Origin: Cystobacter fuscus
GTDB taxonomy: Bacteria; Myxococcota; Myxococcia; Myxococcales; Myxococcaceae
Direction: 5' to 3'
Assembly: GCF_002305875.1 (NCBI RefSeq)
Contig: NZ_CP022098.1
Location: forward strand, 7,564,001-7,628,000
Length of the DNA stretch: 64,000 nt
Positions 1 through 64,000 of this stretch are shown here, in pieces (position 1 is the first letter of the stretch; the number at the start of each line of letters is the position of its first letter). The notes beneath the pieces are model-generated. The model saw nothing but the letters and a program-made list of their open reading frames with translations, ran no database searches and had not been told where the DNA came from. The position numbers and the translations under genes are program-made.

Positions 1-587
1 GTGAGCCGCCCCTCCGCCTCGAGCTTGTCCCGGCGTGCCTCCAGCTCCTCGCGGCTCACCGGCGAGGCATGGATGGCCGAGGCGAGCGCCAGCAGCAGCG
101 CGTCCTCGTCGGACAAGTCCGTATGCAGGCGCGCGAGGACGCGGTCGCGCTTGAGGAAGCGCAGCGCCGCCACGCGCCGGAAGCCGGAGATGATTTGAAA
201 GCGATCCGGCGGCCGGAAGCGCACGTCCACCGGGAAGAGCTGGCCCAGCCGCGCCAGATCCGTGGCCAGCGCGGACAAGTCCCCCACGGGGCGGAGCTGG
301 AAGGTGGTGTCCTCGTCGATCCGCTCCAATGGAAGGTGAGCGGGCGCCACGTGGCCGCGACGGCGCAACGTGGCGGACTCGAGGCTCTCCTCAACGGCCT
401 TCGGGGGCGCCTGCTCCGCCCCGGCGTTGGACTCCTCGCCCCCGGACACCGCGCCCGTGGGCTCCTGTATGGCATCGGTGGAGGCGCCGGACGGCTCGGC
501 CGCGTCCACCACGGGCGCGACCTCCGCCTGGGTGCTCGGCTCCGCGTCCACCTCGTCGATCCTGTTCTCGGCGTTCATGGCGTTCAT
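1..587 (-). CDS. padC: PadC-like ParB/Srx-fold protein (3' end cut by window edge)
   Basis: About 195 N-terminal residues are visible; the gene runs off the left edge. Residues 1-70 are an acidic, low-complexity leader rich in Glu, Ala and Pro. A ParB/sulfiredoxin-type domain begins near residue 75, with IISGFRR (132-138) standing where ParB proteins carry the GERR box. In Myxococcus xanthus PadC is a ParB-like CTP-binding adaptor, encoded with bacNOP, that tethers ParA to bactofilin filaments near the poles. Here it follows bacP by 52 bp on the same strand, the same arrangement. Two in-frame ATGs lie 9 bp apart (587 and 578); the first is used. The name rests on domain plus context. A plain ParB paralogue is the alternative. 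Confidence 0.8.
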
Positions 588-639
588 CCGCACCCTTGGC
601 TGACCCGTCACCTCTAGAGGGACGGGTACCCCCAACGCT

Positions 640-1338
640 TCAACGACCCTTCTTCTTCACGACGACCTTCTTGCGAGCCCCTTCCGCCACCGAGGGAGGA
701 AGCGGAGCCGCGGGAGGCGGCCGGGGAGGCTCGGGACGCGTCGGCTCGGCGGCCCGGGCGACGGGCGGCGGAGGCGGCGCGGGCCGGGACGCCGGAGCGG
801 CCGGAGCCGGAGGCGGCGCGGGCCGGGCAGGCGGTGCGGCGGCGGGACGAGCCGGCGCGGCGGGCGGCGGCGTGGGACGACCCCCCGGCAGGGCGGGACG
901 CGCCACGGTGGTACCCGGACGCAGCGGCGTGCGCACAGCGGCCGGACGCGGCAGGGAAGGACGCTCGGCGGGCACGCGACCCGGCTCCACCTCGCCCATG
1001 TCCACGCGGCCGCGGAAGCTCGCCCCGTCCACGATGATGACGCGCGGCGAGTGGATGTCCCCCACCATGCGACCCTCGCGGGTGAGCTCCACGCTCTCGG
1101 TGGCGTTGATGTTGCCCACCACCACGCCGCTGATGATGGCGTTCTTCACCGCCACGTTCGCCTTCACCACGCCCGTGGGCTCCACGATGAGCGTCCGGCT
1201 GAGGGTGAGCTCCCCCTCCACCCGGCCGCGCACGGTCAGGTCCTCGTCACCCGTCAGCTTGCCGCTGATGAGGATGGAGGGACCCACCACGGTGTTGTTG
1301 ACGACGGCCCCAGAGGCCAGTTCCTTCGTGGTGGCCAA
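640..1338 (-). CDS. bacP: Bactofilin BacP with long Pro-rich tail
   Basis: 232 aa. Residues 1-115 form the bactofilin beta-helix, with repeated short hydrophobic turns such as [17 protein letters not shown]. Residues 120-220 are an extended Pro/Ala/Arg region, and the protein ends with the basic motif [10 protein letters not shown]. Bactofilins polymerise without nucleotide. In M. xanthus the tail of the longest paralogue, BacP, recruits PadC, so the tail is the likely docking site for the neighbouring padC product. It starts 3 bp after bacO, so coupled translation is likely. The length difference between this protein and its two short neighbours matches the M. xanthus BacN/O/P pattern. Confidence 0.9.
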
Positions 1339-1341
1339 GGA

Positions 1342-1668
1342 TCAGCGCTCCTTCGGGATGTCCATGTCGACGTTGCCCTTGAAGGAGGCTCCGTCGGCGA
1401 TGAGGATGCGCGGGGCGCGGATGTCTCCCACCACGCGGCAGTCCGTCTTGAGCTCCACCTTGTCCGAGGCCGCGATGTTGCCGGTGACCCGGCCCGCGAT
1501 CTCCACGTTCTGCGTCTCGATGTCCGCCTCCACCACGCCACTGCCCTCGACGTAGAGGCTCTCCTTGAGGGAAATCTTCCCCTTCACGGTGCCCTGGATG
1601 ACCAGGTCCTCGTCGCCGGAGATCTCCCCATCGATGACAATGCTCGAACCGATGACCGTATTCGCCAT
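1342..1668 (-). CDS. bacO: Bactofilin BacO
   Basis: 108 aa, essentially only the bactofilin domain: successive beta-helix rungs (GEISGDEDLVIQGTVKGKIS, then TQNVEIAGRVTGNIAASDKV) and a short polar end. It probably co-polymerises with the products of the adjacent bactofilin genes into a cytoplasmic filament that scaffolds the subpolar chromosome segregation machinery, as shown for M. xanthus BacNOP. It is the middle gene of three; the upstream bactofilin ends 51 bp before it and the downstream one begins 3 bp after it. Assigning O rather than N is by gene order only. Confidence 0.88.
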   Translation of the reverse strand: MANTVIGSSIVIDGEISGDEDLVIQGTVKGKISLKESLYVEGSGVVEADIETQNVEIAGRVTGNIAASDKVELKTDCRVVGDIRAPRILIADGASFKGNVDMDIPKER

Positions 1669-1719
1669 GAGTGTTGTCCACCCCTCCCGAGAGGCATGCT
1701 GCTGGCCGCGAGGCCCGTG

Positions 1720-2064
1720 TTAGATGTCGTCCGGCAACTTCACGTCCATCTCGATGGAGCCATTGAACACCGCTCCATCCTCGATGACCACGCGCGGGGC
1801 CTTGATGTCTCCGGCCACCTTCGCCGACGCGTTGATCGCCACGCGCCCCGAGGCGTCGATGTTGCCACTCGCCTCGCCATTGATGGTCAGTTCCTCGGCG
1901 CGGATGTCCGCCTGCACCTTGCCGGTGCCCTCGATGGTCAGGTGATTCTTCAGGGCAATCTGCCCCTCCACCCGTCCCTCGATGATCAGATCGCCGCCTC
2001 CGGTGAGATTGCCCCGGATGACGATGCCCTTGCCGATGATGCCCGTTTGATCGCCCTGTGCCAT
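1720..2064 (-). CDS. bacN: Bactofilin BacN
   Basis: 114 aa, bactofilin domain with short ends. The rungs include GNLTGGGDLIIEGRVEGQIA and a conserved late turn GDIKAPRVVIEDGA shared almost verbatim with bacO and bacP, which supports tandem duplication. It is the first of the three bactofilin genes and starts 35 bp after the hydrolase stop, so it may share the long leftward transcript coming from the sgmT-type gene or use a promoter inside the hydrolase end. Role: cytoplasmic scaffold filament with BacO and BacP. Confidence 0.88.
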   Translation of the reverse strand: MAQGDQTGIIGKGIVIRGNLTGGGDLIIEGRVEGQIALKNHLTIEGTGKVQADIRAEELTINGEASGNIDASGRVAINASAKVAGDIKAPRVVIEDGAVFNGSIEMDVKLPDDI

Positions 2065-2099
2065 GCGGTGAAGCCTCGGCTGTGAGATTCCAACCTACG

Positions 2100-2951
2100 T
2101 CAGAGACGCTCGGAGATCCAGTTGCAGATGTCCCGGAAGACCTGCTCGCGCCCGAGCTCGTTGAGCGGCTCGTGGCGCATCCCCGGATATGCCTTGTACA
2201 CCTTGTCCCGGGAGCCCACGGCATCGAAGAAGGCGCGTCCGGTCTCCACCTTCGCCACGCCGTCCTCCGCTCCGCTGAACAGCAGGAGCGGCACCTGGAG
2301 CCCCGGCGCGATCGCCAGCACCCGCGTCTGGGCCTTCGCCGACTCGATGAACCAACGCGGGGTGACGATCCGGCCGTAGAGCGGATCCGCGCCCGCCGCG
2401 CGCTGCACCGCCTCGTCCCGGCTGAGCTGCTCGAGCTTGAGCTCGGTGGGCAGGGGCGCCCACGGCAGCACCCGCGCCAGGACCTTCGCCGCCAGCAGCT
2501 TCACCGGGGGCGGAGTGATGGCGAGCTTGAAGAAGGGCGAGGACAACATCATGCCGCTCAGCCCCTGCAGCCCACCCCTCGCCCACAAGTGCACGGACAT
2601 CAATGCCCCGTGGCTGTGCCCGAGCAGGAAGAGCTTCCCGCCTCCCGCCGCCCCACGCACCCGCTCCCAGAAGGCACTCAGATCGTCCAGGTAGTCCGGC
2701 CACGCATCGCAATGGCCCCGGCGCCCGTCCGCCCGGCCATGGCCACGGTAGTCGAAGCCGTGCACGGCGAAACCCTGCTCCGTGAGCGCATCGATGATCG
2801 GCACGTAGCGGCCGATGTGATCGCCATAGCCGTGCACCACGGCCACGTGGGCACGAGGCTGCTCGGGCTGATCGGATCTCCAATAGAGCCGGAGCCCGTC
2901 CCTGCTGGTGAAGAACCCCTCGTCGAAGCGCGCCATGGCTGCCGGGGACAT
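2100..2951 (-). CDS. Alpha/beta hydrolase, monoacylglycerol lipase-like
   Basis: 283 aa. Serine-hydrolase fold: oxyanion segment VVHGYGDHIGRY near residue 40, nucleophile elbow GHSHGA (about 111-116), acid within SGAEDG and base within MRHEPLNE near the C-terminus. The lid-type layout matches the monoglyceride lipase/lysophospholipase family (Hydrolase_4). No signal peptide, so cytoplasmic. Its ATG overlaps the stop of the upstream TPR gene by one base (TAATG), giving coupled translation. The exact ester substrate cannot be told. In the GHSHGA elbow a His replaces the Met often seen next to the catalytic Ser. Confidence 0.85.
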   Translation of the reverse strand: MSPAAMARFDEGFFTSRDGLRLYWRSDQPEQPRAHVAVVHGYGDHIGRYVPIIDALTEQGFAVHGFDYRGHGRADGRRGHCDAWPDYLDDLSAFWERVRGAAGGGKLFLLGHSHGALMSVHLWARGGLQGLSGMMLSSPFFKLAITPPPVKLLAAKVLARVLPWAPLPTELKLEQLSRDEAVQRAAGADPLYGRIVTPRWFIESAKAQTRVLAIAPGLQVPLLLFSGAEDGVAKVETGRAFFDAVGSRDKVYKAYPGMRHEPLNELGREQVFRDICNWISERL

Positions 2952-4825
2952 TAGCGACCCGCCGCACCAGTGGATAGCAACTTCAGCTTCCGCTCGATGA
3001 GCGCGCGTTGATCCGCGGGGTCGGCGGCCTCCGGCATCCGCTCCAGCACCTCCAACGCCCGCTTCCAGACCTCCGCCGCCTCCTCCGGACGCGACACCCG
3101 CTGGTAGGCATCCCCCAGGTGCTCGAGGATGACGGGCTCCTCGGGCTCCAGCTCCGCCGCGCGCGCCAGGGTCCGCACCGCGCTCGGGTAGTCACCGCGC
3201 TGGTAGTGGATCCACCCCAGCGAGTCGAGGAACGAGCCCGTGTCCGGACGCAACGCCAACGCCCGCCGCACCAGCCGCTCCGCCTCGGCGAAGTCCCGGC
3301 CGTGTTGCGCGAGCAGATAGCCGATGAAGTTCATGGCCGCCGCGTGGTCCGGCTCCAACCGCAGCACGCCGCGCATCGAGTACAGGGCGCCCGGCACGTC
3401 CCCCATGTCCAGCAACACCGTGGCCAGCACGTAGCGCGGCGCCACCTCCTCGGGTGCCTGGGAGATCGCCTCGCGCAGCGCGGCCAGCGCCTCGCCGGGG
3501 CGGCCCTGGCGCTTGAGCGTCGAGGCGAACGCCTCCAGCAGCTCCGGCGCCCGCTTGCGCCCGAGCGCCTCGCGCAACAGGGCCACCGCGCGCTCCGGCT
3601 CCCCACCGCGCTCCACGGCCCGGGCCTGCTGGATGCGCAGGCCGGTGTCCTCGGGATTCTCCTCGAGCGCTTCCGCGATCAGGGCCAGCGCCTCCGCGTG
3701 CCGTCCCGCCTGGGACAGGCAGAGGGCCCGGCGCGAGCGCGCATCGGCCGCCAGCACCGAGCCATCGGGCACCTCGGCATAGGCGGCCGCCGCCTGCTCG
3801 AAGTGACGCAGCCGCTCGTGCACCAGGCCCGCGTAGAAGGACACGCGCGGCGACGCGCCCCGGCCCCCACGCGCCGCGTCCAGCACCTCCAGCGCCGAGG
3901 GGTTGTCCCGCGCGGACAGGAACAGCAGTGCCACCTGCACGGTGAGCTCCGGATCCCCCGCGTCCGCCAGCAGCCGATCGAAATACGCCCGGGCCCGCAC
4001 CGACGAGCCGAGCCGCAGGGCGAGCCGCCCCGCCCCCTCCAACATCGCCGCGTTGTCCGGGTCGCGCTCCAGCGCCCGCGCCAGATACTCCTCCGCCGCC
4101 GCCAGGCGCCCGGCCTTCTCGTTGAGCCGCGCGAGCGTGATCAACGCCTCCAGGTCGCCCGGATCGCGCTCCAGCGCCCGCTTGAGCATCCGCTCGGCGC
4201 GCACGGCATCTCCCCGCTCGGCCAGGGCCATCCCGAGCCGCCGGTAGCCGGAGACCTCGCCAGGAAGCGCCGCCGCCAACGCCTCCACCGCCTTCACCGC
4301 CTTGTCGTGGGCCCGTGCCTCCAGGTGGAGCTGCGCCAGTTGCAGGTAGGCCTCTGGTTCACGGGGCTTGAGCCGGATGGCGCGGCGCAGGTGTTGCTGG
4401 GCGAGCCGGGGCTTGCGCGCCTCCTTCAGCACGCGCGCCAACATCAGCCGCGCCTCGTAGTAGCGGGGCTGGAGCTCCACCGCGCGCCGCGACTCCCGCT
4501 CCGCCCGCTCCAGCTCTCCCAGGAGCAGGTACTCCTCACCCAGGCGCGTGAGCAGGTAGGGGTTGGCCTCGTCGGTGGCCAGCGCCAGCCGCAGCTCGTC
4601 CGCCGCGCCCTGATGCTGACCCTCCAGGTGCAGCAGCTTCGCCTTCAAGGCATGCGCATAGCTGGCGGACGAAGCGGAGCCGACCGCCTGGGACGTCGGG
4701 GACGTGGCCTCGCGCATGGCCGAACGATCCGCCTTCGGCCGGCGGGCAACGGGCGCCGCGGCCGCTCCCCACCCGAGGAGGAGCAACAACGGCACGGCGC
4801 GGGCAGCGTTTCGCGGGATGCGCAC
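2951..4825 (-). CDS. Secreted tetratricopeptide-repeat protein
   Basis: 624 aa. The N-terminus (residues 1-25) is a signal peptide with a Leu-rich core and an Ala-rich end; no lipobox Cys follows, so a periplasmic protein is likely. The rest is an almost continuous TPR solenoid: repeats such as LGEEYLLLGELERAERESRR, LGWIHYQRGDYPSAVRTLAR and LGDAYQRVSRPEEAAEVWKR. TPR arrays mediate protein contacts, so this is probably an assembly factor or scaffold; no enzymatic domain is visible. It sits between the sgmT-type kinase (42 bp upstream) and the hydrolase (1-bp overlap). The partner is unknown. Confidence 0.85.
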   Translation of the reverse strand: MRIPRNAARAVPLLLLLGWGAAAAPVARRPKADRSAMREATSPTSQAVGSASSASYAHALKAKLLHLEGQHQGAADELRLALATDEANPYLLTRLGEEYLLLGELERAERESRRAVELQPRYYEARLMLARVLKEARKPRLAQQHLRRAIRLKPREPEAYLQLAQLHLEARAHDKAVKAVEALAAALPGEVSGYRRLGMALAERGDAVRAERMLKRALERDPGDLEALITLARLNEKAGRLAAAEEYLARALERDPDNAAMLEGAGRLALRLGSSVRARAYFDRLLADAGDPELTVQVALLFLSARDNPSALEVLDAARGGRGASPRVSFYAGLVHERLRHFEQAAAAYAEVPDGSVLAADARSRRALCLSQAGRHAEALALIAEALEENPEDTGLRIQQARAVERGGEPERAVALLREALGRKRAPELLEAFASTLKRQGRPGEALAALREAISQAPEEVAPRYVLATVLLDMGDVPGALYSMRGVLRLEPDHAAAMNFIGYLLAQHGRDFAEAERLVRRALALRPDTGSFLDSLGWIHYQRGDYPSAVRTLARAAELEPEEPVILEHLGDAYQRVSRPEEAAEVWKRALEVLERMPEAADPADQRALIERKLKLLSTGAAGR

Positions 4826-4867
4826 GCCTCCGATTCTAGCGCGGAGGCGGCGCCCACGCAGGGGCCT

Positions 4868-7381
4868 CTACAACCGGGGAACCAGGGCCGGCGCCCCCAG
4901 CCGCTCCAGGATGCGCTCCACCGGCTCGCTGTCGTGGCTCACGTCCGCCACCGCCGAGCGGTACTCCATCCGCGTCTGTTTCTCGACATCGGGCAGCAGG
5001 CGGCCGATGGCATTGCGTGCCGCTTCAACATTGCACTCCGGCAGGATGATGGCGAGGACGCCGTCCCCCAGGTGGCCGAGGATGTCCTGGGTGCGCAGCC
5101 GGGCGCGTATCACCGGGGGCACTCCCACCAACGACTCGTTGGCGACGGGGCGGTCCGGACGGAGCACCGCGAGGCTCACCGGCCGGCTGTAGCGCCGTCC
5201 CCGGCCCACCTCGTGATCCAGGCGCAGGAGCAGACCGCGCCGGTCATAGAGCCCGGTGACGGCGTCATTGCCGCTGCGGCGCACGGCCGGGGCGGCGCGC
5301 TCCAGCTCGGTCTCCTCCTTGCGCAGCTTGAGGGCGCGCTCGGTGCGCACGAGCAGCTCCATCGCGTTGAAGGGCTTGCTCATGTAGTCCACCGCGCCGA
5401 GGTTGAGCGCGCGCACCTTGTCGGCCACGCCCTGATGGGCCGACAGGAGGATGACGGGAATGCCCGCGGTGTCCGAGGAGGACTTGAGCGCCACGGCCGC
5501 GTCCAGCCCGTCCAGCTTGGGCAGGAAGACGTCCATCACCACCAGGTCCGGCTTGGACGAGCGGGCCCGCGCCAGACCCTCGGCGCCATCCCGCGCCACG
5601 TCCACGCGGTAGCGCGAGCGCAGCACCTCCACCAGCACCGCGGCGATCTCCGGCTCGTCCTCCACCACCAGCACGCGCGGCTGCTCGGTCGTCTCCTTGT
5701 TGGGCAGGTTCTGCACGGCACGCTGGACCTCGTGCGCCAGCGGCAGCGTGAAGATGAACGCGGCGCCACCCTCGGACGGGGCCTCGGCCCAGATCTCCCC
5801 GCCATGCAGCTCCACGAACTCCTTGCAGATGGCCAGCCCCAGCCCCGTGCCACCGCCCGCCTTGGCTCCGCTGCGGTAGCGATCGAAGACGAGCGGCAGC
5901 TCCTCGGGAGGAATGCCCTTGCCATCGTCCTGGACCACGATGCGCGCCACGTCCCCGTCCGGGCGCACCAGCCGCGAGGCGCGCACCACCACCTGCCCCG
6001 CGTTCTTCGCGTGGTGGATGGCGTTGGTGATGAGGTTCTGCAACACCTCGTGCAGCTTGAGCTCGTCGCCGATGAGCATCATGCGCTCGGGCGCCTCGGC
6101 CCGCAGGGCGACGCCCCGCTCCTTGGAGAGGATTCCCAGCTCGCTCACGCTCTCGCGGCAGAGCACCGAGATGTCCAGCACGCGCGGCTCGATGGACAGG
6201 CGCGCCACGTCCCCCTTGCCCCGCTCCAGCAGCGACTCCACCAGCCCGAGGATCTTCCGGCCCTGGCGGATCATCGCCTCGGCGGACTGCTTCTGCATCT
6301 CGTCCAGCTCGCCCTCGAGCAAGAGCCGCCCATGCCCCAGCAGCACCTGCAACGGAGCGCGCAGGTCATGGCTGCACACCGCGATGATCTCGTCCTTGAG
6401 TCGGTTCAGGTCCTTGAGCCGGCGGTTGGCGTCCGACAGCTCGCGGTAGCGCTCCACGTAGGCGAGCTCCAGCTCGTCGCGCTTCTTCTTGAGGCTGGTG
6501 TGCAGGCGCGCGTTGCGGATGCAGTTGGCGAGCGCCGCGCCCACCGCCTGGGCGAACTCCTGCTCGTCGCGGTTGAAGCCCTCGGTGCCGTGGGAGATGC
6601 GCAGGAAGAGCGCCCCGAGCAGCTCGTCCTGGCACACCAGCGGCTGCACGAGGATGGAGCGCACGCCGAGCGACGCCATGGCGGGATGCACCTCGGCCAT
6701 GAGTGGATCCCGCTGCGCCTCCTCCACCAACACCTGCTGCCGCGTCTCCAGCGCCCGACGCAGCTCGGGGTAGCGCGCCAGGTCCACGTCCAGCGACAGG
6801 CCCGGGTCCTCCATGGTGGCCACCACGCTCGCGGTGCGCGAGTTGCTGTCCTCCACCAGCACCACCGAGCAGCGGTCCGCGTTGATGACCGCCCCCACCT
6901 TCTCCACCACCAGGCGCAGGATGTCCTCCAGCTCCAGCGAGCTGGTGGCCACCTGGGTGATCTCCAGCAGCCGCTCCATGCGGTTGCGCGTGCGCGCCAT
7001 GAGCCGCCGCTCGCGCAAGGCCGTGTCCAGCCGCGTGGTGAGCTCCTCCAGGTTGCGCACCCAGTCATCCGCGGGCAGCTTGCGCAGCACCTCCGAGCGC
7101 GTCCGGGTGAGATCCGCCAGCACCCGCAGCTCGCGCAGCCGGGCATCCTGGCGGATGGCCTCGAGCGCCTCGGTGGCGCGCTTGCCCGTGGCGGACACGA
7201 GCACCGCATCCGGCCGCGACGACTCGGCCAGGCGCGGCAACTCGTCCAGGTCCTCGGTGATGACCCACTGGAAGCCCGCATGCGACAGATGCGCGAGCAG
7301 GACCTCGTTGGTCTTACGTGCTCCAATCACCAGGACGCGGCCACGAGGCCCCGCCAGTTCCGCTCTCAAGGAATCCCCCAT
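4868..7381 (-). CDS. sgmT: SgmT-type hybrid histidine kinase with degenerate c-di-GMP-binding GGDEF
   Basis: 837 aa. Order: receiver-like N-terminus (15-110) lacking a clear phospho-Asp, GAF (about 140-300), HisKA with His338 in SHDLRAPL, HATPase with the G boxes DDGKGI and GTGLGL, a full receiver with Asp617 (VVMDVFLP), and a C-terminal GGDEF-like domain. The GGDEF signature is reduced to GDGVL, so no cyclase activity is expected, but an I-site RxxD is intact (R763-D766) five residues before it. This is the layout of M. xanthus SgmT, a cytoplasmic kinase that binds c-di-GMP through the dead GGDEF and controls extracellular matrix composition with DigR. In M. xanthus sgmT likewise lies just upstream of bacNOP. 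DigR itself is not in the window. Confidence 0.85.
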   Translation of the reverse strand: MGDSLRAELAGPRGRVLVIGARKTNEVLLAHLSHAGFQWVITEDLDELPRLAESSRPDAVLVSATGKRATEALEAIRQDARLRELRVLADLTRTRSEVLRKLPADDWVRNLEELTTRLDTALRERRLMARTRNRMERLLEITQVATSSLELEDILRLVVEKVGAVINADRCSVVLVEDSNSRTASVVATMEDPGLSLDVDLARYPELRRALETRQQVLVEEAQRDPLMAEVHPAMASLGVRSILVQPLVCQDELLGALFLRISHGTEGFNRDEQEFAQAVGAALANCIRNARLHTSLKKKRDELELAYVERYRELSDANRRLKDLNRLKDEIIAVCSHDLRAPLQVLLGHGRLLLEGELDEMQKQSAEAMIRQGRKILGLVESLLERGKGDVARLSIEPRVLDISVLCRESVSELGILSKERGVALRAEAPERMMLIGDELKLHEVLQNLITNAIHHAKNAGQVVVRASRLVRPDGDVARIVVQDDGKGIPPEELPLVFDRYRSGAKAGGGTGLGLAICKEFVELHGGEIWAEAPSEGGAAFIFTLPLAHEVQRAVQNLPNKETTEQPRVLVVEDEPEIAAVLVEVLRSRYRVDVARDGAEGLARARSSKPDLVVMDVFLPKLDGLDAAVALKSSSDTAGIPVILLSAHQGVADKVRALNLGAVDYMSKPFNAMELLVRTERALKLRKEETELERAAPAVRRSGNDAVTGLYDRRGLLLRLDHEVGRGRRYSRPVSLAVLRPDRPVANESLVGVPPVIRARLRTQDILGHLGDGVLAIILPECNVEAARNAIGRLLPDVEKQTRMEYRSAVADVSHDSEPVERILERLGAPALVPRL

Positions 7382-7691
7382 GGTTCCTGGTCCTTTCCTA
7401 AGGGGTGAAAAGACCAGCGATTTTCCAACTTGGCGTCAGCCGTCATGCGCGGCTCCAAATCATGCCGTCGAAGCGCGTGGGGGGCCAGCGTGGCGAACCG
7501 CGCGAGTCAGGGCAAGCGTCATGATTCAACTCCCCCACGTAGGAACCCCACCGGCCCCAGGACAAAGCGCTTCCTTTCTCGTCTGCCCTGAATCCAACAC
7601 ATGGGGAGGGCTGCTTCCTCCCTACCCGATGGGATCCCTCCCCTCCCCGGCAGCCGAGCCCCTGGGCCCGGTCCAGAGCGAGTAGACCCGT
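7382..7691. other. Divergent intergenic region, sgmT-type gene / sensor kinase
   Basis: 310 bp separating two divergently transcribed kinases. No convincing coding sequence, tRNA or strong repeat was seen. An AGGA-type ribosome site precedes the sgmT-type ATG on the minus strand. The kinase at 7692 has only a weak Shine-Dalgarno (GAGCGAG). Promoters for both genes must lie here, but no clear sigma-70 or sigma-54 box could be assigned by eye. Confidence 0.4.
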
Positions 7692-9701
7692 ATGATGCAC
7701 CGCACGACGCCCCCCGGCCTCCCGTCGGACATGGACATCGAGAAGATGTCGCGAGCCTCCCGCATGGATTGGCTGTCGGGCGGTGGGGAGATGGGCGAGC
7801 TCATCCGATCCATGGATTGGTCCGCCACGCCCCTGGGTCCCGTCGAGTCCTGGCCCCAGAGCTTGCGCACCACCGTCAGCCTCTGCCTGTCCTCCACCTT
7901 CCCCCTCCTGATCGCCTGGGGACCCGAGCGCGTGCAGATCTACAACGACGCCTACCGCCCCATCTGCGGCGCCAAACACCCCCAATCCATGGGGCAGCGC
8001 TTCAACGAGTGCTGGGCCTCGGCGCTTCCCGCCGTCGGGGCCGTGGTCGACCGGGCCCAGGCGGGCACCGGCTCGTACCTCGAGAACCTGCCCATGATCC
8101 TCGACCGGTACGGCTACCTGGAGGAGGCATTCATGACCTTCTCCTTCAGCCCCATCCGCGACGAGTCGGGAAACGTCGGCGGCCTCTTCCACCCCATCAC
8201 CGAGACCACCGACAAGATGCTCAGCTCCCGGAGGACCCAGGCGCTGCAACACCTCGCCGCGCGGCTCGGCGACGTGAAGTCCCTGGCCGAGGTGGGCGAG
8301 CGGCTGAGCCAGGCCGCCGGGGAGTCCGTGCTCGATCTGCCCTTCCTGCTCTACTACCAGTTCGACGAGGCGGGCCGGCATGCCCGGCTGCTCGGAGGCA
8401 CCGGGCTCGCGCCGGACAGCGTGGCCCGGCCGGCCGAGCTCGATCTCGGGGGCCCGGACGAGCCGTGCTGGCCGCTGGCCCGGGTGCTGGAATCGCGGCG
8501 GATGGAGCGGGTGGAGGATCTGCGGAGCCGGTTCGGCGCCTGGATCTGCGAGCCCTACGAGGAGCCTCCCCATCAGGCACTGCTCATTCCCCTGCTGCCG
8601 GTGGGCGCGGCCTCCCCCACCGGGTGCCTGGTGGCGGGCATCAGCGTGCGGCGCGCCCTGGACGCGAGCTACCGCGCCTTCTACGAGCTGCTGGGCAACA
8701 CCGTGACGACCGCCCTCACCAACGTCCGGGCGCACGAGGAGGAGCAGAAGCGCGCCGCGGCCCTCGCCGAGATCGATCGCGCCAAGACGGCCTTCTTCTC
8801 CAACGTGTCCCACGAGTTCCGCACGCCCCTGACCCTGATGCTGGGGCCGCTGGAGGACTCGCTGGCGGATCTCCAGGAGCCGCTGTCCGACGGGCAGCGC
8901 CAGCGGCAGCAGCTCATCCACCGCAACGGCCTGCGGCTGCTCAAGCTCGTCAACTCCCTGCTGGACTTCTCCCGCATCGAGGCGGGCCGGGTCCAGGCCA
9001 GCTACCGGCCCACCGACCTGTCCCAGCTCACCGTGGACCTGGCGAGCGCCTTCGAGTCGGCGATGGCCCAGGCGGGACTCACGTACACCGTCACGGCGCC
9101 CTCCCTCCCCGAGCCCGTCTACGTGGACACCGACTTCTGGGAGAAGATCGTCCTCAACCTCATCTCCAACGCCTTCAAGTTCACCCTGAAGGGCGGCGTC
9201 GACGTCCAGCTCACCCCGCGCGAGGGCCGGGTACGGTTGACGGTGCGGGATACCGGAACCGGCATTCCCGAGGCCGAGATGCCTCGTCTGTTCGAGCGCT
9301 TCCACCGCGTGGAGACCACCCGGGGCCGCACCTACGAGGGCACGGGCATCGGACTGGCGCTGGTGCAGGAGCTGGTGAGGTTGCAGGGCGGCTCGCTCCG
9401 CGCGGAGAGCGTGGAGGGACAGGGCAGCGCGTTCCATGTCGAGCTGCCCTTCGGCCATGCCCACCTGGATCCCTCGCGCGTCGATCCGCGCGACAAACCC
9501 CTGGGCTCGCAATCCTTGAGCGCGGCCTTCGCCGAGGAGGCGCTGCGCTGGTTGCCCGATGCGGTGGAAGGCCCCCCTGCCCCGGCGCCCGTCACCCCGC
9601 AAGAGCCCGTCTCCCCGTCGTGCTCGAGCAGCAGCTCATCGGCATCGTCAGCCACGATCTGCGCAGTCCCATCTCGGCCATCGTCATGTCGACGCAACTG
9701 A
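7692..9701 (+). CDS. Sensor histidine kinase, 5' part of a frame-broken multi-domain kinase
   Basis: 669 aa as read. PAS-like sensor (about 35-150), GAF-like region (about 175-345), HisKA with His374 in SNVSHEFRTPL, HATPase with NLISNAFKFT and GTGIGLAL (about 480-590). After FGHAHLDPSRV and EALRWLPDA the frame turns into Ser-rich low complexity for the last 30 or so residues. That tail is the out-of-frame reading of a second HisKA domain, which is encoded in another frame from 9620. In the family as I recall it, the EALRWLPDA segment is usually followed by a receiver domain. The last 25-35 residues are therefore probably not native. Confidence 0.75.
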   Translation: MMHRTTPPGLPSDMDIEKMSRASRMDWLSGGGEMGELIRSMDWSATPLGPVESWPQSLRTTVSLCLSSTFPLLIAWGPERVQIYNDAYRPICGAKHPQSMGQRFNECWASALPAVGAVVDRAQAGTGSYLENLPMILDRYGYLEEAFMTFSFSPIRDESGNVGGLFHPITETTDKMLSSRRTQALQHLAARLGDVKSLAEVGERLSQAAGESVLDLPFLLYYQFDEAGRHARLLGGTGLAPDSVARPAELDLGGPDEPCWPLARVLESRRMERVEDLRSRFGAWICEPYEEPPHQALLIPLLPVGAASPTGCLVAGISVRRALDASYRAFYELLGNTVTTALTNVRAHEEEQKRAAALAEIDRAKTAFFSNVSHEFRTPLTLMLGPLEDSLADLQEPLSDGQRQRQQLIHRNGLRLLKLVNSLLDFSRIEAGRVQASYRPTDLSQLTVDLASAFESAMAQAGLTYTVTAPSLPEPVYVDTDFWEKIVLNLISNAFKFTLKGGVDVQLTPREGRVRLTVRDTGTGIPEAEMPRLFERFHRVETTRGRTYEGTGIGLALVQELVRLQGGSLRAESVEGQGSAFHVELPFGHAHLDPSRVDPRDKPLGSQSLSAAFAEEALRWLPDAVEGPPAPAPVTPQEPVSPSCSSSSSSASSATICAVPSRPSSCRRN

Positions 9702-10294
9702 TGCTGCGCCGCATGGACCTGGACGAGAAGACGGCGAAGATGGCCGCGCGCATCCAGACCAGCGCGGAGCGTGCCAACCGGATGATCCGCGACCTGCTCG
9801 ACTTCACCCAGGCCCGGCTGGGCGGGGGTCTGCGCATCGAGCGCGCGCCCACGGCGCTGCATGACATCGTCTGGCACGCCGTGGAGGAGGTGAAGCTCGC
9901 GCATTCCGAGCGCGAGTTCCTCCTCGACATGGACGAGATGCCCACCGGCGAGTGGGACGCGGATCGGCTCTCCCAGGTGGTGATCAACCTCGTGACCAAC
10001 GCGGTGAAGTACAGCCCCGTGCCCAGCCCCGTGCACATCCAGGTCCGCAAGCGGACCCACCAGGCCTTGATCGAGGTGCACAACGGCGGCGAGCCCATCT
10101 CCCCGGCCCTGCTCCCCCTGCTCTTCGAGCCCTTGCAGCGCGGCGGGCAGAGCGTGGACAAGGCGGGCCGGAGCATCGGCCTGGGGCTCTACATCGTGGA
10201 GCAGATCGTCCGCGCGCATGGCGGTACGGTCAGCGTCCAATCGACCATCCAGAGTGGCACGACCTTCTCGGTCCACCTGCCCCTCCAGGTTTGA
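9620..10294 (+). CDS. HisKA-HATPase kinase module in a shifted frame (broken 3' half)
   Basis: 224 aa if started at the GTG at 9620. It opens directly with LIGIVSHDLRSPISA (phospho-acceptor His near residue 11), then NLVTNAVKYS (N box) and SIGLGLYIVEQIV (G2 box), ending in a normal kinase C-terminus. There is no sensory domain, and the start overlaps the preceding kinase by 82 bp in a different frame with a poor ribosome site. Homologous multi-domain kinases carry this module as the C-terminal end of one long protein. The simplest reading is a gene disrupted by an internal deletion or frameshift; a short stand-alone kinase or a sequencing indel remain possible. Confidence 0.6.
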   Translation: MLEQQLIGIVSHDLRSPISAIVMSTQLMLRRMDLDEKTAKMAARIQTSAERANRMIRDLLDFTQARLGGGLRIERAPTALHDIVWHAVEEVKLAHSEREFLLDMDEMPTGEWDADRLSQVVINLVTNAVKYSPVPSPVHIQVRKRTHQALIEVHNGGEPISPALLPLLFEPLQRGGQSVDKAGRSIGLGLYIVEQIVRAHGGTVSVQSTIQSGTTFSVHLPLQV

Positions 10295-10347
10295 CGCGGT
10301 CCGGCCTGACAGGAGCCGGTCCTCCTGACCTAGAGTGCGCCCCCATC

Positions 10348-11934
10348 ATGGCCCACTCCCCTCTCCGTCAGGCAGTGCCCGCCTCGGCGCTGGTGTCCTT
10401 GTTGGCGCTCGCGTGCAACAACCCCCCGCCCGTCACCATCCCGGACCCCCCCCAGGTCACCGTGCGCCTGGAGGAGACGAGCACCGTGGGACGCGGCTTC
10501 AAGCTCTCCATCTCCACCTCCGGGTGCGATCAGGTGCAGCGGCTGGAGCTGTTCAACGACACCACGCGCATCAAGCAGGTGCCCTACGGCGGCAATCCCA
10601 CCCCGGTGGAGCTGGCTCGCGACGAGATCAGCTACGCGCAGGGCCTCGCGGTGCCCCTGTCCCTGAGCGCCCGCGTCACCTGCGCCGATGGCCGCACCAA
10701 TGTCTCCCAGGGCCAGGTGGCCACCTTCTTCCCCGTGGAGGAGGTGGTGGAGCCGGCCACGGCCAACACCCAGGTGGTGCCGGACTACTTCGTCGTCGAC
10801 GGCAGCGGCAACTCCGTGTCGTTCATCGGCTGCGCGATGGATGGCACCCGCCCGTTCCTCTACCGGGTGGACAAGAGCAACCCGAGTTCCGCCCAGCGCG
10901 TGGAGATCAACTTCCCCTGTGACGCGACCACGCTCATCACCGACCGCAAGCCAGCCGGCACGGGCACCCGCTGGGTCTGGACGCCGGGCCGGGGCCTGCT
11001 CTCCCTCGACGCGAGCTTCAAGGTCATCTACTCGACCAACGCCGCCGTGGAAAACCTCGTGGTGGCCGCCGACGGCAATGCCTTCATCTACAACGTCACG
11101 GGCCTCTATCTGGTCACGCCCCAGGGGCAGGTGCGCTGGAGCCGGGAGTACACCGGAGCGGCGAACCCTCTTCCCGGCCGGCCCGCGGGAGATCCCGTCC
11201 ACATCACCAGTGGGACCCAGGCGGGCCGGGTCCTGGTGCCCCTGCGCGAGGAGCACACCGAGACCGTCAACCTCCGCGTGGTGGTCCTGGACTACGCCAC
11301 CACCGACCCCAACGGGAAGCAGCTCGCCCAGTACGAGATCGATGAACTCAATCCCATCCAGGCGGCCTGGACGGCGTTCAACGACACCGGCACGGTGATG
11401 TACCTGGGCACGCAGCAACAAGGTTCGGCGACCGTCCGCGCCTGCGCCCTCGGGCAGACCAAGCCCTGCCAGTCCACGTATCCCCAGTCCCGGCTGTGGA
11501 TCAGCGATCCGATTCCGGGCGCCCTCGCCGCGCTGATTCCGTACGCCAACAACAACCGCCTGGCGGTCATCACCTCCAACCGCTTCTGGTTCATGGACGT
11601 GAAGCGCAACTCGCCCACCGAGAGCCGGATCATCAACAAGGATCAGCAGGCCCTCACGCCCACCGGCGCGCTGGTGGGACGCTTCGCCCAGCCCGGCAAG
11701 GACGACGCGTTCTTCATGTTCAACAGCGCGCCCGGCACGAGCGATGTCCCCAACCCCTACCCGGTGGAGATCGTCGCCACGGACGCGGCCGAGCAGGGCC
11801 TGCTCTACCGCTATCAAATCCCAGGCGGCCTGAGCCTCTACGGGGCCCTGGACGACGCCGGCACGCTCTGGATGCGCGCGGGCCGCAAGCTGGTGAAGCC
11901 CTACTCTCTGACCGAGTACCGGCAGTTGCGTTGA
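10348..11934 (+). CDS. Lipoprotein of unknown function
   Basis: 528 aa. Signal peptide with lipobox LALAC near residue 20, so it is probably lipid-anchored. After the Cys comes a Pro-rich stretch (NNPPPVTIPDPPQV), an immunoglobulin-like segment, then repeated beta strands such as NLVVAADGNAFIYNVTG and LYLVTPQGQVRWSREY, typical of a propeller-like fold (PQQ/WD-type). Catalytic motifs are absent. A short gap of 53 bp separates it from the broken kinase, and it converges on the next gene with 7 bp between stops. Function unknown. Confidence 0.75.
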   Translation: MAHSPLRQAVPASALVSLLALACNNPPPVTIPDPPQVTVRLEETSTVGRGFKLSISTSGCDQVQRLELFNDTTRIKQVPYGGNPTPVELARDEISYAQGLAVPLSLSARVTCADGRTNVSQGQVATFFPVEEVVEPATANTQVVPDYFVVDGSGNSVSFIGCAMDGTRPFLYRVDKSNPSSAQRVEINFPCDATTLITDRKPAGTGTRWVWTPGRGLLSLDASFKVIYSTNAAVENLVVAADGNAFIYNVTGLYLVTPQGQVRWSREYTGAANPLPGRPAGDPVHITSGTQAGRVLVPLREEHTETVNLRVVVLDYATTDPNGKQLAQYEIDELNPIQAAWTAFNDTGTVMYLGTQQQGSATVRACALGQTKPCQSTYPQSRLWISDPIPGALAALIPYANNNRLAVITSNRFWFMDVKRNSPTESRIINKDQQALTPTGALVGRFAQPGKDDAFFMFNSAPGTSDVPNPYPVEIVATDAAEQGLLYRYQIPGGLSLYGALDDAGTLWMRAGRKLVKPYSLTEYRQLR

Positions 11935-11941
11935 GCGGCGC

Positions 11942-12643
11942 TCACCCCGCGAAGGGCAGACCCTCGGTCTTGCCCTCGAGGTCCGCCCTCGAGGCCCACC
12001 CCAACAGCCCGGTGGAGGACTTCACGAGGTAGAACTCCTCGCCCGGGCGCCCCGAGGTGTCCGCGGCGAGCACCTGGATGCGTGAGTCCTGCGCCAGGGT
12101 GGCCACCGGCGTCTTGTCGCTCCGGCCCTGGACGATGGGGAAGGACTGCTTCACCTTGCACTCGACGCCCACGGCGTAGAGGGGCTGGGGCACCGCGCGG
12201 ATCTTCCACGCCGGGCGATCCAGGACGTACTTCTCCCGCTTGTTCCAGAAGCCCATCCAGGAGTCCGAGAGGATGATGCCATTGCCCTTGGCCTCGGTCA
12301 GGGCGTGGACCTCGCCCAGGGGCTTGAGCGTCTTGCCATCGAAGCCATAGAGGAAGACACGGTGGTCGCTGTCCGTCTGGCCCGTGGTGATGGCGATGTC
12401 CTTCCACTTGTCGCCGCGGTCCAGGTCCACGACCTCCACTCCACCCTCGTTGGGATCCTCGGTCTTCGCCCGGACGCTGGCGCTTCCCACCTGGAGGGTG
12501 AAGCCCCCCTGATCCACGTCCCACTTCACGGTGATGGACTCCGGCTTGCCATCCCCATCGAGGTCCGCGCGCACGGGCTCGGCGGCCAGCACCGGAAGAG
12601 ACAGCAACACGGGAGACAGGGCGATCAGGACTCGAGCCTTCAT
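11942..12643 (-). CDS. Secreted FG-GAP/SH3-like protein, function unknown
   Basis: 233 aa. A clean signal peptide (MKARVLIAL to VLA) is followed at once by ADLDGDGKPES, an Asp-rich calcium-type loop of the FG-GAP/VCBS kind, and later by RVFLYGFDGKTLKPL. The last 65 residues, with TPVATLAQDSRIQVL and GLLGWASRADLEG, look like a bacterial SH3-type domain. Probably periplasmic or secreted. The ATG at 12643 is chosen because the signal peptide begins there. It is divergent from the membrane protein at 12714 with 70 bp between. Confidence 0.7.
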   Translation of the reverse strand: MKARVLIALSPVLLSLPVLAAEPVRADLDGDGKPESITVKWDVDQGGFTLQVGSASVRAKTEDPNEGGVEVVDLDRGDKWKDIAITTGQTDSDHRVFLYGFDGKTLKPLGEVHALTEAKGNGIILSDSWMGFWNKREKYVLDRPAWKIRAVPQPLYAVGVECKVKQSFPIVQGRSDKTPVATLAQDSRIQVLAADTSGRPGEEFYLVKSSTGLLGWASRADLEGKTEGLPFAG

Positions 12644-12713
12644 GGAAGCGACCTCGGGGAAAAGGGGCGGACATCCTACCGGCCCGGCGCCTGTTTCCAC
12701 GGGAGCCCGGGTG

Positions 12714-13478
12714 ATGACTAGACTGATGGGCATGGAACGCCTCCGCTCCACCCCGTCCACCGCCACCTCCGAGGACGTTCCGTCCCTCCCCTCCGCCTTG
12801 GAGGTGCCGGACAACAGACGCCAGGCCGTTCCGCTACTCGATCGGCTGAACGCCCTGCGCTCGGAGGGCGTCACGCCGGACGAGGTGGCGTCCTTCCTGG
12901 ACGGACTCGTGAGGCCCCTGGGCCCGGAGGAGTCCCCGCGGAGCCGCGCGGACCTCCTGTTGAAGGTGCTGGAGGACGAGCGGCTGTGCACCCTGACCAC
13001 CTCCGATGGGCGACAGGTGGGCGGCGCGGCCCTGGAGGCCTTGCAGGAGCTGGGCTTTCCCTTCGCGCTCGAGGTGACCCCCACCATGCTCGCCCGGGTC
13101 CGCGAGCATCAGGCCGCCGCCAGGCCCATGACCGGCATCCCGGGCGGGCTGGGCGCGGCCGTGGCCAGCGCCGCGTTGGTCTGGGCGGTGTACCTGCCCA
13201 CCGTCCCAGCGGAGTACAAGATCTGGCTCTCCGTGCTGCTGCTCGGACCCGTGGCGATATCGGCCCTCGCCAGGTGGGGCGACCTTCCGTCGCTCCATCG
13301 CATCGCCAACCTCGCTCAGTGGCTGGTGGGCCTGGCGTGTCTGCTCGCGGCCTTCAACACGGAGAAGGTCTCCACGACCCTCACCCTGGGCTTCGCCGGA
13401 GTCCTGGCGCACCTCTCCGCCTGGCTCCTGCGCAACGGCCCTTCGAAGGGGCCGCCTCCGCCGGAGCCCGAGCGCTGA
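12714..13478 (+). CDS. Membrane protein with cytoplasmic N-terminal domain, function unknown
   Basis: 254 aa. The first 135 residues are soluble and contain a helical segment (LLDRLNALRSEGVTPDEVASF). Four hydrophobic helices follow: GAAVASAALVWAVYLP, IWLSVLLLGPVAISAL, LAQWLVGLACLLAAF and LTLGFAGVLAHLSAWLL. It ends in a Pro/Glu tail. The start at 12714 has GGGAG eight bases upstream; ATGs at 12726 and 12732 are alternatives. Not recognised as a named family. Confidence 0.65.
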   Translation: MTRLMGMERLRSTPSTATSEDVPSLPSALEVPDNRRQAVPLLDRLNALRSEGVTPDEVASFLDGLVRPLGPEESPRSRADLLLKVLEDERLCTLTTSDGRQVGGAALEALQELGFPFALEVTPTMLARVREHQAAARPMTGIPGGLGAAVASAALVWAVYLPTVPAEYKIWLSVLLLGPVAISALARWGDLPSLHRIANLAQWLVGLACLLAAFNTEKVSTTLTLGFAGVLAHLSAWLLRNGPSKGPPPPEPER

Positions 13479-13495
13479 ACCCCCACGCCGCCGGC

Positions 13496-14236
13496 TCAGG
13501 GCCGGTCCGCGACGAGCAGCGCCTCGACGTTGCCCGCGGGGCCCGGCACGGTGGAGTCCATCACCCCGCGCACCGTGAGGCCCTGCCGCTGGACGAAGGC
13601 GACCGTGGAGTCGATGGCCTCCTGGCGCGCGGCCACGTCCCGCACCACGCCGCCCTTGCCCACCCGATCCGGCCCCACCTCGAACTGGGGCTTCACGAGC
13701 GCCACCAACAGGCCCTTGGGCTTGAGGAAGGGCAGCACCGCGGGCAGCACCTGCGTGAGCGAGATGAAGCTCACGTCGATGACCACCACGTCCACCGGCT
13801 CGGGCAGATCCTCGGCGGTGAGGTAGCGGGCGTTGACGCGCTCGCGCGAGCGGATGCGCGGATCCGTGCGCAGCTTCTCGTGGAGCTGCCCATAGCCCAC
13901 GTCGATGGCATGCACGCGCACGGCCCCCTCTTGCAGGAGGCAGTCGGTGAAGCCGCCCGTGCTGGCGCCGATGTCCGCCGCCACCCGGCCGCGCATGTCC
14001 AGGCCGAAGCGATCGATGGCGGCCTTGAGCTTCAACCCACCCCGCGACACGTAGGGCAACACCTCGCCCTTGAGTCGCAGTTCCGCCTCCACGGGCACCA
14101 GCGAGCCGGGCTTGTCCACGCGTTGATCGCCGACGACCACCTGGCCGGCGAGGATGAGGGCCTGGGCCTTGGTCCGCGACTCCGCGAGCCCCCGCTCCAC
14201 CACCAACACGTCCAGCCGCTCCTTGCGCGGCTTCAT
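13496..14236 (-). CDS. tlyA: TlyA-family rRNA 2'-O-methyltransferase
   Basis: 246 aa. N-terminal S4 RNA-binding domain (1-60, with RLDVLVVERGLAESRTKAQA) and an FtsJ-type Rossmann methyltransferase (80-240). The SAM site is ADIGASTGGFTDCLL, and VDVVVIDVSFISL carries the acidic strand end. TlyA methylates cytidine 2'-OH in 16S and/or 23S rRNA and in some bacteria affects capreomycin sensitivity. Its ATG overlaps the dxs stop by 4 bp (ATGA). The dxs-tlyA pairing is common in bacteria and supports the call. Confidence 0.92.
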   Translation of the reverse strand: MKPRKERLDVLVVERGLAESRTKAQALILAGQVVVGDQRVDKPGSLVPVEAELRLKGEVLPYVSRGGLKLKAAIDRFGLDMRGRVAADIGASTGGFTDCLLQEGAVRVHAIDVGYGQLHEKLRTDPRIRSRERVNARYLTAEDLPEPVDVVVIDVSFISLTQVLPAVLPFLKPKGLLVALVKPQFEVGPDRVGKGGVVRDVAARQEAIDSTVAFVQRQGLTVRGVMDSTVPGPAGNVEALLVADRP

Positions 14237-15990
14237 GGTGCTTCCTCCTCGAGCAACGCCTGGGCCGCGCGTCGCAACCCCGCGGCATCAAGGCCCAGGT
14301 GCGCCCGCTGCACGCGCGCATCTCCATGGGGGACGAAGACATCCGGCATGCCGAGCAGCGTCACCCGGGCCTTCACGCGCCGGGCGGCGAGCACCTCCAA
14401 CACCGCGCTGCCCAGGCCTCCGTGCGTCGTGCCCTCCTCCGCCACCACCAGACGCCCACAGGCGGCGGCTTCCAGCACGGCCGCCTCGTCGAGCGGGGTG
14501 ACGAAGCGCGCGTCCACCACGCTCCAGTCCGGCTCCGCCGCGGCGGCCTCCAGCGCGGACAGGGCGAGTGGCCCCAGGGTGAGCAGGCACACGCGCGGAG
14601 CCCGCGCCCGCTTCAACCAGCGCGCGCCCCGTCCCGTCCCCAGCGGCTCGGGCGTGAGTCCGGCCGGCCACTCCGGCAAGGTGCCCCGGGGAAAGCGCAT
14701 CAGCGAGGGGCCCGGCAGCGCGAGCGCGGTGGCGAGCAACTCCGGCACGTCCCCACCCGTCACCGGTGCCATGAGCGTGAGGCCGGGAATGGGCCGCAGC
14801 GAGGCCACGTCGTAGGTGCCCTGGTGCGTGGCGCCATCCGCCCCCACGAGGCCCGCGCGATCCACGGCGAAGAGCACGGGCAGGCCCGGCAGGCAGACGT
14901 CGTGGATGATCTGATCGTACGCGCGCTGCAGGAACGTCGAGTAGATGGCGCACACGGGCCGCAGTCCCGTGGCGGCCAGGCCCGCGCAGAAGGTGACGGC
15001 GTGAGACTCGGCGATGCCCACGTCGAAGACGCGCTCGGGGAAGCGCTGCTGGAGCCGCACCAGGGCGCTGCCTTCCAGCATGGCCGGCGTCACCGTCACC
15101 ACGCGCGCGTCTCGCACCATCAGCTCTTCCACGGCGGAGGCGAAGGCCTCGCTGAAGGTGCGCTGGCCCCCGCGCGAGCGCACGAGCTTCCCATCCCGCC
15201 ACTCGTACGGGCCCATGGCGTGGCCGCGCGTCTGGAGATCCGCCTCGGCGGGGGGAAAGCCCCGGCCCTTGCGCGTGAGCACGTGCACCACCACCGGGCG
15301 CGACGAGGTGCGCGCCTCGCGCAGCGCGTGCAGGAGCGTGGGCAGATCGTGTCCGTCCAGGGGCCCCAGGTAGGTGAAGCCGAGCCCCTCGAAGAAGGCC
15401 CGGGCCCCGCTCGTGCGCAGCAGCGCGGGGATGGCGCCCACGTTGGCGGAGATGGACATCTGGTTGTCGTTGAGCACCACCACCAGCGGCAGGTGCGAGC
15501 CCCCGGCGTTGTTGAGCCCCTCGAAGGTGAGGCCCCCGGTGAGGGCTCCGTCACCCACCACCGCCACCGCGTGCCCGGGCAGCCCGCGCAGCCGCCGGCC
15601 CTGGAGCATGCCCAGCGCGGCGGAGACGGCGGTGCTCGCGTGGCCCGCGGCCAGGGCATCGTGCGGGCTCTCGCGGGGATCCAGGAAGGGCGCGATGCCC
15701 CCGGCCTGGCGCAGGGTGTCCATGCGCTCGCGCCGGCCGGTGAGCAGCTTGTGGGCGTAGGCCTGGTGGCCCACGTCGAAGACGAGCGCGTCCTGGGGCG
15801 AGTGGAAGACGCGGTGCAGGGCGACGATGAGCTCCACCGCGCCCAGCGAGGCACCCAGGTGGCCGCCCACGCGGCCACACAGGGCGATGATGTCCTCCCG
15901 CAGCTCCTCGCACAGACGGGGCAGGTCGGACTCGGGCAGGGCCCGGAGGTCCTTCGGTTCGTGGATGCGCGGCAGGAGCCGCTCCGTCAC
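14233..15990 (-). CDS. dxs: 1-deoxy-D-xylulose-5-phosphate synthase
   Basis: 585 aa. Condenses pyruvate and glyceraldehyde-3-phosphate, the first step of the MEP isoprenoid pathway, using thiamine diphosphate. Visible: GHLGASLGAVEL, FDVGHQAYAHKLLTGR, the ThDP/Mg motif VVGDGALTGGL ending in NN (GLNNAG), and the transketolase pyrimidine domain with FDVGIAESHAVTFCAG. It is slightly shorter than the roughly 620 aa E. coli enzyme. It overlaps ispA and tlyA by 4 bp each, so it is translated as part of one isoprenoid/RNA modification operon. Confidence 0.96.
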   Translation of the reverse strand: MTERLLPRIHEPKDLRALPESDLPRLCEELREDIIALCGRVGGHLGASLGAVELIVALHRVFHSPQDALVFDVGHQAYAHKLLTGRRERMDTLRQAGGIAPFLDPRESPHDALAAGHASTAVSAALGMLQGRRLRGLPGHAVAVVGDGALTGGLTFEGLNNAGGSHLPLVVVLNDNQMSISANVGAIPALLRTSGARAFFEGLGFTYLGPLDGHDLPTLLHALREARTSSRPVVVHVLTRKGRGFPPAEADLQTRGHAMGPYEWRDGKLVRSRGGQRTFSEAFASAVEELMVRDARVVTVTPAMLEGSALVRLQQRFPERVFDVGIAESHAVTFCAGLAATGLRPVCAIYSTFLQRAYDQIIHDVCLPGLPVLFAVDRAGLVGADGATHQGTYDVASLRPIPGLTLMAPVTGGDVPELLATALALPGPSLMRFPRGTLPEWPAGLTPEPLGTGRGARWLKRARAPRVCLLTLGPLALSALEAAAAEPDWSVVDARFVTPLDEAAVLEAAACGRLVVAEEGTTHGGLGSAVLEVLAARRVKARVTLLGMPDVFVPHGDARVQRAHLGLDAAGLRRAAQALLEEEAP

Positions 15991-16877
15991 GAGCTGCGCT
16001 CCACCGAGTAGCGCGCGAGCGCCGCCAGCGGACCCGAGCGGGGCTCCAGCGGGGCCACGGCGGCGATGGCGTCGGCCACCTTGCGCGCCGCGAGCTGCTT
16101 GGACTCCTCCAGGCCCAGCACCGCCGGGAAGGTGTGACGTCCGGCGGCGGCGTCCGCGCCCACGGGCTTGCCCAGGGTGGACGCGTCGCTCGTGACGTCC
16201 AGCACGTCATCGGCGATCTGGAAGGCGAGCCCCACCGCGTCCCCGTAGGCGTCCGCGCGGGCGAGCGCATCGGCACTGCCACCCGCGGCGATGACGCCCA
16301 TGCGGCACGCGGCGCGGATGAGGGCGCCCGTCTTCAGGCGATGCATCCGGGTGAGGTAGTCGATGTGGGCCGGCCGATCCTCGGCGATGTCCAGCACCTG
16401 GCCGCCCACCATGCCCGAGGAACCCGCGGCCACGGCCAGCTCGCGGCAGAGCGCGGCGCGCATCGGCTCGGGGCCGCCGGCCACCAGGGCGAAGGCATCC
16501 GTGAGCAGCGAGTCGCCCGCGAGGATGGCCATCGCCTCGCCGTACACCTTGTGGTTGGTGGGCACGCCCCGGCGCAGATCGTCGTCGTCCATGGACGGCA
16601 GGTCATCGTGCACGAGCGAGTAGGTGTGGATGAACTCGAGCGCGCACGCGCAGTCCTCCACCACCCGCGACACGGTGCTCTGCTGGAGCACGGCCTCGGC
16701 GAAGCTCAGGCACAACACCGGACGCAGCCGCTTGCCACCCGCCAGCAGCGAGTAGCGGATGGACTCGAGCAGGCGGGGGGGCACATGGGTCCCCAGCTCC
16801 TCCGTGCGCGAGCGCAGCAGCGCTTCCACCCGCTGCTGCTGGGTGTTCAGGTAGGCATCCAGATCGAAAGACGACAT
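15987..16877 (-). CDS. ispA: Farnesyl/geranylgeranyl diphosphate synthase
   Basis: 296 aa, trans-prenyltransferase. Both aspartate-rich motifs are present: DDLPSMDDDD and IADDVLDVTSD, together with GGKRLRPVL for pyrophosphate binding. It elongates DMAPP with IPP in the cytoplasm, directly downstream of the MEP pathway that dxs opens. Chain length (C15 or C20) cannot be set from the sequence alone; the length and motif spacing fit the short-chain IspA type. The stop overlaps the dxs start by 4 bp. Confidence 0.93.
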   Translation of the reverse strand: MSSFDLDAYLNTQQQRVEALLRSRTEELGTHVPPRLLESIRYSLLAGGKRLRPVLCLSFAEAVLQQSTVSRVVEDCACALEFIHTYSLVHDDLPSMDDDDLRRGVPTNHKVYGEAMAILAGDSLLTDAFALVAGGPEPMRAALCRELAVAAGSSGMVGGQVLDIAEDRPAHIDYLTRMHRLKTGALIRAACRMGVIAAGGSADALARADAYGDAVGLAFQIADDVLDVTSDASTLGKPVGADAAAGRHTFPAVLGLEESKQLAARKVADAIAAVAPLEPRSGPLAALARYSVERSS

Positions 16878-16878
16878 G

Positions 16879-17268
16879 TCAGGTGACCTCGGGCGTGGGC
16901 TGTGGAAGGAGCTGGCGCAGACGGCGGATCAGCGCCTCCAGGTCCAGGGGCTTCACGAAATAATCCGCGGCGCCGGCTTCCGCGCCGCGCCGCTTGTCCT
17001 CGGGCTCCCCACGTCCACTGATGAAGATGATGGGGATGTCGCGGAACTGTTCGTTCTTCTTGACGGCCTTGCACAACTCGAAGCCATCGATCCAGGACAT
17101 GTTCACGTCCATGAGGATGACGTCGGGCCGCTTGAGTTGGAGGGAGGCGATGAGCCGCAGACCGTTGGCGGCGGCGTTGACCTCGAAGTCCTCGGACTCC
17201 AGGGCGAGCGAGAGCAACTCGCGCGTGTCGCGGTCATCGTCGACGATGGTGACCTTGGGCTTGGACAT
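16879..17268 (-). CDS. Single-domain response regulator
   Basis: 129 aa, receiver domain only: acidic pair VDDDRD (9-14), phospho-acceptor Asp54 in VILMDVNMS, conserved Ser/Thr in IIFISGRG, and Lys in DYFVKPLD. There is no output domain, so it acts by phosphorelay or protein contact (CheY/Spo0F-like). One base separates its stop from the ispA start. It is embedded between xseB and ispA without a kinase neighbour; the cognate kinase is unknown. Confidence 0.88.
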   Translation of the reverse strand: MSKPKVTIVDDDRDTRELLSLALESEDFEVNAAANGLRLIASLQLKRPDVILMDVNMSWIDGFELCKAVKKNEQFRDIPIIFISGRGEPEDKRRGAEAGAADYFVKPLDLEALIRRLRQLLPQPTPEVT

Positions 17269-17306
17269 GAGATGGCCGGGGTGGGGGGTCGTCGTCCCTG
17301 GACAAA

Positions 17307-17657
17307 CTAGAACGGCACATCATCCTCGGGAGGGGGGGTGGCCGCTCGGGAAGCGGCCGGGCTGCTCCGGGCCGGAGCGGGAGTGGCGGGCACCGGGGGC
17401 TTCACGCCCGCCTGCAGCGCCACCACCTCGTCCTGCCCATCCGCGGACAGCAGCTCCTCGATGCGCTTCTCCGCCGCGTTGAGCAACTGCTCACCCCGGC
17501 GCACCAGCTTGATGCCCTCCTCGAAGGACTTGAGCGACTCCTCGAGCGAGAGGGTGCCGCCCTCGAGCCGGGCCACCATCTCCTCGAGCTTCTGCACCAC
17601 GTCCCCGTACTGTTCGGGCACCGCCTCCGCCGCCTTGCCCCTGCTGTCCTTCGCCAC
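17307..17657 (-). CDS. xseB: Exodeoxyribonuclease VII small subunit
   Basis: 116 aa. The XseB core is clear: VVQKLEEMVARLEGGTLSLE and SLKSFEEGIKLVRRGEQLL. A Pro/Ala-rich tail of about 35 residues ending in EDDVPF follows, longer than the roughly 80 aa E. coli subunit. The GTG at 17657 is preferred because GAGGTGG stands seven bases upstream. An ATG at 17708 would add 17 residues but has no usable ribosome site. It works with the large subunit encoded just upstream to degrade single-stranded DNA. Confidence 0.85.
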   Translation of the reverse strand: MAKDSRGKAAEAVPEQYGDVVQKLEEMVARLEGGTLSLEESLKSFEEGIKLVRRGEQLLNAAEKRIEELLSADGQDEVVALQAGVKPPVPATPAPARSSPAASRAATPPPEDDVPF

Positions 17658-17741
17658 GGTGTGTCCACCTCGAGAGAAAGAGCCGGCGGACTCTATAGAG
17701 GAGGCCATCTCCAGGTTCCAGAGGGACCTGAGGGGGGTTGG

Positions 17742-19481
17742 TTAGCAATCCACCGGACCCTTCACGGCCGTCACGGTGGCCTCGATTTCCTCACATCCCT
17801 GGAGCGTCCTGGCCCCGGCGCTGGCGAACTTGATGCCGAGCAGCTCACCGGGCTGGACGTCCGCGATGGAACGCACCACGCCCCCGTCGCGCCGCCGGAC
17901 GGTGACGGCGTAGCCGCGGGACATGACCTTGAGGGGGCTCAGGGCATCCAGCCGGCCCTCCAACCCCTGGAAGTGACGCTGGGCGTGGGCGAGCGCGTCC
18001 TTCTCCAGGGCCACCAGGCGGGCCTTGTGCTCGGCCAGCCGGGCGCGCAGCTCGGCCACCCGCGCCACCGGGGAGACACGCTCCAGCCGCAAGCGGGCCT
18101 GGGCCGCCCGGGCCCGGCGCGCCGCCACGTCCGCGCGCAGCGCGTCCTTGAGCCGGGCGGACAGCTGCACCAGACGCGCGCGCTGCTCGGCCAGCCGCGA
18201 CTGGGGCCGCTGGCGTTGCAGGTGCTCGGTGTGGGCCCGGAGATCCTCCCGGTGCCGCCGGAGCACCAGACGCATCTGCCGCGTCATGGCCTCCTCGGCG
18301 TCCGCCAGCCGCAGCCGCTCGTTGGACAGGCGCCGGCGGGGATCCACCAGCCCGCCCCGCGCCTGCCCCAGGGCGCCGCGCAACTCCAGGACGCGGCGCT
18401 CGACCGCCTTGCGCAGCCGCACCGACCAGGTGGCCAGGCCGTACTCCAGCTCCTGCAGCACCGGCGCGAGCCGCTCCGCCGCCGCGCTGGGCGTGGGCGC
18501 GCGCCAGTCCGCCACGAAGTCCGCGATGGTGAAGTCAATCTCGTGCCCGATGGCGGACACCACCGGCACGGGCGAGGCGAAGATGGCGCGCGCCACGCGC
18601 TCCTCGTTGAACGTCCAGAGATCTTCCTTCGAGCCGCCGCCGCGCGTGACGACGATGACGTCCACGTCCGTGCGCGACAGGCGCTCGATGCCGCGGGCCA
18701 CCTCCTCGGCGGACCCCTCGCCCTGCACGCGCGCGTCACACAGCAGCACGGACAGGCGCGGGTGGCGCGAGTGCAACACGCGCAGGAAGTCCTGCAGCGC
18801 CGCGCCGGTGCGGCTCGTCACCACGCCGATGCGCCGGGGCAGGAAGGGCAGCGGGCGGGGCGGCCGGACGCGGTTGTCGCCAATGAGCCCCTCGGCGGCC
18901 AGCCGTGCCTTGAGCTGCTCGAAGGCGAGCGCCAGTGCCCCCTCCCCTTCCGGCTCCAGCTTGAAGGCGATGAGGCTGTAGCGCCCCGAGGGCGCGTAGA
19001 GGTCCACGCTGCCCTCGACCACCACCGCGAGCCCGTCGCGCAGGTGGAAGCGCAGCCGCGCCGCCTGCGAGGCCCACATCTTCACGTCGATCGACGCCTC
19101 CGCGTCCTTGAGCGTGAAGTACAGGTGGCCGCGGGCGTTGGCGCCCCGGAAGCCGGACACCTCGCCACGCACCAGCACCCGGGGGAAGCGCGACTCGAGG
19201 GTCGTCTTGATCTGCTGGGTGAGCTCGCCCACGGTGAGCACCGTGCGCGTGGGCGCCGCCGGGCGCGCGGGCGCTCCGGGCAGCGGGGACAGCGACGTGG
19301 ACACGTCCGCCAGCGCCGCGGGCGGCACGGGTGCGGGGGGCCGGGCGGGAGGCTCGGGCGGCTTGGGCGCCACGACCTCCACCGCCGGCGGAGCCAGGGG
19401 AAGAAGAGCCCCGCCGAACAGATCTCCCTGTCCGGCCGGAGGGGCGGGAGGAGCCTCGCCCGTCGCGCGCCGCTTCTTCAT
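17742..19481 (-). CDS. xseA: Exodeoxyribonuclease VII large subunit
   Basis: 579 aa. An unusual Pro/Ala-rich extension of about 85 residues precedes the OB-fold (VRGEVSGFRG, GHLYFTLKD). The catalytic core follows with GVVTSRTGAALQDFL, VIVVTRGGGSKEDLW and SAIGHEIDFTIADFVAD, then a long charged coiled-coil region (about 345-500) typical of XseA. Degrades single-stranded DNA processively with XseB. Its start overlaps the stop of the FHA gene by 4 bp; 84 bp lie between its stop and xseB. Confidence 0.93.
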   Translation of the reverse strand: MKKRRATGEAPPAPPAGQGDLFGGALLPLAPPAVEVVAPKPPEPPARPPAPVPPAALADVSTSLSPLPGAPARPAAPTRTVLTVGELTQQIKTTLESRFPRVLVRGEVSGFRGANARGHLYFTLKDAEASIDVKMWASQAARLRFHLRDGLAVVVEGSVDLYAPSGRYSLIAFKLEPEGEGALALAFEQLKARLAAEGLIGDNRVRPPRPLPFLPRRIGVVTSRTGAALQDFLRVLHSRHPRLSVLLCDARVQGEGSAEEVARGIERLSRTDVDVIVVTRGGGSKEDLWTFNEERVARAIFASPVPVVSAIGHEIDFTIADFVADWRAPTPSAAAERLAPVLQELEYGLATWSVRLRKAVERRVLELRGALGQARGGLVDPRRRLSNERLRLADAEEAMTRQMRLVLRRHREDLRAHTEHLQRQRPQSRLAEQRARLVQLSARLKDALRADVAARRARAAQARLRLERVSPVARVAELRARLAEHKARLVALEKDALAHAQRHFQGLEGRLDALSPLKVMSRGYAVTVRRRDGGVVRSIADVQPGELLGIKFASAGARTLQGCEEIEATVTAVKGPVDC

Positions 19482-21304
19482 CGCTTGAGCTTCTCGACCC
19501 AGCCCTTGGCCTTCTGGTGCGTCTCGTCATCCGGCGACGTCATGGACATGACCTCGCGGAACTTGGGCAGCGCCTCCTCGGGATCGGTGTCCTTCATGGC
19601 GTAGGCGCTCATGTAGACGTCCTTCGCCTTCTGGCGCATCTCGTTGACGATGTTGGCGGCGCCCGTGTTGCTCGGGTCGGCCTGGAGGGCGCGCTGGGCA
19701 TAGTCCATCGCGCGGCCCCACTGCCCGGACACCTTCGCCGACGAGGCCATCTTGTAATAGTTGTTGGCGGCGCGCTTGCCGGCCCCGGCGACGAGCTTGC
19801 TGCCGCGGCCGCTGGTGATCTTCCGGTCCAGCTCCAGCAGGCGCGTCAGGCCCCGGTCATCCAGATCCTCCATCCGCTTGTAGAGCATGCCGAAGTCGCC
19901 GAGCTGGCTCGTGAGCGTCTTGCACTGCGGGGCCTTGGATGCGCAGTCGTTGGCGATGGCCATGGCGCCCTGCAGATCGCCATCGCGGTAGCGATCCACC
20001 GCTTGATCCCACGGCTTGGGCACCGCCTTGGGAGTGGGCGGAGGGGGCGGCGCGTCGCGCTCCGCGATGGCGCGCGCGGCCTGCTCGTTGACGACCTTGG
20101 CGTCGCGGTGCTCCGGGAAGGCCACGAGCACGTCGTCGGTGATGGCCTTGGCCTGATCCAACTGCTTCTGCGTCAGGAGCGACTGGGCCTCGCCCACGCG
20201 CTTGTCGGCCTTGTCCTTCAGCTCCCGGCGCAACGAGCCCACCACCTCGAACATCTGGGTGTCCTGGGACACCTTGGCCAGGGAGGTGAACGCCGGGCCG
20301 AGCTGGTTCTGCGCCAGCGCCGTCCGGGCCGCCTCGAGCGCCAGCTGGTTGGGAATCTCCTTCTCCACGCGCGCCAGGTAGTCGCCCACCTGCGGGTGGT
20401 CGGGCTCGGCCTCCTTGAGCTCGAGCAGCCGCGCCTTGGCGTCGGTCCACTTGCCGTCGCGGATGAGGTTCTTGGCCTCCTGGAAGAGACCGGCGATCTG
20501 CTCGCGCTGCAGCTGGGCGGCCTGGGCGCTCTGGCGCAGGGTCTCGGCCTGCCGCTGCTGCTGCACCTTCATGACGAGCAGCACGACCGCCAGGAGCACG
20601 AAGACGGACGCGGAGATCACCAACAGGCGCTTCTTGCGCTTCTGCGCCTCGGGATCCGCCGCCGCCGCGCGGCCCCGGCCCGGGCGCACCCGCGACTCGG
20701 GACGGGGCGGAGGACGCCGGGGGGCGATCGCCGCCTCCCCATTCCCCTCCTCCCCTTCCTCCTCCGCGGCGGGCGCCGCCGGGGCGGCCGCGGTGCGGGT
20801 ACGTGCCGGGCGCGCGGGCGGTGCCGAGGGCATCGGCATCATCATCGTGGCATTGGAGGCGTCGTTGAAGGTGAGCTCCGTGTCGCCCAGCGTGAGCACG
20901 GCGCCGGAACTCAGGGGCGTCTCCTCGCTCAGGGGCTCGCCATTCATCAGGGTGCCGTTACCGGACCCCAGATCGTTCACCGTCCAGCCTCCGCCCAGGC
21001 GCCGGATGAGCACGTGCCGACGGGACACCGAGGAGTCCGGGATGCAGATGGGGTTGTCGTTGGCACGGCCGATGACGTACTCGCCATCCTCCAGACCGAA
21101 CTCCTGACCGGCGCAGGGACCCGCGGTGCACACCAGCTTCGTGGCCGACGGCGGGAGGGGCTCCCGCTCGGGGGCACGAGGCGCGGCGGCGGCGGTGGGA
21201 CTCCTACGCGCTCCGGGACGCGGACGCGCGGCGCCGCCCGAGGGGGCGTCCGACGAGGAACTGGTCGTGGGGCGACGACGGGTGGGAGGGGAACCGTTCG
21301 ACAT
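19478..21304 (-). CDS. FHA-domain membrane protein with TPR-like periplasmic part
   Basis: 608 aa. A Ser/Arg/Pro-rich leader (1-55), an FHA domain (about 60-150) with the phosphothreonine-binding signature GRANDN, SSVSRRH and GSGNGT, a Pro/Arg-rich linker, one transmembrane helix (LLVISASVFVLLAVVLLVMKV, near 220-242), and a long helical region with TPR-like pairs. It probably senses Ser/Thr phosphorylation in the cytoplasm and displays a scaffold in the periplasm. First gene of the run leading to xseA. A strong hairpin upstream isolates it from the tad genes. Confidence 0.85.
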   Translation of the reverse strand: MSNGSPPTRRRPTTSSSSDAPSGGAARPRPGARRSPTAAAAPRAPEREPLPPSATKLVCTAGPCAGQEFGLEDGEYVIGRANDNPICIPDSSVSRRHVLIRRLGGGWTVNDLGSGNGTLMNGEPLSEETPLSSGAVLTLGDTELTFNDASNATMMMPMPSAPPARPARTRTAAAPAAPAAEEEGEEGNGEAAIAPRRPPPRPESRVRPGRGRAAAADPEAQKRKKRLLVISASVFVLLAVVLLVMKVQQQRQAETLRQSAQAAQLQREQIAGLFQEAKNLIRDGKWTDAKARLLELKEAEPDHPQVGDYLARVEKEIPNQLALEAARTALAQNQLGPAFTSLAKVSQDTQMFEVVGSLRRELKDKADKRVGEAQSLLTQKQLDQAKAITDDVLVAFPEHRDAKVVNEQAARAIAERDAPPPPPTPKAVPKPWDQAVDRYRDGDLQGAMAIANDCASKAPQCKTLTSQLGDFGMLYKRMEDLDDRGLTRLLELDRKITSGRGSKLVAGAGKRAANNYYKMASSAKVSGQWGRAMDYAQRALQADPSNTGAANIVNEMRQKAKDVYMSAYAMKDTDPEEALPKFREVMSMTSPDDETHQKAKGWVEKLKR

Positions 21305-21342
21305 GGGAAGTCACCGCTTCATTTCGTACACGGAGACGGGCG

Positions 21343-21531
21343 TCACGGCCCGTGCTCGATGGCCTTCTGGGGCCGATTGTGACAGCGATGCGCCCCGGGA
21401 GGAAAGCTCCGGTTGATTTCGCCGGGCACCGGGGCCGCCCGCTCGGTGGCCTTGAACTGGATGTCGCGCTGGAAATCCAGCCCCAAGTGGCCAGATGTCC
21501 GCTCCAGGTCGACCGTCAACCGGCCGGGCAT
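21343..21531 (-). CDS. Possible small ORF or gene remnant in the tadC-FHA gap
   Basis: 62 codons starting at an ATG, with the in-frame reading open further upstream to the tadC end. Codon use looks coding in the first two thirds (TVDLERTSGHLGLDFQRDI) and poorer toward the end. No ribosome site or recognisable domain is seen. It lies just past a strong terminator hairpin, so expression would need its own promoter. It could be a remnant of a lost gene. The remainder of the 21305-21590 gap shows nothing else. Confidence 0.25.
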   Translation of the reverse strand: MPGRLTVDLERTSGHLGLDFQRDIQFKATERAAPVPGEINRSFPPGAHRCHNRPQKAIEHGP

Positions 21532-21590
21532 GAGGCGGACCCCCGGGTCCAGGTCCGACGGGCCCTGGAGTGCCTCGGGGGATGCTCCTC

Positions 21591-21620
21591 GTCCGCGCGG
21601 GAGGTCCTCCCCGCGCGGAC
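21591..21620 (-). terminator. Strong hairpin at the tadC stop codon
   Basis: GTCCGCGCGG (21591-21600) is the exact reverse complement of CCGCGCGGAC (21611-21620), and the inner GAGG/CCTC can add four pairs. The hairpin ends at the last base of the tadC stop. There is no clear U-tract, so it may be an intrinsic-like or Rho-assisted terminator closing the cpaB-tadB-tadC transcript. Confidence 0.6.
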
Positions 21621-22510
21621 TAGCTGCCGACGTCGCCGAACATGAACTGGAACACGATGGGCCCGAAGAGCACCATGAACACCGTGGGGAAGATGCACGC
21701 GATGAGCGGGAAGAGCATCTTCACCGGCGCCTCGCCGGCGAGCTTCTCGGCGCGCTGGGTGCGGTCGATGCGCAGCTGGGTGGACTGGATGCGCAGCACC
21801 TTGCCGAGGCTGGTGCCCATCTTGTCCGCCTGGATGAGCGCGGTGACGAAGGTGGTGAGCGACGGCAGGTCCACGCGAGCGATCATCGCCTTGAGGCCCT
21901 CCTCGCGCGTCTTGCCCATCTTGAGCTGCTTGAGGACGATCTGCAGCTCCTCGCGCAGCGGGCCCGCCTTGCCCTTCTCCACCACCTTGGCCAGCGCGCC
22001 CGTGAAGTCCAGGCCCGCCTCCACCGACAGCGTCAGCAGGTCCAGGTTGTAGGGCAGCGCCCGGGAGATGAGCAGGTGGCGCTTCTTCACCTGATCGTTC
22101 ACCCAGATGAGCGGGTAGTACATGCCGAAGAGCAGGAAGAGCAGCGCCCAGGCCAGGTTCTCGCCGATGGCGTTCACCAGGATGAGCCCCGCCACCAGAC
22201 CCACGGCGGCGGAGATCTCCTGCAGCGCCATGATGTCCTCGGGCTTGAAGGCCTGGGGCTCACCCGCCCGGATGAGGGCGCGGCGCATCTTGGTCTCGTA
22301 GCCCGGCCACATGAAGCGGCGGTTGAGCACGCCGAGCTTGCGGATGGCGACCGAGCTGAAGCCCGCGACGCCACCGGCCGACTCGTCGCGCACCTCCGAG
22401 ACGAACTGCGAGAAGTAGTTCTGGTAGACGCCGAACCCGAAGAAGCCCACGGACGCCGCGAACATCAGCGCCGAGCCGCCCATCAGCGTCGTGGTGAGAA
22501 CATCGCTCAT
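21620..22510 (-). CDS. tadC: TadC-like type II secretion F-domain membrane protein
   Basis: 296 aa. An N-terminal helix (TLMGGSALMFAASVGFFGFG), a paired hydrophobic region around 105-145 (VGLVAGLILVNAIGENLAW) and a C-terminal helix (IACIFPTVFMVLFGPIVFQF), with the T2SSF cytoplasmic domain between (DLLTLSVEAGLDFTGALAKV). TadC is an inner-membrane platform protein of the Tad/Flp pilus machine and pairs with TadB. It starts 9 bp after the tadB stop. Closest role: assembly platform for pseudopilus extrusion. Confidence 0.88.
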   Translation of the reverse strand: MSDVLTTTLMGGSALMFAASVGFFGFGVYQNYFSQFVSEVRDESAGGVAGFSSVAIRKLGVLNRRFMWPGYETKMRRALIRAGEPQAFKPEDIMALQEISAAVGLVAGLILVNAIGENLAWALLFLLFGMYYPLIWVNDQVKKRHLLISRALPYNLDLLTLSVEAGLDFTGALAKVVEKGKAGPLREELQIVLKQLKMGKTREEGLKAMIARVDLPSLTTFVTALIQADKMGTSLGKVLRIQSTQLRIDRTQRAEKLAGEAPVKMLFPLIACIFPTVFMVLFGPIVFQFMFGDVGS

Positions 22511-22519
22511 GGCCGTTCC

Positions 22520-23365
22520 TTAAATGTCGATGTTGACGATGCGCCGGATGATGAGCACGCCCATGACTTCCATGAGCGCGATGATCGTCACCAGCACATA
22601 CCCGAACCAGTGGTCCATCATCGGCTCCATCAGGTCGGGACGCATGTAGTTGAGCACCAGGCCGAGCACGCCCGGCATGGCCGCCACCACCCAGCCCTGC
22701 AGCTTGCCCTGGGAGGTGAGCGCGTCGATCTTCCCCTCGAGCCGGAAGCGCTCGCGGATGACGCTCGAGATGGTCTCGAACATCTCCGCCATGTTGCCGC
22801 CCAGCTGCCGCGCGATGTTGGTGGCCACCACCACCAGCTCCAGGTCGTCGCTGCCCACCCGGCGGCCCATGTTGATGAGGGCCTCCTCCAGGGGCACGCC
22901 CAGCTTGATCTCCTTGACGAAGAGACCGAACTCCTGGGCCAGCGGCGGCTGGGCCTCGCGCGCCACGTGCTCGATGGCCTGCGGGAACGTGAGGCCCGCC
23001 TTGAACGCATTGGCCATGGCCTGCAGCGCGTCCACCAGCTGCACGTTGAACTTCTTGATGCGCCGCTTGCGGTAGTGCTTCACCAGGATGATCGGCAGGA
23101 AGAAGCCGAAGATGGTGCACACCACGCACAGGATGGGGTTGAAGATGATGTACGACAGGATGCCCAGAAGGCACATGCTGGCGATGTTGAGCACCAGCAG
23201 CTGACGGGCATCGATGAAGAGGAACATGTCGCTCAAGTCGTTCATCGACTTGACGACGTAGCGCTCCTGATACTGCTCGTAGGCCTTCGCCAGCACGGTG
23301 AAGATCACCAGGCTGAAGAAGAAGACCGATCCGGTGACGAGGAGGAGGACGATTCCGGCCAGCAT
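22520..23365 (-). CDS. tadB: TadB-like type II secretion F-domain membrane protein
   Basis: 281 aa. Starts with a strong hydrophobic helix (MLAGIVLLLVTGSVFFFSLVIF), a second hydrophobic pair near 70-90, the T2SSF core (NVQLVDALQAMANAFKAGLTFPQAIEHVA; then MGRRVGSDDLELVVVATNI) and a C-terminal helix. Partner of TadC in the inner-membrane platform. Together they follow cpaB (65-bp gap), the order cpaB-tadB-tadC known in other Tad loci, but the ATPase that normally precedes tadB is missing here. Confidence 0.88.
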   Translation of the reverse strand: MLAGIVLLLVTGSVFFFSLVIFTVLAKAYEQYQERYVVKSMNDLSDMFLFIDARQLLVLNIASMCLLGILSYIIFNPILCVVCTIFGFFLPIILVKHYRKRRIKKFNVQLVDALQAMANAFKAGLTFPQAIEHVAREAQPPLAQEFGLFVKEIKLGVPLEEALINMGRRVGSDDLELVVVATNIARQLGGNMAEMFETISSVIRERFRLEGKIDALTSQGKLQGWVVAAMPGVLGLVLNYMRPDLMEPMMDHWFGYVLVTIIALMEVMGVLIIRRIVNIDI

Positions 23366-23430
23366 GGGCGAGGACTTCCTTCAGCGACGGGGGGAGGCCA
23401 GCAGCGGGGAGGAAGGGATCAAGCGGGGCC

Positions 23431-24255
23431 TCAGGGAGTACCCGAGGAGCCCACGGCGCTCTTCTCCGAGGCGCTGCCCTTGATGATCTGGATGATCTCG
23501 CGGCGCTTCTGCTCGAGCACGCGGGTGCGCTCGCCCGACAGGAGCGTGGTGATGGTGGCGCGGCCGCGCTCCTCGATCATGTCCACGTCCTCCTCGTTGC
23601 GCAGCGACAGCGTGAGGTTGCCGAGCTCCGCGGCCAGGGTGAGGATCTCCGCCTCCTCGGGGATGACCATCAGCGTGATGTTGTTGTACTCGCGCTGGGA
23701 CTCGGGGATGAGGTTCACGTTCGTGGTGCCCGTCACCTTGCCGGTGGCCAGGACGATCACGTTCTGCAGGAGCGTCACCGCCACGCTCTCGTCCGTCTGC
23801 GGATCGCGGAAGGTGCCGATCACGTCCACGTGATCATTGGGACGCACCCAGCCACCCACCGACGTGGTGACGCGCGAGTCGATGGTGACGGCGCGCACCT
23901 TCTTCTGCACCTTGGTGGACAGGCGCTCGGCGGCCTTGGTCGTCTCGAACTGGCTCCACAGCAGCGGGTCACCCGTCTGCAGCGCCACGAGCACCTTCTG
24001 GCCCACCACGTAGTTGGCCGAGTCCGGCTTGACCACCGAGGAGGTGACGAACTGCTCGGGCACCTGCCGCTGGCTGATCATCTCGAAGGTGATGACAGTC
24101 CCCTCGGGCAGATCCTGCGTGGCCACGACCACCGGCACCAGGTTCCAGCCCCGGCGTACGTCCGCCTCCTTCTTCTTGATGGCGGACCACGCGATGATTC
24201 CAGCCAGCAGGCCGAGGCCCAGCGCGATGATCAGAGGAGTCTTACCCTTCAACAT
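23431..24255 (-). CDS. cpaB: CpaB/RcpC-type pilus assembly protein
   Basis: 274 aa. An N-terminal anchor (TPLIIALGLGLLAGIIAWSA), then a SAF domain (VVVATQDLPEGTVITFEM) and a CpaB beta-rich domain with VTIDSRVTTSVGGWVRPNDHVDVIG. CpaB sits in the periplasm, contacts the secretin and is needed for Flp pilus assembly. The ATG at 24255 has GGAGG ten bases upstream. The C-terminal helix (LSGERTRVLEQKRREIIQIIK) is charged. It is the first gene of the leftward tad operon, divergent from the pseudopilin genes. Confidence 0.88.
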   Translation of the reverse strand: MLKGKTPLIIALGLGLLAGIIAWSAIKKKEADVRRGWNLVPVVVATQDLPEGTVITFEMISQRQVPEQFVTSSVVKPDSANYVVGQKVLVALQTGDPLLWSQFETTKAAERLSTKVQKKVRAVTIDSRVTTSVGGWVRPNDHVDVIGTFRDPQTDESVAVTLLQNVIVLATGKVTGTTNVNLIPESQREYNNITLMVIPEEAEILTLAAELGNLTLSLRNEEDVDMIEERGRATITTLLSGERTRVLEQKRREIIQIIKGSASEKSAVGSSGTP

Positions 24256-24524
24256 GTCTTGAGGACCTCCAAAAGCGGGGGGTCGCCCGTGCAGGGCGGG
24301 AATGCGGCGGTGCGGGAGCTGTTCTGCAAAGCGGGGGCCCGGGGCACCAGCGGGCGGGGATGTTATCCAGTAGTCATGGAAGGTGTCAAAGACGCGAGAG
24401 TGCGGTTGCCTGCCTGGCCTACCCACCGCGTCGACCGTCCCGGATACCTGACACGTTGCTTCGCCGGTGGACTCCCCTCTGGCGGCCACCTGACCGATAC
24501 ACGCCCTGGCATGAATGTCGCTAG
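24256..24524. promoter_or_regulatory. Divergent control region of the tad genes
   Basis: 269 bp between cpaB (minus) and the first pseudopilin gene (plus); promoters for both operons must lie here. CTGGCATGAATGTCGCT (24506-24522) has the GG-N10-GC spacing of a sigma-54 site with two mismatches, but it lies too near the start codon to be convincing. No ORF or repeat of note. Confidence 0.4.
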
Positions 24525-25550
24525 ATGGCGGCATTCATGAGTCAACACTCCCCCCCGTCCCGGGAATCCGGGCAAGCGGCGGTCGAATCGGCACTGGTGC
24601 TGCCGCTGATGGTCTTCCTGGGCCTGGGCCTCATCCAGCTGACGATGATGCAGCAGGCGAAGTTGATGACCGAGTACGCGGCGTACTGCGCGGCGCGCAC
24701 GGGAATCGTGTGGAACGGCAACAACGAGCGCATGCACGACGCGGCCATCATCGCGCTCTTGCCCACCATGGGCCGCACGGACACCCTGCTCCACCTGGGC
24801 AAGACGTGGGCGCTGGCGCAGCTCTACGACGAGGCGCTGCAGCTGCTGGCCTGGCCGAACAAGAAGCAGAGCGATGATCCGAAGGCGGGCTCGACGAAGA
24901 CCTCGAGCGTGCCGGCCTCGGTGAACGGCTCCAACCTGTTCGGCCAGGTGCGCGTCGACACGGTGAATCCCTCCTGGTACTCGCCCATCAAGAGCGTGTG
25001 GAAGCTGCGCTCGGGCGCGGGCTGGAAGGAGCTGGACTTCGACGGGCCGGACACCTACCCGCAGGTGCCGTCGCTGGAGTCGAAGATCGCCAAGTTCTTC
25101 AACCTGGCCCTGCCGGACAACGACGAGGAGGTCTACCGCAAGGCCACGGTGCTGAGCATCCGGGTGCGCTACTGGTACGAGCTGCGCGTGCCCTTCGCCA
25201 ACTGGATCATCTTCACGTCCTGGTGGGCGGCCAACGCGGGGGTGACCCTGGGCGGCGCCATCTACAAGCCCACGACCGACTCGGGCGCGCGCATCACCAG
25301 CAAGAAGGGCGGCATGAGCGAGGTGGGCGCGGTGCCCGTCAAGGGACTGGAGCACCAGCGCGGCTACAACTCGCTCTACCAGCCGGAGATGACCGTGCTC
25401 TGGATGCTGGCCACCGGCAGCATCCCGCTGCTCTCGAAGTACGTGGGCAAGCGCTACTTCATCCCGCTGACGGCCACCTACAGCATGCGGATGCAATCGA
25501 ACTTCTACTACAAGTGGCTGATGCACCTGGAACCGGAGTGGGGACTGTAG
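24525..25550 (+). CDS. TadE-like pseudopilin, long form
   Basis: 341 aa. The N-terminus carries a TadE-type signal, SGQAAVESALVLPLMVFLGL: Gly before the cleavage point, Glu at +5, and a hydrophobic helix. The remaining 300 residues are far longer than a classical TadE (about 150-200 aa) and are predicted periplasmic, with aromatic-rich segments (YWYELRVPFANWIIF). A minor pseudopilin is likely. Start at 24525 or at the ATG at 24537; neither has a strong ribosome site. First gene of a seven-gene rightward operon. Confidence 0.75.
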   Translation: MAAFMSQHSPPSRESGQAAVESALVLPLMVFLGLGLIQLTMMQQAKLMTEYAAYCAARTGIVWNGNNERMHDAAIIALLPTMGRTDTLLHLGKTWALAQLYDEALQLLAWPNKKQSDDPKAGSTKTSSVPASVNGSNLFGQVRVDTVNPSWYSPIKSVWKLRSGAGWKELDFDGPDTYPQVPSLESKIAKFFNLALPDNDEEVYRKATVLSIRVRYWYELRVPFANWIIFTSWWAANAGVTLGGAIYKPTTDSGARITSKKGGMSEVGAVPVKGLEHQRGYNSLYQPEMTVLWMLATGSIPLLSKYVGKRYFIPLTATYSMRMQSNFYYKWLMHLEPEWGL

Positions 25551-25554
25551 AGCC

Positions 25555-27561
25555 ATGGTGACCCGTGCACTACGACGCGGCATGAAGCGGCAGGAGGGCC
25601 AGGCCCTCGTGCTCGCCTGTCTGTTGATGCTCATCCTGAGCATCGCGCTCATCACGACGGTGAACATCGGCCATGGGGTGCACGAGCGCATCCGCCTGCA
25701 GAACACGGCGGACGCGGCGGCCTACTCCACGGCGGCGATGGAGGCGCGCGCGTTCAACTTCTACGCGTTCACCAACCGCACCCAGGTGTCGCACTACGTG
25801 TCGGCGATGATGTGGCAGTCGCTCGACTCGTTCCTGTTCTCCATCCAGGCGTTCCTGACGGACATCTTCGGGTTCATGCGCACCGTCGGCCCGTGTTTCC
25901 CCTCGGACTCACGCAGCAGTTACTGGATCATCGTCTGCGCCGTGCTCGACCGGATCCCCTACGTCAACATCGTCATGAAGGCGCTGGACATCGTCTACAA
26001 GGCGGTCCGGCTGATCCTCGACGTCATGAAGAAGGTCTTCCCGGCCATCGATCGCGCCATTGGAAGGATCGTGGTGCCCGGGCACCGGATGCTCAACGGG
26101 GTGATGGCCGGTGCGTCCACGGCGGTGATGATGTCCACGTCCACCTACGTGATGGGCACCTCCAACAAGATCATCGCCGCGAACGATCCCAACGTGGACT
26201 CGCTCATCCCGCAGACGCTCGCGGGGCTCATCAATCAGTGCCTCTACAACCGCACCCACTACAAGCAGGCCAACGGCACGCCGTTTTCTCCGGTCAACCC
26301 CTTCAAGGAACTGGACCCCACGGTGCGGGACGAGTCCAGCAAGGTCGCCCGCGCCAAGCGGGTGATGGCGGGAATCACCAACGCCACGCGCTTCCCCTGT
26401 GACGCGAAGACGAGTCTGTGCCCGGAGACGTTGGTCACCAAGCGCACCCTGGGTGCGCTGCTGCCCATCCCCGACTGGCTCAAGCCCCTGGAGACCTTCC
26501 TCGACAACATTCCCAAGTGGGGCCAGACGCGCTTTCTCACCTACAAGCTGGGCTACGGCACGGACGAGAACGAAACGGGGGCCAAGTCCAAGAAGCGCAA
26601 CAAGATCCGCGAGATGAACGATCTGCCCAACTCCCCCATGGGCATGATCGCCCAGGGAGACATCCTCGCCTCGGACGACCCGTACTACATCAAGCTCGGG
26701 CCGAGCCGGCTCGGCATTGTCAACAACCCCTTCAGCTGCCCCAAGGAGCGCAGCTCGAAGGACAAGCGGACGTGGCGCGACTGCTGGGGAGATCCGCGCG
26801 AGGACAAGGACAGCACGCTCAAGACGAGCATCTGGGCCTTGAGCAAGCACGAGCGCAAGGGCGGCGCGCACTGGCGGGTGGTGTTCCCCGGCCAGGCCTC
26901 CGACGAGGATGACGAGAAGGTGGGGCTCTACGAGAACAAGCCCTGTCTGTTGGATACGCCGATCAAGTGCTTGTTCAAGATGTCCGTGTTCGTGGCCAAC
27001 ACCCGGATCGATCCGGATGACAAGGACCACGCCTGGGAAGGCCTGATGCCCTTCCCGCACTTCGAGCCCGGCGACTACGCGAAGGACTGCGGAGGGGGCT
27101 TCGGCTCCGACCCCAGCACCACGCAGATGGCCCAGCGCAAGCATGACTTCAACCAGCCGTCGACGTGGGTGCTGCTCAACAAGAGCTCGGACGAGCTGCA
27201 CAACTCCAAGGCGGACCAGACCGGCGCCACCTACAACAAGCCGGGCCTGCTCAACGACAGCGGCAAGCTCACCTTCTCCATGGGCTCGTCGTCCACGACG
27301 CTGGAGCTGGACAACGATCGCAAGAAGCTGGAGATCGCCGGCTTCCAGGTCTCCTCGGGCATGAGCGTCATCTCGCGCGGGCAGACGTACTACCACCGGC
27401 CCGGCAACTGGACCGAGCAGCCCAACTTCTTCAACCCCTACTGGAGACCGCGCCTGGCGGCCGTCTGGCAGGGCCGGGAGTCGCTGCCGCTCATCAACAA
27501 GCTCACCAACGCGCTGCCCGAGTCCGTGCGCGACACGCCCGCGAAGATCATCACCCACTGA
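25555..27561 (+). CDS. TadG-like protein (TadE/G N-terminal helix, large periplasmic domain)
   Basis: 668 aa. Basic N-terminus, then EGQALVLACLLMLILSIALI and the hallmark post-helix segment QNTADAAAYSTAAMEARAF found in TadG-type proteins (PF13400-like). There is no Glu at +5, so it is probably anchored rather than pilin-processed. A second hydrophobic stretch (about 115-165) and a large Cys-containing periplasmic region follow. Four bases separate it from the TadE-like gene. In other Tad loci TadG affects pilus anchoring; the role of this extended form is unknown. Confidence 0.75.
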   Translation: MVTRALRRGMKRQEGQALVLACLLMLILSIALITTVNIGHGVHERIRLQNTADAAAYSTAAMEARAFNFYAFTNRTQVSHYVSAMMWQSLDSFLFSIQAFLTDIFGFMRTVGPCFPSDSRSSYWIIVCAVLDRIPYVNIVMKALDIVYKAVRLILDVMKKVFPAIDRAIGRIVVPGHRMLNGVMAGASTAVMMSTSTYVMGTSNKIIAANDPNVDSLIPQTLAGLINQCLYNRTHYKQANGTPFSPVNPFKELDPTVRDESSKVARAKRVMAGITNATRFPCDAKTSLCPETLVTKRTLGALLPIPDWLKPLETFLDNIPKWGQTRFLTYKLGYGTDENETGAKSKKRNKIREMNDLPNSPMGMIAQGDILASDDPYYIKLGPSRLGIVNNPFSCPKERSSKDKRTWRDCWGDPREDKDSTLKTSIWALSKHERKGGAHWRVVFPGQASDEDDEKVGLYENKPCLLDTPIKCLFKMSVFVANTRIDPDDKDHAWEGLMPFPHFEPGDYAKDCGGGFGSDPSTTQMAQRKHDFNQPSTWVLLNKSSDELHNSKADQTGATYNKPGLLNDSGKLTFSMGSSSTTLELDNDRKKLEIAGFQVSSGMSVISRGQTYYHRPGNWTEQPNFFNPYWRPRLAAVWQGRESLPLINKLTNALPESVRDTPAKIITH

Positions 27562-27569
27562 GAACCGTC

Positions 27570-28715
27570 ATGCTCCGCTCACGCGCACACAAGAAGACCA
27601 TCCGGCGCGGCGCCGCCATCGTGGAGTTCGCGCTCGTGGTGCCCCTGCTGGTGTCCATCCTCATGTTCAGCATGTTCCTGAGCGACATCGTCCGGGCCAA
27701 GCTCAAGATGCAGGAGGCCAGCCGCTACACGGCGTGGGAGATGAGCAGCTACACGCTGAGCGACTACGGCAGCGCGGATCACGACAAGGCCTTCGAGACC
27801 GCCCAGAAGGCGGCGGTGGACGAGGCGACCGAGCGCTACAAGGACCTGGACTCGCTCGAGCCGGACGGCAAGTTCGGCTTCATGCTGAGCGCGGATCCGG
27901 TGCAGGTGAAGGTGGAGAACCAGACCGTGGCGGGCATCGACCTGAGCCGGGTCTTCGAGGGAAACGGAGGCGTGGGCGACGAGGCCAGCAACGCGGTGGG
28001 CAAGACGCTCAACTTCTTCCTCGACCACTTCAAGATGAACACCAAGGGGCAGGTGCAGGTGGAGATCACCAGCAAGCTCGCCAGCCTCGGGCTGCCCCGC
28101 AACTACCTGCAGCAGGAGCAGAAGGGCTTCTTCGACGTGGACAACTGGGGCGGCAAGGACCTGAGCAACCTGCCGGTGAAGAACCGCTACACCCTCATCG
28201 CCACCGGGTGGCAGCTGCCCGACGGAGCCAACGCCGTCATGGCCCCCAAGCGGGCGGGCGTGCACAGCGGAGGAAGCCAGCACGGCATGGCCGCGCAGGT
28301 GGACCGGATGACGTTCCTGGGTATAGGAAACTACGCGGACAAGGTGGGGTTGGACTCGCTCGGCTCGATCGCCAACTTCGTGTTCCCCGACTTCTTCGGA
28401 CCGTTCGTGGTCGCCCACAACTATGAGCCCGCGGCCGAGGGGAACGAATGCAACAAGCCGGGGCACGGCGCCTCGGTGGGACTCAACAACCTCAACAAGT
28501 ATCCCGGTCTGGACGACGACGCCCAGCGCTGCTTCGACACCGCCCCGTTCCGCGACACCCAGAAGTACGACGACTCGCTCTACCGCAAGGTGTTCATGGC
28601 CCGGGGCAACAGCTTCATGGGCTGCAAGAACGAACAGGCGGACATGCCCAACACGCCCCAACCCGATTCCAGCGTCCAGAAGGACAAGAACAAGAAGAAG
28701 GTGTCGTGCGAGTAA
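27570..28715 (+). CDS. Second TadE-like pseudopilin, long form
   Basis: 381 aa. RRGAAIVEFALVVPLLVSIL is a textbook TadE signal: Gly cleavage site, Glu at +5, then a hydrophobic helix. Residues 60-380 are a soluble, partly charged region ending in a Lys-rich tail (KDKNKKKVSCE). Together with the proteins at 24525 and 25555 it gives three large membrane-anchored pseudopilin-like proteins in a row. Starts 8 bp after the TadG-like stop; its own stop overlaps the next gene by 10 bp. Confidence 0.75.
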   Translation: MLRSRAHKKTIRRGAAIVEFALVVPLLVSILMFSMFLSDIVRAKLKMQEASRYTAWEMSSYTLSDYGSADHDKAFETAQKAAVDEATERYKDLDSLEPDGKFGFMLSADPVQVKVENQTVAGIDLSRVFEGNGGVGDEASNAVGKTLNFFLDHFKMNTKGQVQVEITSKLASLGLPRNYLQQEQKGFFDVDNWGGKDLSNLPVKNRYTLIATGWQLPDGANAVMAPKRAGVHSGGSQHGMAAQVDRMTFLGIGNYADKVGLDSLGSIANFVFPDFFGPFVVAHNYEPAAEGNECNKPGHGASVGLNNLNKYPGLDDDAQRCFDTAPFRDTQKYDDSLYRKVFMARGNSFMGCKNEQADMPNTPQPDSSVQKDKNKKKVSCE

Positions 28716-29485
28716 GCTCCCTCCCCCTCCTGGCGTTGCTCCTCTGGGCCCCCGTGTCGCGGGCCGAGCAGGAGCTCGCGGTCTATCCTGGCACCGTGCA
28801 CACGCGGATCGGCAATGATCTGCTCATCGACGGCCAGTACCACCGCATGGCCTACTTCACCACCAAGGACTCCCTGGAGAAGGTGGCGAAGTACTTCCAG
28901 GGCTACTGGCGCAAGCAGGGCTACCCCGTCGTCGTGGAGGGGGACTTGAAGAACGAGGCCGTGGTGTCGGCCTTCTATACCCGCGAGGGGCTCCAGCGGG
29001 CCGTGGTGCTGCGGGCCGAGCGGGACAGGACGGTGGGCTTCACCGTGCTCAAGGATCTCTGGCTGTACGAGAAGCCGCCGGACGCGGGCAAGGGCCGCTT
29101 CATCCAGATCGAGGGCTCGCTCTTCAGCGCGGACGTGGGCTCGAGGGACGAGGCCGGGAGCACCCAGCACCGCACCCAGGTGGTGGAGCGGGGACTGGAC
29201 GAGGTACGGCAGGAGATCGTCTCCAAGATGAGCGCCACGGGCTACAAGCCGGTGCGCGAGTCCGGAGGCAAGCTGGATGGCCAGCGCAACATCGTGCTCG
29301 AGTTCACGCGTGGGGCCGAGCAGGCGATCACCACGCTGGTGGAGCTGGCGCCCTCGCAGGTGGCCGTGTCGCAGAGCTGGGTGGGAACGGACCGTCCGGA
29401 CGGCATGCCCAACGCGGACGCCGTGCGCCAGGCGCGCGAGGCGCACGCGCGCGAAGTCCAGCAGCGCCGGGAGAAGAAGCCATGA
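28706..29485 (+). CDS. Secreted protein of unknown function in the tad-like operon
   Basis: 259 aa from a GTG that overlaps the preceding stop by 10 bp. A signal peptide (SLPLLALLLWAPVSRA) leads a periplasmic protein with two similar-looking halves (each with YFQGYWRKQGYPVVVEGDL- or EIVSKMSATGYKPVRESGG-type segments). The C-terminus is a charged helix rich in Arg, Glu and Ala. No named family recognised. Tight linkage to pseudopilin genes suggests an assembly or quality-control factor of the same machine. Confidence 0.6.
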   Translation: MRVSSLPLLALLLWAPVSRAEQELAVYPGTVHTRIGNDLLIDGQYHRMAYFTTKDSLEKVAKYFQGYWRKQGYPVVVEGDLKNEAVVSAFYTREGLQRAVVLRAERDRTVGFTVLKDLWLYEKPPDAGKGRFIQIEGSLFSADVGSRDEAGSTQHRTQVVERGLDEVRQEIVSKMSATGYKPVRESGGKLDGQRNIVLEFTRGAEQAITTLVELAPSQVAVSQSWVGTDRPDGMPNADAVRQAREAHAREVQQRREKKP

Positions 29486-30279
29486 GCGCGCTGCTGTGTG
29501 CCGTGTCGGTGGCGCTGGTGGCGGCGGCCCCGCAGCAGCTGTCGCGCGAGAGCCGGATGCTCTTCGAGACCGCCCCCGCCCGGCTGGAGGCCCGCGTCGG
29601 GGAGTGGGTGACGTACCAGATGGATGGCGCGCCCCAGCAGGGCTTCATGCGCCTGGCCGTCGTCGGCGAGGAGAAGGACGCGAAAGGGCGGGACGCGGTG
29701 TGGGTGGAGATGGAGTTCGGCAGGCACTCGGAGCTCAAGGCGCCGCTGGCGCAGTACCTCATGTTGGTGACGCGTGACGTGGGGCTGCGCTCGGAGGGCG
29801 TGACGCGGTTGTTCGTCAGCCAGGGCTACGAGAAGCTGCAGGAGCTGGAGCAGGACGCCGTGGCCCACTTCATGGGGACGCCCAAACCGGAAGCGCCCCC
29901 GGCGCCCCTTCCCGCGTCCACCGAGCAGATCTCCGCGGGTCCGGACACGAGCGTGACCCGGGGCAAGCCCGCGCGGGTGATGACGCTCGCGGGGACGGTG
30001 CAGGCCGAGCCGATGGAGGTCCGCTACCGTCAGCTCGTCATCAAGCGCTACTGGATCAGCCGGGAAGTGCCCATCCTGCGGCTGGCGAAGATCGAGTTTC
30101 CCCCCATCCAGTACACGATGGAGGTGCGCGACTACGGCGTGGATGCCCGGCCTCGCATGGTGCGCCCCTCCCCGAACGACAAGAAGATGATCCTGGGGAC
30201 CGAGGAGCAGCTACCCTCGCGCTTCAAGTTCCAGCCTCCCGCCGAGACGGATTCAGAGTCGAAGGACAACCGCCCATGA
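29482..30279 (+). CDS. Secreted protein of unknown function in the tad-like operon
   Basis: 265 aa, overlapping the preceding gene by 4 bp. A short signal peptide (ALLCAVSVALVAAAP) precedes a beta-rich domain (RVGEWVTYQMDGAPQQGFMRL; YWISREVPILRLAKIEF) with a Pro-rich linker near residues 133-150. The layout resembles proteins that report on substrate loading in the envelope, but no family could be named. Overlaps the following small prepilin gene by 4 bp, so it is translated in the same coupled series. Confidence 0.6.
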   Translation: MSALLCAVSVALVAAAPQQLSRESRMLFETAPARLEARVGEWVTYQMDGAPQQGFMRLAVVGEEKDAKGRDAVWVEMEFGRHSELKAPLAQYLMLVTRDVGLRSEGVTRLFVSQGYEKLQELEQDAVAHFMGTPKPEAPPAPLPASTEQISAGPDTSVTRGKPARVMTLAGTVQAEPMEVRYRQLVIKRYWISREVPILRLAKIEFPPIQYTMEVRDYGVDARPRMVRPSPNDKKMILGTEEQLPSRFKFQPPAETDSESKDNRP

Positions 30280-30503
30280 AGACGCCCACGCCGCCTCAAA
30301 CGCTCCGCCGCCGCGCCCGTCGTGGCCAGGCCATGGTGGAGTACTCCTTCATCAACTGGGTGCTGGTGTTCGGCCTCATCGTCCTGATGAGCGTCGACCT
30401 GGGCAACGGGAAGGAGAAGATGAACGTCATCGACGCCTTCCTGCGCGCGTACCAGATTTATTACGACTCGTTCTACTTCGTGCTCAACCTGCCGTTCCCG
30501 TGA
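30276..30503 (+). CDS. Flp-type small prepilin-like protein
   Basis: 75 aa. Basic leader (17 residues with six Arg) ending in Gly17, then QAMVEYSFINWVLVFGLIVL: Glu at +5 and Tyr at +6 of the mature form, the Flp pilin signature G/xxxxEY, in a hydrophobic helix. The mature part is about 58 residues, Flp-sized, but ends with aromatic-rich YYDSFYFVLNLPFP, which is atypical. Probably the structural or initiating subunit of this machine. It overlaps both flanking genes by 4 bp, so it is not made in excess as major pilins usually are. Confidence 0.7.
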   Translation: MKTPTPPQTLRRRARRGQAMVEYSFINWVLVFGLIVLMSVDLGNGKEKMNVIDAFLRAYQIYYDSFYFVLNLPFP

Positions 30504-31252
30504 AGCCCACCCCGTCCCGCGCCGCCTCCGCCTCACCGCCCGCTCTCCGGGTCATCCACGGCATCGTCTTCGGCGGACTGACCGCCATCTGTGTCGTGGC
30601 CGGCATGGCGGAGTTCGAGCACCTGTGGCGCACCCAGCAGCAGCCCTTCCACGCCGGGCCGCCACCGCGTCCGGCGCTGGTGCTGGCCGTGCTCGCCACC
30701 GTGCTCGGCATGGGCGTCATCCTGGTGCAGAGCCTGCGCGGGCGCAGCGCGCGGCTCCTGTGGTCGCTGTTCGTCCTCGCGGGCCTGGTGTTCACCCTCT
30801 GGGACTCCCATGAGGGTCCCGTGCCGGGGCGCAGCCCGCCCTCGGCCAACCTGAAGATCCTCCAGGTGGCCCGAGCGCTCCATGGCCGCATGGTGGAAGC
30901 ACTGCAGACCCGCGGTGCCCTCCCCGAGGATACGGAGAGCTGGCAGCAGGCGCTCGAGCAGGTGGCCCAGGGTCAGCCCACGCCCGTGCGCACGCGCTCG
31001 TTCGCGTCCCTGCCCTTTCACATCCAGAAGGTGGACTCGCTCGAGGCCCTGCCCGCGGAGGCTCCGCCGGGCACGGTGTTCCTCTATCTCGTGGAGGGCG
31101 GCGTGGCCTACGAGCTCCAGGCCGTGGGCCTGTCTCCCGAGGGAAGCCCGTGGCGGCTCCAGGCGCCGAACGGAGAGCCCGTGGTCTTCCGGGGAGCCTA
31201 CAATCCGGACCTCGCTCCGGCCTCCGGAGAGGGCGCGTCCGTGCCGCCGTGA
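30500..31252 (+). CDS. Membrane protein at the end of the tad-like operon
   Basis: 250 aa from a GTG overlapping the prepilin stop by 4 bp. Three hydrophobic helices in the first 105 residues (IHGIVFGGLTAICVVAGMA, LVLAVLATVLGMGVILV, LLWSLFVLAGLVFTLWDS) and a C-terminal soluble domain of about 140 residues with VFLYLVEGGVAYELQAVGL. No family recognised. Its stop codon lies inside a hairpin that appears to close the operon. Confidence 0.6.
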   Translation: MKPTPSRAASASPPALRVIHGIVFGGLTAICVVAGMAEFEHLWRTQQQPFHAGPPPRPALVLAVLATVLGMGVILVQSLRGRSARLLWSLFVLAGLVFTLWDSHEGPVPGRSPPSANLKILQVARALHGRMVEALQTRGALPEDTESWQQALEQVAQGQPTPVRTRSFASLPFHIQKVDSLEALPAEAPPGTVFLYLVEGGVAYELQAVGLSPEGSPWRLQAPNGEPVVFRGAYNPDLAPASGEGASVPP

Positions 31253-31262
31253 GACGGCGGCA
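31242..31262 (+). terminator. Hairpin over the last stop of the pseudopilin operon
   Basis: TGCCGCCGT (31242-31250), loop GAG, ACGGCGGCA (31254-31262): nine perfect pairs spanning the TGA at 31250-31252. No T-tract follows. Likely the 3' end of the 24525-31252 operon. Confidence 0.55.
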
Positions 31263-31283
31263 TCCCGCGTCGGCGGGGCGAGG

Positions 31284-32549
31284 TCAGCGCTTCTCGACCT
31301 CGCCGCCGGCCTCGGGCTCGGCCACCCGAAGCTGCTCCTCCAGGACGCGAAGGGCCGACCGGGCCTCACTGGAGTTGGGTGCCGTCGCCATGACCCGCTT
31401 GCAGACCTCGATGGCGTTGCGGCGCCGACCCAGCGTGGATTCCGCGTCGCACAACCGGGAGAGCACCGTCAGGGCTTGGGAGCCCTGGACTCCAGCGGCC
31501 AGGGCCGCGCGCAGGAAGACGATTTCCTGGGAACGATCTCCCGAACGGAGGGCCAGGTCGGCTTGCCGAACCAGCTCCGCGGGAGACGGAGAAGCGCGCG
31601 AGGCCGCCCGCCCACCAGGAGCCGAGATGCCCTCGGCCGCCTCTCTTTCCTCGGAATCCACTCCCGCCGTGGATGGCTCCGGCCGCGGCGAAGCGCTCGC
31701 CACCCGGGGCGGCGGACTCGCGGGGGCGGCGGGCGGCGGGGGTGACCCGGCGAACGCGCGTCCCACCGAATCCTTCTGGAGACTGTCGCTGTCCGCCGGA
31801 GGCGGAGGAGCCGAGGCCTCCGCCGATGAAATCCCCTGAAGGCTCTCTGCTCGCTGATCGAAGAGGGAGTCGTCGGAGTCCATCGCGCGCTTCTTTTTCG
31901 GGGCGCTCCCGCCCATGCCGGCCTGCGCACTGCCTTTCCCCCCCACGGCCCAGCCTCGCGCCGCGGGTAACGGCTTCGACTTGGCCATTTGGTCGCGAGA
32001 TGAAGCGTAGGAGGATTTGTCGGCGCGCTGGGGAGTCGCGAGGGGCGCGGCCTCCGCGAGGAGCGGCGATTGCGCGGGGACAGCGGCTGGGGCTGGGGCT
32101 GGAGCCTGGGCCACTTCGGCCTTGGCACGAGAGGGGGGCTCCATCGCGGTGCTCTTCTGCGCGGGGCCCTTGCTCTGGAGCGAGGGGCTCAGGTCCACGT
32201 CGCGGTTCACCTGGAGGACCACGAGCCCGAAGACGCTCACGGCCGCCATGCTCAACGCGGGAGCCATCAGGCGACGCCACCAGCGAGGGGCGGGTTCCGC
32301 GCCCGCCGCGGCCCGGCGAGCCGACTGCTGCGCGTACGCGAGCAGGGAGTCCAGTCCCGCCTCTGGCGCGGCCTCCTGGGGCAGGCGGGCCATGGAGCGG
32401 CGCACACCGCGAATGCCCCGGAGGGTCTCCGCGCACCGCGAGCAGCCCTGGAGGTGCTGCTCCACGGCATGCGCCTCGGTCAGCGGCAGCTCGTCATAGG
32501 CGAAGTCCAGCAGCCGATCCTCGTGCGCGTGGGCATTCTGGGTCTTCAT
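31284..32549 (-). CDS. Anti-sigma factor with zinc-finger domain and large periplasmic part
   Basis: 421 aa. The N-terminal ZAS/zf-HC2 motif is HAVEQHLQGCSRC (H-x3-C-x2-C type), one transmembrane helix follows near 90-112 (APALSMAAVSVFGLVVLQV), then a long low-complexity Pro/Ala/Ser region and a C-terminal TPR-like helix pair (ADLALRSGDRSQEIVFLRAAL). It should hold the adjacent ECF sigma factor at the membrane and release it on an envelope signal. The start overlaps the sigma stop by 4 bp. The 300-residue periplasmic extension is much larger than in typical anti-sigmas. Confidence 0.85.
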   Translation of the reverse strand: MKTQNAHAHEDRLLDFAYDELPLTEAHAVEQHLQGCSRCAETLRGIRGVRRSMARLPQEAAPEAGLDSLLAYAQQSARRAAAGAEPAPRWWRRLMAPALSMAAVSVFGLVVLQVNRDVDLSPSLQSKGPAQKSTAMEPPSRAKAEVAQAPAPAPAAVPAQSPLLAEAAPLATPQRADKSSYASSRDQMAKSKPLPAARGWAVGGKGSAQAGMGGSAPKKKRAMDSDDSLFDQRAESLQGISSAEASAPPPPADSDSLQKDSVGRAFAGSPPPPAAPASPPPRVASASPRPEPSTAGVDSEEREAAEGISAPGGRAASRASPSPAELVRQADLALRSGDRSQEIVFLRAALAAGVQGSQALTVLSRLCDAESTLGRRRNAIEVCKRVMATAPNSSEARSALRVLEEQLRVAEPEAGGEVEKR

Positions 32550-33178
32550 CCCGCCACCGTCCTTCCATCCTCTGCCAGATCGCCATCCACGCCGAGCTCG
32601 GCCAGCCGCCGGCGCAGGCCCTCCAAGGCATAGCGCATGCGGCTCTTCACCGTGTTCTCCGACACGCCCGTCACCTCGGCGATGTCCTTGAAGGGAATGC
32701 CGCTGTACTCGCGCAACACGAAGACCTCACGTTGCTCCTCGGGCAGACCGGCCAGGGCGCGCGCCAGCAAGGGCCTCACCCGGGCGTTGTAGGCGCCGCG
32801 CTCGGGGCTCGCGCCCTCGTCGGGAAGGGCCTCGCCCAACGGACGGCTGTCCTCTCCCTCGGAGCCCGCCATGGGCGACTCCAGCGAGGCCGTCTGCCGA
32901 TAGCTCTCTTTGCGCGCGCTGTCCACGCAGAGGTTCCTCGCGATCGTGTACAGCCAGGTGGTGAACTTCGCCTTCGTTTCGTAGTCCGGTGCGCCGCGCA
33001 CCACCTTCAACCACGTCTCTTGAAGGACGTCTTCCGCGCGGGCGCGATGGCCCGTGAAGCGGAAGATGAAGTTGAACACCGGGGTCCGGTGCCTGCGCAC
33101 CAGGACCTCGAACGCACGGGGGTCTCCCGCCCGGAAGGCGAGCATCAACCGTTCGTCTGAGAGCTCCGGTTCCAACAC
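32546..33178 (-). CDS. ECF-family RNA polymerase sigma factor
   Basis: 210 aa. Region 2 (FEVLVRRHRTPVFNFIFRF, DVLQETWLKV, TWLYTIARNLCVD) and region 4 (LPEEQREVFVLREYSGIPF, then VSENTVKSRMRYALEGLRRRL) are both intact, separated by an acidic linker (100-130). Paired with the downstream anti-sigma by 4-bp overlap. ECF operons are usually autoregulated, so its promoter is expected in 33179-33314, where no clear AAC/CGTC pair could be assigned by eye. Target genes are unknown. Confidence 0.92.
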   Translation of the reverse strand: MLEPELSDERLMLAFRAGDPRAFEVLVRRHRTPVFNFIFRFTGHRARAEDVLQETWLKVVRGAPDYETKAKFTTWLYTIARNLCVDSARKESYRQTASLESPMAGSEGEDSRPLGEALPDEGASPERGAYNARVRPLLARALAGLPEEQREVFVLREYSGIPFKDIAEVTGVSENTVKSRMRYALEGLRRRLAELGVDGDLAEDGRTVAG

Positions 33179-33314
33179 TCCCCCAAGCCCGGGGCCCCGC
33201 GCCCCGCCTCATCCCATCCGCCCGCTTCAACGGACGAGGAAGGATTCAGGTCTACGGTCTTCAGCGGGCCCCGTAAGTGGGCAGAATGACAGGGAGTGCC
33301 TCCGCTGTCACCCG

Positions 33315-33725
33315 TCAGGGGCCCGGATTGGATTTCCGGGAGGTGGCCAGCAGCACGGGCACGGCGACGCCCGCCACCAGGGCCGCCTGCCACAGGAGCA
33401 CCGCGGGCAGGGGTCGCTGGAGGTGGATGAACAGCGAGCGGCCGAGGGCCATGCCCAGCAGCACTCCGGTGAGCGTGCGCACGGCGTTGGAGCCTCCGGT
33501 GGGACGGAAGCGGCCCACGGCCCAGTCCACGAGCGCGGGCAGGGTGAGGCCCAGCACCACCGGCACGTCCCAGGACCAGGTCAGCGGGGCACGCAGCTTG
33601 AACAGCCCCACCAGCACGGCCAGCAGGACCGGGTAGGTGCCCAGGCAGCGGGCACACACCCGTAGGCCCCCGAGCACGTAGGTGCGGTTGTACTCCTCGG
33701 GATGATGGTGACTGAGCCAGAACAC
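33315..33725 (-). CDS. DUF2085-type membrane protein
   Basis: 136 aa. Starts VFWLSHHHPEEYNRTYVLGG, then RVCARCLGTYPVLLAVLVGL, the Cys-x2-Cys-Gly signature of DUF2085 proteins followed by membrane helices (VVLGLTLPALVDWAV, VRTLTGVLLGMALGRSL, LPAVLLWQAALVAGVAVPV). The GTG at 33725 lies two bases beyond the oppF stop and has GGAGGG just upstream. Longer readings through the oppF end are shadows. Function unknown; possibly metal or cofactor related given the paired cysteines. Confidence 0.65.
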   Translation of the reverse strand: MFWLSHHHPEEYNRTYVLGGLRVCARCLGTYPVLLAVLVGLFKLRAPLTWSWDVPVVLGLTLPALVDWAVGRFRPTGGSNAVRTLTGVLLGMALGRSLFIHLQRPLPAVLLWQAALVAGVAVPVLLATSRKSNPGP

Positions 33726-33726
33726 C

Positions 33727-34755
33727 CTACCCTCCCTCGTGGCTGGGGGAAGCGCCCGGGGCAGAGGCCGGACGCTCGCGCGCGTCATTCTCCACCAGGA
33801 AGCACGCGGCGGTATGCCCCCGCTCCAGCGAGTAGAGGGGCGGCGTTTCCCGCCGGCAGCGATCCATGGCGAAGGGACAGCGCGGATGGAAGGCGCACCC
33901 GGGAGGGGGCGCGAGCGGAGACGGGACATCGCCCTGGAGCAGGATGCGCTCCCGACGATGCTCGGGATCCGGCACCGGCACCGCCGACAGCAGGGCCTGG
34001 GTGTAGGGGTGGCGGGGCGTGCGGTAGAGGTCCGCCGCGTCCGCCAGCTCCACGATGCGGCCCAGGTACATCACCGCCACGCGCGTGGAGACGTACTCGA
34101 CGATCTTCAGGTCGTGCGCGATGAAGACGTAGGTGAGCCCCAGCTCGCGCTGGAGCTCCACGAGCAGGTTGACGATCTGCGCCTGGATGGAGACGTCGAG
34201 CGCGCTGATGGGCTCGTCGGCGACGACCAGGTCCGGCCGCAGGGCGATGGCCCGGGCGATGCCGATGCGCTGGCGCTGGCCTCCCGAGAACTCGTGCGGG
34301 TAGCGCTCCAGGGCCTCGCGCGGCAGGCCCATCATGTCCAGGAGCCCCGCCACCTTCGCCTCGCGCGCGGCGCCCCGCTCGAGCCCGTGGATGGCGAAGG
34401 GCTCGCCGAGCAACTCCCGCACGGACATGCGCGGGTTGAGCGAGGCATAGGGATCCTGGAAGACGAGCTGCATGCGCCGCCGCAAGGGGCGCAGCTCGCG
34501 CTGGGACAGGCCCGTCAGCTCCCGACCCTCGAAGCGGATGGAGCCCGCCGTGGGCCCCACGAGCCGCAAGAGGGTGCGCCCGAGGGTGCTCTTGCCGCAA
34601 CCGCTCTCGCCCACCAGCCCGAGCGTCTCGCCGCGCCGCACGTCGAAGCTCACGCCGTCCACCGCCTTCACGATGCCACGCGCGCGCCCCCACGGCCCGC
34701 CCCGCACCGGGAAGTGGGTCTTCACGTCCCGTACCTGGAGGAGGGGCTCGGTCAT
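33727..34755 (-). CDS. oppF: Oligopeptide ABC transporter ATP-binding subunit OppF-like
   Basis: 342 aa. Walker [11 protein letters not shown]-loop [11 protein letters not shown], signature [12 protein letters not shown], Walker [13 protein letters not shown]-loop FIAHDL, and the C-terminal oligo/dipeptide domain with [14 protein letters not shown]. The ATG at 34755 overlaps the oppD stop by 4 bp, favouring it over the upstream ATG at 34779. Powers uptake of oligopeptides or similar solutes with OppD. The membrane subunits and binding protein are not in the window. Confidence 0.9.
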
Positions 34756-35756
34756 GGCGCGGGCACCGGGTTGTGACATGCGGCCTCCTGGCCCTCGCGC
34801 TTCTCCTCCAAGGGGGGCTCCACCCGCGCGCAGAGGTCCAGGGCGCGCTCGCACCGGTCGCGGAAGCGGCAGCCCCCGGGCAGCCGGTGCAGGCCCGGCA
34901 CCATGCCGGGAATCGTCTTCAACCGTGGACGCGCTCCCGGCGGCCCCTCCACCGTCTGGAGCGCCGGAATGGAGCGCAGCAGGCCCGCGGTGTACGGATG
35001 CGCCGGCCGCCGGAAGAGCGCCTTCACCGGGGCGCGCTCCACCACGCGGCCCGCGTACATCACCACCACCGTGTCACAGTGCCCCGCCACCACGCCCAGG
35101 TCGTGGGTGATGAGCATCACCGCCATGCGGCGCTCGGTCTGCAGCCGCTTGAGCAGCTCGAGGATCTGCGCCTGGATGGTGACATCGAGCGCGGTGGTGG
35201 GCTCGTCCGCGATGAGCAGCTCCGGGCCGCTGGCGAGCGCCATGGCGATCATCACCCGCTGGCGCATGCCACCGGACAACTCGTGCGGGTAGCTGTCCAC
35301 GCGCTGCTCGGGGGCGGGGATGCCCACCTGTCGCAACATATCCACGGCGAGGTCTCGCGCGGCGGAGCGCGACAGGCCCAGGTGCAGCCGCACGCCCTCG
35401 GCGATCTGCTCGCCCGCCGTGTAGACGGGGTTGAGGGACGTCATCGGCTCCTGGAAGACCATGGAGAGGTGGCGCCCTCGCTTGCGGCGCATCTTCTCCT
35501 CGGGGAGCGCGAGCAGATCCTCGCCCTGGAAGAGGATGCGCCCGCCCACCACCCGGCCAGGAGGCTCGGGCACCAGGCGCATCACCGAGAGCGCGGTGAG
35601 GCTCTTGCCGCAGCCACTCTCCCCCACCACCCCCAGGGTACCCCCGGGCGGAAGGGAGAAGGACACGTCATCCACGGCCAGCACGGGACCCGCGTCCAGC
35701 GACAGCTGGGTCTTCAATCCGCGGACGTCGAGAAGAGGTTCGGACATGGGATGCAC
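34752..35756 (-). CDS. oppD: Oligopeptide ABC transporter ATP-binding subunit OppD-like
   Basis: 334 aa. Walker [11 protein letters not shown]-loop [13 protein letters not shown], signature [14 protein letters not shown], Walker [13 protein letters not shown]-loop LITHDL, and the C-terminal Cys-containing domain [13 protein letters not shown]. Forms the heterodimeric ATPase with OppF. An ATG at 35747 is an equally good start. It lies 31 bp after the MshEN-type gene at 35788; whether the pair is cotranscribed with it is uncertain. Orphan ATPases without permeases imply that the rest is elsewhere. Confidence 0.9.
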
Positions 35757-35787
35757 GGGAGGGCCTGTGAACAGCCGGCCCGGGCCT

Positions 35788-36783
35788 TCACTTCCGGGAC
35801 AACTCCTCCAGGAACTCCTCCTCGTGGATGAGGCGCTTGCGGATGAGCAGGCGGATGAGGCTGGCCACCATGCGCGCGGGCTTCACCTTCTCCGTGTGAA
35901 GCTGCGCCTCGGCACCATCCGCCATGCGCTCGAGCTCCTCGAGCACCTTCAGGTCTTCCTCGGAGATGTCGGGAAGCTCGGGCCGGGGCGGTGGCAGCGG
36001 CGTGCCCTTGGCGGCCCCACCGAAGACGACCACGGGCACGCCCTTCCTCGATTCCTGTCCGGGGGCCGCGTCGTCGGCCTCGCGCACGCTCCCACCGAGC
36101 AGCTCGTCGAGCACGTCCCCGTTCTCCTGGGGAGGCGGGGGCGGAGGCAGCAGGGTGTTCCGAGCCTTCGTGGCGGCGCGAGGGGTGATGAGGGTGATGT
36201 CCTCGTCATCGTCGGGCAAGGGAGGAGGCGGAGGCCTGGTCATCGCGGAGACAGGCGGCTCCCAATCCAGGAGGGACGCGTCGGCCCGGCCGCCGTGCTC
36301 CATCTCCAGCGGCTCGTCCTCGTCCTCCTCGAGCCCATCCACCACCCGGCCGCTCACCAGCTCCAACACCCGATCCAGATCGTCCTCGGCGGCCACGTGC
36401 ACGCGGATGGGCTTGTTGAGCTGGAAGCTCAGCTCCTCCACGGGCCGCAGGTCCGAGGGATCATCCACCGCCACGTGCAGCCGCTCTCCGCGCCCCTCGC
36501 GCTCGAGCCGGAAGGGCACGAGGCGGTGCTCGATCTGGAACTCGAGCGGCACGAGCGCGCGCACCTCGGGGGGAATCTCCGGCAGCTCGACGAACGGGAG
36601 GTTCGCCTGCCGGGCGAGCGCCTTGGCCACCTCGGGCAGGGAGGCGAAACCCAGGGTGACGATGACCGAGCCCAACCGCACGCCGCGGGCCCGGGTGCGC
36701 TGCTGTTTACCGAGCGCCTTGCGGATCTGCTCCGGATTGATGACGCCGGATTCGAGGAGGAGCTCGCCAATCTTCTTGCGCAT
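35788..36783 (-). CDS. MshEN-domain protein (T2SSE N-terminal type), no ATPase domain
   Basis: 331 aa. Residues 2-60 carry the two-part MshEN pattern [20 protein letters not shown] and [20 protein letters not shown], matching the c-di-GMP-binding consensus RLGxxLxxxG with Gly retained in both halves. A GspE N-terminal-like domain (up to about 150) follows, then an acidic linker with Pro runs and a C-terminal helix pair ([21 protein letters not shown]). There is no ATPase core. Probably a c-di-GMP receptor or adaptor. Adjacent to a second MshEN protein (20 bp). Confidence 0.8.
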
Positions 36784-36803
36784 GAAGGACCGAGGGGGAC
36801 GGC

Positions 36804-37538
36804 CTAACGCTTGACCTTCGCCAGGTACTCATCGCGGGTGAAGACGCCCTTTTCGATGAGCAGCTCCACCATGGCCTTGAGGGCCGCGACCTCCTTGCGC
36901 TGCACCTCCTCCACGCCGCGCAGCATCTCCACGGGGCTGGCGCCCGAGCGCACCGAGGGCGACTCGCGCGAGGCCATGGGCGGCATGGGGGCCGGAGCCG
37001 GAGCGGGCTGGACGGCGGGCGAGTCCTTCATGTTCCGCACGACGGTGCGGCCATGCGAGTCCACCACCTTGAAGTTGGTGTCCGCGTCCTCCAGCTCGCC
37101 CCCTTCCTCGTAGAAGCGCGCCATGGCGCGCGCGATGGCCGTACGGCCCGCCACGTTGGGGACGATCCGGCACTTGGTGATGGCGCGCAGCTCGTCCAAC
37201 TGCCGCACGTTGAGCGGATCCGCGATGGCCACCACCAGCGTCTTGCCGTCGTCGCGCAGTTGCATGGGCAGCAGCGCGAAGTCCCGCGCCGTCTGGACCG
37301 GAACCCGGTTGAGCACGTGCTTGGGGACTTCCTTGAGTGCGTCCAGGTTCACCGCGGGGATGGCGAGCTGCTTGGAGAGCGCCCGGACGAGGATGTCCTC
37401 GGACACGAAGTTCATCCGCACCAGGATTTCTCCCAGCTTTCCGCCCCATTTCGCCTGCTCCGCGAGCGCCGCCTTGAGCTGGCTCTCCTGGAGCACGTTC
37501 GCCTTGATCAGCAGTTCGCCGAGCTTGATCTGTGCCAT
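36804..37538 (-). CDS. MshEN-domain protein (T2SSE N-terminal type), no ATPase domain
   Basis: 244 aa. First MshEN half KLGELLIKANVLQESQLKAA and second KLGEILVRMNFVSEDILVRA; the key Gly positions are Ala and Asn here and the leading Arg is Lys in both, so c-di-GMP binding may be weak. The GspE N-terminal fold continues to about residue 140, and the C-terminus is a helix pair ending ELLIEKGVFTRDEYLAKVKR, similar to the end of the neighbouring protein. Likely paralogues with a common, probably regulatory, function. Confidence 0.8.
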   Translation of the reverse strand: MAQIKLGELLIKANVLQESQLKAALAEQAKWGGKLGEILVRMNFVSEDILVRALSKQLAIPAVNLDALKEVPKHVLNRVPVQTARDFALLPMQLRDDGKTLVVAIADPLNVRQLDELRAITKCRIVPNVAGRTAIARAMARFYEEGGELEDADTNFKVVDSHGRTVVRNMKDSPAVQPAPAPAPMPPMASRESPSVRSGASPVEMLRGVEEVQRKEVAALKAMVELLIEKGVFTRDEYLAKVKR

Positions 37539-37622
37539 GTCACGGTCGTGGGGGCCCGAACGGACCCGCCGGTCGCCCCACTCTACCCCGAGATGCCGGG
37601 GGTTGCTCTTTTCTTGAGCTGC

Positions 37623-38444
37623 TCAGGAGCCCGGCGCGGCGGGCGGCAGGGCGACCGGAGGCAGGGCCTGTCCCCCCTCGTCCACCTCGACCACGGGAAT
37701 GCCCTCGGGGGCGGAGAGATCGAAGAGGGTGAGGTCCGGGGCCTGGTTGAGCGTGACATCGGTGTAGCGCAGCCCCAGGGAGGTGTCCGCCGAGGCCGCC
37801 CGGAGTGTCACCTGGTGGGGGAAGACAGCGTCACCCTGGGGCTCGAAGCGGCCGTACTCCAGCGCGTAGGTGCTCACCCCCTGGACCTCGCTGCGCACCA
37901 CCCGCAGGTGCCGGGGGTGGATGTGCAGCACCTGGGACACGTCGCCGCGCACCAGGGTGAGGACATAGAGCGCCTCCTTCTCGTCCACCCCGAGCGTCAT
38001 GCGCTCCGCGGGGATGAAGGGCACCCGGCCGAGCATCACGGAGACCAGCTCCTCGCTCGGCAGGGCCAGGGGCAGGAAGCGCGACAGGTTCTGGGGGGTG
38101 GCGGGCCCCTGGTAGAACTTGTTCTCCTGGAATTGGAGCAGCCCGAAGCGCTGGCCGTCGGTGACGAGCACGGCGATGGGGCGGTTGAAGAAGTCGAACA
38201 TCTCCACCCGGAGCAGGCCCGGCCGGGAGGCGGCCAGGAAGACCGACACGGTGCCGGTGCCCTGGGGGGACTCGACGCGCAGCTTGCCATCCCCCTGGAG
38301 GGTGGCCGTGACGTCCTGGGCCTCGCGGGTGAGGCGGAAGAGCTCCTCGGGCTGGGTGATGCGGCCCCGGGGCCCGAAATCCAGGCGCTTGGGACAGCCT
38401 GAACAAACGAGGGCCAGGAAGATTGCGACGGCAGCGCGGTTCAT
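37623..38444 (-). CDS. Putative outer-membrane lipoprotein (DUF4292/LolB-like)
   Basis: 273 aa. Signal peptide with a lipobox-like CSGC at residues 14-17; -3 is Cys, which is unusual. The rest is beta-rich with LRVESPQGTGTVSVFLA and LLRVEMFDFFNRPIAVLVT, the half-barrel pattern of LolB/DUF4292 lipoproteins. The C-terminus is Pro/Ala-rich. Probably inserts into or escorts lipids at the outer membrane. Divergent from the ExbB-like gene with 42 bp between start codons, so the promoters must be compact and overlapping. Confidence 0.65.
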   Translation of the reverse strand: MNRAAVAIFLALVCSGCPKRLDFGPRGRITQPEELFRLTREAQDVTATLQGDGKLRVESPQGTGTVSVFLAASRPGLLRVEMFDFFNRPIAVLVTDGQRFGLLQFQENKFYQGPATPQNLSRFLPLALPSEELVSVMLGRVPFIPAERMTLGVDEKEALYVLTLVRGDVSQVLHIHPRHLRVVRSEVQGVSTYALEYGRFEPQGDAVFPHQVTLRAASADTSLGLRYTDVTLNQAPDLTLFDLSAPEGIPVVEVDEGGQALPPVALPPAAPGS

Positions 38445-38486
38445 GGCTTAAGTCTCGCGCCCGGCGACCTCCCTGGCCACTCCCGT

Positions 38487-39200
38487 ATGAGCCTTTCCGA
38501 CATCCTCCACTACCTGCGCATCGGCGGCTTCACCCTCGCCTTCCTCCTGCTCGCCTCCACGGTGGCGCTGGTGGTGGCCATCGAGCGGCTCATCACCCTC
38601 TGGGGGGTGAGCGAGCGCTCCCGGCTGCTCGGGGACACCGTGCACAAGCACCTGTTGCGCGGAGACATCGCCGCGGCCCGCTCCGCCACCGAGCGCTCCA
38701 ATGCCGCCGTGGCCGACATCTTCCTCGCGGGCTTCGATCGCTTCGAGCGCACGCGCGGCAGTTGTGAGGGAGTGGACTCGGCGGTGGAGCGTGAGCGCGC
38801 CCAGGTGGGCCTGCGCCTGCGCCGCAACCTGTGGCTGCTGGCCACCATCGGCTCGCTGACGCCGTTCGTGGGCCTGTTCGGCACGGTGGCCGGCATCATG
38901 AAGTCCTTCAAGGATCTGGGCCTGGACGTGGCGGCGGGAGGCACGGGCGGCACCGGCGCGGTGATGACGGGCATCTCCGAGGCGCTGGTGGCCACCGCGG
39001 TGGGCATCCTCGTGGCCGTGCAGGCCATGGCCTTCTACAACTACTTCCAGGCCCGGCTGTCGCGCGTGCTCGTGGAGCTGCGGCTGTTGGGAGAAGAGTT
39101 CGTCGAGCTGTTGCGCGAGCGTCCCCTGGGCGCTCCCGCCACCATCGCTCCCGCCGTCCCCGCGGCTGCCGCGGAAGCGCGTTCCCCCACGGACACCTGA
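38487..39200 (+). CDS. ExbB/TolQ/MotA-type proton channel protein
   Basis: 237 aa. Three transmembrane helices: TLAFLLLASTVALVVAIERL, LLATIGSLTPFVGLFGTVAGI and VATAVGILVAVQAMAFYNYF. The MotA/TolQ/ExbB signature is the segment GLFGTVAGIM...GISEALVATAVGI. Forms an inner-membrane proton channel with the ExbD-like partner encoded 11 bp downstream. Myxobacteria use several such pairs (Tol, Ton, gliding motors). No TonB or OmpA-like effector is next to this pair, so its energised partner is unknown. Confidence 0.88.
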   Translation: MSLSDILHYLRIGGFTLAFLLLASTVALVVAIERLITLWGVSERSRLLGDTVHKHLLRGDIAAARSATERSNAAVADIFLAGFDRFERTRGSCEGVDSAVERERAQVGLRLRRNLWLLATIGSLTPFVGLFGTVAGIMKSFKDLGLDVAAGGTGGTGAVMTGISEALVATAVGILVAVQAMAFYNYFQARLSRVLVELRLLGEEFVELLRERPLGAPATIAPAVPAAAAEARSPTDT

Positions 39201-39211
39201 GGTTCACGCAC

Positions 39212-39664
39212 ATGGCGATGGGCAAGATACCCGGCGACTCCGAGGGGGGTGACGAGGTCGGGTTCGCGGAGATCAACATCACCCCGCTGACCGACATCTT
39301 CCTCGTGCTGCTCATCATCTTCATGGTGACCAGCTCGGTCATCGTCCAGCAGGCGCCCAGCGGCGGAGCCCAGACGGGCCTCAAGGTGAACCTGCCCAAG
39401 GGCGGGGCCACGGACGTCACCGCGCGCTCCACGGACATGTCCGTGGCGATCCTCTCGGACGGGCGCTTCGTGCTCGGCGGCAACGTCGTCACCGAGGACG
39501 AGCTCAAGCGCGCCTTCACCGACGCCCAACAGAAGGATCCCGACACCATCGTCATCGTCCAGGCGGACGAGGGCGTGCCCCATGGCACGGTGGTGCAGGT
39601 GATGGAGCTGGCCAAGGGCGCGGGACTCGGACAGCTCGCCATCGGCGTGCGCGAGCCCCAATAA
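39212..39664 (+). CDS. ExbD/TolR-type energy transducer
   Basis: 150 aa. One N-terminal transmembrane helix (LTDIFLVLLIIFMVTSSVI), preceded by INITPLTD with the conserved Asp of ExbD/TolR that carries the protonatable role, then a periplasmic alpha/beta domain (MSVAILSDGRFVLGGNVVT; DTIVIVQADEGVPHGTVVQV). Works with the ExbB-like protein. The ATG is the first in frame after the ExbB stop. Confidence 0.88.
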   Translation: MAMGKIPGDSEGGDEVGFAEINITPLTDIFLVLLIIFMVTSSVIVQQAPSGGAQTGLKVNLPKGGATDVTARSTDMSVAILSDGRFVLGGNVVTEDELKRAFTDAQQKDPDTIVIVQADEGVPHGTVVQVMELAKGAGLGQLAIGVREPQ

Positions 39665-39669
39665 AGCAA

Positions 39670-39711
39670 CCGCCCCCGCCCTCTTCCCGGAAGGAGGAGG
39701 AACGGGGGCGG
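39670..39711. terminator. Bidirectional hairpin between the ExbD-like and acyl-CoA dehydrogenase genes
   Basis: CCGCCCCCG (39670-39678) pairs with CGGGGGCGG (39703-39711); inside, CCTCTTCC and GGAAGGAGG add further pairs. The element sits between two convergent genes, so it can serve both transcripts. No T-tract on either side. Confidence 0.5.
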
Positions 39712-39737
39712 CGGGCGTCACACCCGTCGGCTCGGGC

Positions 39738-41576
39738 TCAGATGGAGCCGAACGCCTGCGTGGAGATGTCCACCGAGGAGGTGTCCTCGAGGGCCATCAT
39801 GCGCGCGGCCTGCTCCACGTTGGGCAGCACGTTGCGCGCGTACCACAGCGCGCTCCACTTCTTGCCGTCGTAGAAGGCCTTCTCGTCGCCCGTGGCCTTC
39901 TCGCCCACGCGCTCGGCGATGAGGGCCGCGTCCAGGAGCAGCCAGCCCACGGCCACTTCCGACATCATGTTGAGGAAGCGGTTGGCCGACAGCGGGATGA
40001 GCGTCATCTTCGCCGGATCCTGCGACCAGCCGAGGATCGCCATGGCGCTGGCCATCAGGCCTTCCTGCGCGGCGGCGAGCTGCTTGACGGCGTCGCCGTA
40101 GATCTTGTGCTCGCGGTGGGCCTCGATGAAGGAGCCCACGTCGGACATGAACTGCTGGAAGTGCGCGCCGCCGGCCTGGCCCATCTTGCGGCCCACCAGA
40201 TCCATGGCCTGGATGTGGTTGGTGCCCTCGTAGATGGAGAAGATCTTCGAGTCACGCGTGTACTGCTCCACCGGGTAGTCCTGGCAGTAGCCCGCGCCGC
40301 CGAACACCTGGATGGCCTGGGCGCACAGCCGGAAGGACTGATCCGAGGCGTAGGACTTCACCAGCGGGGTGAGCAGCTCCACCTGGCCGCGGTGGTAGGC
40401 CGCCTGGGTGTCGTCCTTGCCCGCCAGCTGGTGCGCCTTGTCCGTGTGCATGGCCAGCTTGACGATGAGTGCGCGGGTGCCCTCCACGTGCGCCTTCATC
40501 TCCAGCAGCATGCGCCGCACGTCGGCGTGCTCGATGATGGCCGCGCGGGGCGCCGCCGGATCCTTCCACTTGTGCGCCGGGGCGCCCTGCTTGCGATCCT
40601 TCGCGTACTCGAGCGCGTTGAAGTAGGCCGTGCTCGCCAGCGCCAGGCCCTGGATGCCCACCGCGATGCGCGCGCCGTTCATCATCTTGAACATCTGGCT
40701 CATGCCGACGTTCTCGATGCCGCCCACGAGCTCGCCCACACAGCCATCGTTCTCGCCGAAGTTGAGCACACACGTGGCCGAGGCGCGGATGCCCATCTTG
40801 TGCTCGATGGAGCCCAGGGTGACGTCGTTGGAGCCCTGGAGCGAGCCGTCCGGCTTCACGCGGATCTTCGGCACGATGAAGAGCGAGAGGCCCTTGGTGC
40901 CGGGCACCGCGCCATCGATGCGCGCGAGCACCAGGTGGATGACGTTCTCGGCCAGGTCATGATCGCCGCCGGAGATGAAGATCTTCGTGCCGCGGATGTT
41001 GTAGGTGCCGTCCGCGTTCTTGCGCGCCGTGGACTTGGCCGCGCCCACGTCCGAGCCCGCCTGGGGCTCGGTCAGGCACATGGTGCCGCCCCAGGTGCCG
41101 TTGAGCATGCGCTCCACGTACAGCTTCTTCTGCTCGGGCGTGCCGCACTCGGCCACGAGCTCCGCGGCGCCGTAGGCCAGGCCCGGGTACATGTTGAAGG
41201 CCGAGTTGGCGCCCGAGAGGATCTCCTCGACGAGCACCGAGAGCATCATCGGGCCGCCCTGGCCGCCGTGATCGGGGCTCGCGGAGATGGACTTGAAGCC
41301 CTGCTCGTAGACGCCCTTCCACGCGTCCTTGAAGCCCTTGGGCGTGATGACCGAGCCGTTCTCCACCCGGCAGCCCTCACGGTCGCCCGAGGCGTTCAGG
41401 GGCCCGAGCACGTCCTTGGCGAAGCGGTACGTCTGCTCGAGCACCGCCTTGGCCTCATCCGGGCCCCAGGCGTCAAACGGCGCTTGTCCGGCGACCTGGC
41501 CGAAGCCGAACTGCTCGAACAGCGTGAAGTAGAGTTCCCGAAGGTCGATCTTGTAGGTGTTGATGCCGGCGGACAT
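39738..41576 (-). CDS. Acyl-CoA dehydrogenase, long (FadE/DmdC-type)
   Basis: 612 aa. FAD enzyme removing alpha,beta hydrogens from acyl-CoA. N-terminal extension with FDAWGPDEAKAVLEQTYRF, central ACAD motifs MCLTEPQAGSDVGAA and GTKIFISGGDHD, the catalytic-helix region YCQDYPVEQYTRDSKIFSIYEGTNHIQ, and a C-terminal helical domain (AYHRGQVELLTPLVKS to the end), longer than the usual 380 aa. The ATG at 41576 follows the end of an upstream reading; no RBS is clear. Two MaoC-type genes upstream on the same strand suggest beta-oxidation or a related acyl-CoA pathway. Confidence 0.9.
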   Translation of the reverse strand: MSAGINTYKIDLRELYFTLFEQFGFGQVAGQAPFDAWGPDEAKAVLEQTYRFAKDVLGPLNASGDREGCRVENGSVITPKGFKDAWKGVYEQGFKSISASPDHGGQGGPMMLSVLVEEILSGANSAFNMYPGLAYGAAELVAECGTPEQKKLYVERMLNGTWGGTMCLTEPQAGSDVGAAKSTARKNADGTYNIRGTKIFISGGDHDLAENVIHLVLARIDGAVPGTKGLSLFIVPKIRVKPDGSLQGSNDVTLGSIEHKMGIRASATCVLNFGENDGCVGELVGGIENVGMSQMFKMMNGARIAVGIQGLALASTAYFNALEYAKDRKQGAPAHKWKDPAAPRAAIIEHADVRRMLLEMKAHVEGTRALIVKLAMHTDKAHQLAGKDDTQAAYHRGQVELLTPLVKSYASDQSFRLCAQAIQVFGGAGYCQDYPVEQYTRDSKIFSIYEGTNHIQAMDLVGRKMGQAGGAHFQQFMSDVGSFIEAHREHKIYGDAVKQLAAAQEGLMASAMAILGWSQDPAKMTLIPLSANRFLNMMSEVAVGWLLLDAALIAERVGEKATGDEKAFYDGKKWSALWYARNVLPNVEQAARMMALEDTSSVDISTQAFGSI

Positions 41577-41746
41577 ACGCGCTTCCCCATGAGTGGGGGG
41601 CTCACGGCCGGAAAAAGGCACGTGGCCCCAAGTGGGATGAGGGGAAGGTTACGTCGATTGATTCTAGAGTCAACCCGGAATGACGCCTCGCGTTGGGTGG
41701 GACATTACCCACCATCCCGCGGGGCGGCTGACAGGCGGGAAAGAGC

Positions 41747-42382
41747 CTATTTCTTGGCCTTCTTGGAGGCGTCCGGGGCGGTGGCCGTCTTGGCGGCGGG
41801 CTTGGAGCCCGTCGTCTTCTTGCCTGACAGGCTCGCCCCCTCCTCCTCGGTGCCCTCGGGGGCGGCGGTGCCGGCGTTCTGCAGGAGGCTCTCGCGCGGC
41901 ACGTCCACGACGATGGGGGACTGGCCCGAGCGCTGCCGGTTCTCGTCCTCGAGGGAGTAGAAGAGCTGGATGCTGGAGTGGCCCTTCATCACCAGCTCAC
42001 CGCGCTGGTTCTCCGCCCACAGCTCCACCTCGACGAAGTAGCGGCCGCCCTCGCCGTAGCGGTCGCTCACCCGGCCCTTGCAGACCACGGTGTCGCCCGG
42101 CCACACCATCTTGATGAAGCGCACGTGGTAGCGCCGCAGCTGGCCGCCGCGGGCCCAGTCGCTGATGAGCTGGCCGAGCATGCCCATGACGAGCATGCCG
42201 GGGGCGTAGACGGACGGCATGCCCACGCTCTTGGCGTACACCTCGTCCACGTGCACGGGGTTGAAGTCGCCCGAGGCGCCGGCGTAGCGCGCCAGCTGCA
42301 CGCGATCGATGGGGGCCTTGGCGAGCGCGGGCAGCTCGTCACCCACGCGAATGCCTTCGAAGTAGAGCTTGCGCGCGGGCAT
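41747..42382 (-). CDS. MaoC-type enoyl-CoA/acyl hydratase with basic tail
   Basis: 211 aa. Hot-dog fold with the hydratase motif YAGASGDFNPVHVDEVYA (catalytic Asp and His), followed by GMLVMGMLGQLISDW. The last 60 residues are a disordered Ala/Lys/Thr-rich tail ending KTATAPDASKKAKK, unusual for a MaoC enzyme. The ATG at 42382 overlaps the upstream stop by one base (TGATG), with a GTG three bases earlier as the alternative. It probably pairs with the neighbouring hot-dog protein as a heterodimer, as in HadAB. Confidence 0.8.
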   Translation of the reverse strand: MPARKLYFEGIRVGDELPALAKAPIDRVQLARYAGASGDFNPVHVDEVYAKSVGMPSVYAPGMLVMGMLGQLISDWARGGQLRRYHVRFIKMVWPGDTVVCKGRVSDRYGEGGRYFVEVELWAENQRGELVMKGHSSIQLFYSLEDENRQRSGQSPIVVDVPRESLLQNAGTAAPEGTEEEGASLSGKKTTGSKPAAKTATAPDASKKAKK

Positions 42383-42831
42383 CACGGATTCTCCTTGGCG
42401 GCGCGGACGATGAGGGTGCGGCGGGCACGGAACACCAGGTTGCCCTCCTCGTCGCGGCCCTCGTCCTCGATGACGGCGACGTCCATCTTGCCCGCGGGCC
42501 CCGTGCGCTCGAGCACCTCGGCCACGCGCGTGGCGACGAAGATGCGGTCGCCGGCGAAGATGGGCCGCTCGTACTCGAAGGACTGCTCGGCGTGCAGCAG
42601 GCTCTTGATGCCCACGCCGAGCAGCTCGCGCAGGTCCGCCGCCGAGCTGAAGGACGCGGGGAACGTGGGCGGAGCCACCACGGTGGGGTAGCCCGAGGCG
42701 CGCGCGTACTCCTCGTCGTAGTAGATGGGGTTGTAGTCACCGAGGGACTCGGCGAAGCGCCGGATGGCGCCCTTCTCCACCTCGTTCAGGAATGGCGGGG
42801 AAGCCCGGCCAATCGCATTCTTGTCCAGCAT
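42382..42831 (-). CDS. MaoC-like N-terminal dehydratase domain protein
   Basis: 149 aa. FAS1-type/MaoC N-terminal hot-dog domain: RRFAESLGDYNPIYYDEEYA and SLLHAEQSFEYERPIFAGDR. The catalytic Asp/His pair is less clear than in the neighbour, which fits the non-catalytic or complementary half of a heterodimeric dehydratase (HadA-like). It is translated just before the catalytic partner and shares a one-base overlap with it. Confidence 0.8.
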   Translation of the reverse strand: MLDKNAIGRASPPFLNEVEKGAIRRFAESLGDYNPIYYDEEYARASGYPTVVAPPTFPASFSSAADLRELLGVGIKSLLHAEQSFEYERPIFAGDRIFVATRVAEVLERTGPAGKMDVAVIEDEGRDEEGNLVFRARRTLIVRAAKENP

Positions 42832-42843
42832 GTCCCTCTCCCT

Positions 42844-43845
42844 TTAACGACCGGCTGGCAGCTCGAGCACGGTCAGAAGGCCGGCCTCGGCGGCGGTCAC
42901 GCGCGGCGCGGCATTCACCAGCATGTGTGCGGTAGCCCGGTCGCCGGGCACCCCCCCACGGATCTCCACAACCAGCTTCGGCTCCGCTTCAATCTCGATG
43001 CGATCGCCCGGCTCGTCCGCCCCCACCGCGATCGTCAGCTCCAACCGGACCCGCTCCTGCCCCTCCTCCAGGCCCACCGCGGACTGGAAGATACCCGCCA
43101 CCCGGCCCTTCTTCACCGGGAAGGCGCCTCCGGTGATGTCCTCCTCGGCGAAGACGGGGACGATCTCCTCCTCGAAGTCGTCGCAGTCCATGCCCAGCCC
43201 CAGCGCGCACAGGGCGGCGCTCTCCACCAGCCCCACGTGGCCGAGCTGCTCGCGGTCCACCAGGGCGAAGAACTCCTCCTCGGTGAGGCCCGCGCCCACC
43301 TTGCGCTGCAGGGCCTCGCGGCGGGTGCGCGCGTCCACCACGCGCGTCACCGTGGCATGGCGCACCGGACCGCACGCCTGCCCCACCGTGGCCACCAGGC
43401 GATCCATCACGAAGCCAGGGTTGGTGCCCGTGCCGAGCACCGCCACCCCCGCGCGCTGCGCCGCCTGCTCCAGCTTCTGCGCCAGCTCCGGGTACTTGAG
43501 GAAGGGAAAGGCCAGCTCCTCACAGGTGGAGACCACGGGCAGGCCGAGCTGGATCGCCTGCAGCAGCTGATCCATGACGCCTTCCAGGCGCGAGCCCGTG
43601 GCATGCAGCAGCACGACGCCCTTGCGCCGTCCCACGGCCGCCTCCAGGCTGCCCGCGACCTTGCCCTTCAGTCCCGCGACCCCCACCACGTCCGACAAGG
43701 ATCGCCCCACCAGTTGGGGGTTGGCATCCATCGCGCCGAGCAGCTCGACCTCGGGTGAAAGCAGGGACGCCCTGACGATCTCCTGCCCGATGACTCCCAA
43801 CCCCATGACCACCACCGGGACCGGCCCTGCGGAGGCTCTAGGCAT
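42844..43845 (-). CDS. DHDPR-like NAD(P)-dependent dehydrogenase
   Basis: 333 aa. Rossmann start VVVMGLGVIGQEIVRASL, then GSLEAAVGRRKGVVLLHATG and the conserved strand STCEELAFPFLK. The layout matches dihydrodipicolinate reductase N-terminal-fold proteins such as 2,4-diaminopentanoate dehydrogenase rather than true DapB. The ATG at 43845 (MPRAS) has GGAG nine bases upstream; a TTG five codons earlier is the longer alternative. First gene of a short run with the two MaoC-type genes. Substrate unknown. Confidence 0.7.
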   Translation of the reverse strand: MPRASAGPVPVVVMGLGVIGQEIVRASLLSPEVELLGAMDANPQLVGRSLSDVVGVAGLKGKVAGSLEAAVGRRKGVVLLHATGSRLEGVMDQLLQAIQLGLPVVSTCEELAFPFLKYPELAQKLEQAAQRAGVAVLGTGTNPGFVMDRLVATVGQACGPVRHATVTRVVDARTRREALQRKVGAGLTEEEFFALVDREQLGHVGLVESAALCALGLGMDCDDFEEEIVPVFAEEDITGGAFPVKKGRVAGIFQSAVGLEEGQERVRLELTIAVGADEPGDRIEIEAEPKLVVEIRGGVPGDRATAHMLVNAAPRVTAAEAGLLTVLELPAGR

Positions 43846-44027
43846 CGGAGAACTCTCCAAATTTCAAGGAGTTACAACACAGTGCGGCACTCGGGCGCAC
43901 CATAGACCACCCCCCGCCGGACAGGCAAGCGGCTCGTGAGGCGAGAGGGTGCTCATTTTCCGAAAACCCCGGGAAGTCACGAGGGCTCGTCGGGCAGGCA
44001 GGTGCACGGCAGACCAGTCCCGAGGGT

Positions 44028-44057
44028 GTGACCTTTGGGTGGGAAGCCGTGTATAAC
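44028..44057 (+). promoter_or_regulatory. Candidate sigma-70-type promoter of the HD-GYP gene
   Basis: GTGACC (44028-44033) and TATAAC (44052-44057) with an 18-bp spacer, in the 43846-44104 divergent region. A GGGAGG ribosome site is at 44091-44096, nine bases before the ATG. The region holds no other gene. Confidence 0.45.
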
Positions 44058-44104
44058 AGCCCGGTTCTTCAACATCCGTTCTTCAGGGTTGGGAGGCTGT
44101 ATTC

Positions 44105-45211
44105 ATGGACCGCATCCTCGTAGTGGATGACGATCCGCTCATTCTGGCCGCGCTGTCGCGGATCCTCCAGTCGGAGGGCTACGAGGTCGTCACCCACACG
44201 GATCCCGCCCAGGCCGCCAAGGAGCAGGGATTCCAGGTGGTGCTGACGGACTTCATGATGCCGCTGCTCAACGGCGTGGAACTCTTGCGCACGCTGCGTG
44301 AGAAGAATCCGCGCGCGGTGCGCCTGATGCTCACGGCGGCGGCGGATTTCCGCACCGCTTCCGAGGCGGTCAACCGGGGCGAGGTGTTCCGCCTGCTGGG
44401 CAAGCCGTGGTCGCTCAGCGAGCTGACCAGCGCGGTGCGCCAGGCCATCGAGCACTACCGGCTGGTGGAGTCCAATGAGCGGCTCACGCGCGAGGTGGCG
44501 GAAAAGAACGCGGAGCTGACGGCCATCAACCGCGACCTGGAGCGCATGGTGGTCGAGCGCACCAACGGCCTGCTCGATGGGCTCATCAGCGCGCTCGACT
44601 ACCGCGACACCGAGACCCAGTGGCACTCGCGCCGCGTGTCGCTCTACTCGCGCCGCATCGGCGAGGAGATCGGCCTGACGCCCACCCAGCTCGAGGTGGT
44701 GGAGCAGGGCGCGCTCCTGCACGACATCGGGAAGATCGGCGTGAGCGACACCATCCTGCTCAAGCCCGGCCCGCTCTCGCCCGAGGAGTGGGTGGAGATG
44801 CGCAAGCACCCCGAGTACGGCTACAAGATCCTCGCGAAGATGCCCTACCTGCACGACGCCTCGCTCATCGTGCTGCACCACCAGGAGCGCTGGGACGGCA
44901 AGGGCTACCCCCAGGGGCTCAAGGCCCGGGACATCGTCGTCGGGGCGCGCATCTTCGCCATCGCCGACACGGTGGACGCCATCACCTCGGATCGTCCCTA
45001 CCGCAAGGGCCGGCCGCTGTCCGTGGCGCGCGATGAGATCCGGCGCTGCTCGGGCACGCAGTTCGATCCGGAGATCGCCGAGGCCTTCCTGCGCATCCAG
45101 GACGCCGAGTGGCAGCGCATCCGCAAGAAGGTCGAGGACATGGAGAACGCGGAGAACGCGCTCTGGGCCGGCTTCACGCCGGGCAAGGTCCCCAACCGCG
45201 TGGCGAGCTGA
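44105..45211 (+). CDS. RpfG-type response regulator with HD-GYP phosphodiesterase domain
   Basis: 368 aa. Receiver (1-120) with Asp49 in VVLTDFMMP, a coiled linker (about 125-160), and an HD-GYP domain: HD pair 206-207 in LLHDIGKIGVSD, then HHQERWDGKGYPQGL with GYP at 267-269. The metal ligands and the GYP signature are intact, so c-di-GMP hydrolysis is expected. Preceded by a strong ribosome site and a sigma-70-like promoter. No sensor kinase is adjacent. It adds to the c-di-GMP theme with the sgmT-type kinase and the MshEN proteins. Confidence 0.9.
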   Translation: MDRILVVDDDPLILAALSRILQSEGYEVVTHTDPAQAAKEQGFQVVLTDFMMPLLNGVELLRTLREKNPRAVRLMLTAAADFRTASEAVNRGEVFRLLGKPWSLSELTSAVRQAIEHYRLVESNERLTREVAEKNAELTAINRDLERMVVERTNGLLDGLISALDYRDTETQWHSRRVSLYSRRIGEEIGLTPTQLEVVEQGALLHDIGKIGVSDTILLKPGPLSPEEWVEMRKHPEYGYKILAKMPYLHDASLIVLHHQERWDGKGYPQGLKARDIVVGARIFAIADTVDAITSDRPYRKGRPLSVARDEIRRCSGTQFDPEIAEAFLRIQDAEWQRIRKKVEDMENAENALWAGFTPGKVPNRVAS

Positions 45212-45238
45212 ACCGCCCGCCCCGCCCGCTTCCCTGGA

Positions 45239-47329
45239 CTAGGGCGACACCCCCACGTCGATCAGGGTGTCGCCCTCCAGCAGCAGATCCACCACCTCCA
45301 GGCCGCGCGTCACCTCGCCGAACGCCGTGTAGCGGCCGTCCAGGTGCGGCTGCGGCGAGAGCGTGAAGAAGAACTGGCTGCCCCCCGTGTCCTTCCCCGA
45401 CAGCGCCATGCCGATGACGCCCCGCGCGTAGCGCCGGTGGGTGATTTCGCATCGGATGGAGTACCCCGGCCCGCCCTCCCCGTCTCCCCGCGGATCTCCC
45501 CCCTGGGCCACGAAGTCCGGCACCACGCGGTGGAAGGCGAGGCCCCGGAAATAGCCCTGGCGAGCGAGCGTCACGAGGTTGCCCGACGTCAACGGCGCCT
45601 CCGCGTCCAGCGCCACGGTGATGTCCCCCTTGGAGGTGCGGAAGGTGAGGGACGTTCCCGCCGGCGCGGGCGAGGGACGGTGCGCCTCCTCCGAGACTTC
45701 CACGAAGGGCGCCCGCACCGGTTGTCCCGTGAGGCGGGTGAGCGCCTCGGCGGCCACGCGGCGCACGTTCGCATGCGGATGTCCCAGCCATCCGCGCAAC
45801 ACCTCCTCCGCGTCCCGCCCCGCGAGCGCCACGAGCCCCGCCGCCACCGGCTCGGCCAGATCCGGCTCCCGAGGCACGCGCTCGGCCAGCGCACGCACCC
45901 GGGGCAGTGCCTCCATGTCCTTCAACTCCGCGGCCGTGCCCGCCGCCGAGGCCGCCACCACCGCGTCCTCTCCCGCCAGGAGCTCGCGCACGGGCCCGGC
46001 CGCCTCGGGCACGGGACGCGCCGCCACCGCCGCGAGCGCCGCCAGCCTCACGCGCGCATCCGCGTGCTTCAGGTAGCGCACCGCCTCGCCCGCGCCCCGC
46101 GCCGCGCCGGACTGCGCCACCTCGCGCAGCCCCAGCGCCAACCGCGAGGACTCCGCCACCCGGCCGCCCCCACAGCGCAGCACCTCGTCGAGCCGCCCAT
46201 GCTGCCGATCCATCGCCGCCGCCAGCCGGCAGTCCAGGTTCATCAAATCCCCACCCGCTCCCTCGGACACCGCCCCGGGCGCCGCCTCCTGGAGTGCGCG
46301 CCGCAGGGACACCAGCACCCGGCGCCCCGCCTCGGGCAGGCCCTGTTGCGCGAGCGCGAGCCACGCATGGCCCGCGGCGGAATCCCCTCGGGCCACACGT
46401 CCCGCCCCCGGCGCGAGTCCCGCAAGCACATCCAACGCCGTGCAGTCCCCCGAGCACCGAGCGGCCAGCTTCGCGAGTGTCCGCGCCGCCTCGGCCGCCA
46501 CGCGCGGCACCTCGTCCGCGAGCAGTGCCCCCACCACCGCCGCGTCCTCCGGTGCGCCCGCGTCACCCAGGCCCTTCGCACACACGGCCCGGACATCCGG
46601 CGCCCCGTCGCCCAGGCAGGCACGCAGCGGGCCCAGGGCATCGGCGCGCTTCAGGTTCGCCAGCAGATAGGCCCCTCCATACCGGGTGGTCTCGGGCAGG
46701 CCCGCCTGGAGCAACCCCTCCACCCGAGCGATCGGAACCTCCGCCAGTGACGTGCCCCGACGCCCCGCCACCCCGAGCGCCAGGGCCGCGCGACCCGCGA
46801 GAACGGGCCCGAGCGACAGCCGCTCCACCAGGCGCGCCACCGCATCGGGCGTGCCGAGCTTGCCCAGGGAGTCGATCAACGCGAGGTACGCGCCCGACTC
46901 CGCTTCCAACGCGCGGGCCTCGCCGCCCGCCTCCTGACGCGTCCGGTACTCGCTGGCGAGCAGCGCCCGGGCCAGCCGGGACTTCTCCTCTGGGGTAAGC
47001 GGCTCCCACGACAGCGCGAGCACACCGGCGGCGAAGGCCGCCGCCTGCCTCACCGGGGGCTCGCCGTCCTTCAATCCCACCTCCACCGCGTCCAGCGTCG
47101 AGGGGGCCTGCAGGCGGGCGAGCGCGAGGAACGCCCGGACCCGGACCGGCGTGCTGCCCCGCAGCGCCCGCTCCACCAGCCGTCCATCCGCCAGCGAGCG
47201 GCGATCCTCCCACCGGGCGACCTCCTCGAGGGACTCCTCCTGGGTGGGGGACGGGGAGGCGTGGACACAACCCGAGAGCACGGCCCCCGCCAACAACCAG
47301 GCGGCGAGCGAGGCGTACAGAGCGTTCAT
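45239..47329 (-). CDS. Lipoprotein with HEAT-repeat scaffold and C-terminal cyclophilin PPIase
   Basis: 696 aa. Lipobox AVLSGC near residue 21, then a long HEAT/armadillo-like array (e.g. AAVVGALLADEVPRVAAEAARTL; GWLGHPHANVRRVAAEALTRL) and, from about 545, a cyclophilin domain: GYFRGLAFHRVVPDFVAQGG, ARGVIGMALSGKDTGGSQFFFTL. A peptidyl-prolyl isomerase tethered to a repeat scaffold at the envelope suggests a folding factor for outer-membrane or secreted proteins. The fusion of HEAT array and cyclophilin is unusual. The ATG at 47329 is the first codon of the signal peptide. Confidence 0.85.
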   Translation of the reverse strand: MNALYASLAAWLLAGAVLSGCVHASPSPTQEESLEEVARWEDRRSLADGRLVERALRGSTPVRVRAFLALARLQAPSTLDAVEVGLKDGEPPVRQAAAFAAGVLALSWEPLTPEEKSRLARALLASEYRTRQEAGGEARALEAESGAYLALIDSLGKLGTPDAVARLVERLSLGPVLAGRAALALGVAGRRGTSLAEVPIARVEGLLQAGLPETTRYGGAYLLANLKRADALGPLRACLGDGAPDVRAVCAKGLGDAGAPEDAAVVGALLADEVPRVAAEAARTLAKLAARCSGDCTALDVLAGLAPGAGRVARGDSAAGHAWLALAQQGLPEAGRRVLVSLRRALQEAAPGAVSEGAGGDLMNLDCRLAAAMDRQHGRLDEVLRCGGGRVAESSRLALGLREVAQSGAARGAGEAVRYLKHADARVRLAALAAVAARPVPEAAGPVRELLAGEDAVVAASAAGTAAELKDMEALPRVRALAERVPREPDLAEPVAAGLVALAGRDAEEVLRGWLGHPHANVRRVAAEALTRLTGQPVRAPFVEVSEEAHRPSPAPAGTSLTFRTSKGDITVALDAEAPLTSGNLVTLARQGYFRGLAFHRVVPDFVAQGGDPRGDGEGGPGYSIRCEITHRRYARGVIGMALSGKDTGGSQFFFTLSPQPHLDGRYTAFGEVTRGLEVVDLLLEGDTLIDVGVSP

Positions 47330-47452
47330 GGCGCGCTCGCGTAGGCCAATTCCCCGCGAAAATCCAGGGGTTAGCGCTCGCTTGCCGTTTGACTTGGGGC
47401 TCCCGGGCACCGGAAGATACGGGGCGCTTTCCAGACTCAAGGAGTACCGGTC

Positions 47453-48505
47453 CTGAAATGCCCTGGCTGCGGCATCAAGGTCGCGGATGGCACCGCCATC
47501 TGCCCTTCGTGCGACTACATCATCGATGCCTCGTTCATCTCGTCGGATGCTCCCCGGAGAAGTCTCGTGGAAGAGGGAGAAGAGGAGATGACCGGGTCGC
47601 TCTCGGCCATTCCTCCTCCGTCCCGGTCCGTCAGCACCAACCCCGGCACGCGCGGCGCCCCGTCGAAGGTCACCACGTCCTCGGGCGTGCGGGTCTCGTC
47701 CGCGGGCATGCGGGTCACCACGGCCTCGGGCGTGCGCCCCAAGGGCGCCTCCGGCACGGGCTCGCGTCCCGCCGTCTCCACGCCCACGGGCTCGCGTCCC
47801 GCCCTCCCCCCGGACAATGACGTCACCAACGTCCGCTCCATGGAGGACATCGTCCGCAGCGCCCCGCCCCGCGCCTCGAACGGACGCCCCATCCCGGCCG
47901 TGCGTCCCGGGAGCGCCACGGGCTCGCGTCCCGCCGTGCCCCCCCGCCGCGAGACGAACACCGAGCTGGATCCCTCCGACGTCAACTACGTCCCTCCCCG
48001 GCCCGCGCCCTCCTCCGTCAACACCACCGGGCAGATCATGGCGCCCGAGGAGCTCGCCGCGGACCTCAAGGACTTCCTCGGCGAGCTGGGCCGCTCCGAC
48101 AAGATCGTCTTCTTCAGTGCCATCGCCGTGGTGCTCTCGGCCTTCACCCCCTGGAAGGAGACGGCCGAGGACGGCGACATCCTCGGGCTGATGAGCCTGG
48201 GCATCGTCGCCATCCTGGGCGCGCTCGGCATCGTCGGCGTCCTCGCCGTGCGCGTGCGCCGCATCATGCCGCGCCTCAACGTGCTCGTGCCCTGGATGGC
48301 TCAGCTCGGCCTGTCCATCGCCTGCGTCCTCTGGTGCCTCATCTTCATGAAGCTCTCCACCGACAACACCGAGGTGCCCTCGGCCGTGGGCAGGGAGATC
48401 ATCCACAGCTCCTCCCCGAGCTTCGGCGCGGTGCTCGCCCTGCTCGGCTCGCTGGGCTGTCTGGCCGGCACGGTGCTCGGCATCAAGGAGAAGCCGGAAC
48501 CATGA
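47453..48505 (+). CDS. Zinc-ribbon membrane protein, probable CTG start
   Basis: 350 aa. From CTG at 47453 the protein begins (M)[20 protein letters not shown], a four-Cys zinc ribbon, followed by a Ser/Pro/Thr-rich linker with repeated RPA/SGSRP units and four membrane helices ([63 protein letters not shown]). AAGGAG (47439-47444) stands eight bases before the CTG and no ATG, GTG or TTG fits; the next in-frame start would lose the ribbon. Coupled by 4-bp overlap to the MoxR gene. Confidence 0.7.
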
Positions 48506-49458
48506 CGCCGTCGCCCTCGCCGGCCAGCGCCGCCTCCGCCCTCGATCGGCTGCTGCGGGCCCTGAGCGGGACGGTGCTCGGCCAGACCCACGTCGTGGCC
48601 GACCTCGTCACCGCGTTCCTCGCGCGGGGGCACGTGCTGCTCGAGGGCGTGCCCGGCGTGGCCAAGACGCTCACCGCGCGCAGCATGGCCTCGGCGCTCG
48701 GCCTGGGCTTCACCCGCGTCCAGTTCACCCCGGACCTGATGCCGAGCGACATCCTCGGCACCCACGTCTTCCGGCCCCAGGAGGGCGCCTTCCAGCTCAT
48801 GAAGGGCCCCATCTTCACCGAGGTGCTGGTGGCCGATGAGATCAACCGCACCCCGCCCAAGACGCAGTCCGCGCTCCTGGAGGCCATGGAGGAGCGCCAG
48901 GTCACCCTCGAGGGCACCCCCCACGCGCTGCCCCCGCACTTCTTCGTGGTCGCCACGCAGAACCCGCTGGAACTCGAGGGCACCTATCCCCTGCCCGAGG
49001 CGCAGCTCGATCGCTTCCTGATGCGGGTGCGCGTGGGCTACCCGCCGCCCGAGGCGGAGCTGGACATGGTGCGCGCCTTCCACCAGCGCCAGGGTCGCCC
49101 GCCCCAGATGGAGCGGGTGCTGGACGCGCCCACGCTGTTGGAGTTGCAGGCGCGCGCGGCGGCCGTGGCCTGTGACGACTCCATCCTCGACTACACGGTG
49201 CGCCTCATCCGCGAGACGCGCGCCAACCCCCGCGTGCGTCTGGGGGCCTCGCCGCGCTCGGCGCAGGCGCTGCTCGCGGCGGCCAAGGCCCGCGCGGCCC
49301 TGCACGGCCGCGACTTCGTCACCCCGGACGAGGTGAAGGCCGTCTGCCCGAGCGTGCTCAACCACCGCCTGCTGCTCAAGGCGGAGGCGGAGGTGGAGGG
49401 CCTCACCGCGGATGACGTGCTCCGCCACACGCTGGAGCGCGTCCAGGTTCCCCGGTGA
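48502..49458 (+). CDS. MoxR-type AAA+ ATPase
   Basis: 318 aa. Walker [11 protein letters not shown], sensor/Walker [14 protein letters not shown], then EERQVTLEG and [24 protein letters not shown] with the Arg finger region. MoxR proteins act as chaperones for metal-cofactor or complex assembly and are usually next to DUF58/vWA proteins, as here. Overlaps the zinc-ribbon gene by 4 bp and the DUF58 gene by 4 bp. Confidence 0.92.
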
Positions 49459-50780
49459 GCGCCGGCCGGCCCGTCCCCACGGGACTCGCCGTGGTCCTGA
49501 TCTCGCTCGCCCTGGTGCCCGCGGCGCTCGCCGTGGCGGGGGATGTCTTCCTCTGGCTCGCGCTCGCCCTGGACGGGGCGGTGCTCGCGCTGTGCGTGGG
49601 GGACTTTCTCGCCGCGCCACGCGCCTCGGACGTGGTGGTGCGGCGCGACGTGGAGCCGGTGCTCTCCTCGGGCGTCGCCCAGACGGTGCGACTGGTGGTG
49701 GAGTCGCGCGGCGCGCGGCCCGTGCGCGGACGGGTGCGCGACGAGGTGCCCTCCGGAATCGAAGTGCGTGGGCACGAGCAGCCCTTCTCCCTCTCCCCCG
49801 AGGCGCCCTCCATCACCCTGCCCTACTCGCTCACGCCCCTCACGCGCGGAGACCTGCGCCTGGGGGACGTGCACCTGCGCCTGCTCGGACCACTGGGCCT
49901 GTGCGCGCGGCAGGTGCAGGTGTCCGCGGCGCAGAGCGTGAAGGTGTACCCGGACCTCACCGCCCTGTCGCGCGAGGCGCTCGCGCTCACCCTCGCCTCG
50001 GACGCGCCCGCCGAACGCCTCCTGCGCCGCTCGGCCGAGGGCCGTGAATTCGAGTCCCTGCGCGAGTACCGCCCGGGTGACGACTACCGCTCGGTGGACT
50101 GGAAGGCGACGGCGCGGCGGGGACGCACCACCGTGCGCGTGTACCAGCCCGAGCGCAACCAGCCCGTCCTGCTGATGCTCGACTGCGGGCGGCACATGGC
50201 GGGCCGCGTGGAGGGCCGCCGCAAGCTCGACCATGCGGTGGACGCGGCGCTGCGTCTGGCCAAGGTGAGCCTGGACGCGGGAGACCTGGTGGGCGTGCTC
50301 GCCTTCGCCAGCGACGTGCGCGCGAGTCTCCCTCCTCGAAAAGGCCACGAGCACCTGCGCCTCATCACCGAGTCGCTCTACCGCGCCGAGGCCGCCCTCG
50401 AGGAGAGCGACTACGGGCGCGCCTATGACTTCGCCTTCGCGCGCTCCTCGCGCCGCTCGCTGGTGGTGCTCTTCACGGATCTGGTGGATCCGGACGCCTC
50501 GGGCACGCTGCTCTCGCGCACGCTCGCCCTGCGCCCCCGGCACCTGCCCGTGGTGGCCTCGCTGCTGGACGAGGATCTCCAGACGGCCGCCACCGCGATT
50601 CCAGACTCCGTGCCGGATGCCTACGCGCGCCAGGCCGCCGCGCGCCTGGAGGAGGACTACCAGCGCACCGCCCTCACCCTGCGCGACTCGGGAGCGCTCG
50701 TCGTGCGCGCCTCCGCGAAAGGCTTTGGCGCCGCCGCCGTCAATACCTATCTCCACGTGAAGGCACGCGGACTGCTGTAG
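49455..50780 (+). CDS. DUF58-domain membrane protein
   Basis: 441 aa from a GTG overlapping the moxR stop. Two N-terminal transmembrane helices ([36 protein letters not shown]), then the DUF58 core with [19 protein letters not shown] and [12 protein letters not shown], followed by a vWA-like C-terminal part containing [12 protein letters not shown]. Partner of MoxR-type ATPases. A displaced partial copy of codons about 310-380 lies at 52931-53124, inside the accessory island that begins at this gene's end. Confidence 0.88.
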
Positions 50781-50919
50781 CGCCCCGTGCCCCATGACTG
50801 GAGTTCGGCCGGAATGAGCACTGACTTGCCGCGCGATCTCTGGGCGGGCCTGCTCCTCACCATGCGGCGAATATGAAGGAGTACGGAGTCCCGATGAACT
50901 TCATCCCCTGGAGAGGGCC

Positions 50920-51390
50920 ATGAATGAGGAGCGTTCCTGGCAGGGGAACTGGAAGGTGCGCCTCCATGCGCGGGTCCGCGAGCGCGGATACTCTTCGCTC
51001 ACCGCCTTTGCCGAAGCGCGCCCCACCGTCCCTCTGGTGGCGCTGGCGGAAGAGCTCGGGCAGGACGACATCAACGCGGTGCAGGTATTGAGTGGGTTGC
51101 TCGCCGAGGCCGAGCAGCGCAAACAGGTGACGCGCTTCGAACGAGATGTGCTCGTTCGAATGCTCTCCCAGAGTCTCCCCGATGGCTGGCCGTCCGTCAT
51201 GGACGACCAGGCCCGTTTCACCGTCGGCAAGGCACTCGGCCGCTGGATCGGCTATACCCCCGAAGCCCATCAGGAGCGCTCCGAGCGGGTTGTCGCAGCA
51301 CTCCTCGCCACGCCGCCACCGCCCGGCTGGCGGCCACTCGGTCCCGATGATGAGCTACTGCGCACGCTCTTGCCAGACGAGGAAGCTTGA
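50920..51390 (+). CDS. Small acidic protein of unknown function (myxobacterial family)
   Basis: 156 aa. ATG preceded by GGAGAGG. Helical, with an early segment WKVRLHARVRERGYSSLTAFA and a C-terminal half containing YTPEAHQERSERVVAALL and a closing GPDDELLRTLLPDEE. I recall related sequences in myxobacteria near other accessory genes, but no biochemical role; this is recollection, not a search. It sits between the DUF58 gene and the cassette remnant, so it may be part of the island. Confidence 0.55.
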   Translation: MNEERSWQGNWKVRLHARVRERGYSSLTAFAEARPTVPLVALAEELGQDDINAVQVLSGLLAEAEQRKQVTRFERDVLVRMLSQSLPDGWPSVMDDQARFTVGKALGRWIGYTPEAHQERSERVVAALLATPPPPGWRPLGPDDELLRTLLPDEEA

Positions 51391-51470
51391 GCGTCACCTC
51401 TCCCCAGGCAGAGCCATACCCTCGCTCATGGGTGAAGCCAACCTCAAGGCCAATAGGGTGAAGACGCGGA

Positions 51471-51584
51471 CGTATTCGTTCACCTGGGGCCAGAGCCGCT
51501 TTTCTTCTTCTACCAAGGCGTCATGGATTCTCACCCATTCGCCTCCGCGATGTGTGGGACGGTGGGTAATGCGAGGGAATTGAT
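51471..51584 (-). pseudogene. Deletion remnant of the lipoprotein/partner gene junction
   Basis: On the minus strand the sequence reads ALPTVPHIAEANG and a stop, matching the last residues of the intact lipoprotein at 53990 (ALPTTPHIAEATW). In the overlapping frame it gives GTG-initiated MRIHDAL and then EEEKRLWPQVNEY, matching the start of the intact partner gene but missing residues 8-27 or so. The counterpart is 53877-54045. So a second copy of this gene pair once stood here and has been reduced to about 114 bp. The rest of 51391-51650 shows nothing else. Confidence 0.75.
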
Positions 51585-51650
51585 ACCCACCGCGGCCTTG
51601 AATGGCCTGGCATGTCCCCACAAGGGATTCATGCCCTCCGCGACACCGTC

Positions 51651-52025
51651 CTATGTGCCCATCTGCCTTTCCAGCGGAACGGTTTGCGGCACGATCAGAT
51701 CACCCGTGTGTAGGGTGGTCACGGTCTCGATCAGCATGATGCCGCACTCTTCGGTGGCTACGGGATTGTGCCTGGTCTTCTTCGGCACCACGCAAAACTG
51801 GCCGGGCGAGAGGTGCACGTCGCGATCCTCGAACTGGATTGTCAGCTTGCCGTAGATGACGAAGAACATCTCGTCTTCGTCGGCGTGGTCGTGCCAGACC
51901 AACTCACCCTTCAGCTTGGCGACCTTGATGTACTGGTCATTGACTCGCCCGATGATGCGCGGCGTCCAGTACTCAGTGACCTGTTCCAGTGCTTCCGACA
52001 GCCCGATGACGCTTCCATTCAGCAT
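51651..52025 (-). CDS. Cupin-domain protein
   Basis: 124 aa. Single cupin: motif 1 VWHDHADEDEMFFVIYG (metal ligands His-His-Glu) and motif 2 PGQFCVVPKKTRHNP (His). It resembles small bacterial cupins annotated as possible mannose-6-phosphate isomerase or dioxygenase relatives; the reaction is unknown. ATG at 52025 with GGAG seven bases upstream. Within the accessory island, flanked by the cassette remnant and the membrane protein at 52093. Confidence 0.75.
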   Translation of the reverse strand: MLNGSVIGLSEALEQVTEYWTPRIIGRVNDQYIKVAKLKGELVWHDHADEDEMFFVIYGKLTIQFEDRDVHLSPGQFCVVPKKTRHNPVATEECGIMLIETVTTLHTGDLIVPQTVPLERQMGT

Positions 52026-52092
52026 GACCTGTCTCCAGCAGCGTTGGTCCTCTGTTCGGTATAGTCGACAACGGCCCTCCAGACACGTGCGC

Positions 52093-52821
52093 TCAGGGCT
52101 GGATGGATCGAGGCTGAGGGTCTGGCTTCTTGACCGCCACGTAGCACCCGCCTTGGTACTCAGCCGTTCCCGGTGGGCAGGGGGCATCGCGGCGATGGCG
52201 CACCCAGCAGCCACCCCTGATCTCCACTTCCGTTTCGGGCATGCAAGGGGGCTTGCGCTGCACCTCGAAGGGCTTCTCCGGCATTGGATAGGCGATGGCT
52301 GAAGGGAGGTCCTGTCCATCCATCAGGACGGGAGTGTCATCGGCCCGGCCGCGCATTTTCGGAGGCGTGGATGTGCGCGGCCAGAGCAGGAAGACGAGTC
52401 CCACCGCCAAAGCCACGCCCGCGAGTCCCCAGCGCGTCGCCCGGTGCCGTGAACGGATGGGCCGTGGCCCACGCATGAAGTGGGCCCGCACATCCGCCCG
52501 CTCACCGAGTTGCGCCAGGGAGCCCGCGAGGCGGATGAAGCCCAGGGTCAGTTCGTGGAACCTCGGCGGCTTCGCCCCGTCCGTGTGCTTGGGGTGAAGA
52601 ACCAGGGCGTCCGGGTCGGTGAGCCTCGTGGTCTCCGCACACCAGGGGGTGGACGTGCTCCAATCGTCACCGGAGCCCGGCATCACGACCAGCGCGGGCT
52701 CCCCCGTTTCGACATGATGCGCCGCATAGAGGCGCCCTTCGTCCTCCGGGATGTCCGCGAACCGCTCACCCAGCTCATACGAGCCCAGACGACGTCCCTT
52801 CCACTCTGGCGTGTCGCTCAT
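52093..52821 (-). CDS. Membrane protein with Cys-rich C-terminus like myxobacterial Ser/Thr kinases
   Basis: 242 aa. The N-terminal region (RLGSYELGERFADIPEDEGRLY) looks like a degraded kinase N-lobe; one transmembrane helix follows (GLAGVALAVGLVFLLW), then a periplasmic part with GGCWV, APCPPGTAEYQGGCYV and a RSIQP end, the Cys-motif tail I associate with myxobacterial receptor kinases. There is no kinase domain, so it may be a decoy or a truncated receptor. ATG at 52821 with GGGAGG seven bases upstream. Confidence 0.6.
   Translation of the reverse strand: MSDTPEWKGRRLGSYELGERFADIPEDEGRLYAAHHVETGEPALVVMPGSGDDWSTSTPWCAETTRLTDPDALVLHPKHTDGAKPPRFHELTLGFIRLAGSLAQLGERADVRAHFMRGPRPIRSRHRATRWGLAGVALAVGLVFLLWPRTSTPPKMRGRADDTPVLMDGQDLPSAIAYPMPEKPFEVQRKPPCMPETEVEIRGGCWVRHRRDAPCPPGTAEYQGGCYVAVKKPDPQPRSIQP
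52628..52654. repeat. 27-bp near-repeat, copy in the membrane protein gene
   Basis: GTGGTCTCCGCACACCAGGG and the seven bases after it recur, with two mismatches, at 54729-54755, upstream of the lipoprotein gene. In frame both give STPWCAETT. Consistent with a recombination scar. Confidence 0.6.
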
Positions 52822-52930
52822 GTCCATGCCTCCCAAGAGCGACTCTTCCTACTCGGGATGTCGGGCCGCTGTCCAGACCCGATGGGTCAGAATGCACGGA
52901 AGTGGAACTGGACTCCCGGGCATCGAACGG

Positions 52931-53124
52931 ACCGCGCCGAGACGGCCCTCGAGGAGAGCGACTACGGGCGCGCCTATGACTTCGCCTTCGCGCGCTCCTC
53001 TCGCCGCTCGCTGGTGGTGCTCTTCACGGACCTGGTGGACCCGGACGTCTCGCGCACGCGCGCCCGGCGCCCACGGCACCTGTCCGTGGTGACCTCGCTG
53101 CTGGACGAGGATCTCCAGACGACC
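52931..53124 (+). pseudogene. Displaced duplicate fragment of the DUF58 gene
   Basis: Nearly identical to 50380-50590: both read [20 protein letters not shown], then [12 protein letters not shown], then LLDEDLQT. This copy has a small internal deletion (about 15 bp) and lacks the start, the core and the end of the gene. It ends 45 bp before the 3' end of the partner gene at 53169. Marks a duplication in which the end of the DUF58 gene travelled with the cassette. Confidence 0.85.
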
Positions 53125-53168
53125 TCCAACTCAGGAGCCCCAGGTCCATGCACTGCGGAGGCGTGGGG

Positions 53169-53993
53169 CTACTCACCCCCTTCTTCGGTCTCCGCCGCCC
53201 CCTGGACCCGCTTCGTCTCTTCCCACTCCGTCAGGGCGGAGGCCACGGGGTGGAGCGTGTGGCGCATCAGCCGCTTGTGGTGCACCGCGAGATAGTGCTC
53301 CCCAGCGATGGACACGAAATCAAAGGGAGAGGCGGGGTGGTTCTTCAACCACCCCTCTGCTTCCGCACGGGTATCGAAGGAGGGCGTCGCGGGAGGTATT
53401 CCTCTCGCGGCAAGTTCTGCGATGTACGGTTCTATGATGTAGTCCCGGTATATGCCGCGAGCGTTGTCTTCACGAGAATACCAAGCCAGATAATACTTAT
53501 CGCCAATGAGTATGCGTGCCGGACTGGGTGGCTCCTCGAGCCCCTTCAGCCAGGCCTCCGCCTCGTCATGTGCTGTGAAATGAGCGATGGCGAGTGGAGC
53601 ATAATCGAGGCGATTGTTGATGTAGTCCTCGACTGCGGCGAGTTGTTCGGTGTCGGCGATGAAGTTGACCAGGTTGATGAGGACGACTGCGGACTGCTTC
53701 TGTTCAGGGTCAGGCGCCTCGTCGAACGCCTTCAACAGAAGCCTCATGACCTCATGCGAGGTCGCATCCTTGCTCGCGTCGAGGGCGGGGCTCACGTGAG
53801 GGCGTGGCGTGGGAGGAAGCCCCCTGAGATAGTCTTCAAACAGGTAGACTTGGCCTGTTTCGCCGATGAATGCCCTGTATTCGCTCACCTGGGGCCAGAG
53901 CCGCTTTTCTTCTTCCCTGCCCTCGAGTCGAGCTGCTTGCCACCGGGCTGCGGCGAACCGTGATGCGCTGATCAAGGCGTCATGGATTCTCAC
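53169..53993 (-). CDS. Partner protein of the lipoprotein, candidate immunity protein
   Basis: 274 aa from a GTG with GGAGG seven bases upstream, overlapping the lipoprotein stop by 4 bp. Helical N-terminal half (RLWPQVSEYRAFIGETGQVY; VVLINLVNFIADTEQLAA); the C-terminal half contains two repeats of about 37 residues (139-175 and 206-240) with the shared pattern EAEAWLK...GDKYYLA and EAEGWLK...GEHYLAV. No signal peptide, so cytoplasmic. Gene order (lipoprotein first, coupled) and an additional broken copy at 51471 fit a toxin-immunity pair; no test has been done. GC is visibly lower than in neighbours around 53400-53560. Confidence 0.6.
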   Translation of the reverse strand: MRIHDALISASRFAAARWQAARLEGREEEKRLWPQVSEYRAFIGETGQVYLFEDYLRGLPPTPRPHVSPALDASKDATSHEVMRLLLKAFDEAPDPEQKQSAVVLINLVNFIADTEQLAAVEDYINNRLDYAPLAIAHFTAHDEAEAWLKGLEEPPSPARILIGDKYYLAWYSREDNARGIYRDYIIEPYIAELAARGIPPATPSFDTRAEAEGWLKNHPASPFDFVSIAGEHYLAVHHKRLMRHTLHPVASALTEWEETKRVQGAAETEEGGE

Positions 53994-54682
53994 CAGGTCG
54001 CCTCCGCGATGTGTGGAGTGGTGGGCAATGCGGAGGGATTCTTCGCAACGAGCACGATCGGCATCAGGATGAGAACACCTCCACCCGAGGCGGCGACCGC
54101 GGCAACGAAGGCGACTCCAGCGATGACGATGACGGAGCCCGCGAGAATCTCCTCGCGGTGATTCTTGATCCAATCCACCGCGGGCTCTATCGCATTGAAC
54201 TCCGCGGCATATTCCTCGGCCCATTTGCCCATTCGCCGCTTGCACATGTCTGCCTGCTTCATGCAATGCTCTGGACACCACCACTTCCTGGCTTCGCGCC
54301 ACGGCTGTATCTTGATGGCGTCATATCGCCAATGCCCGACCCACACCGGCCTGCTACTCGCGAGGCAGTCCTCCTGGCACTGGATTCGTCGGCCTTCGCA
54401 GTACTCGTCCAGCCCCGTCGAGGAGACGCGCACGCTGCCTCGGTTCGAACTCATCGCGCGCGTGGTGTACTGGAACGTCGTCAGGTCGAAGTCCTCAAGC
54501 GGCTTCCAATCGTGGATCACCCGCCCATCCGGCATCTCCTGGATGAGGAGCGCGTACCTGGCGAGATGGTGCTGACCGGTGGGGCCCCAAGCCGCGACAG
54601 TGGGTCGGGTGACACTACAGGAAACAAGGAGAAGGCTGAGACCCACGGCCACGAGCTTCCGTGGGAGCGTTCTGGTGGTCAT
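53990..54682 (-). CDS. Lipoprotein, candidate SitA-like toxin
   Basis: 230 aa. Signal with lipobox LVSC at Cys22; six cysteines (95-147) in a compact segment, then CPEHCMKQADMCKRRMG and a C-terminal hydrophobic region (179-213, IVIAGVAFVAAVAASGGGVLILM). No enzymatic domain is recognised. In M. xanthus SitA toxins are lipoproteins transferred by outer-membrane exchange with an immunity gene directly downstream; the arrangement here is the same, but similarity of sequence was not established. Weak ribosome site (GAGA). Confidence 0.6.
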   Translation of the reverse strand: MTTRTLPRKLVAVGLSLLLVSCSVTRPTVAAWGPTGQHHLARYALLIQEMPDGRVIHDWKPLEDFDLTTFQYTTRAMSSNRGSVRVSSTGLDEYCEGRRIQCQEDCLASSRPVWVGHWRYDAIKIQPWREARKWWCPEHCMKQADMCKRRMGKWAEEYAAEFNAIEPAVDWIKNHREEILAGSVIVIAGVAFVAAVAASGGGVLILMPIVLVAKNPSALPTTPHIAEATW

Positions 54683-54728
54683 GTAGGATTCTCGGGGTTG
54701 CGTCGGCGTCCGCCGCGTCGATGTCGAG

Positions 54729-54755
54729 GTGGTCTCCGCGCACCAGGGGGTAGAC
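54729..54755. repeat. 27-bp near-repeat, copy upstream of the lipoprotein gene
   Basis: Second copy of the 52628-52654 segment, GTGGTCTCCGCGCACCAGGG onward. It encodes STPWCAETT in the minus reading frame that continues into the lipoprotein gene. The 54683-54998 gap also holds an A8 run (54854-54861) and otherwise nothing recognisable. Confidence 0.6.
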
Positions 54756-54998
54756 GCGCGCACCACCTGGAGTGAAATGGGGGCCCCATGTACCCCAGGC
54801 TTCCGCGAGGCGCACGCACCTCGGTGGATCCCAGTCGCGCGGCGGCGTTCCCGAAAAAAAACCGTGCCAAGCGCGCCGGGGCCGATTTGTTGGCCCCCGC
54901 GAAGACCCCCTTTACAGATGCGTTTCGCTCCCCAAAATGGCCGCCCAATCGTGCTACACGCCTGTGTAGCGACGCACGACACGGACGGAGACAGGCGC

Positions 54999-57770
54999 TT
55001 GGCGGAGGCGAGGGAATTCAGGGAGTTGCGGGTGGTGGCGGATGCGGCGGCGGTGATGGCGTCGGAGGAGGCACTCTCCTCGGATGCCGGGCAGCAGGCG
55101 CAGGCGTTGACGCCCTTCCACGAGCGGCTGCTCGCGGAGGAGCTCACCATCAAGAGTTCGGACTCGCGCGAACGGCTCGCCGGGGCGCTCGCCGAGGCGC
55201 GCGTGGACTTGAACCCGCACCAGCTCGAGGCCGCGTGCTTCGCCCTGGACTCGCTCTCGCGCGGCGGCTGCATGCTCGCGGACGAGGTGGGCCTGGGCAA
55301 GACGATCGAAGCCGGCATGGTGCTCGCCCAGCTCATGGCCGAGGGCAAGACGCGCATCCTCATCCTCGCCCCCGCCGTGCTGCGCGCGCAGTGGAACAGC
55401 GAGCTGCGCGAGAAGTTCGACCTCGAGTCCGTCATGGTCGACGGCCGCACCGTGCGCGCCACCGGCAACTGCTTCGATCAGCCCTTCCCCGTCATCTGCT
55501 CGCACCCGTTCGCCGCCAACAAGGCCTCGCTCGTGGCGGAGATCCCCTGGGACGTGGTCGTCATCGACGAGGCCCACCGGCTGCGCAACGCCTACAAGGC
55601 CGGACACAAGACGGGCCAGGCCCTGCGCGCCGCCCTCCAGGGCCGCCCCAAGCTGCTGCTCACCGCCACGCCCCTGCAGAACGACTTGATGGAGCTGTTC
55701 GGCCTCGTCACGCTCCTGGACGAGCAGATCCTCGGCCCCGAGCACGCCTTCCGCACCCGCTACCGGCTGGAGGGCGAGACGGGCGGGCTGCCCGGCGACG
55801 CCGCCACCGAGCTCAAGGAGCGGCTCGCCCCGGTGGTGCAACGCACGCTGCGCCGCCAGGTGCGCGAGTACGTGCGCTACACCAACCGCCGCTCCATCGT
55901 GGAGGACTTCGCCCCCTCGCCCGAGGAGCATGATCTCTACGAGAAGGTGAGCGAGTACCTGCGGCGCTCCGAGGTGGCCGCCATCGAGCCGGGCAAGAAG
56001 ACGCTGCTCACGCTCTGCTACCGCAAGCTCCTGGCCTCCTCCACCTACGCCATCGCCCCCACCCTGCGTCGGCTCTCCGAGAACCTCACCAAGCGCCTGG
56101 AGGCGGCGCGCCTGGGCCAGCGCGCCCTGGGCTTCTTCGAGCCCGAGGAAGCCAGGCAGTTCGCCGAGGAGGGCGAGGAGTGGCTGGAGGACTCCTCGAG
56201 CAAGCCCGTGAGCATCCGCACGCTCGAGAACGAGATGTGGGAGCTCAAGCAGTACGCGGACCTCGCCGACTCCATCAAGGTCAACGCCAAGGGCGAGGCG
56301 CTGCTGCGCGCGATGGAGCGCACCTTCAAGGTGATGAAGGGCCAGGGCTGGCCGGAGAAGGCGCTCATCTTCACCGAGTCCAAGCGCACCCAGCAGTACC
56401 TGTGCACCCTGCTGTCGCAGAACGGCTACGAGGGGAAGATCTCCCTGCTCTCGGGCGACTCGGGCGGCGGCCCCGAGGAGCGCCGCGCGCTGGTGAACGA
56501 GTTCCGCGACAAGACGCAGATCCTCATCTGCACCGAGGCGGGCGCCGAGGGCCTCAACCTCCAGTTCTGCAACCTGGTGGTGAACTACGATCTGCCGTGG
56601 AACCCGCAGCGGGTGGAGCAGCGCATCGGCCGCTGCCACCGCTATGGCCAGCAGCGCGACGTGCTCGTCATCAACTTCCTCAACCGGCGCAACGCCGCGG
56701 ACGCGCGGCTGTACGAGCTGCTCGAGAAGAAGTTGAACCTCTTCGACGGCGTGTTCGGCGCGTCGGACGAAATCCTCGGCGCGCTGGAGAGCGGCGTGGA
56801 CTTCGAGCGGCGCATCCTCGACATCTACCAGTCCTGCCGCCACCCGGACGACATCAACGCCGCGTTCGACAAGCTGCGCTCGGACATGGAGGGCCGCATC
56901 AGCGAGCGCATGACGGAGGCGCGCTCGGTGCTGATGGAGCGCTTCGACGGGGACGTGCGGCGGCGGCTGCGCATCGCGGGCGCGCAGACGAAGGAGGCGC
57001 TGGAGAAGCGCCAGCAGGGCGCGCGCGCGCTGACGGGCTCGGTGCTGGGCAGCCACGCCTCGGGCCGGCTCCAGGTGGCCAAGGCTGCCTATGCCGTGAG
57101 GGACAGGACGCACGACGCCATCAACTACCTCCAGCTCAACGCGGCGGGCCTGCCCGCGCGACTCGCGCGCCTGGCGGGCAGCGAGGGCTGGTGGTTCGTC
57201 TACAAGTGCGAGACGACGGGCCTCAAGGCCGAGGAGCGCATGCTCCACCTGGTGCTGGTGCTCGAGCGCGACGGCAAGAGCTTCCGCGCCCTGCCGCTCG
57301 AGGACGGCGAGCACTTCATGAAGCTGGTGGGCAAGGAGGAGCGGCGCCGCCAGCCTCCCCCCGTGTCCGTGACGCTCATGCAGGAACAGGCGCTCATGGC
57401 CGCCAAGGACGAGGTGCTGCGCGCCGCCGAGCGCCGCAATGCCCTGGAGTTGGATCTGGCGCGTGAGCGCGCCGATCGCTTCGCCGAGGACTGTCTGCTG
57501 GAATCGCGCGAGGCGGTGGAGCGCGCGCGAGAGGCCTGGCAGGAGGCGCGCCGCCACGTGTGCACCCATGAGGATCCCGCCGAGCGCATGAAGGCGCGCG
57601 CCCACGCGGAGCGGCTCGAGCGCGAGTACCGCAAGAAGCTCGCCTCGCTGCGCAACGAGGAGGAGAAGCGCTACGCGGCCAAGGATCGGCAGATCGCGGA
57701 CCTCGCCAACAAGGCCAAGGTCACCGAGAAGCGCTCCCTCATCGCCTCCGCCTACTTCTGGCTGTCCTGA
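54999..57770 (+). CDS. SNF2/RapA-type DEAH helicase
   Basis: 923 aa from TTG at 54999 (GGAG eight bases upstream); an ATG at 54915 would give a poor N-terminus. Motif I DEVGLGKT (95-102), DEAH (190-193), TATPLQND, QRIGRCHRYGQQ motif VI (541 onward), then a long helical C-terminal part rich in charged coiled-coil segments (about 620-915). Resembles RapA/SNF2-like helicases that act on RNA polymerase or in defence systems such as DISARM. Without a defence partner, a cellular role is as likely. Ends at a terminator hairpin. Confidence 0.85.
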   Translation: MAEAREFRELRVVADAAAVMASEEALSSDAGQQAQALTPFHERLLAEELTIKSSDSRERLAGALAEARVDLNPHQLEAACFALDSLSRGGCMLADEVGLGKTIEAGMVLAQLMAEGKTRILILAPAVLRAQWNSELREKFDLESVMVDGRTVRATGNCFDQPFPVICSHPFAANKASLVAEIPWDVVVIDEAHRLRNAYKAGHKTGQALRAALQGRPKLLLTATPLQNDLMELFGLVTLLDEQILGPEHAFRTRYRLEGETGGLPGDAATELKERLAPVVQRTLRRQVREYVRYTNRRSIVEDFAPSPEEHDLYEKVSEYLRRSEVAAIEPGKKTLLTLCYRKLLASSTYAIAPTLRRLSENLTKRLEAARLGQRALGFFEPEEARQFAEEGEEWLEDSSSKPVSIRTLENEMWELKQYADLADSIKVNAKGEALLRAMERTFKVMKGQGWPEKALIFTESKRTQQYLCTLLSQNGYEGKISLLSGDSGGGPEERRALVNEFRDKTQILICTEAGAEGLNLQFCNLVVNYDLPWNPQRVEQRIGRCHRYGQQRDVLVINFLNRRNAADARLYELLEKKLNLFDGVFGASDEILGALESGVDFERRILDIYQSCRHPDDINAAFDKLRSDMEGRISERMTEARSVLMERFDGDVRRRLRIAGAQTKEALEKRQQGARALTGSVLGSHASGRLQVAKAAYAVRDRTHDAINYLQLNAAGLPARLARLAGSEGWWFVYKCETTGLKAEERMLHLVLVLERDGKSFRALPLEDGEHFMKLVGKEERRRQPPPVSVTLMQEQALMAAKDEVLRAAERRNALELDLARERADRFAEDCLLESREAVERAREAWQEARRHVCTHEDPAERMKARAHAERLEREYRKKLASLRNEEEKRYAAKDRQIADLANKAKVTEKRSLIASAYFWLS

Positions 57771-57778
57771 GGCCGCCC

Positions 57779-57802
57779 GGCCCCCTGCCTCCCGAGGGGG
57801 CC
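57779..57802 (+). terminator. Hairpin downstream of the helicase
   Basis: GGCCCCCT (57779-57786), loop of eight bases, AGGGGGCC (57795-57802): eight perfect pairs starting eight bases past the stop. No T-tract. Confidence 0.5.
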
Positions 57803-57850
57803 ACACGACATGTCCGGGCCAAGGCATAGGCCAGTCGTTACCCTGCCTTC

Positions 57851-58171
57851 ATGTCCGACGCTCGTCCCGTGCGCCCGCCCTGGAAGTCTGGCTTCGTGCT
57901 CGTGTGCAAGAAGTGCTCGGGCAACAAGAACCTGGACTTGAGGAAGTGGCTGGAGCGCCGGCTGGAAGCGGAAGGCCACGACGACGAAGTGAAGGTGCTC
58001 AAGGTGAGCTGCATGGACATCTGCCCCAAGGGCCGGGTGATGGCCGTGGTGCCACCGGGGCCCGAGGGCTCACCGGGCGGCTGCTACGCGGTGGATCCCC
58101 TCCACGAGCGGGAAGATTTCTACCGGCGCGTCCTGAAACTTCTTCCGGAGGATCATCCCAAGACGCACTAG
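57851..58171 (+). CDS. Thioredoxin-like [2Fe-2S] ferredoxin
   Basis: 106 aa. Cysteines at [20 protein letters not shown] and [19 protein letters not shown] give the four-Cys pattern of thioredoxin-fold 2Fe-2S proteins (CxxC near the N-terminus and CxxxC after the middle). It may pass electrons to a soluble partner. Overlaps the Smr stop by 4 bp (tail to tail). Confidence 0.75.
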
Positions 58172-58485
58172 GGCGCCCGGGGCTTGAGCCGCACCCAGGT
58201 CGCGCCCCAGCCGCCATCGGCCTCGGTCGCGGACCGGAAGGACTCCACTTCGGGAAGCTGGGGGAGGAGTGACTGGACGGTGCGCCTCAACGCGCCCGTG
58301 CCCTTGCCGTGGATGATGCGGATGTCGAGCACCCCGGCTTCACGGCACGCCCAGAGATACTCGGTGACGACGTCCTTCACGTCCCGGGGGTGGAACGGAT
58401 GCAGATCCAGGTTCCCATCCAACGGCAGCGCCACCGGCGCCTCGGGATCGAACCCGGCGTCCTCGTCCCCCTCGTTACTGGCCAC
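58168..58485 (-). CDS. Smr-domain protein
   Basis: 105 aa from GTG at 58485, just inside the end of the small secreted gene. Smr core [19 protein letters not shown] and [20 protein letters not shown]. Smr domains bind or nick structured DNA or RNA; stand-alone Smr proteins are common and largely uncharacterised. No partner nearby suggests a specific function. Confidence 0.75.
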
Positions 58486-58723
58486 GACGCACGCGGTCAG
58501 CCTCTTCCTGGCGACGCACCGCGTCCAGGCGCCGCTGTTCCCGGGCCGCCTGGAACTCGGCCTCCAAAGTGGAGACTTCGTTTCGCAGGGCGGAGAAATG
58601 TTTACGCACGTCTTCCCAGGTATCACCTGCTGGCACGATTTGCGCCTGCTCCTCGACACCGGGACCCGCACCACCGGCCGCTGCCATGCGTGCCACCAAA
58701 GCCGCAACAAGGACCGATCTCAT
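58475..58723 (-). CDS. Small secreted helical protein
   Basis: 82 aa. Signal peptide ([19 protein letters not shown]) and a charged helical remainder ([34 protein letters not shown]) likely to form a coiled coil. GGGAGG precedes the ATG. Overlaps the Smr start by 11 bp. Unknown function. Confidence 0.55.
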
Positions 58724-58788
58724 ACCCTCCCCTTCAGCAAGCCACGTGCCATACTCCACTGCCCTACAACCCCCCACACCCAAGGGGC

Positions 58789-59832
58789 TCACGGCTTCGC
58801 GTCGGAAGGGGACGCGGTGCGTGAGATGACGCTGCGCGCCAGGTGGATGGCGGACAGCGGAGCACTGCCCTCGGCCTTGTTGTTGAGGGTGGCGAAGACG
58901 GGCCGGCCCAGGTTCAGCGCGGCGGTGGCGACGCGGGCGATGCCCTCCCGGGTGCGCGGGTCCTCGTCCACGAGCCGATCGAAGGGGAAGTAGCGCTTGC
59001 GCGCCTCCTCGTAGTCCAGGTTGGGCGGGAGCATCCAACGCACCACGAGCGCGGGTGCCTGCAAGGCACGCAGGCGGACGGTCTGCCGCTCGACGGGCGG
59101 CAGGTTCTTCCACACGGCGAGCACGGGGCAGGCTCCCGCGTCGGCGAGCACCTGGCCCAGGGCGTCCGTCATCAGGGCCTCGTTGCGGACCTCGACGGCG
59201 TACAGCGGGCCCCGTGGGAGCGCGGCGAGGAAGGTGTGCAGCCGCTCCATGAAGAGGCCCACACCGCCGAACTCCTGGACGTCTTGCGGCGGGAGCTGGA
59301 AGACGATGGGCCCGGCCTTCTCTCCCAGACCCTCGACACACGGCCCCACGACGAGGTCGGCCGCGTAGGCGGCGTCGAGGAAGCGGGCATTGGGCTGACC
59401 TCGGACGTCGCCATAGCGCGCATGCACCGGCCAGCGCGCGAGCGTACAGGCCTCGTGGGCCTTCACGAGGAAGCGGAAGCCCGGGGGCACCTGGGCGGCG
59501 TACTCGGCGAAGGTGGCGGCGGGAATGGGCGCGTAGAAGGTCCGGTCCACCCCCACGGTGCGAAGAATGGGGTGCTGGGCGTACGCGGCGAGCCCCTCGC
59601 GCGACAGCCGCGCCGGCGTGGCTTCCCGGTCGTAGACGAGCCCCTTCCACCCGGGAAACGTCCACGAGGAGGTGCCCAGGTAGAGCGCCGGGGGAAGCCG
59701 CTCTCCCAGGGCCCGCACGTCATCGGGCAGCTCGGCGGGACCGACGGGCTCGCCCTGCCCGCGCCGCCGTCCCCTGGCGGGAGTGGGGCTGGGCGCCCCG
59801 GTGAAGAGATCGAGTTGGGAGGAATCGGCCAT
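58789..59832 (-). CDS. DUF72 family protein
   Basis: 347 aa. TIM-barrel-like DUF72: SSWTFPGWKGLVYDREA, YAAQVPPGFRFLVKAHEACT, VFQLPPQDVQEFGG, and YAVEVRNEAL with the conserved acidic residues. The N-terminal 35 residues are basic and low-complexity. Biochemical role unknown; the family is widespread. ATG at 59832 chosen as the first codon before a recognisable start. Confidence 0.8.
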   Translation of the reverse strand: MADSSQLDLFTGAPSPTPARGRRRGQGEPVGPAELPDDVRALGERLPPALYLGTSSWTFPGWKGLVYDREATPARLSREGLAAYAQHPILRTVGVDRTFYAPIPAATFAEYAAQVPPGFRFLVKAHEACTLARWPVHARYGDVRGQPNARFLDAAYAADLVVGPCVEGLGEKAGPIVFQLPPQDVQEFGGVGLFMERLHTFLAALPRGPLYAVEVRNEALMTDALGQVLADAGACPVLAVWKNLPPVERQTVRLRALQAPALVVRWMLPPNLDYEEARKRYFPFDRLVDEDPRTREGIARVATAALNLGRPVFATLNNKAEGSAPLSAIHLARSVISRTASPSDAKP

Positions 59833-59968
59833 GTGCGCTCCGGTGGACTCTATTTCTAGAGTAAGCCCGAGCGGCCACACTTCCAAGGTCTTCTCCGAAG
59901 AAACACCGAGGGCCGGCATGCCGGGGGGCGGGCACCCGGCCGCGATGCACCGCGTCGTGCGCGGAGCG

Positions 59969-60250
59969 TCAGTTCGCTTCGGGGACGTCCGCCGCGGCCT
60001 TGCGCACGGTGTGCACCGCGGCATCCACCTCGGCGAGGATGCGGCGGGCGTGGGCGAGGAAGGCGGTGCCCGCGGGCAGCAGCCGCATGCCGCGCGGCGT
60101 GCGCTCGAAGAGCGGCGTTCCCAGCTCGTCCTCGAGCGACAGGATGTGACGGCTGAGCGGGGGCTGGGACAGGTGCAGCCGGCGCGCGGCGCGGCCCACG
60201 TGGCCCTCTTCGGCCACCGCGACGAAGGACTGGAGGTGCGTGAGGCTCAC
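59969..60250 (-). CDS. HTH-only LysR-type protein
   Basis: 93 aa. The winged-helix DNA-binding domain is complete (LQSFVAVAEEGHVGRAARRLH; SQPPLSRHILSLEDELGTPLF; FERTPRGMRLLPAGTAFLAH), ending right after the linker helix. A full regulator has about 300 residues, so the inducer-binding domain is absent; 136 bp to the next gene contain no trace of it. It is divergent from map (89 bp). Either truncated or a naturally short dominant-negative type. Confidence 0.75.
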   Translation of the reverse strand: MSLTHLQSFVAVAEEGHVGRAARRLHLSQPPLSRHILSLEDELGTPLFERTPRGMRLLPAGTAFLAHARRILAEVDAAVHTVRKAAADVPEAN

Positions 60251-60339
60251 GGCCCCGAGTCTAGCGCTTCCGCGGACCGTGGACCCAATGCCAAGACAGC
60301 ATTGGACGCCCGGGTGGCCCCGGGGCCACCTTGCCCGCC

Positions 60340-61113
60340 ATGGGAATTCCACTACTCAAGGGAATGGACGTCGAGCGTCTGCGTCGCGCGGGACGGGCCG
60401 CGGCCGGGACGCTCGCGCATGTCGCGGCCCGGCTCGCCCCGGGCATCTCGACGGCGGACATCGACACGTGGGTGCGCGAGGACACGGCGCGGCGCGGCGG
60501 CACCCCCAGCCAGCTCGGCTACAAGGGGTTTCCGGCGGCGGTCTGCACCAGCCGCAACCACGTCGTCTGCCACGGCATCCCGCGCCCGGACGAGCGGCTC
60601 GGGCCCGGGGACATCGTCAACGTGGACGTCACCACGTGCCTCGAGGGGTTTCACGGGGACACCTCGGCCACGTTCTTCATCGGCGAGGTGTCCGCGGAGG
60701 CGCGCCATGTGGTGGACGTCGCGCGCCGGTGCCGCGACGCGGGCGTGGCGGTGGTGCGCCACGGGGCCCGGCTCGGAGACATCGGCGCCGCCATCGAGGA
60801 GCTCGCCCGCCAGGAGGGCTGCAGCGTGGTGCGCGAGTTCGGTGGACACGGCATCGGCCACCAGATGCACCTCCCGCCCCATGTGTCGCACGTGGGCAGA
60901 CGCGGCACGGGCATCACCCTGCGCTCGGGAATGGTGATCACCATCGAGCCCATGGTGAACCTGGGGCGTGCGGAGATCCGGGTGTTGCCGGACGGGTGGA
61001 CGGTGCTCACGGAGGACGGGAGCCTGTCGGCCCAGTTCGAGCACACCGTGCTGGTGACGCGCGAGGGCTGCGAGATCCTCACCCCCACGCCCCCCGCCGG
61101 GGAGATGCAGTAG
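60340..61113 (+). CDS. map: Methionine aminopeptidase type I
   Basis: 257 aa. Removes the initiator Met. Metal ligands and motif: VNVDVTTCLEGFHGDTSATF (Asp, Asp), GGHGIGHQMHLPPHVSH (His), MVITIEPMVNLG (Glu) and SLSAQFEHTVLVT (Glu). The N-terminus lacks the zinc-finger extension seen in some type Ia proteins. ATG at 60340. The upstream LysR-type protein is divergent. Confidence 0.93.
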   Translation: MGIPLLKGMDVERLRRAGRAAAGTLAHVAARLAPGISTADIDTWVREDTARRGGTPSQLGYKGFPAAVCTSRNHVVCHGIPRPDERLGPGDIVNVDVTTCLEGFHGDTSATFFIGEVSAEARHVVDVARRCRDAGVAVVRHGARLGDIGAAIEELARQEGCSVVREFGGHGIGHQMHLPPHVSHVGRRGTGITLRSGMVITIEPMVNLGRAEIRVLPDGWTVLTEDGSLSAQFEHTVLVTREGCEILTPTPPAGEMQ

Positions 61114-61163
61114 GGTCCGCTCCCGCGCCCACCCCCGAGAGCCCGGGCGCGCGAGGAGCGAGC

Positions 61164-61625
61164 GTGGAGCTGACCTTCATCGATACCGAGCACCCGCTGT
61201 ACCCGGAGGAACTGGAGCTGCGCTACCAGGTGCTGAGGGCCCCCCTCGGCTTCGACCGCTCCGCGGTGAAATTCCCCTTCGACGCGCACAGCCTGCACCT
61301 CGTCGCCGTGGACGCGGGGCGGGTCGTCGGGTGCGTGCTCTTCCATCCGGAGAGCGAGCACTCGGGCAGGCTCTTCCAGATGGCCATCGAGCCCGCGCGG
61401 CAGCGGACCGGCCTGGGGGCCCGGCTGGTGCGTGCCCTGGAGGAAGAGCTGGGGGCGAGGGGCTTCCGGGAAGTCACCCTCCACGCGCGCGCCCACGTGG
61501 CGGGCTTCTACGAGACACTCGGCTACGAGGTGTACGGCGAGCCCTTCGTGGAGGTGAGCATTCCGCATGTCCATATGCGGCGGCGGCTGGACGGGACGCT
61601 GCGGGGCGTACCGGGGGGACGTTAG
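61164..61625 (+). CDS. GNAT N-acetyltransferase
   Basis: 153 aa from GTG with GAGGAG five bases upstream. GNAT fold: VVGCVLFHPESEHSGRLFQMAIEP then RQRTGLGARLVRALEEELG (acetyl-CoA loop) and YETLGYEVYGEPF. ElaA-like. Substrate unknown. It starts 50 bp after map and 9 bp before the next gene. Confidence 0.8.
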   Translation: MELTFIDTEHPLYPEELELRYQVLRAPLGFDRSAVKFPFDAHSLHLVAVDAGRVVGCVLFHPESEHSGRLFQMAIEPARQRTGLGARLVRALEEELGARGFREVTLHARAHVAGFYETLGYEVYGEPFVEVSIPHVHMRRRLDGTLRGVPGGR

Positions 61626-61634
61626 GCTTCGAGG

Positions 61635-62546
61635 ATGTCCGAGTTGCCCGCCGCACTGCCACCCTCCGATCCACTCGCCACCCTCAACGCGGCCTTCCGC
61701 GAGGCCTACGCGGCGCGCCGGGAGGCCGTCCTCGGGCGGATGGGCCCCGTCATCGCCCAGATCGACGACCTGCTCATCCTGCGCATGCGGGGCGAGCGCC
61801 ACGAGGGCCCCGCGCGCACCCGGCGCTACCACGAGTTCAAGTCGCTCGCCCACCTGCCCCTCGCCCTCTACGTGCTGCTGTCGGGCCAGCGCGGCGTGCT
61901 CGACGAGGCCACGTGCGAGCAACTCGCCACCCTGCGGCGGCTCGTCACCGACACCGAGGCCAGCCTCGCGCGGCGGACCTTCTCCCCCGAGGAGCGTACC
62001 CGCCAGCATCGCCTCCTGGACCAGGCGCGCGACCTGATCGATCAGGTCCTCTCGAGCGCGACCGTCTCCGCCGGGACGCTCGCCGCCTATGTCCGTGCCC
62101 AGGCGCCGGATCTGCTGCGCAACGCCGAGGACGCCGCGCGGGATCAGCTCGAGACCATGCACGCCACCGTCGAGGCCTGGAAGCAGCGGATGACCCCGGA
62201 GGAGCGCGACCAGTTGCGCGCGGTGGTCGCCGTCTCGCACATGTCCCGCCCGGGCAACGTGGCCGTGCAGTACTTCTCCGTCACCCTCGGCGAGCGCTGG
62301 GAGGGCCGCTTCGACCAGGAGGGGCTCGACCCGGGCAAGCGCGTGCTCGCGGCCGAGACGACCTTCGACGAGGAGGCCTCCTTCGCGCTGCTGGCCACCC
62401 ACGTGCTCGACGCCAACGTGGGCACCCGCTTCTTCGGCGAGGAGTCGCGCATGTCTCGCGACGCGCTCGCGGACGCCGCGGAGCGGCTCCTGGCGAGGAT
62501 GTTCCACCGGGAGCCCGCGCCCCCCTCACCACCCATCGACGCCTAA
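61635..62546 (+). CDS. Hypothetical helical protein
   Basis: 303 aa. Almost entirely helical, with charged coiled-coil-like segments (AAYVRAQAPDLLRNAEDAARDQLETM) and a later region RVLAAETTFDEEASFALLATHVLDANVGTRFFGEES. No signal or transmembrane helix. No recognised domain. Its stop overlaps that of the response regulator by 4 bp (tail to tail). Confidence 0.6.
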   Translation: MSELPAALPPSDPLATLNAAFREAYAARREAVLGRMGPVIAQIDDLLILRMRGERHEGPARTRRYHEFKSLAHLPLALYVLLSGQRGVLDEATCEQLATLRRLVTDTEASLARRTFSPEERTRQHRLLDQARDLIDQVLSSATVSAGTLAAYVRAQAPDLLRNAEDAARDQLETMHATVEAWKQRMTPEERDQLRAVVAVSHMSRPGNVAVQYFSVTLGERWEGRFDQEGLDPGKRVLAAETTFDEEASFALLATHVLDANVGTRFFGEESRMSRDALADAAERLLARMFHREPAPPSPPIDA

Positions 62547-62908
62547 CGCCCCGGAGGGGCACCGATGATCTGGTGGACCACCGCCAGCAAGGGCGCCAAC
62601 CGGAAGGGCTTGGGCAGGAAGGCGGCACACGGCAGGTGCCGCCAGAAGCTCGGGGGCGCCGAGCTCATGAGGACCACGGGGATGTCACGCAGCTCGGGCG
62701 CCTTCTTCATGGCGTCCAGCATCTCGGGTCCATTCATCAACGGCATCATGTAGTCAGCGAGCACCAGCGAGGGACGCTCCACCGCCATGCGCTCCAGCGC
62801 CTGGCGTCCGTCGAACGCCACCATCGTCGGGTAGCCCTCGTCCTGGAGCAGATCCCGGATGGTTTCGACCATGCCGAATTCGTCATCGACGATGAGGATG
62901 GGCCCCAT
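62543..62908 (-). CDS. Single-domain response regulator beside a KaiC-type ATPase
   Basis: 121 aa. Receiver with Asp52 in LVLADYMMP, Asp pair at VDDE (8-10), SSAP for the Thr/Ser position and FLPKPF for the Lys. No output domain. It starts two bases after the KaiC-type stop, so it is translated with it and may be its partner. Confidence 0.88.
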   Translation of the reverse strand: MGPILIVDDEFGMVETIRDLLQDEGYPTMVAFDGRQALERMAVERPSLVLADYMMPLMNGPEMLDAMKKAPELRDIPVVLMSSAPPSFWRHLPCAAFLPKPFRLAPLLAVVHQIIGAPPGR

Positions 62909-62910
62909 GC

Positions 62911-64000
62911 CTATTGGCCCCGATGCATCGGGACCCGTGCCTGTCCCGTCAGGAGTTGCTGCCCGTCCTCGATGATCTCACCCACGACCAACCCCTTTTC
63001 CCCGATGAGCAGCTCGCGGAAGGAGTGATCGTAGTCGCTGTTGCGGACCTTCATGGCGCAGATGAAGCGGCGCAGTTGGGAGCGCAACTCGACGGAGCGC
63101 AGATAGAGGATGTTCTCCGCCACCAGGGACAGACCCTGGAGTGGAAACTTCAGCTCCGGACCAAAGGCGGCTGGCGTCTCGGCCGTGTAGATCAACGTCA
63201 CGTCCCGCTGGCGGCACTCGTTGACGAGCGCCGCCAGGAAGCGCGTGACTCGACCCCGCTGGGCGCTGGCCTTCTGCAGCCCGTCGTACCCATCGAGGAA
63301 GAGCCTGCGCACACCCCGCTCGCGGACGAGGGACAGCAACTGCGCTCCGAGCTTGTCGAGGACGTTCTCCAGGGGTGGATGGTAGCTGATGACGAGCTCA
63401 CCGCTCTCGATCAAGGGCTCGAGTTGCAGACCCACGCCACGCGCCTGGACCTGCATGCGCTCCGGAGAGTCGTAGAAGGCGAAGTGGTGGCCGAGCTCGC
63501 CCTGGCGTGCCCCCTGCGCGAGGAAGTTCACGCCCAGCAGCGTCTTGCCGCTGCCCGGCGGGCCATACAGCAGGGTGGAGGAACCGGACGGAATGCCCCC
63601 GTGCAACATCGCGTCCAGCCCGGCGATGCCGAAGGCGCACCGCGTGTGGCCCGAGGGGGTAGCAGGGGCGAGATCCTCGCGCGGAAGCGACTCCAGGCGG
63701 GGGTAGACGACGAGCCCGTCGGAGGTGATGTCGAAGCTGTGCCATCCGAGCAGGTGCGCGCTGCCTCGGAACTTGCGCACGTCCAGCTCCCGGAGCATGC
63801 GCGCGCCCAGCGTGCGCTGTCGCAGCACGATCAACCCATCCACCATGGTGTGCTCGGCGCGCAGCCCCTTGCCACCGCCCGTGGTGAGGATGAGGGTGGT
63901 ACACCCCAACAGGTTCGTCACCACCTGGAGGTTGTGGATGAACTTCTTGAGCGCCTGGGGAGACGGGGCCATCTCCTCGGCGGCCACCAGGCCGTCGAGC
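62911..64000 (-). CDS. KaiC/RecA-type ATPase (5' end outside the window)
   Basis: About 363 C-terminal residues are visible. Ends of a first ATPase domain (HNLQVVTNLLGCTTLILTTGG), then a second KaiC domain with Walker A YGPPGSGKTLLGVN, and LFLDGYDGLQKA for the catalytic loop, then RFICAMKVRNSDYDHSF. KaiC-like proteins in non-cyanobacteria act in signalling, often with receiver proteins, as with the response regulator downstream. Runs off the right edge. Confidence 0.85.
   Translation of the reverse strand, partial: LDGLVAAEEMAPSPQALKKFIHNLQVVTNLLGCTTLILTTGGGKGLRAEHTMVDGLIVLRQRTLGARMLRELDVRKFRGSAHLLGWHSFDITSDGLVVYPRLESLPREDLAPATPSGHTRCAFGIAGLDAMLHGGIPSGSSTLLYGPPGSGKTLLGVNFLAQGARQGELGHHFAFYDSPERMQVQARGVGLQLEPLIESGELVISYHPPLENVLDKLGAQLLSLVRERGVRRLFLDGYDGLQKASAQRGRVTRFLAALVNECRQRDVTLIYTAETPAAFGPELKFPLQGLSLVAENILYLRSVELRSQLRRFICAMKVRNSDYDHSFRELLIGEKGLVVGEIIEDGQQLLTGQARVPMHRGQ

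Follow-up and report, generated by a model that had tools for sequence, protein, structure and literature searches.

A partial DUF58 gene copy in a putative toxin-immunity gene array of Cystobacter fuscus and its possible origin by recombination-driven cassette insertion

The 64,000-nucleotide stretch of the Cystobacter fuscus genome analysed here (hereafter, the window; C1:7564001-7628000 of genome G000, which is assembled as one 12.35-Mb contig) carries a complete DUF58 gene and, about 2.5 kb further on, a partial copy of that gene embedded in an array of putative toxin and immunity genes. The account that we favour, with modest confidence, is that a cassette entered by recombination that duplicated part of the adjacent gene, the end of a donor's DUF58 gene having been joined to the gene of the recipient. 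The toxin and immunity roles named throughout are predictions from sequence.

A global alignment of the duplicated DUF58 segment with its partial copy has 213 columns, 186 matches, and one 15-base gap, which corresponds to 87.3% identity with the gap counted and 93.9% without it. Self-BLAST of the window returned the same pair (50380-50592 and 52931-53128, 87.3%, E = 1.2e-74), and a repeat search recovered it as two ungapped pieces (50380-50508 with 52931-53059, 95%; 50512-50592 with 53048-53128, 91%). The near-identity of 52931-53124 to the DUF58 gene, claimed in the initial annotation, is real, and its end had been placed correctly to within a few bases (53128 by alignment). The break that the same annotation put inside the DUF58 gene is absent: the gene, which follows a MoxR-type AAA gene, is unbroken. 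The fragment is an internal piece, covering approximately codons 309-380 of 441, so that the gene start and the last ~60 codons are absent. Among its ungapped codons that differ, 7 changes are non-synonymous and 4 synonymous, and the fragment therefore resembles a decaying copy. A second repeat runs in the same order within the window, between 51472-51581 and 53877-54040, and involves the gene that we call X; the two pieces of the X relic match gene X at 97.4% over 39 bases and 87.9% over 66, and the relic is colinear with the longer X of the relative G003.

The region between DUF58 and an SNF2-family helicase gene reads, in order, DUF58, toxin relic, D, X relic, cupin, P, DUF58 fragment, X, lipoprotein, and helicase (Table 1). 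The fragment begins just upstream of P and ends just past the 3' end of X. Homology between G000 and its congener G001 extends beyond the DUF58 stop as far as 50862. The 44 matches to family D in G000 include the window gene itself and partial ones; we take D to be an immunity partner because 12 of 16 DUF2380 hits are immediately followed by a D gene. Searches with gene X (the window ORF and the G003 homologue) and with the 230-residue lipoprotein-like protein gave no family match, and the candidate toxin role of the latter is suggested by its neighbours alone. A scan of 50600-54900 found no promoter-like site and one terminator-like site, against 2.0 expected.

Table 1. Features of the variable region between the DUF58 and helicase genes (window coordinates)
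Feature	Coordinates	Strand	Basis and remarks
Full-length DUF58 gene, 441 aa, left anchor of the variable region	49455-50780	+	PF01882, E 2.7e-30; full-length in relatives
Duplicated DUF58 segment	50380-50592	+	Repeat search, self-BLAST, global alignment
Relic, first codons of a lipoprotein toxin gene	50814-50861	+	Rest deleted; open in G001 (L039:1878-3422)
Family D gene, 156 aa, candidate immunity gene, orphan in the window	50920-51390	+	44 matches in G000
Gene X relic, two pieces (51472-51510, 51514-51581)	51472-51581	-	Self-match to 53877-54040
Cupin-domain gene, ~124 aa	51651-52025	-	Cupin_2, E 1.6e-11 (longer ORF); start from G001 homologue
Family P, predicted membrane protein (by inspection)	52093-52821	-	Copies elsewhere in the genome; two in G003
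Partial DUF58 copy	52931-53128	+	No gene end; 15-base deletion; common to G001
Gene X, candidate immunity partner of the lipoprotein gene	53169-54010	-	ORF, start approximate; homologues in G001 and G003
Lipoprotein-like gene, 230 aa, candidate toxin	53990-54682	-	ORF; lipobox-like start by inspection
SNF2-family helicase, right border of the variable region	54858-57770	+	SNF2-rel_dom and Helicase_C; start approximate

Several features of the array recur elsewhere. Tandem runs of D behind DUF2380-type toxin genes occur at three places in G000 (C1:7181160-7183335, 4501230-4503170, and 11083806-11085249) and look like immunity arrays. The name ‘DUSAM’ for family D found support in neither library searched (Pfam, NCBIfam). 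Family P (52093-52836 in this comparison) has further copies in the genome, one of them 85% identical at C1:6660616, and two in the G003 array; a P look-alike adjoins the cassette at locus L255. The window helicase (54858-57770) reaches 621 bits with the DISARM DrmD_b model, whose cut-off is 950, and by that model is a relative rather than a DISARM component.

The fragment is common to G001, a separate assembly from the same genus, in which it is 92.6% identical to that genome's own DUF58 gene, has the same two junctions, and has the same neighbours, P on its left and X on its right; from 51650 to 58173 the window aligns to G001 at 94.2%. Over 189 sites, both fragments differ from the DUF58 genes of G000 and G001 at 11-12 sites, from that of G003 at 15-16, from that of G002 at 19-20, and from those of six Archangium genomes at 21-25. 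Because the differences are fewest to the G000 and G001 genes, the fragment most likely stems from the window's own genus. Between G000 and G001 the fragments differ at 15 sites and the DUF58 genes at 4, as expected if the fragments are unconstrained.

The order in G003 is DUF58, ~2.8 kb of DNA, P, a toxin tip in frame with D, X, cupin, P, and helicase, so that P occurs twice around the block from toxin tip to cupin, the copies being 3.2 kb apart and 89% alike. The first ~2.8 kb after the G003 DUF58 gene (L040) holds ORFs with unusually low third-position GC and was probably acquired recently. By its flanking DNA G000 is nearer to G003 than to G001, with 210 differences in 4,770 positions of flanking DNA against 275 in 4,797, and 55 against 77 in 2,709 positions of the helicase gene. 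The last 300 bases of DUF58 show the reverse (13 differences to G003 and 9 to G001). G000 and G001 share the fragment although the flanks place G000 nearer to G003; the array would therefore have been exchanged between lineages, or the fragment lost in G003. One 34-base hit to DUF58 in the G003 spacer (85%, E 7e-4) was taken as chance.

To place the window among its relatives, we fetched the DUF58 loci of 60 genomes, 49 of which (G000 included) hold the helicase in the stretch retrieved; the 11 without it were left out. The search for fragments also covered 13 further named records, several of which are the same genomes. The gap between DUF58 and helicase is estimated at 20-187 bases (median 70) in 39 of the 49 genomes, and the other 10 carry inserts of 0.7-7.1 kb, some of which likely hold toxin-immunity pairs. 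DUF58 fragments lie beyond the insert in four of these ten (G000, G001, G043, and G010); at the search threshold the inserts of G003, G040, G042, G016, G013, and G071 had none. Short blastn hits in G097 and G099 (41 bases, 80-83%) fall beyond the estimated spacer, in the start of the helicase gene, and were not counted. Comparing the ends of DUF58 genes in relatives for partial copies, as the initial annotation had proposed, was productive, since G043 and G010 repeat the 3' end of DUF58 beyond the cassette. The G043 fragment has 129 bases, the last 120 of which are identical to that genome's own DUF58 end. Of the further proposal that cassettes use the end of DUF58 as a junction, the part that holds is that in relatives they sit at its 3' end; the fragment in the window lacks the gene end.

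Different genes start just after the DUF58 stop in different relatives. The G001 insert encodes, ahead of family D, a lipoprotein-like protein of 515 residues whose C-terminus is DUF2380-like. The DUF2380 scores of this protein and of the G003 toxin tip are 26.7 and 26.4 bits, against a cut-off of 26.3; the domain is missing from the window locus, which retains no more than the gene's first codons. The inserts of G010, G040, G042, and G043 encode a protein with an HNH-nuclease domain and a signal-like start, and then a DUF4265 protein. These two domains account for the two main ORFs in G043, G010, and G042, which leaves little room for a recombinase. G040 has in addition an AAA protein and a DUF2357/PDDEXK_7 protein (L109, 3204-7112), which share the gap with the toxin-immunity pair and recall McrBC-type restriction. 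PADLOC assigned the G040 AAA protein to PDC-M26A (E 5e-37) and gave weak matches for the G040 HNH protein; 7 of 9 proteins had no PADLOC match. The gap between DUF58 and helicase may be a wider defence hot spot.

Which of two DUF58 ends is native can be judged best in G010, whose close relative G041 has no insert. The G010 fragment lies between cassette and helicase and differs from the 3' end of the G041 DUF58 gene at 0 of 53 positions, whereas the G010 full-length copy differs at 6 of 53; the fragment is thus the original DUF58 end, and the last ~50 bases of the full-length gene are foreign and came with the cassette. The spacer after the fragment also largely matches G041. Beyond those ~50 bases, the G010 DUF58 gene shows 25/350 against 26/700 differences (P = 0.02), which is suggestive only of a longer foreign tract. 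G043, in which both DUF58 ends share the same 120 bases, gives no direction. Nor does the window fragment give one, for its 3' part is gone and the X-lipoprotein cassette, not the helicase spacer, comes next.

Other cassettes lie between direct repeats as well. A self-comparison of 20 G000 regions holding D revealed such cases, and a first, looser look at 30 loci of relatives a few more; the bracketing test was framed after both. It counts a cassette as bracketed if both copies of a direct repeat have at least 30 bases, match at E <= 1e-3, and lie no more than 800 bases from the cassette. Cassettes came from 90 loci (20 of G000 and 70 of relatives) and not from all toxin hits; a cassette was omitted if its first 150 bases repeated those of an earlier one in the count, and only groups with D were included. 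Direct repeats bracket 11 of 93 D-containing cassettes in 11 genomes. With 5 set aside for want of full 800-base flanks and 6 for want of a toxin match, 82 toxin-plus-D cassettes remain, of which 10 are bracketed and 72 are not; among control intervals, all of them from G000, 30 of 10,000 placed in 20 other regions were bracketed, as were 62 of 4,770 placed beside G000 cassettes (1.3%, from 3 of 20 regions). By origin, bracketing was found for 3/18 cassettes of G000, 2/27 at the loci of the first look, and 5/37 at the 40 loci unseen beforehand. At E <= 1e-8, the corresponding numbers are 3, 1, and 4 (the last again out of 37), and 18 of the 10,000 controls.

In most of the clear cases the repeat is, by inspection, the end of a neighbouring gene. 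At L168 it is the 3' end of an AcrB-type transporter gene (182 bases, 96.7%), and elsewhere the 3' end of genes for a member of the phosphoglucose isomerase family (L244), an MvdD-like ATP-grasp protein (L254), a PLD-like protein (L265), and a molybdopterin-binding dehydrogenase (L278). The 3' end of a VWA_CoxE gene is repeated at L171, a locus with D only and hence outside the 82. Where the cassette is missing, the two sides of an insert can be seen joined: G001 lacks the L168 cassette, and the end of its transporter gene is followed by the DNA that in G000 comes after the fragment, and in the cassette-free G039, G042, and G010 the PLD-like gene of the L265 region is followed within ~30 bases by the post-insert DNA. 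Six of the 182 sites at L168 differ between the copies. In a reading of the alignment by eye, the fragment agrees with both G001 and G003 at 3 of them and with G001 alone at 1 (G003 not being comparable there), and 2 are split; the transporter-linked copy agrees with both relatives at none. Native and foreign copies can thus be told apart around the insert in G010 and, on balance, at L168.

The remaining loci are less clear. L276 (the same as L201, in G003) has a repeat of 202 bases (97%) that is the 5' end of a gene whole in G001; it was rejected as a further polarised case, the diagnostic sites being balanced (2 each way, 2 split) and the repeat a gene's 5' end. L166 was dropped as an example of an unrelated anchor gene: its repeat is the 3' end of an ORF, Y, that ends at the start of a lipoprotein ORF and is probably the cassette's own operon mate, upstream of it. 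At this locus (L166:6408-12988) two different lipoprotein-like ORFs begin immediately behind the two copies of that gene end, an arrangement that looks like the displacement of an older toxin. The repeat at L255 lies inside a P-like gene and is weak (E 3e-4), that at L173 has no clear gene, and a perfect 47-base repeat at L222, at over 800 bases from the toxin, is too distant for the test. At L217 (1214-4263), a 39-base repeat that by eye resembles a tRNA end surrounds a toxin-D cassette; ARAGORN finds no tRNA in the locus, and the tRNA assignment was dropped. Beside the second copy is an ORF whose match to an integrase N-terminus scores 19.0 bits, below the cut-off of 22.3, and L217 may be a case of ordinary site-specific integration. 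Dispersed repeats of ~95-125 bases lie near cassette edges at L265 (2887-3010) and L244 (2229-2450), and also at many other places in Archangium genomes.

We propose that the gap between DUF58 and helicase would be a landing place for toxin-immunity cassettes. The incoming DNA would bear, besides a cassette, a stretch of the donor's DUF58. Recombination at DUF58 would give the recipient gene a donor-derived end, and the incoming molecule would be joined at its other end inside or beside the recipient's own DUF58. The recipient would keep a whole DUF58 gene, with a piece of DUF58 left on the far side of the cassette, and repeated rounds together with decay could then have produced the present array. 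We infer that the window fragment arose by such an insertion before losing its 3' part. The molecular route may have been a single crossover of a circular molecule or homology-facilitated illegitimate recombination; both fit, and we lean slightly to the single crossover for the duplications, G010 being neutral. A cassette-borne integrase or transposase seems less likely because the inserts can be short (those between repeats, of 1,070 bases in G043 and 2,020 bases at L168, show two cassette genes only), repeat lengths vary, the genes involved differ, and clear terminal inverted repeats were not found (0 of 7 inserts scored above the shuffled 95% score, which L265 equalled).

For the window itself a serious rival, if on the whole an unlikely one, is duplication in place: a unit of ~2.5 kb, from DUF58 into the cassette genes, would have been copied in tandem and then partly removed by unequal deletion, with no DNA from outside. 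It is serious because DUF58 and X are repeated in the same order at similar spacing, the DUF58 pieces 2,536-2,551 bases apart and the X pieces 2,405-2,459. The doubled P of G003, around its toxin tip-D-X-cupin block, and the identical DUF58 ends of G043 would also fit; the divergence of the X relic decides neither way. Against this stand the differing ends of G010, where only the fragment is native, and the gene pieces that bracket cassettes at unrelated loci above the rate of control intervals.

If cassette DNA were inserted into a staggered break and the gaps filled in during end-joining, a long and variable duplication resembling that of a target site would result. Repeats of 33-229 bases, the want of clear terminal inverted repeats, and shortest inserts that show just two cassette genes are what this mechanism would give, and the balanced sites of L276 and identical copies of G043 agree with it. 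It predicts, however, that both copies are equally native, which G010 contradicts and L168 leans against, and we regard it as improbable. Still further down we rank a site-specific integrative element with the 3' end of DUF58 as its attachment site, like the islands at tRNA genes. That cassettes begin just after the DUF58 stop in several genomes, that G043 and G010 repeat this 3' end, and that a weak integrase-like ORF adjoins the second copy at L217 would favour such an element; the window fragment, however, lacks the gene end, repeat lengths vary, other loci use unrelated genes, and the G043, G010, and G042 inserts hardly accommodate a recombinase. The initial annotation had read the two copies as a possible integration or recombination point, and recombination-driven cassette insertion upholds the second half of this; nothing at this locus indicates a site-specific integration site: repeats range from 33 to 229 bases, other genes serve elsewhere, and the shortest inserts show two cassette genes only. 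An assembly artefact is scarcely credible for a diverged copy in a single-contig genome whose junctions recur in the separate G001 assembly.

Displacement arrays of this general kind are known. In Vibrio cholerae, T6SS effector-immunity modules are reported to be displaced sequentially (Kirchberger et al., 2017; PMC5361080), and homology-facilitated illegitimate recombination has been proposed for these toxin-immunity arrays (PMC5361080). As in the arrays described there, where new modules are added beside a conserved upstream segment and older immunity genes and 3' fragments are pushed downstream, different pairs follow the DUF58 stop in different relatives, and D is an orphan in G000, its toxin gene being open in G001. 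Whereas the fragment in the V. cholerae account belongs to a toxin gene in a T6SS cluster, the displaced piece here is an unrelated neighbour, such as DUF58, the AcrB-type transporter, the PLD-like protein, or the sugar isomerase family, and in one case an insert-free sister genome polarises the event. The cassettes resemble SitA6, the DUF2380 (PF09533) lipoprotein toxins described in Myxococcus (PMC12077181), in pairing a lipoprotein that has a C-terminal DUF2380-like stretch with a small partner gene at many loci per genome (PMC5562445, PMC12077181). They differ in that the DUF2380 scores just pass the Pfam cut-off and in that family D matches no Pfam or NCBIfam model, the SitA6 partner being given as double-CXXCG. 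A DUF2380 protein, pMF1.20, has been reported as a nuclease (PMC6091211), and the exchange of myxobacterial kin-discrimination toxins has been linked to prophage-like and other mobile elements (PMC5562445).

A laboratory precedent for the duplications comes from conjugation in Escherichia coli, where a duplication PCR product was obtained from 56 of 60 clones and, in the 14 that were sequenced, 109-950 bases of the homologous gene were duplicated. The duplications are attributed to single crossovers of circular DNA, and the 4 clones explained by homology-facilitated illegitimate recombination showed deletions (PMC3240628). The longer repeats found here fall in the range of 109-950 bases, the E. 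coli case being a plasmid system. Among the papers listed in searches of the open-licence literature, judged mostly by titles and the beginnings of abstracts, we did not find fragments of neighbouring genes described beside myxobacterial toxin cassettes. Toxin-immunity displacement arrays and DUF2380 lipoproteins as SitA6 are thus known, and because no such description was found in that literature, we take the use of an ordinary neighbour gene as the duplicated segment to be an apparently new variant.

A broader reading, which we offer tentatively and rather doubt, is that myxobacterial toxin-immunity pairs form a mobile system free of integrases, in which the repeats would allow a cassette to be lost as a circle and to re-enter at another place, with ordinary genes as landing pads for kin-discrimination weapons; each cassette would then travel with a short piece of the adjoining gene, recombine at that gene in a new host, and leave a fragment on its far side. 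The bracketed loci make the entry of cassettes at neighbour genes testable in laboratory strains. If small cassettes do enter at ordinary neighbour genes, the fragments would preserve a readable history of acquisition: the landing site of each cassette, the DNA that is native, and the sequence in which the cassettes were gained.
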